A stretch of 64,000 bases of DNA from contig JAGFMI010000005.1 of the NCBI GenBank assembly GCA_021030905.1, forward strand, positions 744,001 through 808,000, read 5' to 3'. Position numbers and translations under genes: made by a program. The notes beneath the pieces were generated by a model, which saw only the letters and a program-made list of their open reading frames with translations, had not been told where the DNA came from and did not search any database. The stretch is from Pyrenula massariospora (taxonomy: Eukaryota; Ascomycota; Eurotiomycetes; Pyrenulales; Pyrenulaceae). The first letter of the stretch is position 1, and the number at the start of each line of letters is the position of its first letter. Shown piece by piece: positions 1-64,000 of the stretch.

Positions 1-3000
1 CCTTCTTGCAAAGACGTGCATGGGGCTAACTGCTGGATATCTTCGACATTTCTCCCAAGTTTCTCAGCTACTAGAGAAAGCTGTCGATGGCGAAAGGCTA
101 GAATATTCTGTTCAGCAGAGTGTTGGAACCCCCGAGCGCGGTCTGAAGGATTTGGATGATTTTCGAAACTTGCTGCCAGGCTTTGGGCGGTAGAACATCT
201 CATGATCGTTGAAGGCTGGACCTGAAAGCCGTCACGTCTTAAAGCACGAGCGAAAGCTATTACTGATATTGAATCAAGGCCTAGCTCAAAGAAGCTGGTG
301 GTTGAGGTGATCGTACCGGGTTGCGAGTCGTTGAAGATCTTGCTAAAGATCTGAATTATCTTTGACACCATTGGAGAGTCTTGCCCGGCAGAAGGATAGA
401 CTTGAGACCCGTTTTGGACCTCTTCCATTGATAGATTGTCATACCATGCTTTAAGCCTCTTCTGATCAATTTTGTTATTTGCTGAAAGGGGAAGACGATC
501 TATAAGTAAGATCGTTGTCGGAACCATGTACGCAGGCAAGTGTTCACGGCAAGCATTATGCAGGGTACGTCGGAGTTCAAGTTTCGACTCGTTAACAATA
601 AGAGCCATCTCTTGAGCTTTACTTTGACCATTTTCTATTGCGACAAATGAGACGAGTTGGTGGCTGGTCTGTTTCGGATGCCTAAACACAGAAGTGAAGA
701 CTTCCTGAGCTTCCTTGGTTGCTTCTTGGATAATATGATTGATCTCTCCGACTTCCAGCCTCTGACCCCGAAGCTTGACTTGGTCATCAAGCCTACCTAC
801 AAACTCAAAGCTATCATCATGGAGAAGGCGAACAAGATCACCGGTGTGATAGACTCTTCCACCAAGCTTTTCGAGAAACTCGAATTTCCGCGTCGTCAAT
901 TCCGGACGATTGTGGTAGCCACGTCCGACAAGAGGCCCAGACACGCACAGCTCTCCGATCGCGCCTCTGGGAACGATATTTTGTGTTCCTGCTTGAAGAA
1001 CTAGTGATCCAACATTGTCAAATTGTGGACCAATGTTTGAAGGTTTTGCAACCCCTGATAATCGTGGGAGCATAGTGCAGCCTATTGTGACCTCTGTCGG
1101 CCCGTAGCCATTGTATATCACTTTTTCGTTGCCCCAAGTATCGATTATCTCCTGGCGTAGCTGTTCACCTCCAGTAATAAAGACTCCTTTCCGTAAAGAC
1201 GGCACCTCTTCTGGAGTTAACAATCGGGCTAGGCTGGGCGTTAAATCAAGATGTGTAACATGTAAAGCCTGAATAGCAGCACAAATATCTTCAAGCAAGA
1301 GGTCTCTTGGTGCCGAGACCACACAAATTCCAACGGCCCAACTCCAGTATTGCTCTAGAACGCTGACATCAAAGTGGAACGATGCAAACTGTAACCATCG
1401 CGACGAGTGGTCCCAATGACCTGTGAATAGTCGCTGAAAAGCCATCATCGCCTGCACAGCGTTTGAATGCGTAATTTCACAGCCTTTGGGTGTACCTGTA
1501 GATCCTGACGTGAAAAGGCAGTAACATAGCTCGTCTTCCGAGATGGGTCGTTGGAGTGAGGGAGGATTTCGCGGGAGCCCATTCAAGATGTCGAAGACAT
1601 CCATTGCAATGGTGAAAGGAGCGTTCAATCCAGAAAGCTCCTTTACCTTGTCATTTGTGGTCAATAGCGCAGTGCAGGCAGTGTCTCGAAGCAAGAACTC
1701 TTTGCGAGCAGGCGGGGCAGCTGGGTCAATAGGCACGTAGGAACAGCCAGCTTTCAAAATTCCCAAGATGGTGAAAGATGCCTCAGGGCACTTGTCGAAG
1801 CAGATCCCAATCAAGCTACCTTGAACGACACCTCTCCTAAACAGGAGTTGAGCGATCGCGTTCCCCTCCTCGTCAAGTTCTCGATAAGTCCAGGATAGTT
1901 TTCTAACGCTGCTTTTGTCAATATCACTAGCAAATTCAAATGCAATCTTTTCTGGAAATTCTCGAGCTGATCTTTCTACGAACTGATGAAGTAGTTCGAC
2001 TGGAGACTCAATTCTTTCCTCTTTGGCAATCAAGGACGAGCAAAGCCTGGAAGGTAAATCGTTGAAATCACGTGCTTGGTTTTCCGGCGAACGCACGTTG
2101 TCAAGAATTAACTCGTCTAACTGTTCAAGAATGATTTGGGCTTGCGGTAACGGGAGCACGGAGTTCATAAATGTCAACTGTAATTTCAGGCAGCCACTCG
2201 CCTCTGGGATGAGTTCAAGTGACACCGAGAAATCGGCACTTGATTGCTCAGAAACGATTTGCCATGGATGGGAATATTCTGACATTTCATGAAGAGGCTT
2301 TTGGTAAACGAAGACGGTGTCAAAAATTTCGCCCTCCACGTGTGCAAATTTCTTGACTTTGGTTAAAGGCGTATTTTGGTTCCGTACCAAGGACGAGGTA
2401 CGGGTAGACACCATGTTTAACAAGTCTCGGTTACGTTTACTGACGTCGGCTCCAAGGGGTAATGTGTTAATGCAGGGAAAAACTACAGCACGGTCGCTAG
2501 AAACGTCTGCTGTGCGGCCGGAAAGGACAAGACCGAAAGTAACTTGCTCTTCACCAACAAGCGACGAAAGGAGGCGAGCCCAAGCTGCCTGCGCTATTGC
2601 TTGTACCGATACTCCAAGCTTCTTGGAAGCATTAAAGAGAGCGTTGTGGGACAAGCTGCACGGTTTGGAGGAAATACCGAAACCATCCTCTTTCCGGGTA
2701 TCGAGTCTCATATTTGGAAACTTGGTCGGCGAGAGGTGTGACGCATACTCGATCCAGAAATCTTGGGAATCATCTTTCAGTTCATTTTCTGCTTGTAAAA
2801 TGGCGGATAAGGTCGGGAGCAGTGGGACACTTCTGGCGATCCGAGCACCATGATATGAAGCAGCAACGTCACCAAATATAATGTTGAGAGCGGTTGCGTC
2901 ATACAATGCGTGAAGCATCGATAGTCGTAGGCTGGTCTTTCGAGACGAGTTCACAACCTGCAAATGCCATGGGGGCAGGTGCAGATGTTCGTAAATGTCT

Positions 3001-6000
3001 CTTTGAATTGCATTTGTGTCAGAAAACTCGGTGCAGACATACCAGGGAGCCTGTTCATCGCGCGCCTTATACGTCAGCATAGCAAAAGGGTGCTTCACGT
3101 CCGCCGTATGGATAAAACCAGTGCGAAGCAACTCATGATTAGCGGTCACAAATGCCCATGCTTGGCGAAGTCGCTCAAGGTCCGTTGATGGCTCTAGCTC
3201 CATAGCAATATGATTGAGATACATGTCGCCACGAGACTGAAGAAAACAGGAAAGCATTCCGGATTGCACGGAAGTACAGGGCCGCAAAGCTTCTATCTGA
3301 CAAGCTTTCACTCTTAGCATATCAGTGACCCGTTCTAAGTGACTATGTTGAAAAGATTCGAAATCGAACCTAGAGTTCTGATCGGTCCTTGAATCGGTCT
3401 GGCGGAGGACATCAGCAATTTTAGATACAGATCCGGCTTCTAGGATTTCTCCGGCGGATACAGAATAACCACTCTCCTTTAGTCTACGTGCAATCTGAAA
3501 GGCGTTTATGCTGTCTAGCCCAAAACTGAAAACGGTGCTTGACCTCTGGATAGATCCTAGGTCAGCTTCTGCAAGGTCCGAGATTACTTTTCGTACGTCC
3601 ATCTCTTCCCTCTGCCATTCATTGCTGCTGTTAGATCCTTCATTCATAAGAAAAGTATTGGTGGAGCGGTTTTGGTCTCGCCACGCTCTCTTCGCGAAGA
3701 ATGATGGACTCCTGTCGGCCAATAAGGTCGGATCAATCGCTTGAGAGCCAGTGTAGTGACACACATCTTTGAGAACGACCTCGAAACACCCAAGAACTTT
3801 CTTCGCATCAGACTCCGTCATGAGATTCGCACTCCAGTGCATTATTATAGTCAACGAATCCATACTCCTAGCGGGACACATTTCAAGAATCAGAGGGAAG
3901 TCCATATCACCCGAATCTTCAACTTTTGACCAGATGGACGAATCCAGCATTGGGTCTTCGTTTTGAAGTAGCAATAGAGTGTCGAATAGATCTTGCTTCA
4001 CTTTCCGCTTTGATCGTATGCGGCGAAGAGAACTCGGCTGCATCGGCAGGATTGCAGCATTAATTGCATGAAGGCTACGAGCAAGATCGGCGTTCGTGCT
4101 ATGCGCTCCAAACCGCACTCGGACAGGCAAAGTATTGAAACATGGTCCAACAGTAGCAGAGATGCCCTCAACTGGTAAGTTTCGACCACTAAAGACACTT
4201 CCAAAACACACGTCCGATGCGTCTGTTCGAATTGCGATGAGCCGAGCCCAAGCCGCCTCACAGATGCTTAGTCGCGTCACGTCACACGACTTTGCAGCTT
4301 CGTCTATTTCGCTAAGGCGGACGTCTAACTTTCGAAAAGTATGCTGTTGCTTGAGTTCCATTGGGTCCTGGTGAGGCCCTTCTATTTGGCATGTGAAAGG
4401 AGTCGGGTTGAAGTCATGCAATTGTTGGTTCCAGAAAGAATCGGTCTGCTCTTGCTCCATGCTCATCATATAATAAATGTAATTTTGAAAGGATGATGCC
4501 ACGACTTTTTCATGGCCAGCCACAATCGTTTCGACGTCTTGCAGTAGAAGAGACATTCCCTCGGCGTCATAAAGGGCGTGATGGATGTCCAATACCATTT
4601 GGGATCTATTTGATTCGCGTTTCCTCGTGAAAGAGAGGCGGTACGGAGGAAGCTTGCAGGTATCGTCATTGCTTTTTTTTCTCTTTACCCTTGCTGTTGA
4701 GCTCGATTTGGTTACCGGTAGATCGAACTCGATCAATATGACTTGAGCAAAAGCGTACTTAGGATTTCCTGTTGCCACAAATCCCGTGCGGAGGATGTCA
4801 TGGCGCTGGACGGCGACCTCCCACGCAGCAATCATAACATTCTCGTCCACCAAGATTTCAAATTCAACACGGTTCCAATACGTGGAGTTTTTGGAGCCGA
4901 TACTATTTGAGAGCATTGCTTCTTGTAACGGAGTACATGGCAGGATAGCACTGGCTCTCAATCCAAGTTTGGCGTACTCTGCCTTGGTAGATTTGAGGAA
5001 ATCTGCGTTGAATGGCATCATTTGTCTTGGAGATGCTGATTTGATGTTGGAGGGAGTAAAGCCTTGTGACGGTAAGCAAAGGCGATGATTAACGAAACCA
5101 TTCATTTCATTAGACGACTCAAGTTTCGCTTGCACAACCTCAGCCAAAGTCTTAAGAGTGCTATGTCGTAAAATGGTAGATACGTCGATTTGGCATTGCA
5201 ATCGATCCCTAATCTTTGTTGATAGATTTATGCTGCTGATCGAGTCTAGTCCAAGGCGAAAGAATGAGGTTGCTAGACCAAGCCTTCGCCGCGGGACACC
5301 GGTCACCTCAAGGACTGCATTAGCTAAAGAAGATTGGACTTCGGACAATGACCCTTCCTCATTCGTGAGATCGCCTGATTTAGGACAGTCAGAGTCTTCA
5401 GAGGCTATAGATTCAAAGTACAGTCCACGCAGAGCCTTCCGATCGATCTTCCTTTGTGTTGTCACCGGAATGTCTTCGAGACGAATTAAATCTTCCGGAA
5501 TCATGTGAGCTGGAAGCGTTGTTGATAACTTCTTGAACATATTTTCTGTCAAGATGGCCGGCTCGGACGTCTCTTTCGCAGTCCAGAACGTGACGAGGTT
5601 CGTTGAACTAGCCTCCGGATTCTCGACAATCATTGTAATACAATCACGTACTCCCTCAAGCTGAATAACAGCATAATCAACTTCTCCGAGCTCAATTCGC
5701 TGTCCTCGCAATTTGACTTGATCATCTTCACGACCATAAATGCAAAAGGAACCGTCGGTGAGGACGCGGCCGATGTCACCGGATCTGTAGACTCGACCCC
5801 ATCGAGGATGGTTCATAAATTTCTGCATAAGGTGAGGTCTTTTAAGATATCCGTTGCAGACTTGTTGGCCCCCTACGCAGATCTCGCCAATAGCACCTCG
5901 AGGGAGTGGCATTAGCTCGTGAGCGGCTGAGACGAACATGCATGTATTAGGTAGAGGATAGCCAATGTTGTTCGGGAAGTAGTCTCGCTGCACGTTGGGC

Positions 6001-9000
6001 CTCAAGGAACAGATATTAGTAGTCTCGCTTGGTCCGTAGCCTTGAAAGAGACCTCGCCCAGACCAGGTATCATGTACCTTAGAGCTCACAGCTTCCCCCG
6101 CGGTGATAAGACATCTCACGGTTGGTAGTTTCGTCGCATCAAGCATCGACGCGACTGAAGACGTCATGCTCAGGTGAGTTATTTGTAGTTTTTGAATGAT
6201 TCCTTGGAGGTCGCGGAAGAGAACGTCGTTCGCTGCAGAGCAAAGGCGGATGCCATTTTGAAAAGAGAACAAAATGTCAAAGACTGACACATCGAAAGCA
6301 TGTGAACATGACTGAAGTAGGCGAGATGTTGAGACTACTGGATATTTTTCCGACAGAACCTCCAGATTGCTCTGAATATTCGAACGAGATACTAGTACAG
6401 TTTTTGGAGTGCCAGTAGTTCCCGAAGTTGAAATAGCATAAGCAGTGCTCGATCCTTCGACCTTTCGTGGTAGATTAATGCCCGATATAGGCTTGGGCGA
6501 GGGAATTCCATGATCTACAAGAAGGATTTTTTCGAGGCTGAAGTCTTTGAAGGCTTCCTGAAGCTGCCCTGTCGTTACGAGGCATTTCACGGAAGCTTCA
6601 TCAAAAACCTGTCGGGCACGGTCCAGCGGTGTTTTCGTATCAAGTGGGAAATATCCCGCTCCGGACTTCAGGATTCCAAGAATGAAAATGTAAAGCTCCA
6701 AACATTTTTCTGTGTATATGCCAACTAGATCGCCGGGTCGAATGCCTCTGCTCGCTAGAGTATGCGCCACTGCTTCTGAGCCATCATGTAATTCCTGAAA
6801 AGTCACCTTCTTTGATTGAATCCTACCCGATGTAGCATTAAAGTCTTGAACAAATTCTATAGCTGTTTTCTGAGGTTCTCGTAGGTCTATTTGCCATCCG
6901 TCTTGTATTAGGTTCTTAGATTTGACAGGATTTCCATTTGCTCCTGGAATCGAAGGAAGGTTCCATGCAATATTGTGAACTCGCGGGTTTTCAACAGAAA
7001 GTAAATTTAAAGGAACATCATTGTACAAGCTCCTGAGATCAGCACTGGGGAACTTGATGAATAGTTTTATCATCGCATCCAACTGCGACAAAAACATTCG
7101 AGCCTGCGTCTTGGGGAATATGGACTGCAAAAAGGAAGCCTTCAAATTGACGTTGCTGTCGCAGGGTTCAGCCTCAAGCGTCAAGGTGTAGTCAAGATAG
7201 TCAGCCGAATCCGTTGTTCGTAACAGCTTGTCCTTATGAATTTCACCTACAAGGCTTTCCTGCCAAACGAATATGGCGTCAAAGAACTTGCTGCCGCTCG
7301 TGACTCCAGCGAGATTATGTATCCTCTGTAATGGGAGAATGCCATGTCGGATAATTTGACGAAATAAACGGTGATGGTTAGTGACTAAGTCTCGGACGCT
7401 GCGCACTCGAGACACGTCTATTCGGAGCGGGAGTGTTGATATGCAGGGACCAATGATCTGATCAATACCTTGGATGGGAAGACTGCGCCCGGAAGTGACT
7501 GTCCCAAACACAACATCTGCGGAGCCATAGTAGCTGCTAAGCAGTAGGCTGAAAGCTGCGGAGATAATACTATGTCTGCTGACTTTAAGCTTTTGACATA
7601 TTTCATGAAGATCACCGGTTGAAACTTCCGAGACAACAGATACAGCATCTCGGCCATAAGCACGCGGTCTCTGCGCGTGAAGGCAGGAGAATGTACAACA
7701 AGGAGCGTCCTGAAGATGCCCTCGCCAGTAATCTTCCGCCTTTCGCCATTCATTGGTTTCTGGAAGGCTCCGCAAAAAACTAGTAACGGTATCAAATTGC
7801 GGCCGTTGAAACAAACCCATGCCTTGTAAGCAAGCATTCAGATCGGTCATGACAATATCCCAAGACCATTGATCGTATAGCGCATGATGTATCAAGACCA
7901 AAGCTTTCTCCTCTTTCTCGTCAACGAAAATCTTCAGTGGACGAGAAATAGACATTGAGCATAATGCTGGCTCGAGCTGACTAGTGCTGGGTATATCCGG
8001 TACAAATTGATTGTCATCAAGGACTTTTCGGACAAGACGCACAAAAGGATGTCCATGAATGTCAGCCGTAGAAAAGCCACTCCTTAAAATGTTGTTGGCA
8101 TCTGCAACCCGCCGAAACGCACGTTTGAGATCCATATATGAAATTCGTCGTGTAAACTGGACGGATATCTGATTGAAATTAATTGAGTCTGCTCTTTCTG
8201 TCTCAGATAACATCCCTAGTTGTAAATCGGAGCAAGGAAGGACTTTTTCAACATCAGGCTCCAGTACTCGTCTCTGATACCACTGTTGAATCTTCCCATC
8301 AAGCGATTGCTGGCTTGGTGTACTGTGTGAAGAATCATGGGCATTGACTTGGCTTTCAACCGTCTCCGATATTGCTGCAATCGTGTCAGCGCTAAGCAAA
8401 TCTGCAACAGATATATTCAAGTTTTGGTTGCGCAGCATAGACACGATTTTAATCGCTCGCAAACTGTCCAAGCCTGAGTTTGCCAGGCTTTGTGATCGAT
8501 CTATTGACGAATCAAGCTGTTCCATGACAATCTCGGCGATGCTGCGCTCAGTCGCGTTCTTAAAATGTGATTCTGTATCACCTGGACGGCGTCTACGACA
8601 AAGAAAATTCTCTTCAAGGCGCCTGCGGTCAATTTTACCTGAAGCAAGCTTTGGCGCCTCCGAAAGTATAACAATTTCGTTTGGCCTCATGAACCCTGGA
8701 AGTGAGCTTTTGTAGACATGTTGGATATCTTCAACCGAAACGTTGACTTTCGACACCAAGCAGAAAAGCACAAGCACTCCTTCGAGTACACAAGCAATTG
8801 CGTGGTGAATAGGCTCCAACTTGTAAGCCACTTGCTCGATTTCGCCGAGTTCTACACGCTGACCGCGAAGCTTCACTTGTCCGGAAGATATTCTACCGAG
8901 ACATTCGAGTTGGCCATCAAGATTCATTCGAGCTTTGTCTCCTGTTCGGTAGACACGACCATATCCCGGCAGATCAATGAAGGCTGCGGCAGTCTGATCA

Positions 9001-10757
9001 GGTCGGTTGAGATAACCCTCGGCAAGTTGGTACCCTCCAATTGCAAGCTCTCCTACTCTGCCGATAGGTAAAATATCTGCTTCAGTGTGGGAAACACCAT
9101 TATTTTGCATGATAGTCAGAACGAATGCAGAAGCAGTTGAGAGCGGTCTTCCAATTATACCCACCCTCAAGTCTTTGTCAAATCTTGGCACAAGAGTGCA
9201 ATGAATGGTCGCCTATTCACATCAGCTACTGCCATCCACGAGCTACCTCTCCAAGAATTGGGACGCAGCAGTAACCATTGCAATTCTACTTACCTCTGTT
9301 GGGCCATACATCCCATATAAGATACCCTCCTCGTCGCCGTGATATCCAAACTCTTTAATGAGAGGCTCTGTCAGCATCTCACCTATTGTAAGCAGCAGTT
9401 TTAGCGAAGGAACTGAGTCACGCCTTTTCAAAAGTGTCCCAGCCACAGTTGGTGTCAGCTCTGCTGCATCAATGTCGAGTTTTTTCAGAGTTCCACTCAG
9501 ATCGCTTAACATTACTTCCCGTGCACAGCAAGCTAATATACTTCCTCTCATTAATGGAAAAAAGACTTCGAACACAGATACGTCAAACGTCGGAGCCGCA
9601 AATTGAAGAAATCTTTTGAAGATAGGAATATGCTCGTCATGAGCAAGTAAGGCCTGAGAAGCAGCCTCATGGGAAATCGGTACTCCTTTCGGGGTACCTG
9701 TAGACCCTGAGGTATACATCACATACGCAAGATCTTCGTGATAATTCAAATCTGGGACTACGTCTAAAGCGTCCACGTCTTTGCCGTGTACGTCATCAAC
9801 AAACAAGACTTCTGTACGCCGAGCCGCAGCGCTCGCTTGCGCTTCCAATGCTCTTGTAGTTATCAAGATCCGGGCTGCAATATCTTTCACAATCAGATCA
9901 ATCCGTTCATACGGGGCATCCAGGTTCAAGGGACAGAAGGCGCCTCCTGCTTTGAGAATTGCCAGTTGTGCAACGTACAATTCTGGGCTCTGAGCAATTA
10001 ATATTGGAACAATGCCAACATGTGCATTCTCGGCATCTTGAGATGCGGTGAGGATACGTAAGGCCAGCCGATTCGATAAGTCATCAAGTTCTGCGAACGA
10101 CATGTGGTCAATCGTGCCGTCAGGACCGAGATACTCTATAGCCGTCTTTTGTGCATGAAATTCAAAATCAATGAGTTGGTGCAGAAGTCGAGGTCCATTA
10201 ATTCGCTGTGGCAAAGGATTCAGTAAAGACGGAGGGACCAGCGAATTCAAGGGTTTAAGATTAATGTGGTGGTGTATGCCATCTTTCCAAAGCTTTCTGG
10301 TTTCCGACCTGAGTCGCGCACATACATCTTCTATTGCCTGCTTGGATATTGCAAACGTGCTTGATAGCCTCCACTTCCCTGCTGTTCCAGTGCATTGAAG
10401 CTGTAGGGGCCATTTCTCAGGCTCATCTTTGTGCGCTCCTGCAACATCGTATTCCAGTCGACCTTTCGTCTTTGCTGGGAAGACAGCGGTTCCTATCGTC
10501 TTGCTTTCCCGTAGATGCTCGTCCTTGAGTGCATACCAAGTATGAACCACGGTGTTCACGCGAATAGGCTGCTCGTCGAACCAGAATACTACTTCTGGTG
10601 TCCCGGTGAGACTTTCGAGGACTCCCGCCCAGGCGAACAACACGAGGTCGGCAGGCAGGTCAAGGTCATTGATCTCTTGCGAAGATTGGTGGCGAGGCGG
10701 CAGCAAGACCTGCAGATCATAGCTTGAAAGACTAGGGATGGTAGTGTATGCTGCCAT
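1..10757 (-). CDS. sidC: Siderophore NRPS, ferrichrome/ferricrocin synthetase type (partial, C-terminal part outside window)
   Basis: Multi-modular non-ribosomal peptide synthetase; by family and neighbour it should condense N5-acyl-N5-hydroxyornithine with small amino acids into a ferrichrome-type siderophore. The ATG at 10757 heads exon 1 (to 9294); an 81-bp intron (9293-9213) interrupts A1 just after its YGPTE core; exon 2 is open to the left edge, giving 3,558 codons here. Order seen: about 170 residues of N-terminal region; A1 (about 10200-8610, YTSGSTGTPKG); T1 (Ser codon 8463-8465); C1 (HHALYD near 7880); A2 (about 6890-5430, SGTTGTPKT); T2 (Ser 5241-5243); C2 (HHALYD near 4580); an A-less T3 (Ser 3510-3512) and C3 (LHALYD near 2910); A3 (about 1990-450, FTSGSTGTPKG); T4 (Ser 270-272); C4 beginning at about 35. 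Three A domains plus A-less T-C units is the pattern I recall for the NPS2/SidC lineage. Regulation is probably by iron through the GATA pair upstream. Family certain; product inferred. Confidence 0.93.
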
Positions 10758-13272
<2,515 letters not shown>

Positions 13273-14085
13273 GGGATTCTCGTCTCGTTCAGGCTATGTG
13301 CATTGCATATTGAAAGGGCTGAATGCTGCCATGATCTCAAACGTAAGTCGCTTGGCGCTGTTTTCACCACTTTGATCAAGCCTTCCTTGTTTGGCCGTTG
13401 TGGGTTGCAGAAATCTTGCATAAATTAGAGCCTTGGCCTTGGATGTTGCAGCGGATGCGCTGCATCTTGACTAACAGTGTTTTGCACTGTGGATATCGAA
13501 TCAAAAGTCTTCGGTTCATTAACGGTGCATGTATCTAGTAGAAGACGTGGCAACACCGTTCTAGCAATATCTCTACGCAAAGAAACTTACCTCTTCATCA
13601 TCCTAGAGGTATCTCGCAATATTATTGTCGCTCTGAACGCCGTAAAGTTCAGCCTCATGACTTGTTGACCCTACTTTCATCCCGGTTCGGTGCCGCTCAC
13701 TTGTCAGCATCTTACTTACCTGTTTGGGTGCAGATGTTCCCAGGATAGATCAGGCTGTGGGCTGAGTAGCGCCACCATGCCTAAATCTGGCGGTTGGCCT
13801 ATTTCCGGCCTTCCCCACCAGCATTTCCCCTTCCCGCTGCAATCCTTCTAGGATATGACGACGGCTCTGCCATACGCCTGCAAAACTGCTGTTCATAGAC
13901 TCGGTGCCGCACTTCAACGCAGGAATCGTCAATGATGCACAGCTTCTAAGCCTCGAAGCCTTCTCAACTGCTTCAATCGTCTTCAGCTCTTCGACGTTTG
14001 TCTTTTCTCCACGCCTAGCCCCCTCGTTTCATGTTGTTTCGACGGTTGCTTCATTTTTCTTTTCCTGTAAATTCTTCCGTTCACC
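13273..14085. other. Intergenic: sidA 3' region and promoter of secreted ferritin-like gene
   Basis: No gene seen. The last 100 bp before 14086 are pyrimidine-rich, a common feature of fungal promoters and leaders. I found no ATCWGATAA copy here, so iron control of the next gene is not supported by sequence. Confidence 0.5.
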
Positions 14086-15219
14086 ATGTTCCTCGGTCTT
14101 TCGCTTCTAGTTCTTGTTCCTTTTCTCCTACTTTCTACGTTTCCTACGGTCACAGCATCACCGGTGATTAATCGCAGAGCAAGCTCCAACCCTACCGTCT
14201 CCTCCCTATCCCCCATCAAAACTCCCAACCATGGGGATCCAAAAGCAATGGCGATATCATATGATACAAACAAGCAAGCAGGTGGAGGAATCCCAAATGT
14301 CTCACATCCTCCTCAGCTTTCCCAAGCTGCAGCAAAAGATGTTCAATTCCTCCTCCTCCTTACCAACATTGAAATCTCCTTCTACAACTCAGCGATGACC
14401 AATCTCACGCAACAACCACCTTCTCCGGACTGGGACCCATCTCATTCAATTGGCAACACCCCAGCTCCCAAATTTCTCTCGACTCTCATCGCGCAACGTA
14501 CAGTCCACGCTGCCTACCTCTCTACTCTACTCTCCCGTTTTGGCGCACCTATTCCCCCGCCCTGCAAAGAAGGTTACCGCTACCCTCACTCAATTAGCCT
14601 GACCACCTTCCTCTCCGAAGCTCTTCGGCTGTCCACTATATCCCTGAGCGCTCACGATAATACCCTCATCACACTCTCAAGCAGCGATCCTCTTCTTCTT
14701 GCCCCTTTGACTGGGCCAATCTCCACCCTCACCTACCTAACCACCTCCCTCTCGCAATCCCTCTCCAAACCATCAAATCCAACCCCGTATTCAACCACAT
14801 CTCTTCCTCTACCCTTCCTATTGACTCTCCTTCCTTCTTACCTGCCAAGCACCTGCACATTACCACCACTTTGGGAAGAATCCAGGAATCCACCGCCTGC
14901 ATTAACCCTCTCCCTCATACCTTCTGACAACGAACGATCCATAACGTTCTTCACCGACCCCAACCGTCTACCGGATGACATCACCGCGCCTCCCGTGCGC
15001 ACATACGTAGCCTGGGTTCACGGCGCCAGCGCTCCCATTTACACGGATGCTATGGTATTTCCAGAAGGAAGGATCGAAACCGACGTGCCTGAAGAACTTG
15101 GGCGAGGAGGAGCGGTTTATGTGGCTTTGGTCAGCGGGAGAAACCAGGATACGGTCGAAGAGCTTGAAGGGTTGGTGTTAGCGGGATGGGAACTTGTGAA
15201 CCTGGATTTAGAGGACTGA
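14086..15219 (+). CDS. Secreted ferritin-like-fold protein (Rds1/LsdA-like)
   Basis: A single exon of 377 residues. Residues 1 to about 24 form a signal peptide (MFLGLSLLVLVPFLLLSTFP). Residues about 85-230 resemble the ferritin-like domain of fungal Rds1 stress-response and LsdA sexual-development proteins: a helix with FLLLLTNIEISFY, a second with RTVHAAYLSTLLSRFGAPIP, and a third rich in Leu/Ser. The Glu-x-x-His metal motif expected in helix two is only partly kept (His present, Glu replaced by Arg in QRTVH), so iron storage is doubtful. The last 100 residues lie outside this domain and I do not recognise them. It sits directly downstream of the siderophore pair, but no shared regulatory site is visible. 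The domain call rests on pattern resemblance only. Confidence 0.6.
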   Translation: MFLGLSLLVLVPFLLLSTFPTVTASPVINRRASSNPTVSSLSPIKTPNHGDPKAMAISYDTNKQAGGGIPNVSHPPQLSQAAAKDVQFLLLLTNIEISFYNSAMTNLTQQPPSPDWDPSHSIGNTPAPKFLSTLIAQRTVHAAYLSTLLSRFGAPIPPPCKEGYRYPHSISLTTFLSEALRLSTISLSAHDNTLITLSSSDPLLLAPLTGPISTLTYLTTSLSQSLSKPSNPTPYSTTSLPLPFLLTLLPSYLPSTCTLPPLWEESRNPPPALTLSLIPSDNERSITFFTDPNRLPDDITAPPVRTYVAWVHGASAPIYTDAMVFPEGRIETDVPEELGRGGAVYVALVSGRNQDTVEELEGLVLAGWELVNLDLED

Positions 15220-15980
15220 GGAGAACCTCCCTTAAGTTTCTGTTTTCCATGTACTATGTTTTTGTTACGGGTCTCGGTGTTGGATCTTATTTTGGCGGCA
15301 TTTGATATGATACCCCATTCAGTTTGCGGTGTGGTTGCAATGTTTTACATGCTATGAAAGAGCGTGGCGTTTGGGGTTTTTTACACTTACCATGTGCTTC
15401 GTTTTTGAGGTTTCACATGGTGTAAAAGGCGAGGATCTGAGACCGATGCGGAAACGCAGGATTCTGTATGAGTTTGATTGTTCATTTGCAATATTTATCT
15501 TGTCGTCTCCGTAGATAGCGCAGTATGCATAGAAGCCGTCTGTGTATTGATAGAAGCTCAAAATAGTTGATTGAGACTTTCCATTTTTCGCTACAGCCAA
15601 GCTTCTAACAGAGGCCAGTGGGAACGGTCCAATTTCGACTTTCTCAGAGCCATCGGGCTTCATCATAAAGCTTTACAGGCAGCTTCAGCCACAGAGCTCG
15701 CACCTGGATGTCCCTGACTTCGGCGTGAGCCGCCCCGAACCACCGAGATTTTGCTTGAACACGATCAACCGAACCACGGAAAATCTTAGGTAGGGGCTGC
15801 ATTCGGCTTTAAATCTTACACATCGCTGGGGGCGGCATAATGAGGTCGTTCCCCATTGTTCAAACGGGTCAAGCGAAATTTCCGGATTTAATCTGTTACA
15901 CTTATAATCTACATGCACTTGGTTATTTACTCCTTATTCTCATACCTGTCAAAATGTCGTAACACTTCGATTTCTATGTC
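15220..15980. other. Intergenic, nothing recognised
   Basis: 3' region of the ferritin-like gene and promoter of the SDR gene. Short open frames exist on both strands, but none has a domain, signal peptide or plausible splice partner. Confidence 0.5.
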
Positions 15981-16985
15981 ATGGCCAGCACTCCTGCTTC
16001 TACATCCTCCTTCCATGGCAAAGTCATCTGCGTGACCGGTGGCGCTAGTGGGATCGGCTGGGCAACAACCAGGCTCCTCTACTCGCGCGGCGCGTCCGTT
16101 TCGATTGCAGATATTGACCAGTCGGCACTTGACGCGGCAGGAGCATTCTTCAACCATGGCAATCCCGTCAATACTGATGAGCGAGTGATGCTTTCACATG
16201 TCGATGTCGGAGACAGGGCCCAAGTTGACGAGTGGATCAGAGAGACTGTCAAGAGGTTTGGGGAACTGACTGGTGCAGTGAATGGGGCAGGTGTGATTGG
16301 GAAGCACCATGGATTGATGGTCGTAGGGGAGCTGGAAGATGAAGAGTGGGATAAAATACTCAGAGTGAATTTGACGGGGATGATGTTCTGTCTTAGGGCA
16401 GAGATCAACGCGATCCTAAAGGGGATGCAGAACGATCGCGGAACAGGTAGTGGAGGTGTAGTTTGTGTGAGCTCGATTCAAGGCCAGATAGGATTTGCGA
16501 AGCATGCGGCTTATGCAGCCAGCAAGGTAGGTGTTGGCAAGGTCTGATGTTTGCCTGCCATATGTTGGATCTTCTTTCATTGGTTTTGCCTGAGACCTGC
16601 CAATGACCATGCTTACAGGAGTATAGCACGGTGTCCAGGGGCTAGCCAAAAGCGCCGCAAAGGAGTACGGAGAAAAGAACATTCGAGTGAACTTGGTAGC
16701 TCCGTACGTCCATCTAAGGTTACTATCGACCGGAGTCCTACGATATGATGAAGACTCTGGCTGCTGCTTTGAGCATGGCTTACTATTCATAGAGGGACTA
16801 TTGACACACCACTGGTACAGAAGCGTAATGCTTTCCTGGGAACCGACCCCCCTGAAGTTGAGACTCCCATAAAGCGCATGGGAACCTCTGAAGAGACAGC
16901 TAATGCCATCGTCTGGCTATTAAGTGATGAGGCAAGCTTTGTGACAGGAGCAACGCTTTCTGTCGATGGAGGGTGGAACTGTTGA
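15981..16985 (+). CDS. Short-chain dehydrogenase/reductase (classical SDR)
   Basis: NAD(P)-dependent oxidoreductase with substrate unknown. Three exons, 15981-16526, 16627-16703 and 16793-16985, with introns of 100 and 89 bp; the joined product is 271 residues, normal for classical SDRs. Seen motifs: cofactor-binding TGGASGIG near residue 20, NGAG where NNAG is usual, a catalytic Ser in VSSIQGQ, the YAASK catalytic Tyr/Lys pair directly before the first splice site, VAPGTIDTP after the second, and the C-terminal GATLSVDGGW typical of FabG-like enzymes. Both splices restore continuous family sequence. It lies in tandem with a medium-chain reductase and an anion permease on the same strand, which could mean a small catabolic group, but that is inference. 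Confidence 0.9.
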
Positions 16986-17655
16986 CATGGACGGCCAAGG
17001 TAAACATGAGCAACTCTTTCTCCTGGTTATTTAGCGTGTAAGTGATGTTCAGTTCGAACCAATGATTAACTGGCTTCCCATTTACCTCTTTGCATCACCG
17101 CCTGGAGCCATTCATCATTCGTTCCTAAGCCCGCCAACTTCTGCAGTTGGATGGTAACAAATTACGGAGCTGGACTGACCTCTTTTTATAAAGACGTCAT
17201 CTAGATGATACAGACTCGCTCTGCTTCAAATGGCTTCAATAGTCAGGTGAGTATTTACTAATTCTGGCAGCCCAGTCAGGTTTTATCCTGAGGTACGCTT
17301 CTGCGTGCAGCTACCCCACACCTACTCCGACGTCTGTGGAAGGGTGAATGATTCTACTATCTAGGCCTTACGATAGCTAACGAATGAACTGCAGCCTAGA
17401 TCAACTAGTACCGAATAGGAATATCTTCAGCAAACAGAGCAAACAGAGCAAACACACGTCATTAGTAATAGTCATTCTCAGCAAGGTAGCTGTTCAAGTT
17501 ATTCTCTGTTGTTACTTTCAATTAAATCACCCGTTCAAAACCCCCCGAAATTTTTCCTTTTCTCCTCCTTGTCTTGCTCCTTGTCTCCAATTGTGTCAGG
17601 TCTGCCTCAAAACCGTCTCTATCTCTTCGCGTTGCAAAACAATCAATAGCCCACC
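16986..17655. other. Intergenic: promoter of MDR gene with a 9-bp triplicate
   Basis: No gene seen. At 17429-17455 the unit AGCAAACAG is repeated three times (last copy one base off). A CT-rich stretch at about 17550-17600 precedes the start codon and looks like a normal fungal leader. Confidence 0.5.
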
Positions 17656-18759
17656 ATGAAAGCAATCGTAATGCAAGGAGAAGGGAAGGCGGCCGTGGTC
17701 AACGATCGCGCTATGCCCAAGCTGCGCGACGGCTACGTTCTCATCAAGGTCAAAGCAGTCGCCGTCAACCCCACTGATTGGAAACACGTCGACAAATCCA
17801 ATGTCCCAGGCCACCTAGTCGGCTGCGACTACGCCGGTGTAGTCGAGCAGGTCGGGGAACATGTTACCAAGAAGTGGAAGATTGGAGACCGGATTGCTGG
17901 TATGGCTCACGGTGCGAATGCAGATGAACCCGAGGACGGAGTTTTTGCGGAATTTGCCGTTGTCAAAGGAGATGTTGCGATGCACATACCAGATAATCTG
18001 AGCTTTGAAGAGGCGGCGACATTGGGTGTTGGTATATTCACGGTTGGACAGGGTTTGTATCAGAGCTTGGAGCTAGATATGCCCGACTCACCGGCCAAGA
18101 CGAAGAAGCCCATCTTGATCTATGGTGGCAGTACTGCAAGTGGTATTCTAGGTATACAATTTGCCAAAGTGTAGGTTCTCTATCTCTTCCTGATCACCTT
18201 ACCTTTCCATCTTGCCCTCTCTCTCCTTATCTTACAGTTTCGCAGATCAGGCTACACTCCCATCACAACCTGCTCCCCTCATAATTTTGACGCTGTCAAA
18301 GAGGCAGGAGCCGAAGCTGCCTTCAATTATCGCGACTCCGACTGCGCAGCCAAAATACGTGAATACACGAACAACAACCTCATGTTGGCGTGGGACTGTA
18401 TCGGTTCCGAGGTATCCGCCCAGCTGTGCGCCGATGCCTTGTCCTCTTCCAGCGGCTGTAAATATGCCGCCATTATCCCAAACGAATTTCCCCGCGAGGA
18501 CGTCCAAACGTGGTATACCCTCTCTTACACGCATATCGGGGAGGCATTTAGTTCGCGTGGAAACAGCGTGCCAGCCAAGGTGGAAGATTTCAATTTTGCA
18601 AAGATGTGGGCCCTCGTCGCAGAGAAGGAGCTGGCAGAGGGAAAGGTGAAGGTGCACAAGCCGAGGATCGCAAAAGGACTTGAAGGCGTGATGGAGGGAA
18701 TGGACCTGCTGAGGCAGGACAAGGTTAGCGGGGAGAAGCTGGTATATGTAGTCTCATAG
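17656..18759 (+). CDS. Medium-chain dehydrogenase/reductase, zinc-free enoyl-reductase-like (ToxD/LovC-like)
   Basis: NADPH-dependent reductase of the MDR superfamily, substrate unknown. Exons 17656-18170 and 18246-18759, intron 75 bp; the joined protein has 342 residues. The GroES-like N-terminal fold shows NPTDWK and GHLVGCDYAGVVEQVG (about residues 33-68); the Rossmann fold follows with IYGGSTASGILGIQFAK, split by the intron, and the C-terminal half continues with AWDCIGSE. The zinc-ligand pattern of alcohol dehydrogenases is absent, as in the fungal trans-enoyl reductase/ToxD group. Such proteins serve either as stand-alone reductases or as partners of polyketide synthases; no PKS lies in this window, so the first is more likely. 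Confidence 0.88.
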
Positions 18760-19667
18760 AGGACTGTCTAGGTACCCACCCCTCCATTGTACTCCAGTGC
18801 GGGAAGTCCAGGATCGGTATCTGATATTAAGGGGGTGAAATCGAAGTCCGGACCGCCTAACGGCATTAGGTGCGATTAGCGCACAGCATCTTCATAAAGA
18901 TATCTTTCTATACAGTTTACACAACAAGTACTTTATACCTCGTTAGACCTCAGAGATACTCTTACTGTATAAATATTGTATCTAAATGTGTATTGGTTCA
19001 ATACAGGCTATTGACAGCTATTTGAGAGTTTGTTCACTTTATGTTGGTGGATAAGGATGTAGTGGTCCGGGCTTCAATTTCACCCTTAATATGTAACTAA
19101 AGTAGTCTCCGTCGACGGGCGGCCGGGTTCTCCGCGCCCCCCCCACACTGGTGCCTCAAGCACCTTCCTTATCGAAAGAGCTTATCATTGGACGCGACAC
19201 CGACGCCCTACCCCGTGAACTTCGACCAGCCCATCGATCTCCCTGGCGCCTTGCCACAGTAAAGCTTGACATCATGCTGCTCAGGCCATCTGCCGCCACC
19301 GCAGCCCTTATCTGAAAGGTAGGATATTTTTGACAAGCTCCCCCGGATGACTGCCGGCGCGTGCGGCCGACCTTCGAAGCTCGTTCCAATATCCGACCGG
19401 ATGGTAGCGACGGGTGTAACAATCGAACGTTTCTTGCTGGTCGAGGCACAGTTGAGTGATTCTTAAATTTTTTTCTTGTCCTATAAGTTCATGAGCTGTT
19501 TCCATGGCATAGCGAAAACCGAGTGACTTCTCAGTATCCCGGCCTTCTTCACCTAGAATCTTGAAAGCTCGAGCTTCTTCTCGATAGCTAGAAAGTGCTG
19601 TTTCCGAAATATCAATCAGCAGAGCCTTCATAACACCCGTCTACTCTCATCCCCTACTGCCTTCATC
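18760..19667. other. Intergenic carrying an inverted-repeat element
   Basis: Holds the small element at 18827-19089. The rest, 19090-19667, is GC-rich at its left end with a C-run near 19140 and serves as promoter of the MFS gene. I see no supported gene in it. Confidence 0.5.
18827..19089. mobile_element. MITE-like element, non-coding, TA target duplication
   Basis: A 263-bp element bounded by terminal inverted repeats of about 28 bp: the left end reads TTAAGGGGGTGAAATCGAAG and the right end, read inward on the other strand, reads TTAAGGGTGAAATTGAAG; both continue with a CCGGACC block. TA dinucleotides at 18825-18826 and 19090-19091 look like a target-site duplication. It encodes no protein. 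The TA duplication points to mobilisation by a Tc1/mariner or Fot1/pogo-type transposase acting in trans, which is inference. The two arms differ by a 2-bp gap and a few substitutions, so the copy is not brand new. Confidence 0.75.
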
Positions 19668-21377
19668 ATGGCTGAAGAGAAAGAGAAGGGTACCTACGCC
19701 TCTGCTGGGCTTGACGAAAAGCGGGCCCCCTCCCCTGTCGAGATCGGTGAAGTACGTCGTGGCTCGCACGTCGCCGAAACTATTGTGAAGCACTCGCACG
19801 ATGCTGACGAGGCGTTGAAAGCATTTGCTGGTCTAGAAGAGGAGTCGCTCGAGATTGACGAGGCTACGAACAAGCGTCTCCTGCGCCGAATTGACTGGAA
19901 TCTCATGCCTATAATGTGTGTGGTGTACGGCATGAACTATCTAGACAAGACAACTTTATCATACGCCAGTATCATGGGGATCAAGAAAGATATACATCTT
20001 GTAGGAGACAATTATCAATGGCTGGGGTCGATGTTCTACTTCGGATACTTAGCTTGGGAATATCCTACGAACCGATTGCTACAACGCCTACCTCTCGGGA
20101 AGTATTCAGCATTCTGCGTCTTCATGTGGGGCACAGTGCTCGCTTGTTTCGCAGCAGTCCAGAGTTTTAGCGGTGCAGTCGCTGTAAGGTTCTTCTTAGG
20201 AGTCTTTGAGGCAGCTGTCACCCCAGGATTTGCCCTTTTCACTTCACAATGGTACAAAAAATCAGAGCAGGCAACTAGGGTGGGCATTTGGTTTTCATTC
20301 AATGGTTTCGCGCAAATATTTGGAGGGCTCGTGGCATATGGCATTGCCAGGGGGACCGCCAATCATTCGACGTCTCTTGCGGGTTGGAGGATAGTATTCC
20401 TCTTCACCGGCTGTCTGACGGCTACCCTGGGTATAATATTTTGGTTTGTGGTGCCGGACAACCAATTGAACGCTCGATGGCTCAAGCCAAGAGATCGCGT
20501 GCTGGCGGTGGAGAGGGTCAGAGTCAATCAGCAAGGAATTGGGAACAAACACTTCAAGCTCTATCAGTTGAAGGAAGCTCTCCTTGACCCCCTGACATGG
20601 GCATTCTTCTTCTACGCCCTCGTTGCAGATATCCCGAACGGTGGCATCTCGAACTTCTTCAGCCAATTGGTGAGCCCCCCCCCTTCTAGCTCCTATATCG
20701 ACCCATAACTCGTAGACCAGATCGTCAGCTTCGGCTACACCCCCGAACAATCCCTCCTCTACGGCGCCCCCGGCGGCGTCGTCGAAGTCGTCGCCCTCAT
20801 CGCCAGCGGCTGGATCGGCTCGCGCCTCGGCCAGCGCCTGCTGGTCAGCATGGTCGGCATGGCCGTCGCGCTGCTGGGCATGATCCTGATCGTCGCCCTC
20901 CCCCTCTCCAACAACTCGGGCCGCCTGGCGGGGTACTACCTCACCCAGGCCAGCCCTTGCCCCTTCGTCGCCCTGCTCTCCCTCATTGCGAGCAATGTCG
21001 CCGGCTACACCAAGAAGACCACCGTCGCCGCCCTGTACCTGATCGCGTATTGCGCGGGGAATATCATCGGCCCGCAGACTTTCCGCCCCAAGGACGCGCC
21101 CCGATACAAGCCCGCCGAGGTTACTATCATCGTGTGCGATATCCTCTGCTTGATGGATATCCTGTTCATATGGACCTGGTGCAGGTATCAGAACCGGAAG
21201 AAGGCGGCGGTGCGGGCGCAGCCGGGGTATTTGAAGATGGAGAATCAGGAGTAAGTTGACCCTTCTTTTCCCTCTTCCCATTCAGCACTTGACTGTGAGC
21301 GGAGACGCTGATTTGTTTATTGTAGGTGGCTGGATCTGACGGATCGGGAGAATCCGGAGTTTACGTATGCGCTGTAA
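19668..21377 (+). CDS. MFS transporter, Dal5/allantoate permease (anion:cation symporter) family
   Basis: Plasma-membrane carrier for organic anions such as allantoate, vitamins or related acids; substrate unknown. Exons 19668-20669, 20721-21250 and 21326-21377 (introns 51 and 75 bp) give 527 residues. A soluble acidic N-terminus of about 80 residues precedes the first membrane segment; LMPIMCVVYGMNYLDKTTLS and YFGYLAWEYPTNRLLQRLPL are family-typical, as are GWRIVFLFTGCLT and the C-terminal TDRENPEFTYAL end produced only when the last short exon is spliced. About 12 hydrophobic segments are expected. Codon use in exon 2 is much more GC-rich at third positions than in exon 1, a striking change within one gene. 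It follows the SDR and MDR genes on the same strand. Confidence 0.92.
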
Positions 21378-21716
21378 ACGGACAAAGGGGTTTTTGGGTT
21401 GTCGGTGGATTTGCAGGATTTTTCCACGCCTTCGTGAGGTAGCTGTCGTTCCCAATGTCTCAATATTGCAAGCCACACGAGAAAAGTTTACTTTCCTTAA
21501 TGCCCTTGTAAATCCGAGTGCACACTCCGAGAGTATCCGTGAGCCATTACCATCACCCATCAAACTCTAGAAACACACTCCGTCAAGCTCTAGGAACAAA
21601 GTCGCCAAAGGCTTGCGCCCAAGAGTCTATCGCATATTCATCGCGTCAAGCAAGCTCCCGTCTCGTAAACAAGCCGCATTCCCATATCCGATCAAACTCA
21701 CTTCATATCCACACAC
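21378..21716. other. Convergent intergenic, nothing recognised
   Basis: 3' ends of the Dal5-type permease (plus) and POT transporter (minus) face each other here. No gene or structured terminator was noticed. Confidence 0.5.
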
Positions 21717-23752
21717 TCACCCAGCCCTACGCTCCAAATCCCTCCCCCCAGCCTCAATCTCCGTCGCCCTAACCGGCTTCTCCCCCTCCCGCCCCAGCAC
21801 ATTCATCTCCTCCTCAGTCTCATTGTACCTCTTAAACAGCACCCAAAAGACCATGCCCGCGATGAACATCGCCACGCCGAGCCCCGCGTACTGCCACACC
21901 AGCTTCGGATCCTTCGCCGTGGGCGACAGCGCGATGCCGAGCGCCGCGCCCCCGGCGTTGGTGAGCAGATACACGGCCATGACGAACGACTTTAGACTCG
22001 GCGGAGCCTTGGTGTACGCGTACTCCAGCCCCGTGATGCTGGCGAAGATCTCGGAGAGCCCGATGAAAAAGTACGAGGGTGCCTGGATGGCGACGTGGAT
22101 GGCGTTCGGGAGGTAGCCGCCGTTGGGGGTCTTTCCGGCGTTGCAGTTCAAATGCGCGTCGTAGCATGGTTTGGCGGTGTAGATGAGGTGTTGGGTGATG
22201 GCGGCGTAGGCCATGGCGACTGCTGCGAACATGAAGCCCATGAAGATGCGAGTGATTGGTTTGAAGGGGATGCCGATCTTGCGGAGGAAGGGGTAGAGAA
22301 GCCTGTCGCAGATAGGGATGAAGATGATGATTGTGATAGGGTCGATGTTCTGCATGAGGTCGTTTGGAATCCCGTGCAGGGTCATTTGGCCTGCTTGTGA
22401 GACGAGATTGGTTGTCATTTGGGAAAAGGCGACCCAGTAGATGGGATAGAACATGAATAATTTGCAGGCGACCAGAGCCGTCTTGAGTTCGTCGATGAAG
22501 AGATCGTTCCAAGGTGTAGTTAGTCCACCGATTCCGAACTCTTCTCTGTAGGACGGTTTTGCAGCATCCATGTTGAATCCGTTCGTTGCGCCAATATAGA
22601 GTGCCTTGAAGGCATGGGTGATGACGCTACCTTTTGGTGGTCGCACAACGTACTGTCTCTTTCCAGTTACCAAGATAATGAAGCCAACTACAAACATGCA
22701 GGCTGGTAGCAGGTACGCTGACCAGAAGCCTATTTTGTTTTCCATCACCGTGGTGGCAATCGAACTTAGACTGCCAATGTTGATACAAAGGTAGAAAATC
22801 ATGTAGACGCGTTCGATCGTCACGGTAGGGTCAACGATGACGCGCTCGCCTGACTTGAGAGTCTTGGTCTTCATCTTCGTTTCGGAATACTGCTCTGCAA
22901 TTCTACATCGAGCGTTGGAGGATCAAAGATAGATAATAAGTGAGAGGTCATAATTCATTTAGGGGAAAGGAGAGAGTGACAGATTCTGGCTGTAAACCAA
23001 GAAGGATGGAAATAAACTCACAGAGGAGCCACATTAGGTTTGATACCGCCGGTGCCCAGGCCAATGACAAGCATGGCTGCTATGAGTCCACCCAGTGCAG
23101 CGCTATGGTGCAAAGCGGTAGGAATGGAAGTGAGCACCAGAATAAGGAGACCAAATATGTATACCACGGCGAAACACAAGATCGTATTGTATTTACCGAG
23201 GTATTGGTCCGCCATATTGCTTCCACTAGAACTGTAGTCAGATTTATTGATATTGCTCATCAACGTGTTAACCACTCACAGGATGGGAGTGACATAAACC
23301 CAGAAGGTGAAAAAATAACCCAGTCTAGTTGCACCGCTCTGGCCGAGGTTTGCACCACCTTTGATTGGTTTTGAATCTGGCCCATGCTGCTCATAATTCT
23401 GGAATGGGGCGCTTAAGCCGTAGAATGCAAATCGCTCGCAGAATTCAATGACAGCAACCAGGAAGGCCGACCATGGGAGCTTATCTGCCACTTTTCGAAG
23501 ATGCAGCTTTTCTTCTTCGGTCGGTTCATCACCATCAGTGGAGCTAGTACCTATGGTATAGTCCGTCTGAGGAGATTCCACCGTCTGCTTTTTCTCGACG
23601 ACTTGACTAATGCCACCAGCGAGGCCTTTATGGTCATTCACTCGAGGGTCCACTTCGGCCGCATGTACGCTACAAAAACAGGTGTCAAGGCGCGGTCAAC
23701 TCAACATATGAAGTAGTAAGACTCACCTAGTCAGTTCGCTTGCGCGCTCCAT
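21717..23752 (-). CDS. Proton-coupled di/tripeptide transporter, POT/PTR2 family
   Basis: Imports small peptides with protons across the plasma membrane. The ATG at 23752 starts a 26-nt first exon (23752-23727), followed by exons 23669-23280, 23225-23022 and 22902-21717; introns are 57, 54 and 119 bp and all phases agree, giving 601 residues. Family landmarks: CERFAFYGLSAPFQNY in the second exon, GLGTGGIKPNVAPL then IAEQYSETK at the third splice, FYLCINIGSLSS, and a C-terminal block of membrane segments ending in a hydrophilic tail. Length equals typical fungal PTR2. The third splice is needed to join PNVAPL to IAEQY, which supports the model. It is convergent with the Dal5-type permease; both suggest nitrogen scavenging, which is inference. 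Confidence 0.93.
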
Positions 23753-24499
23753 TCTGTAAAGACAAAAGTGGATGGGTGGATACGATTGTAAAAGTACCTA
23801 GGTATATGCTGAAGGGAATCAAGCAGGGAGCAACGTAGAAGGGAAAACTTGGACGACGACGTCGAGAAGGAGCGAACTCAAGGCTCCGGCACCATATTGA
23901 TAAGTCTTGTGACAGCAGAGCAGTGAGCTGAGACAGAAATGTGCCACGAGGAATGTTTGCTTGATGCTACAGAGGAAATCTATCTTGGAAGGAGGGACCT
24001 GGCAACTGCCAGAAGGAACACCTACGGTCTCATCCATCCTCAATACGACGCTGCAAGGTCATGTCAGTGTGGCCCGGAGTGAAGGATGCTGGTGGGTGTT
24101 GCAATTATTATGTCTATCATTTCATTCAAGTCGAGGGTGAAGGCAGTCGAGCGAAGCAAGATATTGCCGTTCCACCAGCGGCAAGTGGCATCAACCCCCA
24201 GGGAAGCCTATAGGCTAAGCTTCGGGGAAGGAACCGCATCGATTGCACTTGCCTGCTTCTAGCTTGATGTCCCCTTACGGCAGCTGCAGCCCTTGGTATC
24301 AAGCTTTGAGCCTAACAGCCTCTCCGGATGATGTCCAAGCCACCGAAGCTTGGAGATCTGCCGCTATCGCATCTCGACAAAGTCCTCGCTGTCGAAGCGT
24401 GAAGATACAATCCTCAAGTGAGAAGTATGATGCAGCAAGAAAATTCCCATTACACCGTCTATGCAGTGAGGTATCTATCAATCTCTTTCCCAGGATATT
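23753..24499. other. Intergenic between POT promoter and SCJ1 3' end, nothing recognised
   Basis: Promoter of the peptide transporter plus the 3' region of the co-chaperone gene. No gene seen. Confidence 0.5.
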
Positions 24500-25815
24500 T
24501 TACAGTTCGTCATGCCCCTTAATTTCCACTACCGGCCGCCCACTGTCTTTCATTAAATCCACACCCTGCTTTGACCTCCACTTCTCAAACAAAGCCCAGA
24601 ACTCTTTCTCCATGCTCTTATCCATCTGGTCCGGTAATATCACTGCGAACTCGACATTGAGCCGTCCATGGTCATCTCCCTCGCCATGTTCATGCACATG
24701 GCCCCCATGATAGACGGGCATTCCCTCCCCTCTTATCGACTGGATCGATAGAGGCTGGACGACTTCGCCACGATTCCGTGACAGCTGCACAACGTGTCCA
24801 TCGAGGTGGGTGATGTTGCGTGTCCAGCCTCCCATCCAGGCTTCCCTAACACTGAGCACCTCTTTCCAGAATAAGTCGTTGTCTTTCCTTCGGAAGAACG
24901 TGCCGTCTGTGCGCTCATGCTCTTGGGACCCTAGTTCCGGTCCCGTTTCGATGAGCGTTACAATCACGTCTCCGGCAACAAAATCAGGGCTCTCGTCCGC
25001 CTCGTTCTCAAATACTAGTTGATGTCCAACTGGCATACCCTTCTCAATAGTGGCAACCATCGATGCCCTCTTCTTCGTCGTGCGGTGCCCGTTGCACACA
25101 GGACAGACATGTTTGATAGACTTCCCCTGCCCACCGCACTTGGGGCATTGCATCTGTACCTGTTGGAACATGCCCGGCGCGAGTTGATGTCGCTGCACCA
25201 CCATGCCCCTTCCTTTGCACGTGTCGCATGTCTCAACCGTGCCGTCCTCCGATCCTGAACCGCCGCATGCATCGCAGATTTCTTGCCGCTCGATCTCAAA
25301 CTCAATTTCCCTTCCTGTGTAGAAGTCTCTCAGTGGAATTGCCATGCGTAATTCCATATTTGGTCCCACCCGCTGGCCGCCGCCATGTCCGAAGTGTCCG
25401 CCGCCGCCGAAGAAGCGTGAGAATAGATCGAATGGATCGTGGGCTTGTTGCCGACCTCCGCCCTGTCTGTGTTGTTGCACACCTTCATGGCCATACTGAT
25501 CATAGATTTTCCGGAGAGTAGAGTCGGAGAGGGTGTCGTAGGCGTCGGCAAGCTCGACGAATTTCTTTTGTGCTGTCTCATCGCCTCTTCAGAGAGTGAT
25601 CAGTCACTGTTTGAGAACTGCAGGGTTAATTTTATAGAAGAGACTTACGGATTCTTATCGGGGTGATATTTCTTGCTCAATGTTCTATAAGCTCGCTTGA
25701 TGTCGCGCTCCGAAGCCGATTTGTCTAGACCGAGAAGCTTGTAGTAGTCTTCGGCACATATGGCTAACGATAGGAAGAGTAGGATTGTGGTAACGAGGGT
25801 GGAGAGGAACAGCAT
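24500..25815 (-). CDS. SCJ1: ER-lumenal Hsp40 co-chaperone Scj1-like (DnaJ type I)
   Basis: Stimulates the ER Hsp70 (Kar2/BiP) in folding and ER-associated degradation. Exons 25815-25649 and 25586-24500 (intron 62 bp) give 417 residues. Residues 1 to about 21 are a signal peptide ([18 protein letters not shown]). The J domain follows with YYKLLGL and the HPD tripeptide in [10 protein letters not shown], which spans the splice site. A Gly/His-rich linker leads to a zinc-finger region with four CxxC motifs ([32 protein letters not shown]), then the peptide-binding C-terminal domain. The protein ends exactly in HDEL, the ER-retrieval signal, so lumenal location is well supported. All expected type I features are present and nothing is missing. 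Confidence 0.96.
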
Positions 25816-26853
25816 GGTGCCGTCTCCTTCAAATTTCTTTCTCGATAGTAGTGGTTGTACATGCGGCGCCGGTCTTGAGATTACTTTCGAATGTGACGCA
25901 AGGCGAGAATCATGACAGCTATGAAAAGTCTTGAATGCAAGGCGACAATTCGTTGATAGGAAGAAGTGATGTTAGGAAGCTTCTCTTTCGGTCGTGTCCA
26001 CCTCACGGTCCCGGGCAAAAAGTTACGGAAGCTTTGAGAACAGGCTGGCAAACTGCGCAGGTTGCCGCTCCGCTCGCCATAACTCTCCGCCGCTCGTCAC
26101 GGCCACAAGGGCCTTGTTAGGGGTCGGTGTTCCCTATTCCCCACCAGTTCTTCTCACCAGTTCTTCTCTCACCGCTGGCCTTGCAACCTCCTTGTCTCTT
26201 GATAGTCGAGCTCTGGCAATGTCCTGATTTCTCTATAGCTTCCTTGAAGGTAAGTTGGTAACGTGGAGTTCCCAAAGATAACGGTCAACAACGACTGCTA
26301 CCCATGGCGCATTATCGAACTGCGATACACCTACACCTGCGGCAAACTTTGCTTGACGGGTACCCTCACGTTCCAGTCGATTAAAGCAAGAATGTATCTA
26401 TCTTAGGAAGAGATAGAGAGATCTCTAATTGCTCACAGCCTCTCAGCGCATCGATGGTGGCCACTTGTCGTCGTCTCGTACGAGGCTCGGGTTGAACCAA
26501 GACTTTTTGTGTCTACTGCTCCGTTCTTTTGCGTGACAAGTTCCCAGTTTTTCTCCATCGTCGATGCCTTTCAGTAACCATGTGGCTCAATGAATCGTTG
26601 TATCCTTTCTTGTATTGCCGTTTTGTTTTTTACCCGAGCCTGCAAACTGCCGGGCGCAAACTTGACTTTTTCCCGACATGGCCTCGCTCACGAGCAAGAC
26701 GCACTATATTTGAGAGCCCTCAACCTCCCCGCGAGAATAGTTGTCGAAATATATACGTCTGAAGTTCTGCTGCTCCTCTATTTTCTTTTGCCCCGGTCTC
26801 TCTTTCTTGCTCTACTTTCCTAATCTAAACTACACAATTTCCGCGGCTCAAAG
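25816..26853. other. Divergent intergenic (SCJ1 / peptide-precursor gene), no gene seen
   Basis: About 1 kb with promoters for the minus-strand co-chaperone and the plus-strand secreted precursor. Short open frames at about 25935-26227 and 26529-26823 lack any recognisable feature. Confidence 0.5.
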
Positions 26854-27560
26854 ATGAAGATGAGGTTTTCTTCGCTACTTCTGACATTCGCCTTGCCTCT
26901 GACACTGGCCATCCCACTACCACTCGGTATGCCTATCTGCCCCTTGATTGCGTATACATATTTCGGCAGATTGTTCTACCACACTGCTACTCCCATTCCT
27001 GTCTTATGAGACGCTTTGGTTCCCAGCAGCTAATGATCAAGCTAGAGGGATTCTACGACATTGCACAATTCGAGCATGACCATGGCCAATCCAACCATAT
27101 AATTGGAGGCAGGCTGCCGAGACAAGGAGGAGGGCCGGAGAGCATTCCCTTACCGGAGCCGGATGAGGAGGGTTTGAGAGTGATCAATATTGATAAGAGA
27201 GCGGTTTTGGGCCCCGATCCTATCACATCCCCCCCGAGTCACCCTGAGCCGCCACCGAAAGGTCCCAAACCTGCGCTGGTGCCGGACCAGGGTTGGGAAG
27301 TGACTTGGATGAAGAGAGGATTTACTGATGAAGATGGGCCAAGGGAAGATATTCCAATAGATGACGATGAGGAGAAGATTGAGGTGAAGAGAGGATTTAC
27401 TGACGAGGATGGTCCGTGGGAAGATATTCCAATAGATGACGAGGATGAGAAGATGGTGGTCGGGCCCTACAAGAGAGGTGACGACCCTGATGAAGGGGAG
27501 GGGGAGACGGGCGGGGGTTGTGGGCCAAAGTGCGTTGTCTTGGAGGCGATGAAACGGTAG
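26854..27560 (+). CDS. Secreted Kex2-processed repeat-peptide (KEP-type) precursor, product unknown
   Basis: A probable propeptide of 195 residues. Exon 1 (26854-26926) encodes a signal peptide, MKMRFSSLLLTFALPLTLA; the 119-bp intron (26927-27045) has a CTAAT branch-like site 12 bp before its acceptor; exon 2 is 27046-27560. Lys-Arg pairs, the Kex2 cleavage signal, occur at IDKR, WMKR, EVKR, PYKR and at the very C-terminus (AMKR). Two of the released segments are near copies: GFTDEDGPREDIPIDD... and GFTDEDGPWEDIPIDD..., each followed by an acidic stretch; at DNA level they repeat with 75-bp spacing (27312, 27387). The last segment carries CGPKC. This is the layout of fungal KEP precursors, including peptide pheromones and dikaritin RiPPs. 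No UstYa-like or other tailoring gene is adjacent. The first-exon splice is inferred; no known family was recognised. Confidence 0.7.
27312..27470 (+). repeat. Two tandem 75/84-bp coding repeats in the peptide precursor
   Basis: Copy one starts at 27312 and copy two at 27387; the second runs 84 bp, to the next Lys-Arg codons at 27471. Each begins with codons for Lys-Arg-Gly-Phe-Thr-Asp-Glu-Asp-Gly-Pro. Differences between copies are mostly synonymous or Asp/Glu swaps in the first 16 residues, apart from an Arg-to-Trp change, which suggests selection on the peptide rather than recent duplication alone. Confidence 0.8.
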
Positions 27561-27918
27561 ATGAGTCTGTGAAGGGGGTTTTATCAGTCCCTGTGGAGGA
27601 AACCCGTTGTACAACGGTCATCCGGTCCTTTTTTATGGATTTCGGGAGCCTTGTATGTTGTCAGTGAAGCATGTCCACGCCGTGGCAGAGGCTATAAAGC
27701 GTGAAGCATTCCTTGCTTCGAAATGCAGAACCTATTTGACCCATTGCACTGACTTTTTAGATCGAGGAGTGATCATGAGATCCGAAATCAATAATGTGAT
27801 CATATGAGCGTAAGTATGTACCAAGAATCGATCTCTCTCTCTCTCTCTCTTTTTCTCTGCAACGGCAAACCCCGCCAAAGACTCAAACCATCTACGTCGC
27901 TTCCCCCGGCCGCTCTCC
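27561..27918. other. Convergent intergenic with a (TC)n microsatellite
   Basis: Gap between the peptide-precursor gene (plus) and the pectinesterase (minus). A (TC) run of about 19 bp lies at 27832-27850. No gene seen. Confidence 0.6.
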
Positions 27919-28932
27919 CTACGACAAATAACTCGTATCCACCCAACTCGAATACCCACTCCCCAAAATCGTCCCAATCCCCACCGCACTCCCCAACTTC
28001 GTCGAAAAGCTCGCCCTCGTCCCGCTCGCCCCGGCCCCCGAATTCCCATACTCTCCAAACAACACATTGCTTGTCCGCTCATCCCCTGTATTCCAAATAT
28101 GCCACCCAGCCCCGTTAATCACATTGCTCATGCTCGTGCTCTGGAACACGACCCTCGCGTACTGCGCCCACGGCCGGCCCAGATAATACGCACCCGCGGG
28201 CACGCTGTTCCCCGACTGCGCGGCCACCGTGCTCTTGTTGATGACATAATAACTAGTATCGCTCGTGCTGGGGCGGCCGTTGGCGGTAATATACCCCAGC
28301 GAGGCAGCCAGCACGCGGATATCGACGCCGTCGAACCACGCCGACGCGTGCTGGCCGAAGATGAAATCCGTCGCGCCCACGATCAGCGTCTTGGCGTACA
28401 CCTGGTACCCGTTCTGCGCCATCAGCGTGTCCTGGAAGCCGGTCAGCTGGCAGCCGTAGTAGCCCTGGTTGGTGGCGTAGGCGGACAGGGCGAGGGCCTG
28501 GGCGCCCGCCTTCCCCGCCGTGTTGGCCATGTTGACGTTGTAGAACTTGGTGTTGGGGGACCAGTTGCGGACGGTGGCGGTGGCGTCGTCGTTGGCGGCG
28601 TTGGCGAGGCCGAGGGAGTGGGTGATGGTGACCGTGTTGGAGGTGTAGGAGGAGGTGTCGGCGGTTTGGCCGTAGATGGTCAGGCTGGAGGCTTTGCGGG
28701 TCGGGATGTAGACCTGCTCGGCGTAGGTGCCGGAGTAGATGAAGATGGATTGGGCGGAGGTGGAGGATGTGCTGAGGGCGTTGACGGCGTCTTGGACCTT
28801 GCTATATGTTGCGCCGGTGCTGGAAGAGCCGACTGTGAGGGCGCCAGCAGGAGGTGTTTGGCGGGAAGCGGCATGAGAGAAAGGGGTGAAAAGGAGAGGA
28901 AGAAGAGCGAGGGAGACGGTTGGTAAGCGCAT
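27919..28932 (-). CDS. Secreted pectin methylesterase, carbohydrate esterase family 8
   Basis: Removes methyl groups from homogalacturonan in plant cell walls, outside the cell. A single exon from the ATG at 28932 gives 337 residues. Residues 1 to about 21 are a signal peptide (MRLPTVSLALLPLLFTPFSH). The CE8 right-handed beta-helix shows the expected landmarks in order: YSKVQDAVNAL, IFIYSGTYAEQVYIP, GCQLTGFQDTLM (Gln and first catalytic Asp), GATDFIFGQ (second catalytic Asp) and LGRPW (substrate-binding Arg). Length and order match fungal pectinesterases. The gene is extremely GC-rich at third codon positions, so its antisense strand is open for long stretches; that is a by-product. It supports a plant-associated or saprotrophic lifestyle. 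Confidence 0.95.
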   Translation of the reverse strand: MRLPTVSLALLPLLFTPFSHAASRQTPPAGALTVGSSSTGATYSKVQDAVNALSTSSTSAQSIFIYSGTYAEQVYIPTRKASSLTIYGQTADTSSYTSNTVTITHSLGLANAANDDATATVRNWSPNTKFYNVNMANTAGKAGAQALALSAYATNQGYYGCQLTGFQDTLMAQNGYQVYAKTLIVGATDFIFGQHASAWFDGVDIRVLAASLGYITANGRPSTSDTSYYVINKSTVAAQSGNSVPAGAYYLGRPWAQYARVVFQSTSMSNVINGAGWHIWNTGDERTSNVLFGEYGNSGAGASGTRASFSTKLGSAVGIGTILGSGYSSWVDTSYLS

Positions 28933-29779
28933 GGTTTTGGACGTGGACTGCAACGATAGGCAACCGGATGCAGGTGAAGGAAAACTTCTCTTGCGAGATA
29001 ACTTAATGCGGTACAAAAAAGAACAGTTAAGAAATCAGAAACAGAAAGAATAAGGAATCCAAGGGTTGACGACTGATGAGCGAGGACATCCCATACATAC
29101 TAACCTGGACCCATCAGTCCCTGCATCTGTTTTGCCTCTCAAATGCAGGTCAATATCTTCAGCGGGCCAAAGGACCTCAAAGGCGGCCAGAAACATATTG
29201 AACATGTAATCTCCACCGGGTCGAAGAGGTGCAGTAATCATAGAAGTGTGGGGTGCAGTTAGCCGGCGCGGTAGTTTGTATGAAACATCAGCATCCCGGC
29301 ATTGGCCATCTACGGCAATCCTTCATAAAACAAACTCCGATACGTGGAAACAGATCAAGCATTGATCGAAGCTTTCCCTGCTTGTTTCCCCGACAGGTCT
29401 AGTCGATAGCCCTGCGGTATCGGATCAGAGGTTGGGATATTTGCACGAATGAGGGTGTGGATACGCCACGAAGATCATTTTGGATTTGATGGACTACCAA
29501 GAACGGTCGCATACCATTTTCGGGAAAGTCGCGGATCATTCTGAAGGCATTTGCAGCTCTTCTCTACTGCATTGAATTAGAAGAGGGATCTTTCCACCGC
29601 CTACAAAGCTTCGGTGGCACGTGTCGTACGAACGAGGCAGAGTTGATCATATTAAAAGGCTGGTCGCAAATGTTGATAGTACCATCCCCGAGAGTTGAAA
29701 AAGAGACACACGAGTCACTCCTTGTCACGGCATGTCCAAAATGGTGAAAATGGGGAATTTATGAACGCTACTCAAAATG
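28933..29779. other. Intergenic: pectinesterase promoter and AKR1 3' region
   Basis: About 850 bp. No gene, repeat or structured site recognised. Confidence 0.5.
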
Positions 29780-32211
29780 TTATACAGCTTCTTCGCCAAC
29801 CGTACCCGCGTCTCCTGCAACGCTCCTATACACCATATCTCCACTTCCACGGGTCCTGGTCCTTAAAGGCGCATCGTATAATCTTGTGTAGTCAATAATT
29901 TCTCCATCCAGCATGCCTGTACCAGATGACTTGCGTCCAAAGTAGGGCTCTGGCTCGCAGAAGAAATCCTTGCAATTGGTAATTACTCCACGGGAAAATA
30001 CATTTTTGCGAGCTCTTCGCCGATCTGCTAGACCGTCCGATGCCGTCGCCATGAAGGTATCGAGCCCGAGAAGTTTCTTCCACTGCGCGAAGCAACCTTC
30101 TTTCCTGCGGATTGTTGTATGTGGACTTGCTGTTGCTGCAGGATTGGGACCCATCCCAGCGGAAGACAGGCCACCAGCCTCGAACGACGTTGCCCCGGTC
30201 GTGATTGCGGACGTCATCGCATGCGATGCTGGCCCGGGCAGGTTGTGCTCGATTGAATGGCTCTTCATATTTTCGAAAGTTGTCTGATTGCGGGAGATTT
30301 GCACCAGTTGAACCACCAAGAGCATAGTCACCCAAACAAGTTGGAGCGTTGTCCAACCAGTAAGCACCCAGGTCCATGTATCTCGAAGAATTAAACCACA
30401 GAAGGAGTCATTTAGTATATTACATGAGGTGGTAGTAGGCTCCGGTAATAATTCCATATCTGATGAAAGGTGAGACGGTCAAGCTTAGAAAGTAGAGATG
30501 GGAATAGCTTACAAGCCAATACTAATCGTACAAAAAGAAGGATACCAAATTCCATGCATAAGACATAGAAGAAGAAATGTCGATGATTACTTGTACCCAC
30601 ACAATTGTTGATCCAGGGACAATGACTGCCTTCCTGTTAGCCGTGACTTGCCTTAGGAATGAAATACGTACTGATCATGCTTTGCGACACACCGATCACA
30701 ACGCCTGCAATGCTTGCTACGTAAAGGTTTCCGAATCATACAATGCATACAAAAATTGTTTTCGTCGAATTTCCAAAGCTTAAAAAGTTCCTCAACAGTG
30801 GCTTTTTGCTGATGTCTGCTTGGAATCTTGGGTACATAACCTGGGTCTTCAAGAAGAGCGGTCGCATAAAAGTAGGATGTAAGTCCGTAGAAGACCGCGA
30901 ATAGAATGTTTAGTATGGGATGGAATGCAAATGTTACTATAACGTGTCAGTATTTGAAAAAGGCTTCCAGATTCATATGACAAACGTGGAAGTATGGCAT
31001 AAGCCCATCTCGCACCAACCCAAAATAGGGATCCTGCAAATACACCTGCTAGGAAAGGCTTTGAACGGTCAGTAAGGAATAAGCGGTCCGGATGCAACAG
31101 CGTACCGTTCGATGCAAATTTCTATACTCGTGAACGCACCATTGGCATGCTTGCCCTGCTAACCATTGCAGACCCGCTGCTGTCACTAGTGCGACTGGGA
31201 CGGCAGCAAATATGACCATTTTGCTAAGAATCGTAAACTCAATCAGAAGGCAGAGGAATGGCCAAAGGAAGAAGAATTTCCCCATTGCACTTTTACTCCG
31301 TACGAAGGAGGAAAGACCAAGAGGAAGAATTCTTGGGTTGCCGTCCTCATCGTAACCACATTCGTCTAATGCGCGGTGATATATCCGTGTAGACTTCATC
31401 TCCTCTGCCACTATCGGTGGTGTCTTCCCTTCATGTGTCTCTGCCGAGCGGTCTGCCCCGTATTCCACAATTTTCTGGATGCATGGCTGCGAGCCTCTCA
31501 CAAGCGACCAATGCAACGCTGTCAGTCCTTTTTCGTCTGTTGCATTTGGATTTGCACCCCATCGAAGAAGTAGGTCCACACATGCCGGTACGCCTTTGTA
31601 GGCAGCCCACATGAGGCTCGTATGACCTTGAGGATCTGTGACGTCTACCGGGATGTCTTGGTGTAAGAGGAGGACCAAAATGAAGGCATTCCCGTCAATT
31701 GTAGCGAGATGTAAAATATTGAAACCTTGCGAGTCGACCAGAAGTGGGTCAGCACCTCTTTGAAGCAGCAGATGCACAACGTAGTAATGACATCGTTGCG
31801 CCGCCCACATGGCAGGCGTAGCGACAGATTCACCGCCTCTTGCATTGACATCGGCGCCAGCGTCGAGGAGGAACTTGCAGACTGCATACTGGTTGTTGAT
31901 CGCAGCCCACTGAAGAATGTCAGCCGACAGAAGATAAGGCTATATAAGAGTTCACTCACATGTAGAGGTGTTATACCCTCTTCGTCCTTGTAAGTTGCGT
32001 CGAAACTGCTGCTATCGAAAAGTTTTTGGATCGACCCAAGATCCCCTGTACGAGCATATTGCATCAGGTCGTCACCCCCTGGAGCCGACTTCTTCCCATT
32101 ACCGGAGACATTTGTAAGCTCGACAGCTTCTGACGACGGTTTTGGCGACGCCCGGGGCCTTGAGTTCAGGGCGAGTGTCTCAGTAGTTTGCGTCGTGGTT
32201 GGGGCGGCCAT
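29780..32211 (-). CDS. AKR1: Ankyrin-repeat DHHC palmitoyltransferase Akr1-like
   Basis: Golgi/endomembrane S-acyltransferase that palmitoylates cytosolic targets such as type I casein kinases. Six exons: 32211-31960, 31909-31106, 31058-30986, 30936-30672, 30625-30513 and 30459-29780, with introns of 46-53 bp; the phases close to 728 residues, as expected for Akr1. Ankyrin repeats run from about residue 70 to 270 (for example [39 protein letters not shown]). Membrane segments follow, then the Cys-rich domain ([20 protein letters not shown]) and the catalytic [12 protein letters not shown], whose DHHC tetrad is split by the fourth intron. A final TM segment ([16 protein letters not shown]) leads to a soluble tail. 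I chose the ATG at 32211; an in-frame GTG lies 33 bp upstream. Confidence 0.94.
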
Positions 32212-32869
32212 GGCTAAAGATCCATACTCGAGCGGACCAGGCACCCTAGGAGGGAGTCTGAAGAAGATTTGAATGCCTCATTTGATCTATCTAAACGATG
32301 AGACACGCATGAGGAGCGACATGAGGAACGTATTCAAGATCATCTCGCGAGGGCAAGAGTTCAGCGCAAGCCTGAAGGCGAAGCCCTGTCAGCCGTCATC
32401 CTCACCTTACAAGGTTTAGCCGCGGCGGTGCAGGTCCCTGCAAATCTCGGGCATACAGGTCCCCTTTGCTTATGGTGGACGAAGGTAATCATCACTGTTT
32501 CTACAATTTTTGTATGCATTTTGTGGATGTGAGCTTTGTCCAGACCATTGCCTAGATCTGAGTCTGGCGCAAAGTTTTTTCCAGTTGGCTCTTCTCAAAG
32601 TGTAGATCAATGGTCAATGAATAATATCTTCTCGCCCTAGGCGCAGAAAATTTTTTCTACGTCATAATACGTCTTTGTACAGGAAACGATATATTTGGTC
32701 TTTGTACCTTTTCATAAACTTGTTATTAGTGTACTTGTGAAATCCCCTTTATGAAGACATTTGACCTATGCAGCATCACAAGACATAGTATTCTTAGAAG
32801 GGAACTCCGAACTTTTACGCCACGCAGTAGAACACGAACAAGATGCTTCCCATATTAAGCTATGAATCG
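32212..32869. other. Intergenic: AKR1 promoter and 3' end of cyclin gene
   Basis: AT-rich around 32600-32800. No gene seen. Confidence 0.5.
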
Positions 32870-33889
32870 TTAAAAAGGTACCGACACATCCGCTGGCGCC
32901 GGTCGAGAAGGCAATGCTGAAGAAGCCTTCCGCTTCTCTCGATGACTGGGGAGTTTTGGCTCAATGGGCGAAGTAGTTTCGAGAACGGAATGACCATTCC
33001 TGAGAGAGACTGCTTCGCTTTGGAGGATTTCTTGATCTACCTTGAGCTCAAAATCCGTAAGGAAACAAAAGCTGATCTCCAATCTCCCAAGTTCCGTCTC
33101 GGAGACTCCGCCAACCTTTGCAAATCTACTATGCGGGTAGCTCAGATCTTCAATGGCTTTCATGGCAACCCGAAGACTCGCTAGCAGCAGACGATGGACG
33201 TTCCGTGGTGTGAGAGGGAGAATGCGCTCCGCAACCACGAGCCGGTCGATGTAATGACTAGCTGTTAGGTACACCGCTGTTGACATGGGACAATATCGGT
33301 GGAGGCGCAAGAGATAGTCTTCTGTTGCGATCGGTGGCGGCTTTTTGGAGAAGAATTTACGTGCCAGCGCTCCGTGCTGGACGTGTAAAGGCTCAGCATT
33401 GGCACCGATAATGTTAATCGGTTCAAAATGGTGAGCCTCAGGACTGCCGATGGCAGATTTTGTAAAAGGAACACCATCAATGTGCTCGTGGATATCGGAA
33501 GGCAGAGCAAAGCGCGGCGGTAAAGTCTCTTTGGTGGTTGAGGTTCTATTCCCCTCCTTCACGGCAGAGCCCTCCGCCCAGTGGGCCGTGTCATCAATGC
33601 CTGAGCGGGGCGGTGGCGTTGGTGGTACATCACCAGTGAATTTGACAATGGTGTCGACGTTGCCGCAGAAGAGCTTCAAGGCGGCCAGAGGAGACAGTTC
33701 AAAGATGTCAATCTTTTCCGGGATCGCTCCAGTGTCTACGGGTGGCGACTTGATAGAAGGCTGTATCCCAGGATCCTTGGCAGGGTCCGGTGCTTGCGGT
33801 AGCGGAGGATGGGGCGAAGACGAGTAAATGGGTCCTCCAGGCGTTGGATCCTGGTCAGCATTGTTATTGTTTGTGTCGGACTCGCTCAT
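32870..33889 (-). CDS. Pho80-like cyclin (CDK regulatory subunit)
   Basis: A Pho80/PCL-family cyclin expected to partner a Pho85-type kinase in nutrient (phosphate) signalling in the nucleus/cytoplasm. Single exon, 339 residues. The first 170 residues are Pro/Ser/Thr-rich and disordered, with short conserved stretches (FELSPLAALKLFCGN). The cyclin box spans about residues 195-285: DYLLRLHRYCPMSTAVYLTA, YIDRLVVAERILPLTPRNVH, RLLLASLRVAMKAIEDL and NLEISFCFLTDFEL-like sequence (here RLEISFCFLTDFEL). The tail is basic. Length is within the range of filamentous-fungal Pho80 relatives. Which PCL subgroup it belongs to cannot be settled by eye. Confidence 0.88.
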   Translation of the reverse strand: MSESDTNNNNADQDPTPGGPIYSSSPHPPLPQAPDPAKDPGIQPSIKSPPVDTGAIPEKIDIFELSPLAALKLFCGNVDTIVKFTGDVPPTPPPRSGIDDTAHWAEGSAVKEGNRTSTTKETLPPRFALPSDIHEHIDGVPFTKSAIGSPEAHHFEPINIIGANAEPLHVQHGALARKFFSKKPPPIATEDYLLRLHRYCPMSTAVYLTASHYIDRLVVAERILPLTPRNVHRLLLASLRVAMKAIEDLSYPHSRFAKVGGVSETELGRLEISFCFLTDFELKVDQEILQSEAVSLRNGHSVLETTSPIEPKLPSHREKRKASSALPSRPAPADVSVPF

Positions 33890-35975
33890 GGCGACCTGGT
33901 CACGTTGTGTAACAAGACTCGGGAAGGATTTAGGCCCCAGGACAGGCCGGCTGAGACACGCTGAAATGAAGGTTGATGGCCGTAGCTCGTCATCAAGAGC
34001 ATCTTATTCGTGCCTCGAAGTAGGATACACGCCTAGATGTCATGCAGTAAACATCTTCACCACCCAGCTAATCAACCTGGTGTTTGCGGATTTAATCTTA
34101 AGCTTCTATGCAATGTGCTGTCTGCAGCTTCCCAACGCTGATGACCACAACACCTGAGCTGACTAACTTAAACGAGTTGTGAGGACGTAAAGACCCCAAC
34201 AGGATTCCTTTGCAGAGGTCAAGGGCAATAATTTGAAATGCAGTCAGCGTGGAAGCTAGTTCGTGCGGCCAATGAAGACGACTGTTGGTGGGGTCGACCG
34301 AGAGCCTTGATTCAACTTCAGAATGAGATGACTTGCAGCAGCCTGCTCATCTGTCAGGGACGAGTCTACAGCAGACCAAGCTCGGTCTTGAAACGCCTTC
34401 TCTGGTCGTGATGATCGAATGATGGATCGATCGACCGGCAGAGTCCTCGTTAGTGCTAGCTTTGAGAGGCGCGGAAGCAACCGCGCCATCCACCAACCTT
34501 GCCGAGCGGTCGCCTCTTTTCGCCCTGACTGTGCGACCCTGCTATGTTTGGTGTCTGTGTACCGTTTCTGGTAACCGCTCGCCCGCACATCTCGAAACTC
34601 ATCGCCGTCCAACGAGATCTGCGTCAAATTGATCGTACCCAGCATTCAGAAGAAGCACATGGTTGCGTATTTCGTGTCTTCCATCCCAGCAACGTCGCAT
34701 ACCGTTCGCGCGCCTGCCCCCAACGCACCATCATGCGCCACGACACGTGCGCCACACGTCAGCGCCACGCCAGGCTGGGAAGGTCTCCCGGCGACGCGGG
34801 CCCCCCATCAGCAACCGCTCCCTCTTTTCTCACCACCTACTTCATGCTTCGCCCAAGAGCCTCATGCTAGGCACAGGATCCTATCCAACGTTAATGCCCT
34901 TGATCGCTCTCAAAATCTGAGAGTCCAACCTATTGTGTGATAATGGCCCCTCTTGAACACCATCACACGCCCCACAAAGCCGTGTTTCTGACGAATGGGA
35001 GCCACTGGCTCCCGATACAAGGGCTCATGGCAGCTGAATACCAGACACCTTGGACTCTGATGCTGTCCTGCTTATCTGCGTCTGGCGTTGACGCCGCTGA
35101 TTCACATGCAAAAGCTTACTTACTAACCCCAAGAGCTAAGCAGGAACGTTAGGCTGACTTGACGCTGGGAGGACGTGACGCTCCAACCAGCCTGAGACAT
35201 AGGTCAGGTCTCTCCAGAAATTGGAACACTCGCTCTACCAGCCTCCTCTTCGGCCATCACGTCGGACAACGGGCCTAAATTGAAGAGCGGGTGGTTGTGG
35301 CCTGGTGCAAATCGGTGTTCCGCCCCAAATAAGTACTTCTTTGCACAGCCTTGCTGCAGCCTTGTAGCCTGAACGGGACGAATTCCAGACAACGCTTTGG
35401 GAACGTCCTCCCTGAAATGAACAGTTGACTAGGCTGCAATCACACTGGTCTCATGATACAACGCCCTATTCGCCTCCCTGCCCCCCTCTACACCTTAGAT
35501 CCGCCGTGCATCGGACAAGCATCCATTAGACAAACTCTTAACATTCTTATTTTCCCATTGATTGAAATGCTTCAGATCAAAATTCACGTCATGATTTCAA
35601 GGTCCATGGAGCCTCATTCGTTTCTGATGCCACTTCGTATCTCTTAAGCATTCATCTTCAGTGCTCTGAAGTTGACGTTCACTAGCCCTCCTACTTTCTC
35701 TTTGATACGTCCCAAAGCCAGCTCTCTCACCATACGTTGCCAAATATTCCATCCAAGTCGAAAGACAATTCGAATCCTTTCCCTCCATTCCGGACCCCCG
35801 AAATTCATACGACTGCGATATCTAGTGTTTCTTTTGGATGTGCAGACGTGATATCTGGGTGAACGCATACACAACACGACGTCTGATTCCTCGCGAGCAT
35901 TGGGTTCTGTGCAGACATAGTTCACGCGGCCGACCTTGTCACAGGTCTTGGACGAACGATTTGGGTACTTTCGAC
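33890..35975. other. 2.1-kb gene-poor stretch
   Basis: Promoter side of both the cyclin gene (minus) and the Arg-rich protein gene (plus). Several frames of 60-130 codons exist on both strands, but none shows a domain, signal peptide or convincing splice. A GC-rich patch lies around 34700-34860. It may simply be a long divergent promoter, or may hold an unrecognised non-coding transcript. Confidence 0.45.
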
Positions 35976-37040
35976 ATGTCACCTCCCCGTCGACGTTCTT
36001 CTGAGGAGCTTCGCCCCGTGAGCCCCATAATTGAGGAGTCCGAACCTATCATTGTCCAGACTACGCCCGATGATGAGGGCTCCAGACGCCGATCGCGGGA
36101 GTTGAAGGTGGGCCTCGAGCTGCTCAACCCTTTCAAGAAGAAGCAGGTTCGAATTGTCGACAAACGTCCTGAGTCTTCTTCTCGGCATGCAGAGAGTGAT
36201 GCAGAGACTATTGATCTGCGAACAGGACCACCTCGCGCTCGACGGTCACCACCATTGATGTCCGGAGCTAGATCTCCTCACGGCTCTCCTATTCGACCAG
36301 TCCAAGCTCCAAGCCCTCCGTCACCAAGTCTTCCACGACAACCTCGTGTTGAATATGTTCTTCCTCGAGAAGGGGTATCTCCTGAGCACGAACGCAGATT
36401 TACGATGCCACATAGACAACCGAGCCGAAGCCTTGGGAGTTCATCTCCCCGATCTGGGTCTGGCGAAGAACGTGTGCTCATCGATCCCGACCACGACGAG
36501 ACGCTTAATCGCCTCGAAGCGGAAACAAGGCGTGCGAGACGATCAGCATCAAGGGAAAGGCATCTCCGTCGTGAAGCCCAGTTACGAGCTTATAGGGCGG
36601 AAGCGGAAGCCAGAATTGAGAAAGATCGAAGACGTGAGGCGGAACGGCGATCTCGCAGGGCTGAAATAGAGATTGATCTTGCTGAAGAGCGCCGTATGCT
36701 TGCTCGTCGAGAAGCAGACCGAGCGAGAGAGCGATCTCAAGAACGAAGGAGACGTCTTCTAGAACGAGAGCGGGAGCTACTTGTTACAGACCGGCGGCGG
36801 GATGAGCTCCTCTCCAATCGGCTCGCAGATCTAGATTTGCTTCGGCCTCGACACAGTCCAGAGCGCGTGGAAGACTTGAGACGGGACATGGGCGATCCCG
36901 GATCTCGGCTGATTCTTGAAGCTCAGGAGAGTCTACGCCGGGAAAGAGACAGGGAAAGAGACAGAGAATTCCGGAGCCGGGGGTCGGGTCGGATTATTCT
37001 GGACGATGACGAGTTCAGATCTGGTCCTCGATGGCGTTAG
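35976..37040 (+). CDS. Arg/Glu-rich coiled-coil protein, function unknown
   Basis: Single exon of 354 residues from ATG 35976 (MSPPRRRSSEELRPVSPI); an in-frame ATG at 35838 would add 46 residues. The first 180 residues are Ser/Pro/Arg-rich and disordered, with many SP motifs and a short conserved-looking LELLNPFKKKQVRIVDKRP. From about residue 195 a long charged helix begins (ETRRARRSASRERHLRREAQ, ERRSRRAEIEIDLAEERRML), a predicted single alpha-helix or coiled coil, ending in RERDRERDREF and an acidic IILDDDEFRSG tail. RS/RE/RD composition recalls splicing-associated proteins, but no RRM or other domain is present, so I assign no function. It is flanked by long gaps on both sides. Confidence 0.7.
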   Translation: MSPPRRRSSEELRPVSPIIEESEPIIVQTTPDDEGSRRRSRELKVGLELLNPFKKKQVRIVDKRPESSSRHAESDAETIDLRTGPPRARRSPPLMSGARSPHGSPIRPVQAPSPPSPSLPRQPRVEYVLPREGVSPEHERRFTMPHRQPSRSLGSSSPRSGSGEERVLIDPDHDETLNRLEAETRRARRSASRERHLRREAQLRAYRAEAEARIEKDRRREAERRSRRAEIEIDLAEERRMLARREADRARERSQERRRRLLERERELLVTDRRRDELLSNRLADLDLLRPRHSPERVEDLRRDMGDPGSRLILEAQESLRRERDRERDREFRSRGSGRIILDDDEFRSGPRWR

Positions 37041-38032
37041 AATGTTTTGGTTCGGGCCGGTTGGATTTGTCAGGGTCTCGCATTTCTGCTGCTTGTCTAA
37101 TTGATCTTTCGATTTGGGGATAGAGGGTATTTCACTTTCTGGGCGACCTGTTTCGATGGATTTGGAGCTGTTCCTCTTATGGTGAAAACTGCACCGGTTT
37201 CCTGTTCCGGCAATTTTTAGGTGATTTGGCCCCAGGACCCGCTTACTCCGCGACGATCTCTAATTGGTCACAGAATGTTTTGGTCTTTGTCATCCGAAGA
37301 TGGATATCTTGCCTGTCCCTTCCTCTCAAAGTTTGGTTTCATTTAATAGAAAGTACTTCGGCGACTTTGGCATTTGCTAAGCATAATCATGCACTTTACT
37401 TGTTTCGACATCTTATTCCAAGATAGGTAATTTTGAGAAGCCCGTGCCTGTCTCCCGCTTGGGCTCCACCTGGGTGGGCCTTGAAATGCTGGAACACCTT
37501 CTGCTTCCTTGTGTGAGATCTCATGTTTCTCTGGCTTTCCATTTCATCGCGATCTAATGACAAGAAATTTGTTAGATTTGCTCCACTTGAGGCTCAATAT
37601 GACGACATTGAGAGACCTGATTCGCCTGCTATTGCCCTCAGTCATGTCTCGCGCTTACCTTCTTACTGCTCCTTATTCCAGGAAAGGCAATTTTGACAAC
37701 TTTTTCAAGGCCCACCCAAACTCCGTCGCACTTTTCAACGTTACGGCAGCGGCCTGAAAGACAATACTTTCCTGGCTTATTGATCCAAACGATAACTTGA
37801 ATTACCAAGCACGACAACGTTGAGGAGGAACTTTGCATCATTCATTTCTAGGTATTTAAAGCCCTTTCTCAGGACTGTCGTCTCTTATGTATTTCATTTC
37901 ATCAACACCTTATCTCGAACACAATCTTCCTGTTCACAAAAGAATTCATCATATTTCCTTGACCGTCCACTTCTACTTCCACTCTACCTTCCAACTCCAT
38001 CTTCATCGACCCAATCTTTCTATCTATCCACC
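37041..38032. other. Intergenic, promoter of SDR gene, no gene seen
   Basis: About 1 kb. The 150 bp before 38033 are CT-rich. Short frames lack features. Confidence 0.5.
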
Positions 38033-39010
38033 ATGGGGTTACCAACATTTACAACCATCGCCCACCACGCCCCCTACCCCTCTATCTCCCCCACTCTCCC
38101 TTCCCTCTCCGCCAAGGGCAAGACAGTCGTGATCACTGGGGGGGCTACAGGTATCGGTCTCGCAACGCTCCGCGCGTTCGCCCAAGCCGGCGCGACCCAA
38201 TTCGCCATCCTCGCCCGCCGTGAATCCCACCTCAACTCCGCCAAAGCCGAGATCGAAAAGACCTTCCGCGGCACCAAAGTGCTCGCCATCAAGACCAACG
38301 TCGCAGCCGAGAAAGACATGAAGGCCGCTGCCGAGACCGTCAAGAAGACCTTCGGGGGCTGGGACGTGTTCGTCAACAACGCGGCGTACCTGGCTGAAGT
38401 GACCCCCATGGGCAAAGGCAGCGTGGGAGACTGGTGGAAGGGTTTCGAAGTATTACCCTCCCTTCTCAATCCACACCGCTCATCTGACAAAAGTCTGATA
38501 CCTAGATCAACATCCTCCCCGCCCACCACATAGCCACCTACTTCCTCCCCCTCGCCCACCCAACCCCCACCATCATCGCCGTCTCCACCGCCGCGGCCCA
38601 CATCCCCGCCTTCTCCGTCGCCAATTCTTCTTATGTCGCCTCCAAGCTCGCAGCCGCCAAGGCCTTCGAAGCGCTCGCCCTCGAGAACCCGGAAGCTAGA
38701 GTCTTCAATCTGCAGCCGGGCATCATCAAGTCGGAGATGAGCGACAAGTATGTTGCGTCGGGGGCGAAGATGGAGGATTGGGATGACGGTACGTCGCGCC
38801 TATGGGTTATGGGGGGGATGATGCTAATTGAGGCCTCTAACTTTAGTGAATCTGCCCGGGCAGTTTATCGTGTGGATGGCGTCGCCCGAGGCGGAGGCGT
38901 ACCGTGGGAAGTTCTTGTGGGCGAACTGGGATGTGGATGAGTTGAAGGAGAGGGCGGGGGAGTTGAAGGGGGAGGGCAAGCTGGTCACTGGGCTGCTTGG
39001 TTGGCCGTGA
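38033..39010 (+). CDS. Short-chain dehydrogenase/reductase
   Basis: NAD(P)-dependent oxidoreductase, substrate unknown. Exons 38033-38449, 38506-38788 and 38847-39010 (introns 56 and 58 bp) give 287 residues. The cofactor site is VVITGGATGIGLATL near residue 36; the NNAA motif is in DVFVNNAAYLAEV; the catalytic Ser and Tyr/Lys are in AVSTAAAHIPAF and SSYVASKLAAAKAFEAL; LQPGIIKSEMS follows. The C-terminal QFIVWMASPEAEAYRGKFLW is typical of a fungal SDR group of unassigned role. It is only a distant relative of the SDR at 15981. The start has a good context (CCACCATGG). Convergent with CBP3 downstream. Confidence 0.9.
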
Positions 39011-39236
39011 ACGCGATTCGGGTTACTGGCTTGTATCGACGATGGGCAATCCGAAAAGGGAAAAAAGGGATCGAGTAATTGCTCAGTCGTTGTCCTTGCT
39101 TGCATTTGGTACATTCCCTCTATAACATTGATCGAAGTCAATTCGGCGTCTTGTATAGACATGTTCATTTACATTCTATATACAAGTCATTTCCAAATAT
39201 GCGCAAAACTTTAAAATCTCTCTATCTCAACAGTTC

Positions 39237-40437
39237 TCACGAATTCTGTGTCTGATCGTTCTCCACGAAAGGTTCCTCGATCCCCATGCTTTGCGGCATC
39301 CTGTCAGGCCCCCCTTCCTCCATAACCAGCTCTTGAACCCGCTCAAACAATCCCCACCTCCCTACCTCAACCTTCTCCCCAAGCCCTTGGTCCAATCCCA
39401 CAAGCGCAGACAGCATCTCCGAGTCCTCCACACCCGCATACTCGACACAAACCCTCCTCATGTATTCCACCACCTTCGCCACCTTCCCCCAATCTGCATC
39501 CTCCTCCGCCTTCCACAGATTCCTCCACACCGCCGCCCCGAGCACCGCATCCCCCTTGACCAACCCCTCATCGTACGCCGCCAACACGCCGCGCCACTGC
39601 ACAAAGAGGTCTTTCAAGTATTTGTTGCGTATGGACCGGCTCTCGATGCCGTGCACGGTCTGCATCTTCTCCTCCGTGCCGTAGCTGAACGCGTTGATCA
39701 GGTGCTGCATGTACGTGTCGAAGCTCGCGCGGTCCAGCACGCGCAGGCGCACCGTCGCCAGGTACATGTGCAGGAAGGTGACCTGCGACCAGGTGCTGAA
39801 GGTGGGCGGGAGGCCGAGGTAGGCGTGCCAGAATTTGGTGCCGGGTTGGGAGGGGTCGGCGACGCCGAGGTCTTCGCCAGTGGCGGTTTTAGGGACGTTG
39901 TCGGAGGTGTTGTAGGCGCCTTTGGATTGGTGGATGGTGTAGGGGGCTTGGGTGGAGCAGATGGAGAAGAGTTCGGCGCAGACGGAGAAGGCGACGTATG
40001 TTTCGGTGGTGCGGAAGGCTGTTTGACGGAGCTTGGAGGCTACGCTGTCAGAGATGGAGGAAAATGGTGGTTCGGAAGGGTTTGGCGGAGGGGTTGCTGA
40101 AGATGGGTTTTGCGTTGAAGAGATCTCAGGGGCGTCGCTGGTAATATTGCTGGTTACGGTGGGGTTGGTCGTCGGTGGTGCTGGGGGTTTCTGTCGAGAT
40201 GCGGTACTCGGAGAGGCAAAAAGGGCAAAGCGGGAACCGTGAAGGTTGCGGCGTGATGATCTCTGTGCAGTGAAGTTCGGGCGAAGTCGGTGCTGTCTCT
40301 GGGAGCAAGATAGTCAGTAATCAGGTTGATTGTACGCTTGATGGGTAGTATTTTACCGTGCTTTCTGGACCCAGATGTCGCTCGAGGGCTTGCAAACACC
40401 TGGAACAAGGTGCACTGACTCTCGCTTTGAGCACCAT
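39237..40437 (-). CDS. CBP3: Complex III assembly chaperone Cbp3/UQCC1-like
   Basis: Mitochondrial chaperone that binds newly made cytochrome b and helps assemble the bc1 complex. Exons 40437-40357 and 40298-39237 (intron 58 bp) give 380 residues. The first 65 residues are rich in Arg, Ser and Ala without acidic residues (RLRPNFTAQRSSRRNLHGSR), fitting a mitochondrial presequence. The ubiquinol-cytochrome c chaperone domain covers about residues 140-330: AYVAFSVCAELF-like start (ETYVAFSVCAELFS), LGLPPTFSTWSQVTFLHMYL, VRLRVLDRASFDTYMQHLIN and KYLKDLFVQWRGVLAAYDEG. A low-complexity Pro/Thr/Ser linker separates the two parts. The first exon is short and its splice is inferred from frame and GT-AG signals. 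Confidence 0.9.
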
Positions 40438-40889
40438 CGAGCCTGATTTTCCAGAATTCAGCCTAGAGAATGGTGAACTTCAGAACTAGTAGTTTCCCAA
40501 CTCAATTACAAGCCGTTGAATCTCGCAATCAGAAAAATCCAAAACGTCATGATGCTCCAAGCTACAGCTTCCAAGAAGGCAACTCGTCCGAGCTAAAGGA
40601 GCTCCAGGAAAGGGGACGATTAGAGTCGCTGCAGATGCCCCGACTAATCAGCGAACCACTCCACGCTTGGAGGATATGGCTAAAGAAATAGAGGCATTAT
40701 AAGCTGCATATTTGCTAGCGTATAGTATGTTTCGCAAAAAAGCCTAAACTTTACACGGATCTGTACAGTATCTTGAAGCGATCACTTCACACGCGCGGAA
40801 ACTTTTCAATGCCCAAAACGCCACCGCTTCCTGCCCGCGCAACCAGCCTCAACCCAAAATCACGCGTACCGATACGAAATACCATCTTT
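40438..40889. other. Intergenic: CBP3 promoter and 3' end of BTB gene
   Basis: A 74-codon plus-strand frame at 40470-40691 is the only notable feature and shows no known motif. Nothing else seen. Confidence 0.45.
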
Positions 40890-41708
40890 TCAAAGTTGGA
40901 CCCGTGCCCTCTTGCGTGCGCTCCCCTTCACTAAGCTCCCTGGCTCCTCTTCTCTCGCTGCACTTCTCTTTTCTCTCTGGTCAAGTACTAAGCTCAAGAC
41001 ATCAAAACCGAATTGTGGATACTGCAAGCACATATTGCGGAACTCCTCTTCAGCTTCATGCCGCAAGACATGACTCCTCGTTGCCCAGAAGGCCGCGACT
41101 GGTTTCCGAATTGTAACATCGGTGCTCGGGGTGTTGCCATAGACATATTTGGCGTAGGCGATCTCTCCACGGGCAGTTGAATTGATCCGATGAATCTTGG
41201 AATGAGCGAGAGTCTTAAGGTCAGGAAGACCAAGCTTCTCGGCCAGAGTGTAGACTCGCGCATGTTTAAGAAGCTGATCGCCTGTATCGTCAACGGCAGG
41301 CGCTGAAGGATCGGTCTCAAGACCTTCGGCTGTGGATTTTGAGCGTCTAGGGAAGTATTCGCCAGTATATTGATATTGAAGGAAGCATCCGACAGCGTCC
41401 AGGGACTCCTCGGGCATAGAGATGCGCTTCCGAGAGCCGGTCAGATTCGCAACCTGTTCCGCAAAGAAAGGACTTTGTGTCAAAATGGCTTGATGTGCTG
41501 CGATAGTAGTTGCTTCGTCTCCCTTGCCAATCAGTAACTCGACAATTGGCGATTTGAGGTATTCAAGGAACACTGTGCCGGGACTCGACGCTGCAGTCTT
41601 CGAAGAATTGCCCTCCTCACCACCTGCAGCTGCCTCTTCCTCTACATCAACTTCCTCCTCGGCCATTTCGACATCCGGCTCAATAAGTTGTACTTCTGGT
41701 TCCGCCAT
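40890..41708 (-). CDS. BTB/POZ domain protein
   Basis: Single exon of 272 residues from ATG 41708. A very acidic N-terminus (about 30 residues, EEEVDVEEEAAAGGEE) precedes a BTB/POZ fold at about residues 45-185: SPIVELLIGKGDEATTIAAH, QAILTQSPFFAEQV, RKRISMPEESLDAVGCFLQY and QYTGEYFPRR; the following helices (LLKHARVYTLAEKLGLPDLK, TLAHSKIHRIN) are the usual BTB extension. The C-terminus is short and basic (SARKRARVQL), a possible nuclear localisation signal. Such fungal BTB proteins are often Cullin-3 adaptors or transcription-associated, but no second domain is present to decide. Substrate unknown. Confidence 0.88.
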   Translation of the reverse strand: MAEPEVQLIEPDVEMAEEEVDVEEEAAAGGEEGNSSKTAASSPGTVFLEYLKSPIVELLIGKGDEATTIAAHQAILTQSPFFAEQVANLTGSRKRISMPEESLDAVGCFLQYQYTGEYFPRRSKSTAEGLETDPSAPAVDDTGDQLLKHARVYTLAEKLGLPDLKTLAHSKIHRINSTARGEIAYAKYVYGNTPSTDVTIRKPVAAFWATRSHVLRHEAEEEFRNMCLQYPQFGFDVLSLVLDQREKRSAAREEEPGSLVKGSARKRARVQL

Positions 41709-42250
41709 TTCGCGCAAGGAGTGTTCTGGTACGAAGGCTGGCTGGTAGGAAAGGCAGGCGAAGATAGTGAAATACTAAAGAACGACTCTAATTTAGGCAA
41801 GGAGCCAAACAACGACTTTAGTGGACAGACAGCAGAAATGAGCGAAAAGAGTTTGACGACTGCCCTCTATCAACCTTAATCAAAGCAATTGGAAGCCGTT
41901 GGTGGTGGTTGGGGCAGACCGCTGATTTTCGAAGCCGTAGTAAGAGGCTGGGAGGCTGAACCTCCAAAGTGGCCCAAGCTCCTCTGGGGAAGCTCCGCGT
42001 GCACGATCTAGTCAGTCTGCCTGATGACTATCTCGTGCGTTGAAAACCGTGATCTTCATCAAGGTGCTTGAAAGGCAAGTACTTAATGTTTATAGTATGT
42101 AAATTACATAGTCTCGGCTATACTGAACTATCTACAAAATGTATATCTAAAATTAGAGGTTGACCAGGTTTCCATCTATTTCGTTCATCACATGCAAGTG
42201 CCAATCCTTCCCAGTGCTAATCCGCGATAATGCTGCCCACCTTTATGCTT
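41709..42250. other. Intergenic, BTB promoter and PAP2 gene 3' region
   Basis: About 540 bp, AT-rich around 42060-42180. Nothing recognised. Confidence 0.5.
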
Positions 42251-43466
42251 CTAAATTCTCCCGCCTCTTTGATGAAACCTTTCTCCCGTAGAAGGAATAG
42301 GCTTTTCTAACCTGAGAGCCCACAGTAGAAGATCTTCAACGGGAAGTAGCGCCAAAAACACCTTATTGCAAAAGAACGCTAGACATGCGACAATACTTGC
42401 GACAACGGCATCCAACCAGTAGTGATTCGCCGTCGCAACGATTGTAATTAAAATCATAGATGGGTATGCGAAAGCAATCAATATGTACCAGAATTTCCAG
42501 AAGGTGGACTTCCTCGTTTCGCCTTTCTCCAGAGACAGACGGAAGATTCCTGAATGGTAGAGCATCGTGCAGCCAATGACAAAAGAATACCCAAAATGCA
42601 TGCTTGGCATTGCAGCAAGGGAATTGACATAGTCGCCGCTCATCCAGATGCTTTGGGCATTGTCATGGCGGACAGAATCAAGGAAGCCATACTCCGGAGG
42701 AAGTAGTCGAGGGGGCATGCACGGATAAAACGTAAAAGTCATGAACGCCATTAGATTTGTGAGGGTGAGGGTCCGCCGAGCCGTCGCAAATGTTGGATGA
42801 TTAGGGGCAACATAATAATACCAAGCGATGAATCTATGCGACGTTAGCCGTATTATCTCGGGATGAATCCTGGAAAGTCACGCACCCGACTGTCCCAGGA
42901 ATGTGGATAAGCGCATATAACCGGTTCAAACATGTCAAGGCGGTCTGATGGCCTTCCATAAACCAATGCTGGATGTCGTGCTCTCTGAGCGGGAAGAAAA
43001 AGCTGAATGTACCATATTGTTCGAATTCGAGTATTCTGATGCCATTCTCTTGAGAAATGTCCCATATGCCTGTTTTTGAGAAGATGGCCTGAGAGACAAC
43101 TTTCGTCATACGATAAAACAAATAGGTGATTATCCAATAGAACATTTCAATCAAAAACGGGAATTTTTGTGATAGGCGGCTGTGTATATGGTTTGAAAAG
43201 CGTGATGTATTAGGTGTCCTGAGAACGAGCCCGCACATTTTCCTCTTCTTAGCCAGGTGCTTTGAAGCAGCAACCGGTTCTTGTGCGTCATCTTCGTTTA
43301 CAGGATCGTAAAAGAGGAGTTCGTCGGAAGATCGTGCGCCATCGGGATCGTCAAGCAGAGCGCGGTTGGTCTCGTAGCTCGAACCTCCTAGAATTTTGAA
43401 GCTTTTTCTTCTTGTCATGACCATCGAGCCAACTAGGATGGAGAGAACGATCTGGGTCAATTCCAT
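42251..43466 (-). CDS. PAP2-superfamily integral membrane protein (inositol-phosphoceramide-synthase/PAP2_3-like)
   Basis: Membrane lipid phosphatase/phosphotransferase-like protein. Exons 43466-42886 and 42833-42251 (intron 52 bp) give 387 residues; the splice joins HIPGTVG to FIAWYYYVAP. An N-terminal TM segment (TQIVLSILVGSMVM) is followed by about 80 soluble residues, then TM helices. Catalytic PAP2-type motifs in order: MPSMHFGYSF (C2, His) and ANHYWLDAVVAS (C3, His/Asp). FYPCMPPRLLP lies before C2, as in the PAP2_3 group that includes sphingolipid synthases and uncharacterised fungal proteins. The actual lipid substrate cannot be read from sequence. An extra upstream exon cannot be excluded. 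Confidence 0.85.
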
Positions 43467-44533
43467 TAGCAGCGTAGCTTTCCATCCGCAGTCATTGCAC
43501 GCTCACCAATGGTTCTCCCCATGAAGGGAGATGATACATGGGCGCGCTATTCCATTGTGGAGGTTCTTCTGAAACAGTGAGGTTCTTCGGGTCCATTGTC
43601 GTGATGATTAGAGGGCCTCAGCACCGTGAGACACTGCCAAAAATTTGTCTCATGCGTTCCAATGGTGGTCGAGTCAATCCAGGGCTGGACAGAACAATAT
43701 TCGGTTATTTCGGCAAGATCGAGTCTTCGAGAACCTTGGTACGTCACAGGCACAGATAAAGTAATGAAATGAGTGAATACGGTGAGTCAATGCCCTATCC
43801 CAAGAATAGACTGCAATATCGCAAGAAGAGTGATAGATAACGTGTTCGACGGCCTGCCAGGGCAGCCAAAAGAAAATGTTCAGCGCATTCCCGCCGCCGA
43901 GGACCCGCCCCCTGAAAGCGCGGCAAGTCTATCCCTCGCCTGGTTAATCGTGTACGAGGAGCCGAACCTTCAAACTTAAAACCGTTCAGACCCCGGCCAT
44001 GTTCTTGAGCCTCTTTATGATAGATGTCTATCACTGTGTGAGCTTCCTTGGCTGATTGCGAAATCAGCCACGACTTGCCCTTGTGTTTTAATCCTTTCGC
44101 TTGAGGTTCGGACGCTACATGTTTTCTGAACATCAACGATCTTCCCATCCAAGCCTGCCAGGGTCTGAGGGAAAACAGGTACCATCATGGTCTTACGGCT
44201 GACGCATTACCCTTGCGCGCGGAGGTATATCATTCTCTGCTTTAACATAGCCGCGCTATTCCGGGACATTGAATCTGGTTTCATCATTGGGTATTCTCTT
44301 CCTTGCCTAAAAACTTTAATACATGGGGCCAGCGAACGTCGAGAGAGGGACTGTCCGGCATGCAAGCAGGATGGTTGCTGCTGCGCCGCATAATGCTACA
44401 GCAATGCTGATGCAAATATCGTTGAGTCGCCGTCATGTACTGCTATACAGCAGAGAAGCTCAGGTCGCGTAATATACTTATCGATTAGAGAGAGTCCTTA
44501 GTCCCTCCGTCATGCGCACTCGCCGCACTTAAG
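43467..44533. other. Divergent intergenic, no supported gene
   Basis: About 1.07 kb between the PAP2 gene (minus) and the Helo/pseudokinase/ZZ gene (plus). A 117-codon minus-strand frame at 43795-44148 is open but has no recognisable motif. Confidence 0.45.
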
Positions 44534-46835
44534 ATGGAAGTACTCGCCCCAAGCGCGAGTGTCATCGCAATCGTTGGAGCTCTATCTGCCACCGCTAAGG
44601 TTACAAAGAAACTTTGGGACGGTCCAGACGAGCTTCAAGAGCTTTCCTTGGAATTGGTCCATCTCAACACACTTGCGGATGGTTTGGTCTCCTTCACACA
44701 AACGGAAGCACCTGACACCCTTGAAGCTCAAACTTTTGAGCCTGCAATTGCCCGATTGCGGAACGCACAGAGAGTGTTTGAAGAGCGGCTTTCAAAGAGA
44801 CACAAATCCAGCGATCCTAAGTCACGATTCAGGCGCAGAACATGGATCTGGAACAGAGGCCGCATCAAAAGGGTTGGCCAAGACGTAGCTGCCGTGCGAA
44901 GAGATCTCACAGCAGCCATACTACGGATGAATCTGTAAGAAATCTAGGCTCACAAATCATTGCGACCAAGAAGAGCTCACTAATGACCTCAGGGCATCAG
45001 TAAAGCGAGCCGAAAACCTTCACAGAGATTTTTTAAATCTACTTCACGAGGCTGGTCTGTCTGGTTTCTCTAGCCATTTACAACAGACTGTCAGTGAACA
45101 GCGAACAACACCTATACTGAGTCCACGAGGTCGACACAACTCTCTAGGTGGAAGTCCAAGCGCCGTTCAGGACCACTCTGAACACGTGGATGACTTTCTG
45201 GACGCCGCGTCTCAATTTTCCGAAGACATCTCGGAGACTATCCCCTTTTTCACTCCACATAGCAGCCTCACGGATTGTTCATTTGAAACATCAGCGACCT
45301 TCTACCCAGAACAATACTTTATAGAAAGTCGGTCATTTAACCGTTTATCAGTCTTCTCAATGAGCGAGTTGGACCGGAATGCCACCACTCACATAAGCAA
45401 ATATTATCTCCTATTTGCAAAGGATGTGCGTCATTGGAGTCGTGTCACTGTCACCGTCACAGCTCCCGCTGCTTCTGACTCAAGGATATCGGAGCTGTCT
45501 TCTGCGACCTTTGATGTCTATCACACTTTATTGAGAAATTTGAAGCGGTGGCTTGAAGCGCTGTTCGACGAGACTGAGCTGTATAGTTCCGTAACCAATG
45601 TTTCCATACAGCTCCGAGCAAATGACAAAGATATTATAACGTTTGATCCGGAAAATAGCAAGGTCGCTGAAGACACTGAAGAAGCGCTAACCACAGAAAC
45701 CTCTCAGCTTGTAGAGGAGATCGAATACCGCGGGCTTCCTTACTTTTTGGAGAACGAGATTGTCGTACTCTCCCGCATAACACCACAGAAGTATGCTGTC
45801 CTGGTGAAATCTCAACGGTGCATCGAGCGAAAGTTGCCCTTTAATGGGAGAGGAACGTCAAGCGAAAGGCCAATCGACAAATTTGTTGCCGATATGAAGC
45901 TACTTCAAATGGCTCAAGGATGCGCTTGGGTCGCCAAATTCGTGGGAGTTGTTCTAAGCGACGACCGTACCCAGTTCCGAAGCTATCTCACATCCTGTCC
46001 AGAGAAGGGGCCAATATACAACCATCTGCAGAATCCAAAGACAATGAATCAATCTATCCCGCCGAAGCAAAGAGAAAGATGGATCCGCCAAGCGATCACA
46101 TGTGTGGCAGAGGTTCATCAGCGAGGAATAACAATTGGCTGCATTGATGGTCTCTCCATCTGGATAGACTCTGATAACAACATTTCACTTTCCACCTTCA
46201 ACTCTCAAGCCACTACAATTCAATATCAGCCTGGCTGCATTGCCCCTGAATTACGGAAAGCCACATCGCCACAGACTCTGGCTCTCGACCAATATCTGAC
46301 ATTTCAAACCGACTTGTTTCAGCTGGGTCTCCTTATCTGGGCGCTTGCTGAGCAAAGTGCGCCTTCTGGTCATCTCTTCTGCCAGCGAAGTGGATGTCCT
46401 ACATTTCCCCGATATCGATGCACAGCTGATCACACCAACCCTATTGAGCTTCCTCATTGCAATGAAAACGTACCCTCGTATGTCAACGCGATCATTCGGC
46501 ATTGTCGGCAAGAACAACCATCTCAGAGGAAACCTGCGTCTACCCTTCTAAAACTACTTCCCCTAGACGATGTCCACACAGATCATTCTCCACTTCTGTC
46601 GTCTTCCACCAGACAACTATTCTTTGATATAGCATGCAGTAGCTGTAAGAGCTTTGTGACCAATGATCATTTTCACTGCAACATTTGCTCTCAGGGCAAT
46701 TTTGACCTTTGTACGGGTTGTGCTACGGCAGGCGTTTCTTGTTATGACAGCGCCCACAAACTGACGCATAGGACTCTTACAGACGAGGGACTTGTGAATG
46801 ACTTGGGCACTGAGATTTCCCAACCATCTAGATAG
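44534..46835 (+). CDS. Helo-like N-terminal domain, pseudokinase and ZZ zinc finger protein
   Basis: Exons 44534-44934 and 44993-46835 (intron 58 bp) give 747 residues. Residues 1 to about 130 are helical and resemble the N-terminal domains of fungal STAND/NLR proteins (Helo-like): APSASVIAIVGALSATAKVT, then DGPDELQELSLELVHLNTLA. Residues about 374-625 follow a protein kinase outline (KYAVLVKSQR, ELRKATSP, TDLFQLGLLIWALAEQS), but the catalytic sites are gone: the HRD-equivalent reads GITIGCIDGLSIWID (Asp replaced) and the DFG-equivalent reads LSTFNSQA. It is therefore a pseudokinase. Residues about 681-723 form a ZZ zinc finger: CSSC, HCNIC, DLCTGC and HKLTH. In fungi such modular helical/kinase/ZZ proteins are linked to incompatibility and cell-death signalling; that role here is inference. 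Domain names rest on visible motifs only. Confidence 0.82.
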
Positions 46836-46966
46836 GTGTGCTCTCATTTCATTGCAGATCGACGAAATATTCCGAAGCTCTATCTCTTCACATTTTAAAA
46901 GATAAAATCATTCCTCTCACGCTCTTGTACCGACTTCCAACAATGACGAACCCAAATTGGAGCGAA

Positions 46967-47542
46967 TTATTCCTCTGACAGCTTGGACACGAAGATTTCG
47001 ACGATTCTCTGTGGGTAGAGCTGCAATATGTCGAAATGGTTCAGAACAAAGTGGGCTTGCAAGCCATCCTTGATCATCCTTGGAAACGGTCCGTGTCCTG
47101 CCAAGCCCTCCTTTGCGTCGATGAGAAATGGATCAGGTTTGCACCGGCTTGTCATTAGACTTGTCCTTACGCACGGTGCGTTGCCAATCGAGTCGACTAA
47201 GGTTAAGGCGGTTGGCGAGCCCAGCCTGGATTGTCGCTTGCGGAACCTCGATACGGAACTGGAACATGCGTTTTGTAACGTTCGATAGCTGCTCCACTGC
47301 AAACAATTTTTCCTCTATTGGTATGTTATACCATGTGATGGAGGGATCTGACCACTTGGAATGTGGATCTTCACACATCCGGCGATGTACATCACGCGCC
47401 GCCTCCTGTATGTTGTGAGTGATACCTCAATTTATAGGCGTATGGGATTGTCCTTGAGCTGATAGTACTCCGTATCACTGAGACGGAGAAGCCGTTTGGC
47501 CTTGGAAGCCGAACCATAATAATGAAGGATCTCCTCCGGCAT
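46967..47542 (-). CDS. Small three-exon hypothetical protein
   Basis: A possible gene built from three frames: exons 47542-47479, 47425-47171 and 47097-46967, introns 53 and 73 bp with GT-AG ends, phases consistent, product 149 residues, stop in place. The sequence looks like real protein: MPEEILHYYGSASKAKRLLR at the start, WSDPSITWYNIPIEEKLFAV in the middle, and LQAHFVLNHFDILQLYPQRI near the end, with no low complexity. I do not recognise a family. The first splice is the weakest: without it exon 1 reads on for 15 codons to a stop. A decayed gene copy is the main alternative. It lies tail-to-tail with the Helo/pseudokinase gene, separated by 131 bp. Confidence 0.5.
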
Positions 47543-47961
47543 GTTGCGCTAGTTATTTTAGTCAGATGCGCCGTCATTCCCTCGATTGTGTGTGGTAAAT
47601 GTCTCCCCATCTCACTAAGCCTCGACTTTCAGCACTTTCCTACGGAAAATGTAGAGCGACCACCGCGGCCCAGATACTCTCTTTGACAATATAATTGACC
47701 TCAAGATCTTTCAATGAGAATTTTGTATACACTGCCACACTGAAGCGCTTTTCATCCCCGTTCCTTACTTTTTTCAAACATGACAAAAGACCGTCTATTT
47801 AATATAAATTGTACTATTACGCAGTGCGCTAGAATCCCTCAAACCGAGCAGGTCGTGTACATTACACATATCACTCCCAAGCCAGGGACATCGTAAGCTC
47901 TCGACAGATCCCATTCATCTCCCGTCAACCCACCTTCCTCCCAGCCACACCCCTCGTCGAA
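47543..47961. other. Short intergenic, nothing recognised
   Basis: Possible promoter of the small orphan gene and 3' region of the coiled-coil gene. Confidence 0.45.
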
Positions 47962-49416
47962 TCATCCCCTCCTCCCTCCTCCCCCCCGTCCCCACCGCCC
48001 AACAAACCTCCTCTCCGCCCTCCCCCCCTCTTCCAGCCTCCCCTCCACCTCCCCCCCAATCCCCTCGATCTCCTTCCCCAGCCGCGTCACCCGCGCGCTC
48101 ATCTGCGCTAGCTCTCTCTGGATCTCTTCTTCTTCGTCTTCTTCGTCATCTTTGTGCTTGCCGTGCACGGCGGTGGCGAGGAGGTCTGACGCGTCGCGCA
48201 GGGGTTGTAGGGTGTGCGAGAGGATCGAGGAGCATGGGTCGGGGGAGGTGGGGGATGGGGCGAGGTGCGAGGTGCGCGTGTGGATCGCGTGGATGAGGGA
48301 GGGGTGGGAGTGGGGGTTGCCTGCTGTGGAGGGGATGCCGAGGTGTTGGAGGAGGGGTTCTAGGGATGGCGGGATCGTCGTCGTGTTTGTTGTTGGGGTG
48401 GGTTCGGGCTGGCGGGTGGTGGGATTTTGGGACGTAGCGTTCAGTTGGGCGGCGGTCTGGGTGATGTCTTCGAGGGCGGTGGAGTAGGCGTGGAGGGATT
48501 CGAGGTGGTCGGAGAGGTCGTTCATGCGGGTTGTGAGGTGGGTGAGGGTGTTTGATATCTGCATGCAGCGTAGTTGGTTAGCTCGTGCTTTGTAGAACAA
48601 GATGCATACTCCATCGTTCCATGCATGACAATAAGAAAGAGCGAATCCTACATGTTCTCTGTGCTCCCTCCGCGCCGCCCTCTGCGCCTCCTGATCCCGC
48701 CTCAGCCCCCCACGAATAGGCCCAGTAAACTTATTCTCAACAAACATCTGCGCCAGCCCCCCGATCTCCGGGTGCAGCGACTCGATATCCGCGACGACAT
48801 CCGCCTCACTCTCACCCTCCCCCTCCACCCCCTTCCCGTCTTCTCCCCTTCCCCCCTCAAGCCCCTCGAGAAAAACCCGATCCAACCGACACACAACCTC
48901 CTCCCTCAAACACCCCGCCAAAAGCTCCGCCAGCCTCCCCACCCTCTCCACCCTCTCCTTCATCTTCCCCCCATCCTCCCCCTCCGCCTCCACCCCGTCG
49001 ACCCCCAAACCATCCAAAACCTCATCATCGCCCCCCAAAACCCTCCCCACAACCCCCCTCACCTTCCCTTTCCTCGCCGCAACCTCATCCCGCAGCCCCC
49101 GCAGCCTCTCATTCAGAGCGAGAGAGAGCTCCTCCGTCTCGAAGCGCAGGGCCTGCGCCGAGGCGGCGTGGCGGCGGGCAAACGTCGAGGTGAAGCGGGT
49201 GTGGGCGTGGGTTGTGAAGGTGGTGCGGGATTTGAGGGCGGCGAGGGCGGCGAGTGCGTCGGATTGGGGGTTGGTGATGGTTGGGGGGTCTGATGAGGGG
49301 GGAGAAGGGGGACGGTGGTGGTGGTGGGGACGGGTTGTTGACGTGGAGCCGTAGCGTGGGCCGGCGGTTGTTGTAATTTTTGTGGGATGAGCCGAGGGTT
49401 TGGTTGAGGGGTTCAT
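47962..49416 (-). CDS. Coiled-coil protein of unknown function
   Basis: Exons 49416-48652 and 48558-47962 around a 93-bp intron (GTAGGA...GCAG, with a GCTAAC branch-like site), giving 453 residues. The intron length is a multiple of three and contains no in-frame stop, so a retained form with 31 extra residues is possible. The N-terminus is His/Pro/Ser-rich (STTRPHHHHRPPSPPSS). Helical, coiled-coil-prone segments follow (LRFETEELSLALNERLRGLR; ISNTLTHLTTRMNDLSDHLE) and a Glu-rich segment near the C-terminus (DDEEDEEEEIQRELAQMSAR) before a Gly/Arg-rich end. C-rich codon bias leaves the opposite strand open over 240 codons. I do not recognise the family. Confidence 0.68.
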   Translation of the reverse strand: MNPSTKPSAHPTKITTTAGPRYGSTSTTRPHHHHRPPSPPSSDPPTITNPQSDALAALAALKSRTTFTTHAHTRFTSTFARRHAASAQALRFETEELSLALNERLRGLRDEVAARKGKVRGVVGRVLGGDDEVLDGLGVDGVEAEGEDGGKMKERVERVGRLAELLAGCLREEVVCRLDRVFLEGLEGGRGEDGKGVEGEGESEADVVADIESLHPEIGGLAQMFVENKFTGPIRGGLRRDQEAQRAARREHREHVGFALSYCHAWNDGVCILFYKARANQLRCMQISNTLTHLTTRMNDLSDHLESLHAYSTALEDITQTAAQLNATSQNPTTRQPEPTPTTNTTTIPPSLEPLLQHLGIPSTAGNPHSHPSLIHAIHTRTSHLAPSPTSPDPCSSILSHTLQPLRDASDLLATAVHGKHKDDEEDEEEEIQRELAQMSARVTRLGKEIEGIGGEVEGRLEEGGRAERRFVGRWGRGGGGRRG

Positions 49417-50215
49417 CGTGATGGGCTCTTCTTTTCTTGTTTTTATTTCTGTTTCTCGGTCTTGAAGGATGGGAAAGGCCGGGGATGCTCTTGTTGCTGC
49501 CCCCTTAGAGAGATGAGAATGTCCCACAGCTCAGGATGAAAGGGTTTTTTACTTGTCTAGTTTTCAACCGAACATTAACATATTTTGATTCTGCCGGTAG
49601 AAAACGATGATCTGGCTGATTGTCTACTGGGTTTAGGTGTGAAGTACGAGACGTTGATAATTGTTTTGCGAAGTTGAAAGATGGGGATAAAAGCGCGTTT
49701 CGCGTTCAACCGAACCCCCTTTTCAGTCCCTTTTTCCCCGCCTTCAGAATGGAGACCACAGCGAGGAGAAAGGAGTATTGGATTCTATGTCACAAGATTT
49801 TTACCGCAGGATACCACTAGACACCCTTGCAAAAGCTTCTACCATGAGGTTTTTGAGTTTACTAGGGAAGATCAGCTAGTAGCCAATCTCGATTGATCCG
49901 TCCTCACTAGACATCATCTCCTAGAATAACTAGATGATGGCCTTATTACAACTACAAGCACGACATATTCCCCGTTGTTCTACGATACCTACCCCGATAT
50001 TTGCCACTGGTATATAGGTTTGAAGGTAGATGGGCAGATCCTGCGGATACAACTCCTCTCTATTTATGTGCTTAGGGATGGTGGAGTCATCACTCGTGAG
50101 CTTGCCTGACAAGTACGATTGCTGGCTATGGACCAGGGAGGCCATGAAGTGCCGCCTACCATAGATACACTGAATGTCCCATTCAAGCTTTGACAGGCGC
50201 CGGATCACGGTATAA
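49417..50215. other. Intergenic, no gene seen
   Basis: Promoter of the coiled-coil gene and 3' region of the next minus-strand gene. Short frames only. Confidence 0.5.
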
Positions 50216-51976
50216 CTATCTCTGGTCTGGTGGACTGCTCAAAGCCCCTTCCTGGTCAACGTCCTCAAAAGCCAGTGACCAATCATCCACATCCCTGAAC
50301 TTCTGTCGCAATTGTGCTGCTTCTTCCCCTACCTCGGCCACCTTAGAGCCACCGACCAGGGAAGAATCTTCTAACGTATCTAATGGTTGATTTTCCTTGT
50401 CGCTTTCGATTATAGAGGTACCGTCTCGCCGGCGGGAGGAAGTGTAAGTATTTCGTCGCTTTGGCTGTGCGGATGGCGGCTGTGAAGATTGCTTAGCAGC
50501 TCTATGCGGTGGCGGCGGTGTTACTCTGGACGGGCTCGTACTTGTAGTGTTCAGTTTCCCGTTTTTCTGAGTACTATTGCGCTCAATTGCGCCCTTTTGG
50601 TGCGCTACAGTAGCTTTCCCTCTCTTACTAGATGGTTGCACTGACCTCCGATTGCTAGCAGGCTTCGTCTCGCGCCGCTTCTTATTTGTAGCAACAAAAC
50701 TCGAGTCGTGGTCATCGGTGGCCTCGCCGTCGTCAGATGCGTTGCTGGAGTCTTGGGGAATATCGAAATCGTCTCTCTGCTTCTGTTGTCTCAACCGACG
50801 ACCCTTCCGAGGTTGTGGCATAAGCTTCTCCAGTGCTTGTGTCGAAGGTTGTCTAGCAGTAGTAGTTCCACTCTGCTTACTCGTCTTAGCGTTCTTGAGT
50901 CTTGTTGTGGCATGTGACTGAGTACTATTTCGTCCGTGTTTTGAAGATGATTTATGGGCTAGCTCGTTCTGTGACGGACTACTGCTCTGGGGTGGGGCAA
51001 AAGTATCGCTGTCCCGTCTCTTGATTGCATCCTTCTCTTTTGAGTGCCTGGGAGTCGATGGTAGATCGAGAGGTAATACAATGTCTGCTTCATCTGAGCT
51101 TTCGTCTTCCTTGTTCGATCGGGATTTTAAATTGCTTCCATGCTTGACATTGTGTCGAGGTCTTGAAAGTGATGATTGTGCAGAGGGTGGTCTAGAACTG
51201 CCCATATTGGAGCCATAGGCTTTGGACGAGCCCAACTGAGGCCGAGATATTGCCTTTGATGTTTCGTAAGGGGTGGATTCACCATTTGGCTCAAGGTCGT
51301 CAAGGTCGTCCATATCGTCCATATCGTCCAATGTATTGTCATCTTGCAGGTTGAGGTTGGACATGATACTTGGTTGACGAGGCCGCCGTCTAACATTGGC
51401 TAGGACCGAATCGCCAAGAAGAGGAGTTGATGTTGCTCCGGTCCCAATTAAGGAAACTTGCGACGAAGGGGAAGGTTTTGACCTAGCCGCTACCGGGATA
51501 GATGAAGACTTTTCCAGGACTTTCAATTGACCAGACTGCGCAGGCTTGACACTGGCTTGTTGATCTCTTTCATTTTCTCTGGCTGGCGAAGGCTGCATGG
51601 CTCTGCTCCGGTAACTTTCTGGATTGTTTCCTATCTTCCTCTTCTTCCCACTGAAACCCGATCCCTCCGGCGGTCCATCGCTAGATCTTTTCTTTTTAGC
51701 CTCTTGATGCTTCTCCCATCCTAATTCATCGCCAACACCTAATCCGCCTGAAGCGAAGATTTCTTTCGGCGGTACACCTCTGCGATTGCGTGTAGTCTTT
51801 TTCACTTTGACGAATTCGTCGCTCTCGTCGCTGGGTACAAGGACGCGTCCAATTGGCTTGTGTTCCACTTGGCGGGCTAGAAAAGTTCGAGGCGACTCAT
51901 GCTGGCTATTTGCGACGCGTGTTGGTTTGCTGTTTGGCTGCGCGACCTTCATCCGCCGCACAGGTGGGCGGGGCAT
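50216..51976 (-). CDS. Large disordered, probably nuclear protein of unknown function
   Basis: Single exon, 586 residues from ATG 51976. Almost the whole protein is low-complexity: Ser/Pro/Arg/Lys-rich with several basic clusters that could be nuclear localisation signals (SGKKRKIG, TNKKRRETK, PRKGRRLRQQKQR). Distinct short segments that look conserved are RVLVPSDESDEFVKVKK near the N-terminus, RRRPRQPSIMSNLNLQDDNT followed by an Asp/Met/Leu repeat (DDMDDMDDLDDLE), and the C-terminal AQLRQKFRDVDDWSLAFEDV. The architecture (disorder plus a few linear motifs) suits a chromatin or kinetochore-type scaffold, but no domain supports a specific role and I do not name one. Confidence 0.72.
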   Translation of the reverse strand: MPRPPVRRMKVAQPNSKPTRVANSQHESPRTFLARQVEHKPIGRVLVPSDESDEFVKVKKTTRNRRGVPPKEIFASGGLGVGDELGWEKHQEAKKKRSSDGPPEGSGFSGKKRKIGNNPESYRSRAMQPSPARENERDQQASVKPAQSGQLKVLEKSSSIPVAARSKPSPSSQVSLIGTGATSTPLLGDSVLANVRRRPRQPSIMSNLNLQDDNTLDDMDDMDDLDDLEPNGESTPYETSKAISRPQLGSSKAYGSNMGSSRPPSAQSSLSRPRHNVKHGSNLKSRSNKEDESSDEADIVLPLDLPSTPRHSKEKDAIKRRDSDTFAPPQSSSPSQNELAHKSSSKHGRNSTQSHATTRLKNAKTSKQSGTTTARQPSTQALEKLMPQPRKGRRLRQQKQRDDFDIPQDSSNASDDGEATDDHDSSFVATNKKRRETKPASNRRSVQPSSKRGKATVAHQKGAIERNSTQKNGKLNTTSTSPSRVTPPPPHRAAKQSSQPPSAQPKRRNTYTSSRRRDGTSIIESDKENQPLDTLEDSSLVGGSKVAEVGEEAAQLRQKFRDVDDWSLAFEDVDQEGALSSPPDQR

Positions 51977-52494
51977 TGTGTTTTCAAATCAGCAAGAGTT
52001 CAGGTTGAAACGGATTCATGTGCACAACGCAAATGAAATACAAGACACAATGGCAAAGAACGCGCGTCTAAATTTGTGATTTGTGAAATTCGCGACGAAA
52101 TCGTGGTGACGAAGTATGTTATGTTGAAGCTTGGGGAAGATGCGGTGTTGATGTCTATCGCGCGTGGCATTTGCGTGGCCGCACTATCTAATCTTAGGGT
52201 GCCACTGGTGCGCTCCACTAACATGGCGGTTTCAAAGATGCTCGTAGGCACAACTACAATTTGGATAACAAGAGTGTAACATCCACAGGAATTCAATGCT
52301 ACGATTGCAAGATGTATGCGCTAGAAAATCAGCAGAAAGGTGTAGATTTGAAATTTGAAAAGAACCCCAAGAACAAGCCTGCGCCGTCCAATGTTTTATT
52401 GAAAAAGTTCAAACGCCTCTCGCTAAACGCTTCTTCAACATGAAGTTAGAATTCATGCTAGCTCCTACACTTGTCATTGTCCAGACAGTCAGTC
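51977..52494. other. Intergenic, nothing recognised
   Basis: About 520 bp between the promoter of the disordered-protein gene and the 3' end of the antiporter gene. Confidence 0.5.
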
Positions 52495-54082
52495 TCAATG
52501 GCCACCTTCGGTACCAGCACCCTCTTCTGTACCGGTGCCGGATATGGCTCCTCCATGAGCTGTGGAAATTTGGCTAGGATTTGGATAGTACCAGGTCGCA
52601 ACTGCAATAAGAGTGTACACAAACTACAGCTAGGTCAATGGTTGTCCCACAGCAAAATAAGAAGATGGAAGCACTTACGACACAAAGAATGCCTTCTAGA
52701 TAGTTGCTCTTGCCGTCCCGAAGAAAGTTGCCAACCACCAGAATGGTAAGGACAAGAAGGACGACGAAGAAGATCTCAAAGTTGAGATCCATGGGCTTAT
52801 CCAGTCCCCAGCCAACAAGGACAACAAGTGGGGCATTGAGCAAGGCGGTCTGTATCGAAGGTCCAAGACAGTGGAAAAGAGCGAAGTTCTGTACATTAGT
52901 AAGTTTGTGTACCGAAGCTCATTTGTAGGACTTACAATCTGGTTATCCCATGCTTCGTCGATGGCGGTGAGATGTTCAGCTGCTTTCTCGACGAGAGGAA
53001 CCTGGAGCAATTAATAAATTTCATGGAAATCAGGTCAGTTTTCGTACCAGGATCAGACCCATAAATGCATCAGGGACATGTTTCTTCTCAACCATGAATT
53101 CGATCTGCTCGACCAAAAAGACAGCAAGAAGCGATACCAAGGCCAGAGAAAGCAATATCGCAAAAACACACTCGGTAAAGGTAAGCTTGCTTTTGACCAA
53201 GTCCTTATGCTTGTCACGATCGTTCTGCTCATCGATTTCGAGAACTTCGTCGAAGATACCGTGGTTGCTTCTGGCATTGAAAAACATGAAAACTAGGAAC
53301 GCGACAAGCAAGATAACAGCAGTGGCTTGGCTGATTTTTAACGTATTTTCCCGTAGCATGTCCGCGGTGAACACGTGTTCGCCTTCGCCTTCTGATGTGA
53401 ATGAAGACAATGCTGAGTTGAAGGCGCTGGGAATGAGGAGAGCAAAGGCTGCAACCAAAAGGAGACCGCTGCCGACTTCGCTGATAGCTTCGTGGAAAGA
53501 CTGCTCATCATTTCGGAGGCCACCAACATAGAAGCAAAGGCCGAGGCAAAGCAGAAGATTTGTAAGTATGGATCCCAATATGGCTGCTTGTATGACGGGA
53601 ACAAAATTGCCGGTTCCATTATCCTTTTTGATCAGAACCATGAACAGGACAATTTCAACGACACTTCCGAGAGTGACTTCCAGCAGTATACCAAACACTT
53701 TGCTAAGTTTCCGGGCAAGTTCTTGACCAGCAAATCCAAGTAGATTGGCGGCTGGAATTATACCAAGATAGCTGAGCGCAAATATAGTGGTATGCATTTC
53801 TTTGTCGGCATAATGTACAGCGATGGCAGCAGGAACGAAGGGCCAGAGAATGTTGACGACCATAGACACCGTGGAGGTGCTGCGACCAGCGACTCCCAAA
53901 AATTTGAGAGGATGAATGCCCTTCCTGCCGCTTTCTCCCTCTGGTTTGATGCCAGGAGTAACCTTGTGACCATTATGGTTGTACGTAGGGAGTATATGGT
54001 GCTTTCGAGGTGTCTTTTCATTATTAGGGGCGTCACCGTCCTCCATTGCGTTAACCTCCGCTGCGTTATTGCGTCGGAACAT
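52495..54082 (-). CDS. CAX-family cation/proton exchanger, divergent Vcx1-like
   Basis: Probable vacuolar or endomembrane Ca2+/H+ antiporter. Exons 54082-53048, 53001-52936, 52888-52679 and 52623-52495 (introns 46, 47 and 55 bp) give 479 residues. About 60 soluble N-terminal residues precede 11 or so hydrophobic segments. The first alpha-repeat region reads GILLEVTLGSVVEIVLFMVL and the second reads VEKAAEHLTAIDEAWDNQIN, then LFHCLGPSIQTALLNAPLVV and LDKPMDLNFEIFFVV. Family shape and the MDLNFE and NYLEGILC motifs are clear, but the Asn of the usual GN-A/S-VE and GNAAEH motifs is missing in both repeats (LGSVVE, EKAAEH). Ion choice may therefore differ from classical Vcx1. The acidic loop typical of CAX is short. 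Confidence 0.88.
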
Positions 54083-55111
54083 TTTGCGTGACGCCTATTG
54101 TAGAGGTAGGTAGGGTTCTAGAGATAGCTGAAATGTAACTGCGAGAAGCGCTAAAAGGAGTAATTGAACTTTTTGGTCGCTAGAAATTCGAATTGCTCGG
54201 GAGAAACAGGTAGGGAGCTCAGGGACGGTCTTCAGGGAGCGGTTAGTGTTGAGGGAGCTGAGGTGAAAGAGATATTTCAAAGCATGACGCACGCCTAGGG
54301 AGTGAAGGACGAAGCGTCAGTAAGACGAGCGGTCGTCGGGAAGAAAGAAAGAAAGAGAGTCACGAAGGAAATCAAGCAAATCAAGCAACTGTGCCAAAAA
54401 GTGGGAAATTGCCAAGCGAATGTCAGCCGATGCTTGAATGTGTCGTGTTGTTTGGAGGCCCATCAGAGGTTCGATTTCGAGGCGCCCAGACGCCTCCTGC
54501 AGCAGAATCCACCGACCGATCGCTTTGGCCCACAGCGCCTCGCTTGGGGCTCCAGTTTCTCCTTTCGATCTCTACAATCTACTTCACTGGTTCATGTTTA
54601 AAGCTGTTCGCCCGGTCGTTGGAAGGAGGCAGTACGCATTGCATTGTTTTCAATGCTCGGCTCTATGACCATCGAGCCATAGATCCTCTACAACGCTCCT
54701 CCGAACCCGATCTCAGGGATGAGCTTCGATGGTTAGGGTCCTTGGCAACCGCCAGTTCCAAGGAAAAGGAGTTCTTGGCGTGTGAATATGGGGCCAGCCT
54801 GACGCCGGGCCGAAAATGACTGAGAAAGGAACAACGGGATAGAGAGCAGATTCACTGTCACTTATCTAGGACCACGGCTATGATTTCCACCTTAGATTCA
54901 CGCTCAGCGAGGCTTCTCTGCTCCGATATCCGAACTGTCGCCACATAGACCGACGATTTCTCTTAGTATCTATGTATTGGCTAGCTATTGGATTCACTGT
55001 CGTCCGCCTGCAGTACCAAGGCAGCGTCGATATTTTTGATAGCCTTCCCGTCCATGGGTAAATGCATTCGGAGAGTCCCGAGAATGGCAAAAAACTCCTT
55101 AGATGCGCATG
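54083..55111. other. Intergenic, no supported gene
   Basis: About 1 kb: antiporter promoter and prolidase 3' region. A plus-strand frame of 142 codons (54391-54819) lacks any motif. An AG-rich patch (repeated GAAA) lies near 54340-54390. Confidence 0.45.
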
Positions 55112-56554
55112 TCACAACTTCGGTGCGGTCGTCAAGTTATCATATCCCTTTTCCGTGATCACGACATCATCCTCTATTCGCACTCCCCCTACCTCCCAGT
55201 ATTTCTCGACCACCTCCGCGTTGATGTACTTCCCCATCTCCGAATCTTTCATCGCCGGCTCTACGATGAACCTGCAGAAGTAGACCTGCCGAATGTTAGA
55301 CAAATTATTCCTAAGAGAGCAAGGCAACACTCACACCAGGTTCGACAGTGATCACGCATCCAGCCGGAAGCTTCCCTCTCACTCTCAGATATCGGAACAT
55401 GGGATCTTTGTCGGCGTAATTGGGATTTCCTCCTGTATCATGCGTATCCATTCCCAGGTAGTGACCAAGACCGTGGGGGAAGAACGCCGTACTGACTCTC
55501 TTGTCGAATATTTCGGTCTCACTCCCTACCAGGATACCTGCAGCTTTGAGACCCCGGATGGCAACCTTGTGTGCATTCTCATGGACTGCTTCCCAAGACA
55601 CGCCAGCTTTCAGCATACTAAAACAAGATTTCTGCATCTCGTCAACAATGTCGTAGATGATCTTAGACTCCTTCGTAAACGTGCCGGAAATGGGGAATGT
55701 CCTGGTAACATCAGCGCAATAGCATGAATACTCTCCAGCGGCATCGATGAGGAGATTCAATCTGTTGGCGAGAGGCTCGTCGTTTTTGACATAATGCAAT
55801 GTAGCTGCATTCGTACCGCTCGCAATAATCGGGTGGTATGCCAGATCAGGAAAGCCGCAACCTATAGTCTTGGACACAAAAGTAGCCTCGAGTTCACATT
55901 CATTCTTTGCCGATTTCGCCTGTTCGACAACAGCAGCATGTGCGGTGGCTGTGACATCATTGGCTCTTCGAAGGAGAGCAATTTCATATTCGTCCTTCAC
56001 CACTCGGCAATCCTCGATAGCCTTCTTCACCGCAGTGCCATCAATTTGATTGAATCTCAGCAGCTTTACATGTGGAGACCTCTGCTCTTCAAGGGTGAAA
56101 ATGATAGCTTCGGAAGTAGATTCCATGAAATCATGCACGCCATCAGAAGTCTTGCAGTCGTCCACGTCGTACTTCTCTAGAGCTTCTTTGGGCATTAATG
56201 GTAAGCCTGACCAAATGACAGAGTCTGGGTCAATCGGAGGAATGAAAAGGGTGAGCTTGTCTGTCGGGACCTGGTAAGTAACGTAGCAGTCCGGTACTTC
56301 AACGCCGGAAAGGTAATAGAAATATCGTCGTTGCCTAGTAAATCCAGGTTAGATCTAAGAACGGATACTGAGGAGCAATGATGCAACCTGAAAGGTGCTG
56401 TCTCGTCATTATCTTCCTTGTTGCGAGTTTTTTGACCTTCAAGGTAAATGATGGCCTTGCTCATATCATGGCCAGCATTTTTGAGATATTCAGTCACCTT
56501 CCTCGCATGGGCTTTTGCTGGGTATTTCCCGGCCAAGGGATCTTTTGAGCTCAT
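55112..56554 (-). CDS. Xaa-Pro aminopeptidase / prolidase, peptidase family M24B
   Basis: Metal-dependent peptidase cleaving Xaa-Pro bonds in short peptides, probably cytosolic. Exons 56554-56388, 56334-55335 and 55285-55112 (introns 53 and 49 bp) give 446 residues. The N-terminal creatinase-like domain starts [16 protein letters not shown] and includes [17 protein letters not shown] at the first splice. The catalytic pita-bread fold carries all five expected metal ligands: two Asp in [20 protein letters not shown], His in [15 protein letters not shown], Glu in VEPGVYF at the second splice, and Glu in [10 protein letters not shown]. This is the layout of fungal PEPP/prolidase enzymes. An upstream exon is possible, but the chosen ATG aligns well with the expected start of the domain. 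Confidence 0.93.
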
Positions 56555-56933
56555 TCTACGATCAAAAAAATATGACGCTGACTGAAAAACTGCAGTCAGA
56601 GCTATTGTGATATTGTCGATCGTACCGTTTGACATAGAATAAGTTGCGGTAGGATCTCCGAAGGCTTTGCTCGCCGATATGGAAGCCCCGCAAGCGTTTA
56701 ACACCAATTAGGATAGATTGACTGATAAAGTCAAGTCTTGTTGTGATTTCTTAGCCCGCTCGACAGTAAGATACTAATAGCTAGCCCAAACCCTATATAT
56801 GTACAAAAAAATGCCCAACTCTCGCGCTTGTGTATTTGAGGCTAATCGAAGCGTATCTTTTGTCGGAAACCGAGCAGCTATCCAAGTTCGGCGTCTGAAG
56901 GATCTAGGGATAGGTCTGGGGTTATCTACAAAT
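56555..56933. other. Short intergenic, nothing recognised
   Basis: Prolidase promoter and 3' region of the App1-like gene. A minus-strand open frame runs 153 bp upstream of the chosen prolidase ATG, from 56707; it is probably not translated. Confidence 0.45.
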
Positions 56934-58571
56934 TTACAATGAAGAGAAGAACGCCGCGCCAAATAATGCAAGCATGCCACTAATGTACAGTGTCCGATAG
57001 CTGTCCCTGGGATGGACCTGGCCGGCAGCGCTGCCAATATGAAAGGGCAGTCCTTGATAGTCGAAGGTGACATGTTGTTGGACCGTTGCATTTACGCATT
57101 GCCCGTTCTCGATGTCAAGATTCCTCAGGTCGTCCTAGAATTAAGCAACATTAGGACTGATCTCGATAAGCAAGACATTAGAGGGACTCACAGGAACATT
57201 GAAGAACATGTAGGTCTGGGGCTTCAAGTTCTTGAAACCTTTAGTATTGTAAGGAAACTTGTCCCCTGAGTCTGTGGAGGAAGTGTTCCGTAAGAAGATA
57301 CACTGCACCTGGCCAGGGAAATCTGTAGCCATCTCAGGATAATCGCTCATGACATCGCTGTTGCTTGTGTCGGCAACAAGAATGAACTTGCGGGTTGGGA
57401 AAGTCTGGAAAACTTTTTGGAGAAGGAATTTCCGGATTGATAACGTAGCGCTCACATCGCTGAAGTTGAGAGGGCGTGTATCAAAGCTTCCTCCTGGATA
57501 AGTTTTGTAGATAAAGTCCATGTAATTTCTTGTTACTTGCTCTGGCGTTGTGGTCAAGTAGTGGAAATGCATATCTGGAAGAGTCCGGGACCAATTGGCG
57601 TAAATTTCTGGCATGTTCATCCAAGGAGTGAACGGTCGAGCGAAGGAATTCAATAGACCCTCTTTCGGCTGATAGATCTTTGTGATACGGAGGATGTCAT
57701 CAATGTCGCTGATGACGGTAAGACCACTCGTAGGAACCAAGTACGACGTTGCATTTCCGGTTAGAGTGCCGTTGGTGAACACATTCACGCGTTGAGGAGA
57801 TCTTGTTGCATTTCCAGGTATCAGGCCACCACCGGTGACATTTTGCAAAGCCACAAACGAGTCGTAGTCACCTTCAGGGGTAGTCACGTATGGGAGTGTA
57901 ATAGTCTGATTGCCTCCAGGTGGAGTGATTCCCCCTCCACCCCCAGACTCCCCGCTAGAGCCAGCTGACGGCGCAGGACGTACATCAAAAGTAACATTCT
58001 TGGTATCTTGTTGAACTACAAAAATCTCTCTTGTGAGGTTCACAGCTTGCGCAGATTGGCTGGGAGGAAGCTCCTGAACGGAAGTGCCGATGAGGAACAC
58101 GTTGGCAAGGCGATTGATCGTGTCATTCGAAATGTCCGGGGTCTTGTAAACATTGCCGTGGAATCGCAAATTCCAACCTCCTTCAGTCCAATTTCCATAA
58201 CCTGGTATATTCAAGACTTCAGTCGGCTTCGCATCCAAATCCGTGCTGCTCACACCAGCTGAGCTTAAAACCGCATCTCCCGTGGGAAAGCCTTGAAAGA
58301 AATTTGGGACGCCGCTGGCGACAAAGGAGGGGATGTCAGAACCAAGAGCTGAGAGAACATCGCCGACGTCGGATTTGATATCATCAACAATGCCTCTTCG
58401 GTATCTGTAGGTTCGTGTAGGTTGCGGTTGGCCAGGAGGAGGAGTCACCAAAGGTATCTCTGGCTCATCGAAGAGCCTAGGAGTAGGGACAAGGGTCTGT
58501 AGCGTAGAAGTTGGAGAAGCGAATGTAGATTGAAGGAACGGAAGTAGGAAAATGATTGATAACGTCGCCAT
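56934..58571 (-). CDS. Secreted or GPI-anchored App1-domain (DUF2183) phosphatase-like protein
   Basis: Exons 58571-57192 and 57134-56934 (intron 57 bp) give 526 residues. A signal peptide (MATLSIIFLLPFLQSTFA) and many N-glycosylation sequons (NWT, NDT, NLT, NVT, NQT, NAT, NGT) indicate the secretory route. The App1/phosphatidate-phosphatase-like HAD domain starts near residue 280: LTVISDIDDILRITKIYQP, then NSFARPFTPWMNMPEIYANW, FHYLTTTPEQVTRNYMDFIY, and FPTRKFILVADTSNSDVMSD. The two Asp of the HAD DxDxT loop are present, but the Thr is Ile (DIDDI). The C-terminus ends in a hydrophobic run (LYISGMLALFGAAFFSSL) after a small-residue region (GSAAG), fitting a GPI-anchor signal or a single TM. 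Activity on phosphatidate is established only for distant intracellular App1. Confidence 0.85.
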
Positions 58572-59430
58572 TGCCTATGCCGCCAGCACTTTGCGGCCGA
58601 CCTGGAGCAAACAGACTGTCAGCTCATCGTTGGAAATTCCGGATGGGAAGATGCGGGTAACGTTTTGCGGTAAACACGCAACGGTCCCAGGAACCAAGAT
58701 CTGGTTTGCGGGCCCCTGGTCTCCAAGTGCATCTCCGCATTACCGATGAAGAAAGGTTAGCAACTTACTCGTGCGGTCAAATTTTGGATCCTGTTTCCGT
58801 TCTACACGGGTAAAGATAATCGGCTCGATACAGATGATGTTCGACGGCGTCCCGTCAATCTTAAAAGTAAGCCATTTGTCCACGCTTTCCTGGACCAGAT
58901 TAAAAGGGGCCATTCCTAGTAAGCTGGACCGGGAAGTTGCAACGTCATTCACGTTTCAAATGTCAACCTGGCTCCATTGGCAAGTCCGACCAAATAAGAG
59001 GATATTCCAAATCCGCTTGCATCGAACAACTTCGGACGAGATTTTCTACTGTTACGTGCAATTTTATGCGATGCACGTACAAAGTCACGCCTAGACTTAG
59101 CTACATATACCAGATATGAACATGCGGGAGAGGAGCCGACGAATTGTAAGTTGCGATGGGCCATTGCTGCTTGGAGCCTGTCCTTCGTTTAGGCTACGTG
59201 TAGGCGAGCGCATAGACCTACTATTTACATGGAGAACAGGTAGTGTATTGGCGGCATCTGCACCTGCAAGCTTGCGGTGGAGCAGTCGCCTTTGAACAAG
59301 CCTCGTCGCGCCTTGTCACTACGACTTAGCGGTACTAGACACAAACTTTGTAGCCCTCGACTTTATTCTTCATGGATCAACATCAAGTCCTGTGTGTTTG
59401 GGGGCGTAGTGGCATCTCGTATGAGCCTCT
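58572..59430. other. Intergenic, nothing recognised
   Basis: About 860 bp with the promoter of the App1-like gene and the 3' region of TIP41. Short frames of 60-107 codons carry no motif. Confidence 0.5.
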
Positions 59431-60314
59431 TCAACCACCAATAATGATATGCTCCGATATCTTCTCCTTCACCGGTAGATGATCTGATAATTGATTCGGA
59501 TCCCTCATTTTAACCAGCACGTCCTCTCTACTTCCTGGCAGAGAATGACGAACTGCCTCATACTCTCCTTCTTTCGCAACGTATTCCCGTGTTACCTCAT
59601 TGGTGTCAAAATCAACATAGACCCGCGTATCATGTATCCGTAATAACACGTTGTCGAGTCTCATGAAAAAGCGAGATAGGAGCAATAGTCTCGATGGCAT
59701 AACTCTGATCTTGCAGGATAACATTGCAATCCCATTGTCGGCCAGCTCGTCTTCGTAAAGCATAACATCGTCAAAGAAAAGGATCGGGTCAGGTCGTCTC
59801 AAAAGCTCCATTGGAATTGAAGTTTCTGACTCTGCGAGGCTTTTCGAATCCGGCGCAAGGGTCCCCTTATAATCCGTGGTATAAGACCAGTCAAAGGGTT
59901 TGATCACCTCTTTGATCTCGTGATTTTCTTCTCTGCAGACAAGTCAGCGTTCAAGTCAGCGAGATGAGTTCCGCAGAAGGTTTCGACCAACCGACTACTG
60001 TGCCATTCTCGCGAATATGCCACCTTAAGTCTCTTCTCACCTGTTTTATCGACACGATCTAAGGCATCGAAAGCGTTGAACTGTATCCCCCATCCACTTT
60101 CATGCTCGAGGGACACGTAATTATCGCCAAAGATCATCTCAGGAGGCGCGATTCCAAGTCTGTCTGTCATTTCTTCTATTGGCCGCGCTTTTAGTATTGG
60201 AAGCTTCTGCGTCCGAATTCTCCATCCTCGGTGACGGTAGGCACGTGGAGCAGCTGTAGTGGGAGACGGGAATTGTGCGTTAAAAGAAGCCGCTGTTCCG
60301 TTGACCGCGGCCAT
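59431..60314 (-). CDS. TIP41: Tip41-like TOR pathway regulator
   Basis: Binds Tap42/PP2A-type phosphatases and modulates TOR signalling. Exons 60314-59992 and 59932-59431 (intron 59 bp) give 274 residues. The TIP41 domain is evident: HRGWRIRTQKLPILKARPIE, MTDRLGIAPPEMIFGDNYVS, WGIQFNAFDALDRVDKTGEK, KVAYSREWHSSR, then, across the splice, EVIKPFDWSYTTDYKGT, and later PDPILFFDDVMLYEDELADN and PSRLLLLSRFFMRLDNVLLR. Length and order match fungal Tip41. It is divergent to the Aurora kinase gene with a 388-bp shared promoter. Confidence 0.95.
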
Positions 60315-60702
60315 CCTCTTCAGAGATTATCCCGATCAGAGGAGGCAAAATTCAATAATAGACCAGGAAACAGAGTGAGAACGTCGAATTTGTCCTAGCT
60401 CTCCGGTCACTTTGATGTCGTCTCCAACTGACATCGAAAAGTGGCGTCCCCCGCAAATCCAAATCCGTAGGTGTGGAGGAGCCAGAGTCACTGATCCACC
60501 GCGGAAGTTTCCGGTTGTCGGGGCAATATGTTTATCTCCAATCTAAGTCTTCCCAGCACCGAGCTCAGATGACAGCTTCGAGCGACGGCAACAACGACGA
60601 CAAGAAAGACACCACACACATCTTCCAGAAAACCAGCGAAGTATTGAGTTGCCAAGGTCGTTGACTACCTGATTTTCACTTATCTCCTGGCGAGCCGACA
60701 AA
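60315..60702. promoter_or_regulatory. Shared divergent promoter TIP41 / Aurora kinase
   Basis: 388 bp between the two start codons; both transcripts must start here. No specific factor site was recognised with confidence. Confidence 0.5.
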
Positions 60703-62040
60703 ATGGCAACAAAGACTCTGGAAGCTCGTTTTGAGCACTTGTCGGTCAAGGATGAAAATGAACCACCTGCTGGTCCTGGGACGATGCTCAAGTCAAAGGT
60801 CTGGCTCAGGAGATGTCTTTACGTCCAGAATGCCTAACAATTTTTAGGGTTCTCTCTCGACAGTGATATCCCTTGCCGGCCTTGGTGCCAATGGGTCACT
60901 TGCCCAAAATCAGAACCGATCGCAGCACCTCAAATATGCTCTCCAGCAAGCCAATGACTCGAAGCAGAACGCAGGAGTCTCTACAATCACCCATGTTACG
61001 AGCTCGTCAGTCACCACATCTCCGATACGCAAAGCGATACCGAATAGCGAATATTCTCGCATCTCCGACGAAAGCACCACAAGCTCTCAACGTCTTTCCA
61101 ATCCTCTGTCGGACCAACCTAGCATGCCAAAGAACTTCCACCTTGGCATGTTCGAGATCGGGAAACCATTGGGAAAAGGCAAATTTGGTCGCGTTTACCT
61201 TGCGCGAGAACGTTCTACAGGCTTTGTCTGTGCTCTCAAGGTCCTGCACAAATCAGAATTGCAGCAGGGAAAGGTGGAAAAGCAAGTCCGGCGTGAGATT
61301 GAGATCCAATCCAATCTTCGTCATCCCAACATACTTCGTCTATACGGCCACTTCCACGACAGCAAAAGAGTTTTCCTGATACTGGAATTTGCGGGAAAAG
61401 GAGAGCTTTACAAGATGCTCAGAAAGGAGAATCGATTTCCCGAGTGGAAGGCCGCACAATATATTGCGCAAATGGCAGCTGCGTTGAAATACCTGCACAA
61501 AAAACATGTCATGCACCGCGATATCAAACCAGAAAATATTCTAGTTGGTATTCACGGCGAAATCAAAATCAGCGACTTTGGCTGGTCGGTGCATGCACCG
61601 AACAATCGAAGAAACACGATGTGCGGTACTCTGGACTACCTTCCGCCGGAGATGATCAAGCCTGGAAGTGCAGAGAACTTTTATACAGAGAAAGTAGACC
61701 TCTGGTCGTTAGGTGTTTTGACATATGAGTTTTTGGTCGGCGAGGCGCCTTTTGAAGATACACCTGTCATGACGCAAAGGAGGATAGCACGGGGGGAGAT
61801 GACCGTCCCGAGCTTCGTGAGTGCCGAGGCAAAAGACTTGATTAAGAAGGTAAGTCCAAATCGGCGCATCGTTCGTATTGAAGGGTCCTGATCATATTTT
61901 AGTTGCTTGTGCTGGACCCGGAGAAAAGACTCTCGTTGAGCGACATTGAGCAGCATCCTTGGATTCTCAAGCACTGCCTTAAGCCAGAAAGAGTTGCACC
62001 ACGCCCTAGCGCTCTCAAGGGGTCTAGTCGAGAGTCCTGA
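60703..62040 (+). CDS. Aurora-type mitotic protein kinase (Ipl1-like)
   Basis: Serine/threonine kinase of the chromosomal passenger complex. Exons 60703-60798, 60848-61849 and 61903-62040 (introns 49 and 53 bp; the first donor is GTCTGG, an unusual variant) give 411 residues. A disordered N-terminus of about 125 residues precedes a complete kinase domain: [17 protein letters not shown] (Gly-rich loop), [11 protein letters not shown] (ATP Lys), [12 protein letters not shown] (catalytic loop), [12 protein letters not shown] (DFG in the Aurora-specific context), [16 protein letters not shown] (activation segment, with the phosphorylatable Thr) and [20 protein letters not shown]. The last exon adds [21 protein letters not shown]. 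All catalytic residues are intact. Length fits fungal Ipl1/Ark1. Confidence 0.96.
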
Positions 62041-62247
62041 TGTATATAGATCGGGTGGATTGATGAGTTCATGAACTTCTTGGATTGATATGGCAGGCAT
62101 TTAAGGCGTTCATAGTGAAGACTAGCAGAGGCTTGTAGATCCCTTCCATCGAAAGAATTGATTTTTCAGCACTCTCGGACTTGTAAATGCGGCGTGCAAT
62201 ATCTCTTTCAAGTGGCTGAAGTGTACATAGGAGGGCATCTGGTCCCG

Positions 62248-63038
62248 CTACCTGTAGATCTCGTCGAATGGCCTCGTGTCTCGGAAACAGCTGTCCCAAA
62301 CTTCATCGACTGCTTTAGTAGCCTGAGTTTCGTCTTTGCAGAATGGACGGGTCGAGACACTGGCAATGGCCCGTCTTCTCACGCATTCTTGATGGTGCAT
62401 TGTGTATTTCCATTGGCTTCTGTCCCAAAATTCTCTTCTCCATCTGCATTCTCCGCTAAGGGAACATGCTCGGATCTACGCACGGTTAGCTGATCAACAG
62501 GCCAGTTCTCGGTTAAGGAGGAGCAAACCTCAGAGCAAGCGGCATGTCTTAGACTACTCTCCCAGTTGACCTTGAATCGCAAATGATCGTAAGCGTGCAC
62601 CATTTCATGTGCCAGCGTATCCTCAATGTGTTTTCTGTCTGTCATCTCGTTCGAGCATAAGCGAATGCCATATTCAGGACTAAACCCCCCTCCAGCAAGG
62701 CCGCTCACACATCGAGAGCACCGTATATTGTCCTTGTCGAGATGACCTCCAAGTTCGTCAATCTTCTCGTTTAGGAATCGAATGACTGGGCTGTACTGGA
62801 GTAGATAGTCGCGCTGTTTTTCTGTCCATGCGTTGCTCTGCTTTTCTTCTCTTTTATCTCTGTCCAGCCAATATTGTTTCTTTCCCTCGGCAGACATACC
62901 ACCAGTAACCATGCGCCATAAATTCTTCCAGCCGGACCAGTAATTGCCGTCTGCAAGAAATGGGTGACCATCTTGGGGGGGTGACAAGCTTGTCACATCT
63001 TGGTTGGCTTCTGAGCTTGCCGCCTTTGGTTCCGTCAT
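62248..63038 (-). CDS. ATP23: Mitochondrial inner-membrane metalloprotease Atp23
   Basis: Intermembrane-space protease and chaperone for Atp6 assembly into ATP synthase. Exons 63038-62529 and 62475-62248 (intron 53 bp) give 245 residues, the usual size. The catalytic HExxH reads [15 protein letters not shown]; before it lie two Cys of the twin-Cys region ([20 protein letters not shown]) and IRLCSNEM. The second exon completes the family C-terminus: [19 protein letters not shown], the [10 protein letters not shown] block, and [15 protein letters not shown]. The ATG at 63038 was chosen because the in-frame codon 12 bp upstream is TTG. It is divergent to the glutamate 5-kinase gene. Confidence 0.96.
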
Positions 63039-63339
63039 CTTGCTAGACAAGACTACAACAATTGTCTTGCTGACGAGTCACATAAGAGTCGCAGGTCTCA
63101 TTAAGTTAAATGATGCTGCGAGAAAAGCGATTTGGTGCAAATCGTTTAACACTTTTCTTCGAGCTCTACAAAGAAAGGAAGGTCTACCGAGCCTTCTCTT
63201 CCGAATTCGGAGAGCTTTAACGACCGGGACGACTTAGGGCACAGCAAGGCTGGGTGACATGCAAAGGGCGTGACTCCTGCAAGAATGAGTATAATAAAGA
63301 ACAAATTCCGTAGAATCAGGCCGCGGCAAAGCAGTCGAG
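63039..63339. promoter_or_regulatory. Shared divergent promoter ATP23 / glutamate 5-kinase
   Basis: 301 bp between start codons of the two divergent genes. Nothing specific recognised. Confidence 0.45.
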
Positions 63340-64000
63340 ATGAAGAGCTCGAAGTCCCTGACCGTCGTGATCAAACTTGGTAAATTCTGTCTTTCTCAAG
63401 CTTTCTTTTCATCCTTTTTCTTACCTGGAATAGGCACGAGTTCCATTGTAGATGAGGAAACCTATCAGCCACTTCTATCTATTCTTTCTTTGATTGTCGA
63501 GACTGCTGTCAAATTACATAAGAATGGACACAAGGTGGTTATCGTCTCGTCTGGGGCAATTGGCGTCGGTCTACGGAGGATGGATGTGGAAAAGAGACCG
63601 AAACATCTTCCTAGATTGCAGGTTGAATTCCTTTTCGGAGATTCATAATAAGTATTGACACAATGTCAGGCCCTTGCAGCAGTTGGGCAATGCCGTCTCA
63701 TGTCCCTCTGGGACTCACTGTTTGGGCATCTTAGGCAACCGGTGGCCCAAATCCTCTTGACCCGCAATGATATCCGGGACCGCTCCCAGTATATCAATGC
63801 CCAAAATACCCTTTCCGAACTTCTATCGATGGGTGTAATACCCATCGTCAACGAGAACGACACTCTCGCTGTTTCCGAGATCAAGTTCGGCGACAATGAC
63901 ACACTCTCCGCCATCACTGCTGCAATGATCTCAGCTGACTATCTCTTCCTCATGACCGACGTCGACTGCCTCTACAACCGCAATCCGCGAACATTCCCTG
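63340..64000 (+). CDS. PRO1: Glutamate 5-kinase (partial, cut by right edge)
   Basis: Phosphorylates L-glutamate at the gamma-carboxylate, the first step of proline synthesis, in the cytosol. Exons seen: 63340-63379, 63434-63621 and 63670 to the edge; introns 54 and 48 bp. The spliced product reads [14 protein letters not shown], then [73 protein letters not shown] and the start of the nucleotide-binding region ([16 protein letters not shown]). All are amino-acid-kinase family landmarks. The C-terminal part, including any PUA domain, lies outside the window. Confidence 0.95.

Follow-up and report, generated by a model that had tools for sequence, protein, structure and literature searches.

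A predicted Kex2-processed precursor of acidic near-twin peptides in the fungus Pyrenula massariospora

A small predicted gene between a DnaJ and a pectinesterase gene

Within a 64,000-nucleotide stretch of Pyrenula massariospora contig JAGFMI010000005.1 (the window), a small gene predicted to consist of two exons (Table 1) would encode, once exon 1 is joined to exon 2, a protein of 195 residues plus stop. The genes around it show exon-like pieces with matches to Pfam families, DnaJ and PTR2 among them, as befits eukaryotic DNA, and the gene content suggests a filamentous ascomycete. Upstream, divergent and on the opposite strand, lies an ER-type DnaJ gene (24500-25815), presumably SCJ1-like, whose product has a signal-like start and ends in HDEL; the start codons of this gene and of the peptide gene stand about 1 kb apart, and the upstream region is common to both. 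Downstream, a pectinesterase gene (27919-28932) is convergent, the two 3' ends being about 360 bp apart. A wall- or host-facing role had been suggested from the pectinesterase in a preliminary description of this DNA, but that suggestion is guesswork: the pectinesterase gene is convergent, and the shared upstream region is that with the DnaJ gene instead. TATA-like sequences occur at 26705 and 26750, 100-150 bp before the ATG of the peptide gene.

Elsewhere in the window, a gene group at 3-21281 comprises a large NRPS frame (AMP-binding, condensation and carrier domains), an L-lysine/ornithine monooxygenase, short-chain and zinc dehydrogenases and an MFS transporter; from the monooxygenase and the NRPS together, it appears to be of siderophore type. 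Four ORFs, at 14071-15216, 35826-37037, 47965-49530 and 50219-51988 (382, 404, 522 and 590 aa), gave no Pfam match at the thresholds used, and a 634-aa frame at 44931-46832, with a Cys/His-rich C-terminal stretch, matches kinase and PHD families weakly, short of the Pfam cut-offs.

Table 1 Predicted gene structure and precursor segments, by position in the window
Feature	Position	Strand	Description
Exon 1	26854..26926	+	73 nt, from ATG 26854; encodes signal-peptide-like N terminus MKMRFSSLLLTFALPLTLA
Predicted intron, 119 bp	26927..27045	+	GTATGC donor, CTAAT branch-like site at 27030, CTAG acceptor; sequence-only prediction
Exon 2	27046..27560	+	Five Lys-Arg sites, repeats, stop codon
Segment QGGGPESIPLPEPDEEGLRVINID	27123..27194	+	24 aa, given an additional cut at the monobasic RLPR site; candidate degenerate third repeat
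Pro-rich KR-bounded segment	27201..27311	+	37 aa; similarity to repeats not significant
Repeat 1 GFTDEDGPREDIPIDDDEEKIEV	27318..27386	+	23 aa; net charge -9; calculated mass 2632.17
Repeat 2 GFTDEDGPWEDIPIDDEDEKMVVGPY	27393..27470	+	26 aa; net charge -9; calculated mass 2967.26
Last segment GDDPDEGEGETGGGCGPKCVVLEAM	27477..27551	+	25 aa; both Cys residues of the protein, then the C-terminal KR

The intron, proposed in the preliminary description as the link between a signal exon and a repeat exon, gives a predicted join that is in frame, one of 12 such joins possible. Among in-frame joins from the GTATGC donor, the CTAAT at 27030 with the TAG at 27045 is the sole match to a branch-plus-acceptor pattern in a stretch of 134 nt, and since an in-frame match also arose in 460 of 5,000 shuffles of that stretch, the intron signals lie within chance. 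Tried on five stretches of neighbouring genes, the intron pattern matched the DnaJ stretch alone, leaving no clean comparators. The proposed frame of exon 2 has the top codon-frequency score of the six frames (0.114 vs -0.028 or lower); by synonymous codon bias, the gene was not separable from intergenic frames.

Residues 1-19 are signal-peptide-like, with a 12-residue mean hydropathy of up to 2.24, T at -3 and A at -1, and in our judgement from the -3/-1 residues cleavage would be expected after A19. A signal-start filter, defined post hoc after the 195-aa protein had been viewed, passed 5 of 1,057 open ATGs, two of them (26854 and 26860) in the peptide gene. Because the filter missed the signal-like starts of both the neighbouring DnaJ and pectinesterase genes, it is strict rather than sensitive. 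A further signal-peptide-like open ATG that passed, at 26590, lies in a different frame, 264 bp upstream of the ATG of the peptide gene. Hydropathy and the -3/-1 residues would fit the signal peptide claimed earlier, provided that the exons are joined as predicted.

Should the signal exon remain unjoined, the gene model would be an artefact, and what lies here would be a 243-codon frame that is intracellular or untranslated. That frame (26829-27560), with a Met inside it, stays open across the predicted intron and could give an unspliced product; the intron signals, as noted, do not exceed chance. Yet signal-peptide-like starts are rare by the filter, and here one is placed exactly where a short intron could link it in frame to five Lys-Arg sites; we consider an artefact extremely unlikely.

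Lys-Arg sites and repeated acidic segments

Exactly as the preliminary description had it, the protein contains five Lys-Arg (KR) pairs, the last at its extreme C terminus (residues 75, 114, 139, 167 and 194; Lys codons at 27195, 27312, 27387, 27471 and 27552). It has no KK, RR or RK. When the 176-residue mature part was shuffled 20,000 times, five KR pairs never arose and four arose in 11 shuffles. Ranked by KR density, the unspliced frame stands third of 180 ORFs, the top two being shorter, with three KR apiece. Cutting at KR would yield five fragments of 25-57 aa, KR counted. The sites read NIDKR/A, TWMKR/G, IEVKR/G, GPYKR/G and AMKR-stop; Kex2 is described as favouring an aliphatic residue at P4 and disfavouring Asp at P3 (PMC8528282), so NIDKR may be poorly cut. 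Four of the five pairs are encoded AAG-AGA (P 0.007 for AGA). We rejected shared descent of the KR units as a reading of this codon use, since AGA makes up six of the ten Arg codons gene-wide and is thus not specific.

Two KR-bounded segments are near-twins that begin GFTDEDGP, and KR flanks each on both sides. Their best 14-residue window, KR included, is identical at 13 of 14 positions, the highest value among 180 ORFs of at least 90 aa, which makes the near-identical pair noticed earlier the strongest in-frame repeat of that set; the runner-up, at 10/14, is an antisense shadow of the same DNA. A 155-aa antisense open frame (27153-27617) spans the repeats, and its internal repeat shadows the sense repeat. 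The twins had been said to differ by a Trp for an Arg; this is correct for the first 16 residues, where R/W is the sole difference, but overall 5 of the 22 aligned residues differ. Likewise, a released length of about 23-26 residues describes three of the five segments (23, 26 and 25 aa) but not the other two, of 37 and 55 aa.

The 22 aligned codons of the twins carry nine nucleotide differences, four synonymous and five not (dN/dS 0.21), and in a simulation constraint across all 22 was not significant (P 0.22). Over the first 16 codons, a stretch chosen post hoc, four of five nucleotide differences are silent and one changes an amino acid (P 0.014). Near-identity with mostly silent changes in this post hoc stretch suggests that the acidic peptide itself has been kept. 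The point matters for the reading that treats the acidic segments as a pro-region or as disposable spacers and leaves a single active product, the C-terminal Cys-pair peptide, GDDPDEGEGETGGGCGPKCVVLEAM, which holds the only two Cys of the protein and is itself closed by KR. We regard such a one-product propeptide as unlikely, given how nearly identical the twins are and how few of the changes in their first 16 codons are non-silent, with the caveat that this test was post hoc and its full-length counterpart not significant.

A second alternative would have the protein secreted and left unprocessed, as an acidic repeat protein whose KR sites are incidental. Only two repeats are clear, and the mature chain, which is acidic and rich in Pro and Gly, could act whole. 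Against this stand the five KR pairs, unaccompanied by KK, RR or RK and unmatched in any of the 20,000 shuffles, and their placement on both sides of each twin and at the end of the chain, which together render an unprocessed protein highly improbable.

A third repeat appears as a hint. The string QGGGPESIPLPEPDEEGLRV resembles GPREDIPIDDDEEKIEV, but with every comparison allowed for the resemblance is not significant, 238 of 3,000 shuffles scoring as high, or 231 of 3,000 when the split at LPR is omitted; single tests gave 0.0425 and 0.03, and global alignments were equalled in 193 and 111 of 3,000 shuffles, values that are uncorrected for multiple tests. A motif GP-x(1-3)-[IVL] is present in the five segments tested, and single-segment shuffles hold it 7-33% of the time. 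Regarding the LPR site, Pro is reported to be accepted at P2 of Kex2 sites (PMC8528282), and products ending at a single Arg have been observed (PMC9769878).

The mature chain is predicted to be disordered, its mean hydropathy of 0.395 falling below the boundary of 0.460 given by the Uversky charge-hydropathy formula. An AlphaFold single-sequence model (pLDDT 44.8, no secondary structure reported) is compatible with disorder, though as a model made without an alignment it is weak evidence. The protein matches no family in Pfam or NCBIfam. Two PDB matches, one to adenosylhomocysteinase (E 0.13) and a second at E 2, were both taken as chance, and a scan of viral contigs for relatives gave 12 pattern matches, none of them confirmed. 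In sum, no relatives were found in viral contigs, Pfam, NCBIfam or the PDB, collections among which fungal genomes did not figure. Six peptide strings searched for in literature text returned no relevant mention, the single match, in a genetic-prediction paper, being taken as irrelevant.

Tailoring genes and comparison with known fungal precursors

In the broad sense, a KEP has multiple cores flanked by KEX2 sites (PMC9769878), and KEP architecture had been claimed for this locus. The definitions of two surveys ask for at least three repeats (PMC6339444, PMC7329392), and Le Marquer 2019 further asks that KR/RR cutting leave no fewer than four fragments, each at least two residues long (PMC6339444). 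The five fragments counted here exceed that second figure; of repeats between Kex2 sites, two are clear, the third candidate being the one whose score 238 of 3,000 shuffles reach. As set against the survey definitions, rather than against sequence tables, the locus is therefore not a KEP, since it has only two clear repeats. It shares with the KEPs described there a signal-peptide-like start, KR-bounded near-identical segments and the lack of a Pfam domain (PMC6339444, PMC7329392), and the earlier claim survives in the sense that the gene would work like a KEP, fitting a Kex2-processed multi-peptide precursor, and fails in the sense of the survey definition. The repeat minimum was reportedly chosen against false positives, and some alpha-pheromone precursors fall below the usual four (PMC6339444). 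A two-repeat precursor with a C-terminal KR would be missed by the rule of at least three repeats in both surveys, which argues for looser screens. Sequence-unique KEPs are common, 2,560 of 7,878 being without a homologue in one survey.

We searched the window for the enzymes that a RiPP reading would call for. Pfam scans (E 0.1 or 0.01) found no DUF3328/UstYa or tyrosinase among 60 stop-free ORFs of the window, the frame of the peptide gene included; of 118 further ORFs of at least 75 aa that start between 14 and 44 kb, 20 were Pfam-scanned, and the ORFs above 150 aa that were left out are mostly antisense or overlapping. A UstYa-like motif pattern matched ten times across the six frames of the window, in no case convincingly by eye. 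These scans are in line with the preliminary description, which had seen no tailoring enzyme next to the gene. The 22 shared, aligned residues of the repeat include no Tyr, the sole repeat Tyr lying in the GPY tail of repeat 2. Tyr occurs in 65.6% of the repeats of DUF3328-linked KEPs and is hence usual, not absolute, some types having HH or W in its place (PMC7329392). For 6,120 of 7,878 KEPs a DUF3328 gene was absent within 15 genes (PMC7329392), so that in showing no DUF3328 neighbour among the scanned ORFs the locus resembles most KEPs.

Dikaritins such as ustiloxin, phomopsin and asperipin-2a likewise derive from a secreted multi-core precursor with Kex2 sites; their repeat units are typically 13, 14 and 8 aa, as opposed to 23 and 26 aa here. 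For a dikaritin-type RiPP, UstYa-like (DUF3328) oxidases would have to cyclise the core, and their genes would need to sit at another genomic locus or in short exons beyond the scan. Dikaritin precursors likewise carry a signal peptide, repeats and Kex2 sites (PMC12048977), and repeat 2 contains a Trp, one of the residues that replace Tyr in some DUF3328-linked KEP types (PMC7329392). With neither a DUF3328 nor a tyrosinase gene among the 60 ORFs, ten unconvincing six-frame matches and no Tyr in the shared repeat, the RiPP or dikaritin reading offered earlier is left unsupported, and we give it hardly any weight.

Two further classes of precursor invite comparison. Ascomycete alpha-pheromone precursors also have KR-bounded repeats, and one segment here has two Cys; in this locus, by contrast, the Cys pair is CX3C and sits in a single acidic segment outside the repeat, no XA/XP (STE13) signature follows the KR sites, and there is no Pfam match. 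A repeated pheromone core, whether of the two-Cys type or of the PYGxPxG type, is absent from the 195-aa sequence, and an alpha-pheromone identity appears unlikely. Class 1 Kex2-processed effectors, including the Rep1 peptides of Ustilago maydis, resemble the predicted precursor in having KR sites and in that it would yield several short secreted peptides, and differ from it in that the chain here is acidic and predicted to be disordered (PMC8528282).

Proposed processing and products

Taken together, these results favour a secreted precursor, processed by Kex2 and Kex1, of several linear acidic peptides, to which, judging from sequence features, we assign a probability of roughly three in four. 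It is probably a new peptide precursor whose overall design is common in fungi. In the pathway we envisage, the signal peptide would direct the chain to the ER. A Kex2-type protease of the late Golgi would then cut behind each of the five Lys-Arg pairs, and the KR left exposed, that at the end of the protein included, would be trimmed by a Kex1-type carboxypeptidase. The products would be the 23- and 26-aa near-twins, a 25-aa Cys-pair peptide, a 37-aa Pro-rich piece and an N-terminal piece. Oxidative cyclisation would not be expected; at most, the Cys peptide might carry a disulfide and the Gln peptide a pyro-Glu. Besides those of the twins, the calculated monoisotopic masses are 2420.98 for the Cys-pair peptide, or 2.02 less if it is bridged, 3923.99 for the Pro-rich piece and 2530.26 for the Gln peptide, or 17.03 less with pyro-Glu. 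KEPs offer precedent for monobasic cuts, for pyro-Glu and for peptides that stay linear: linear KEP peptides with minimal modification have been detected, knockouts of six KEPs are described as having no apparent phenotype, and biotic roles have been proposed (PMC9769878).

The near-twins would be the likeliest active products. That they act extracellularly, as a signal or in interactions between organisms, is a guess to which we give somewhat less than even odds. A more elaborate scenario, which strikes us as rather doubtful, is a sequence-new family of acidic secreted peptides descended from one unit of about 24 aa, with a GP-x-x-IP core, that multiplied to at least three copies. One copy would be released by cutting at the monobasic LPR site and bear a pyro-Glu cap, and the family would serve, unmodified, as an extracellular signal, possibly by binding metal or the cell wall. 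In fungi, Kex2-cut precursors give rise to RiPPs as well as to mating factors and to peptides of the hyphal surface or of host interaction, and for most KEPs no function is known (PMC9769878). Should the peptides prove real, the calculated masses given above are direct search targets.
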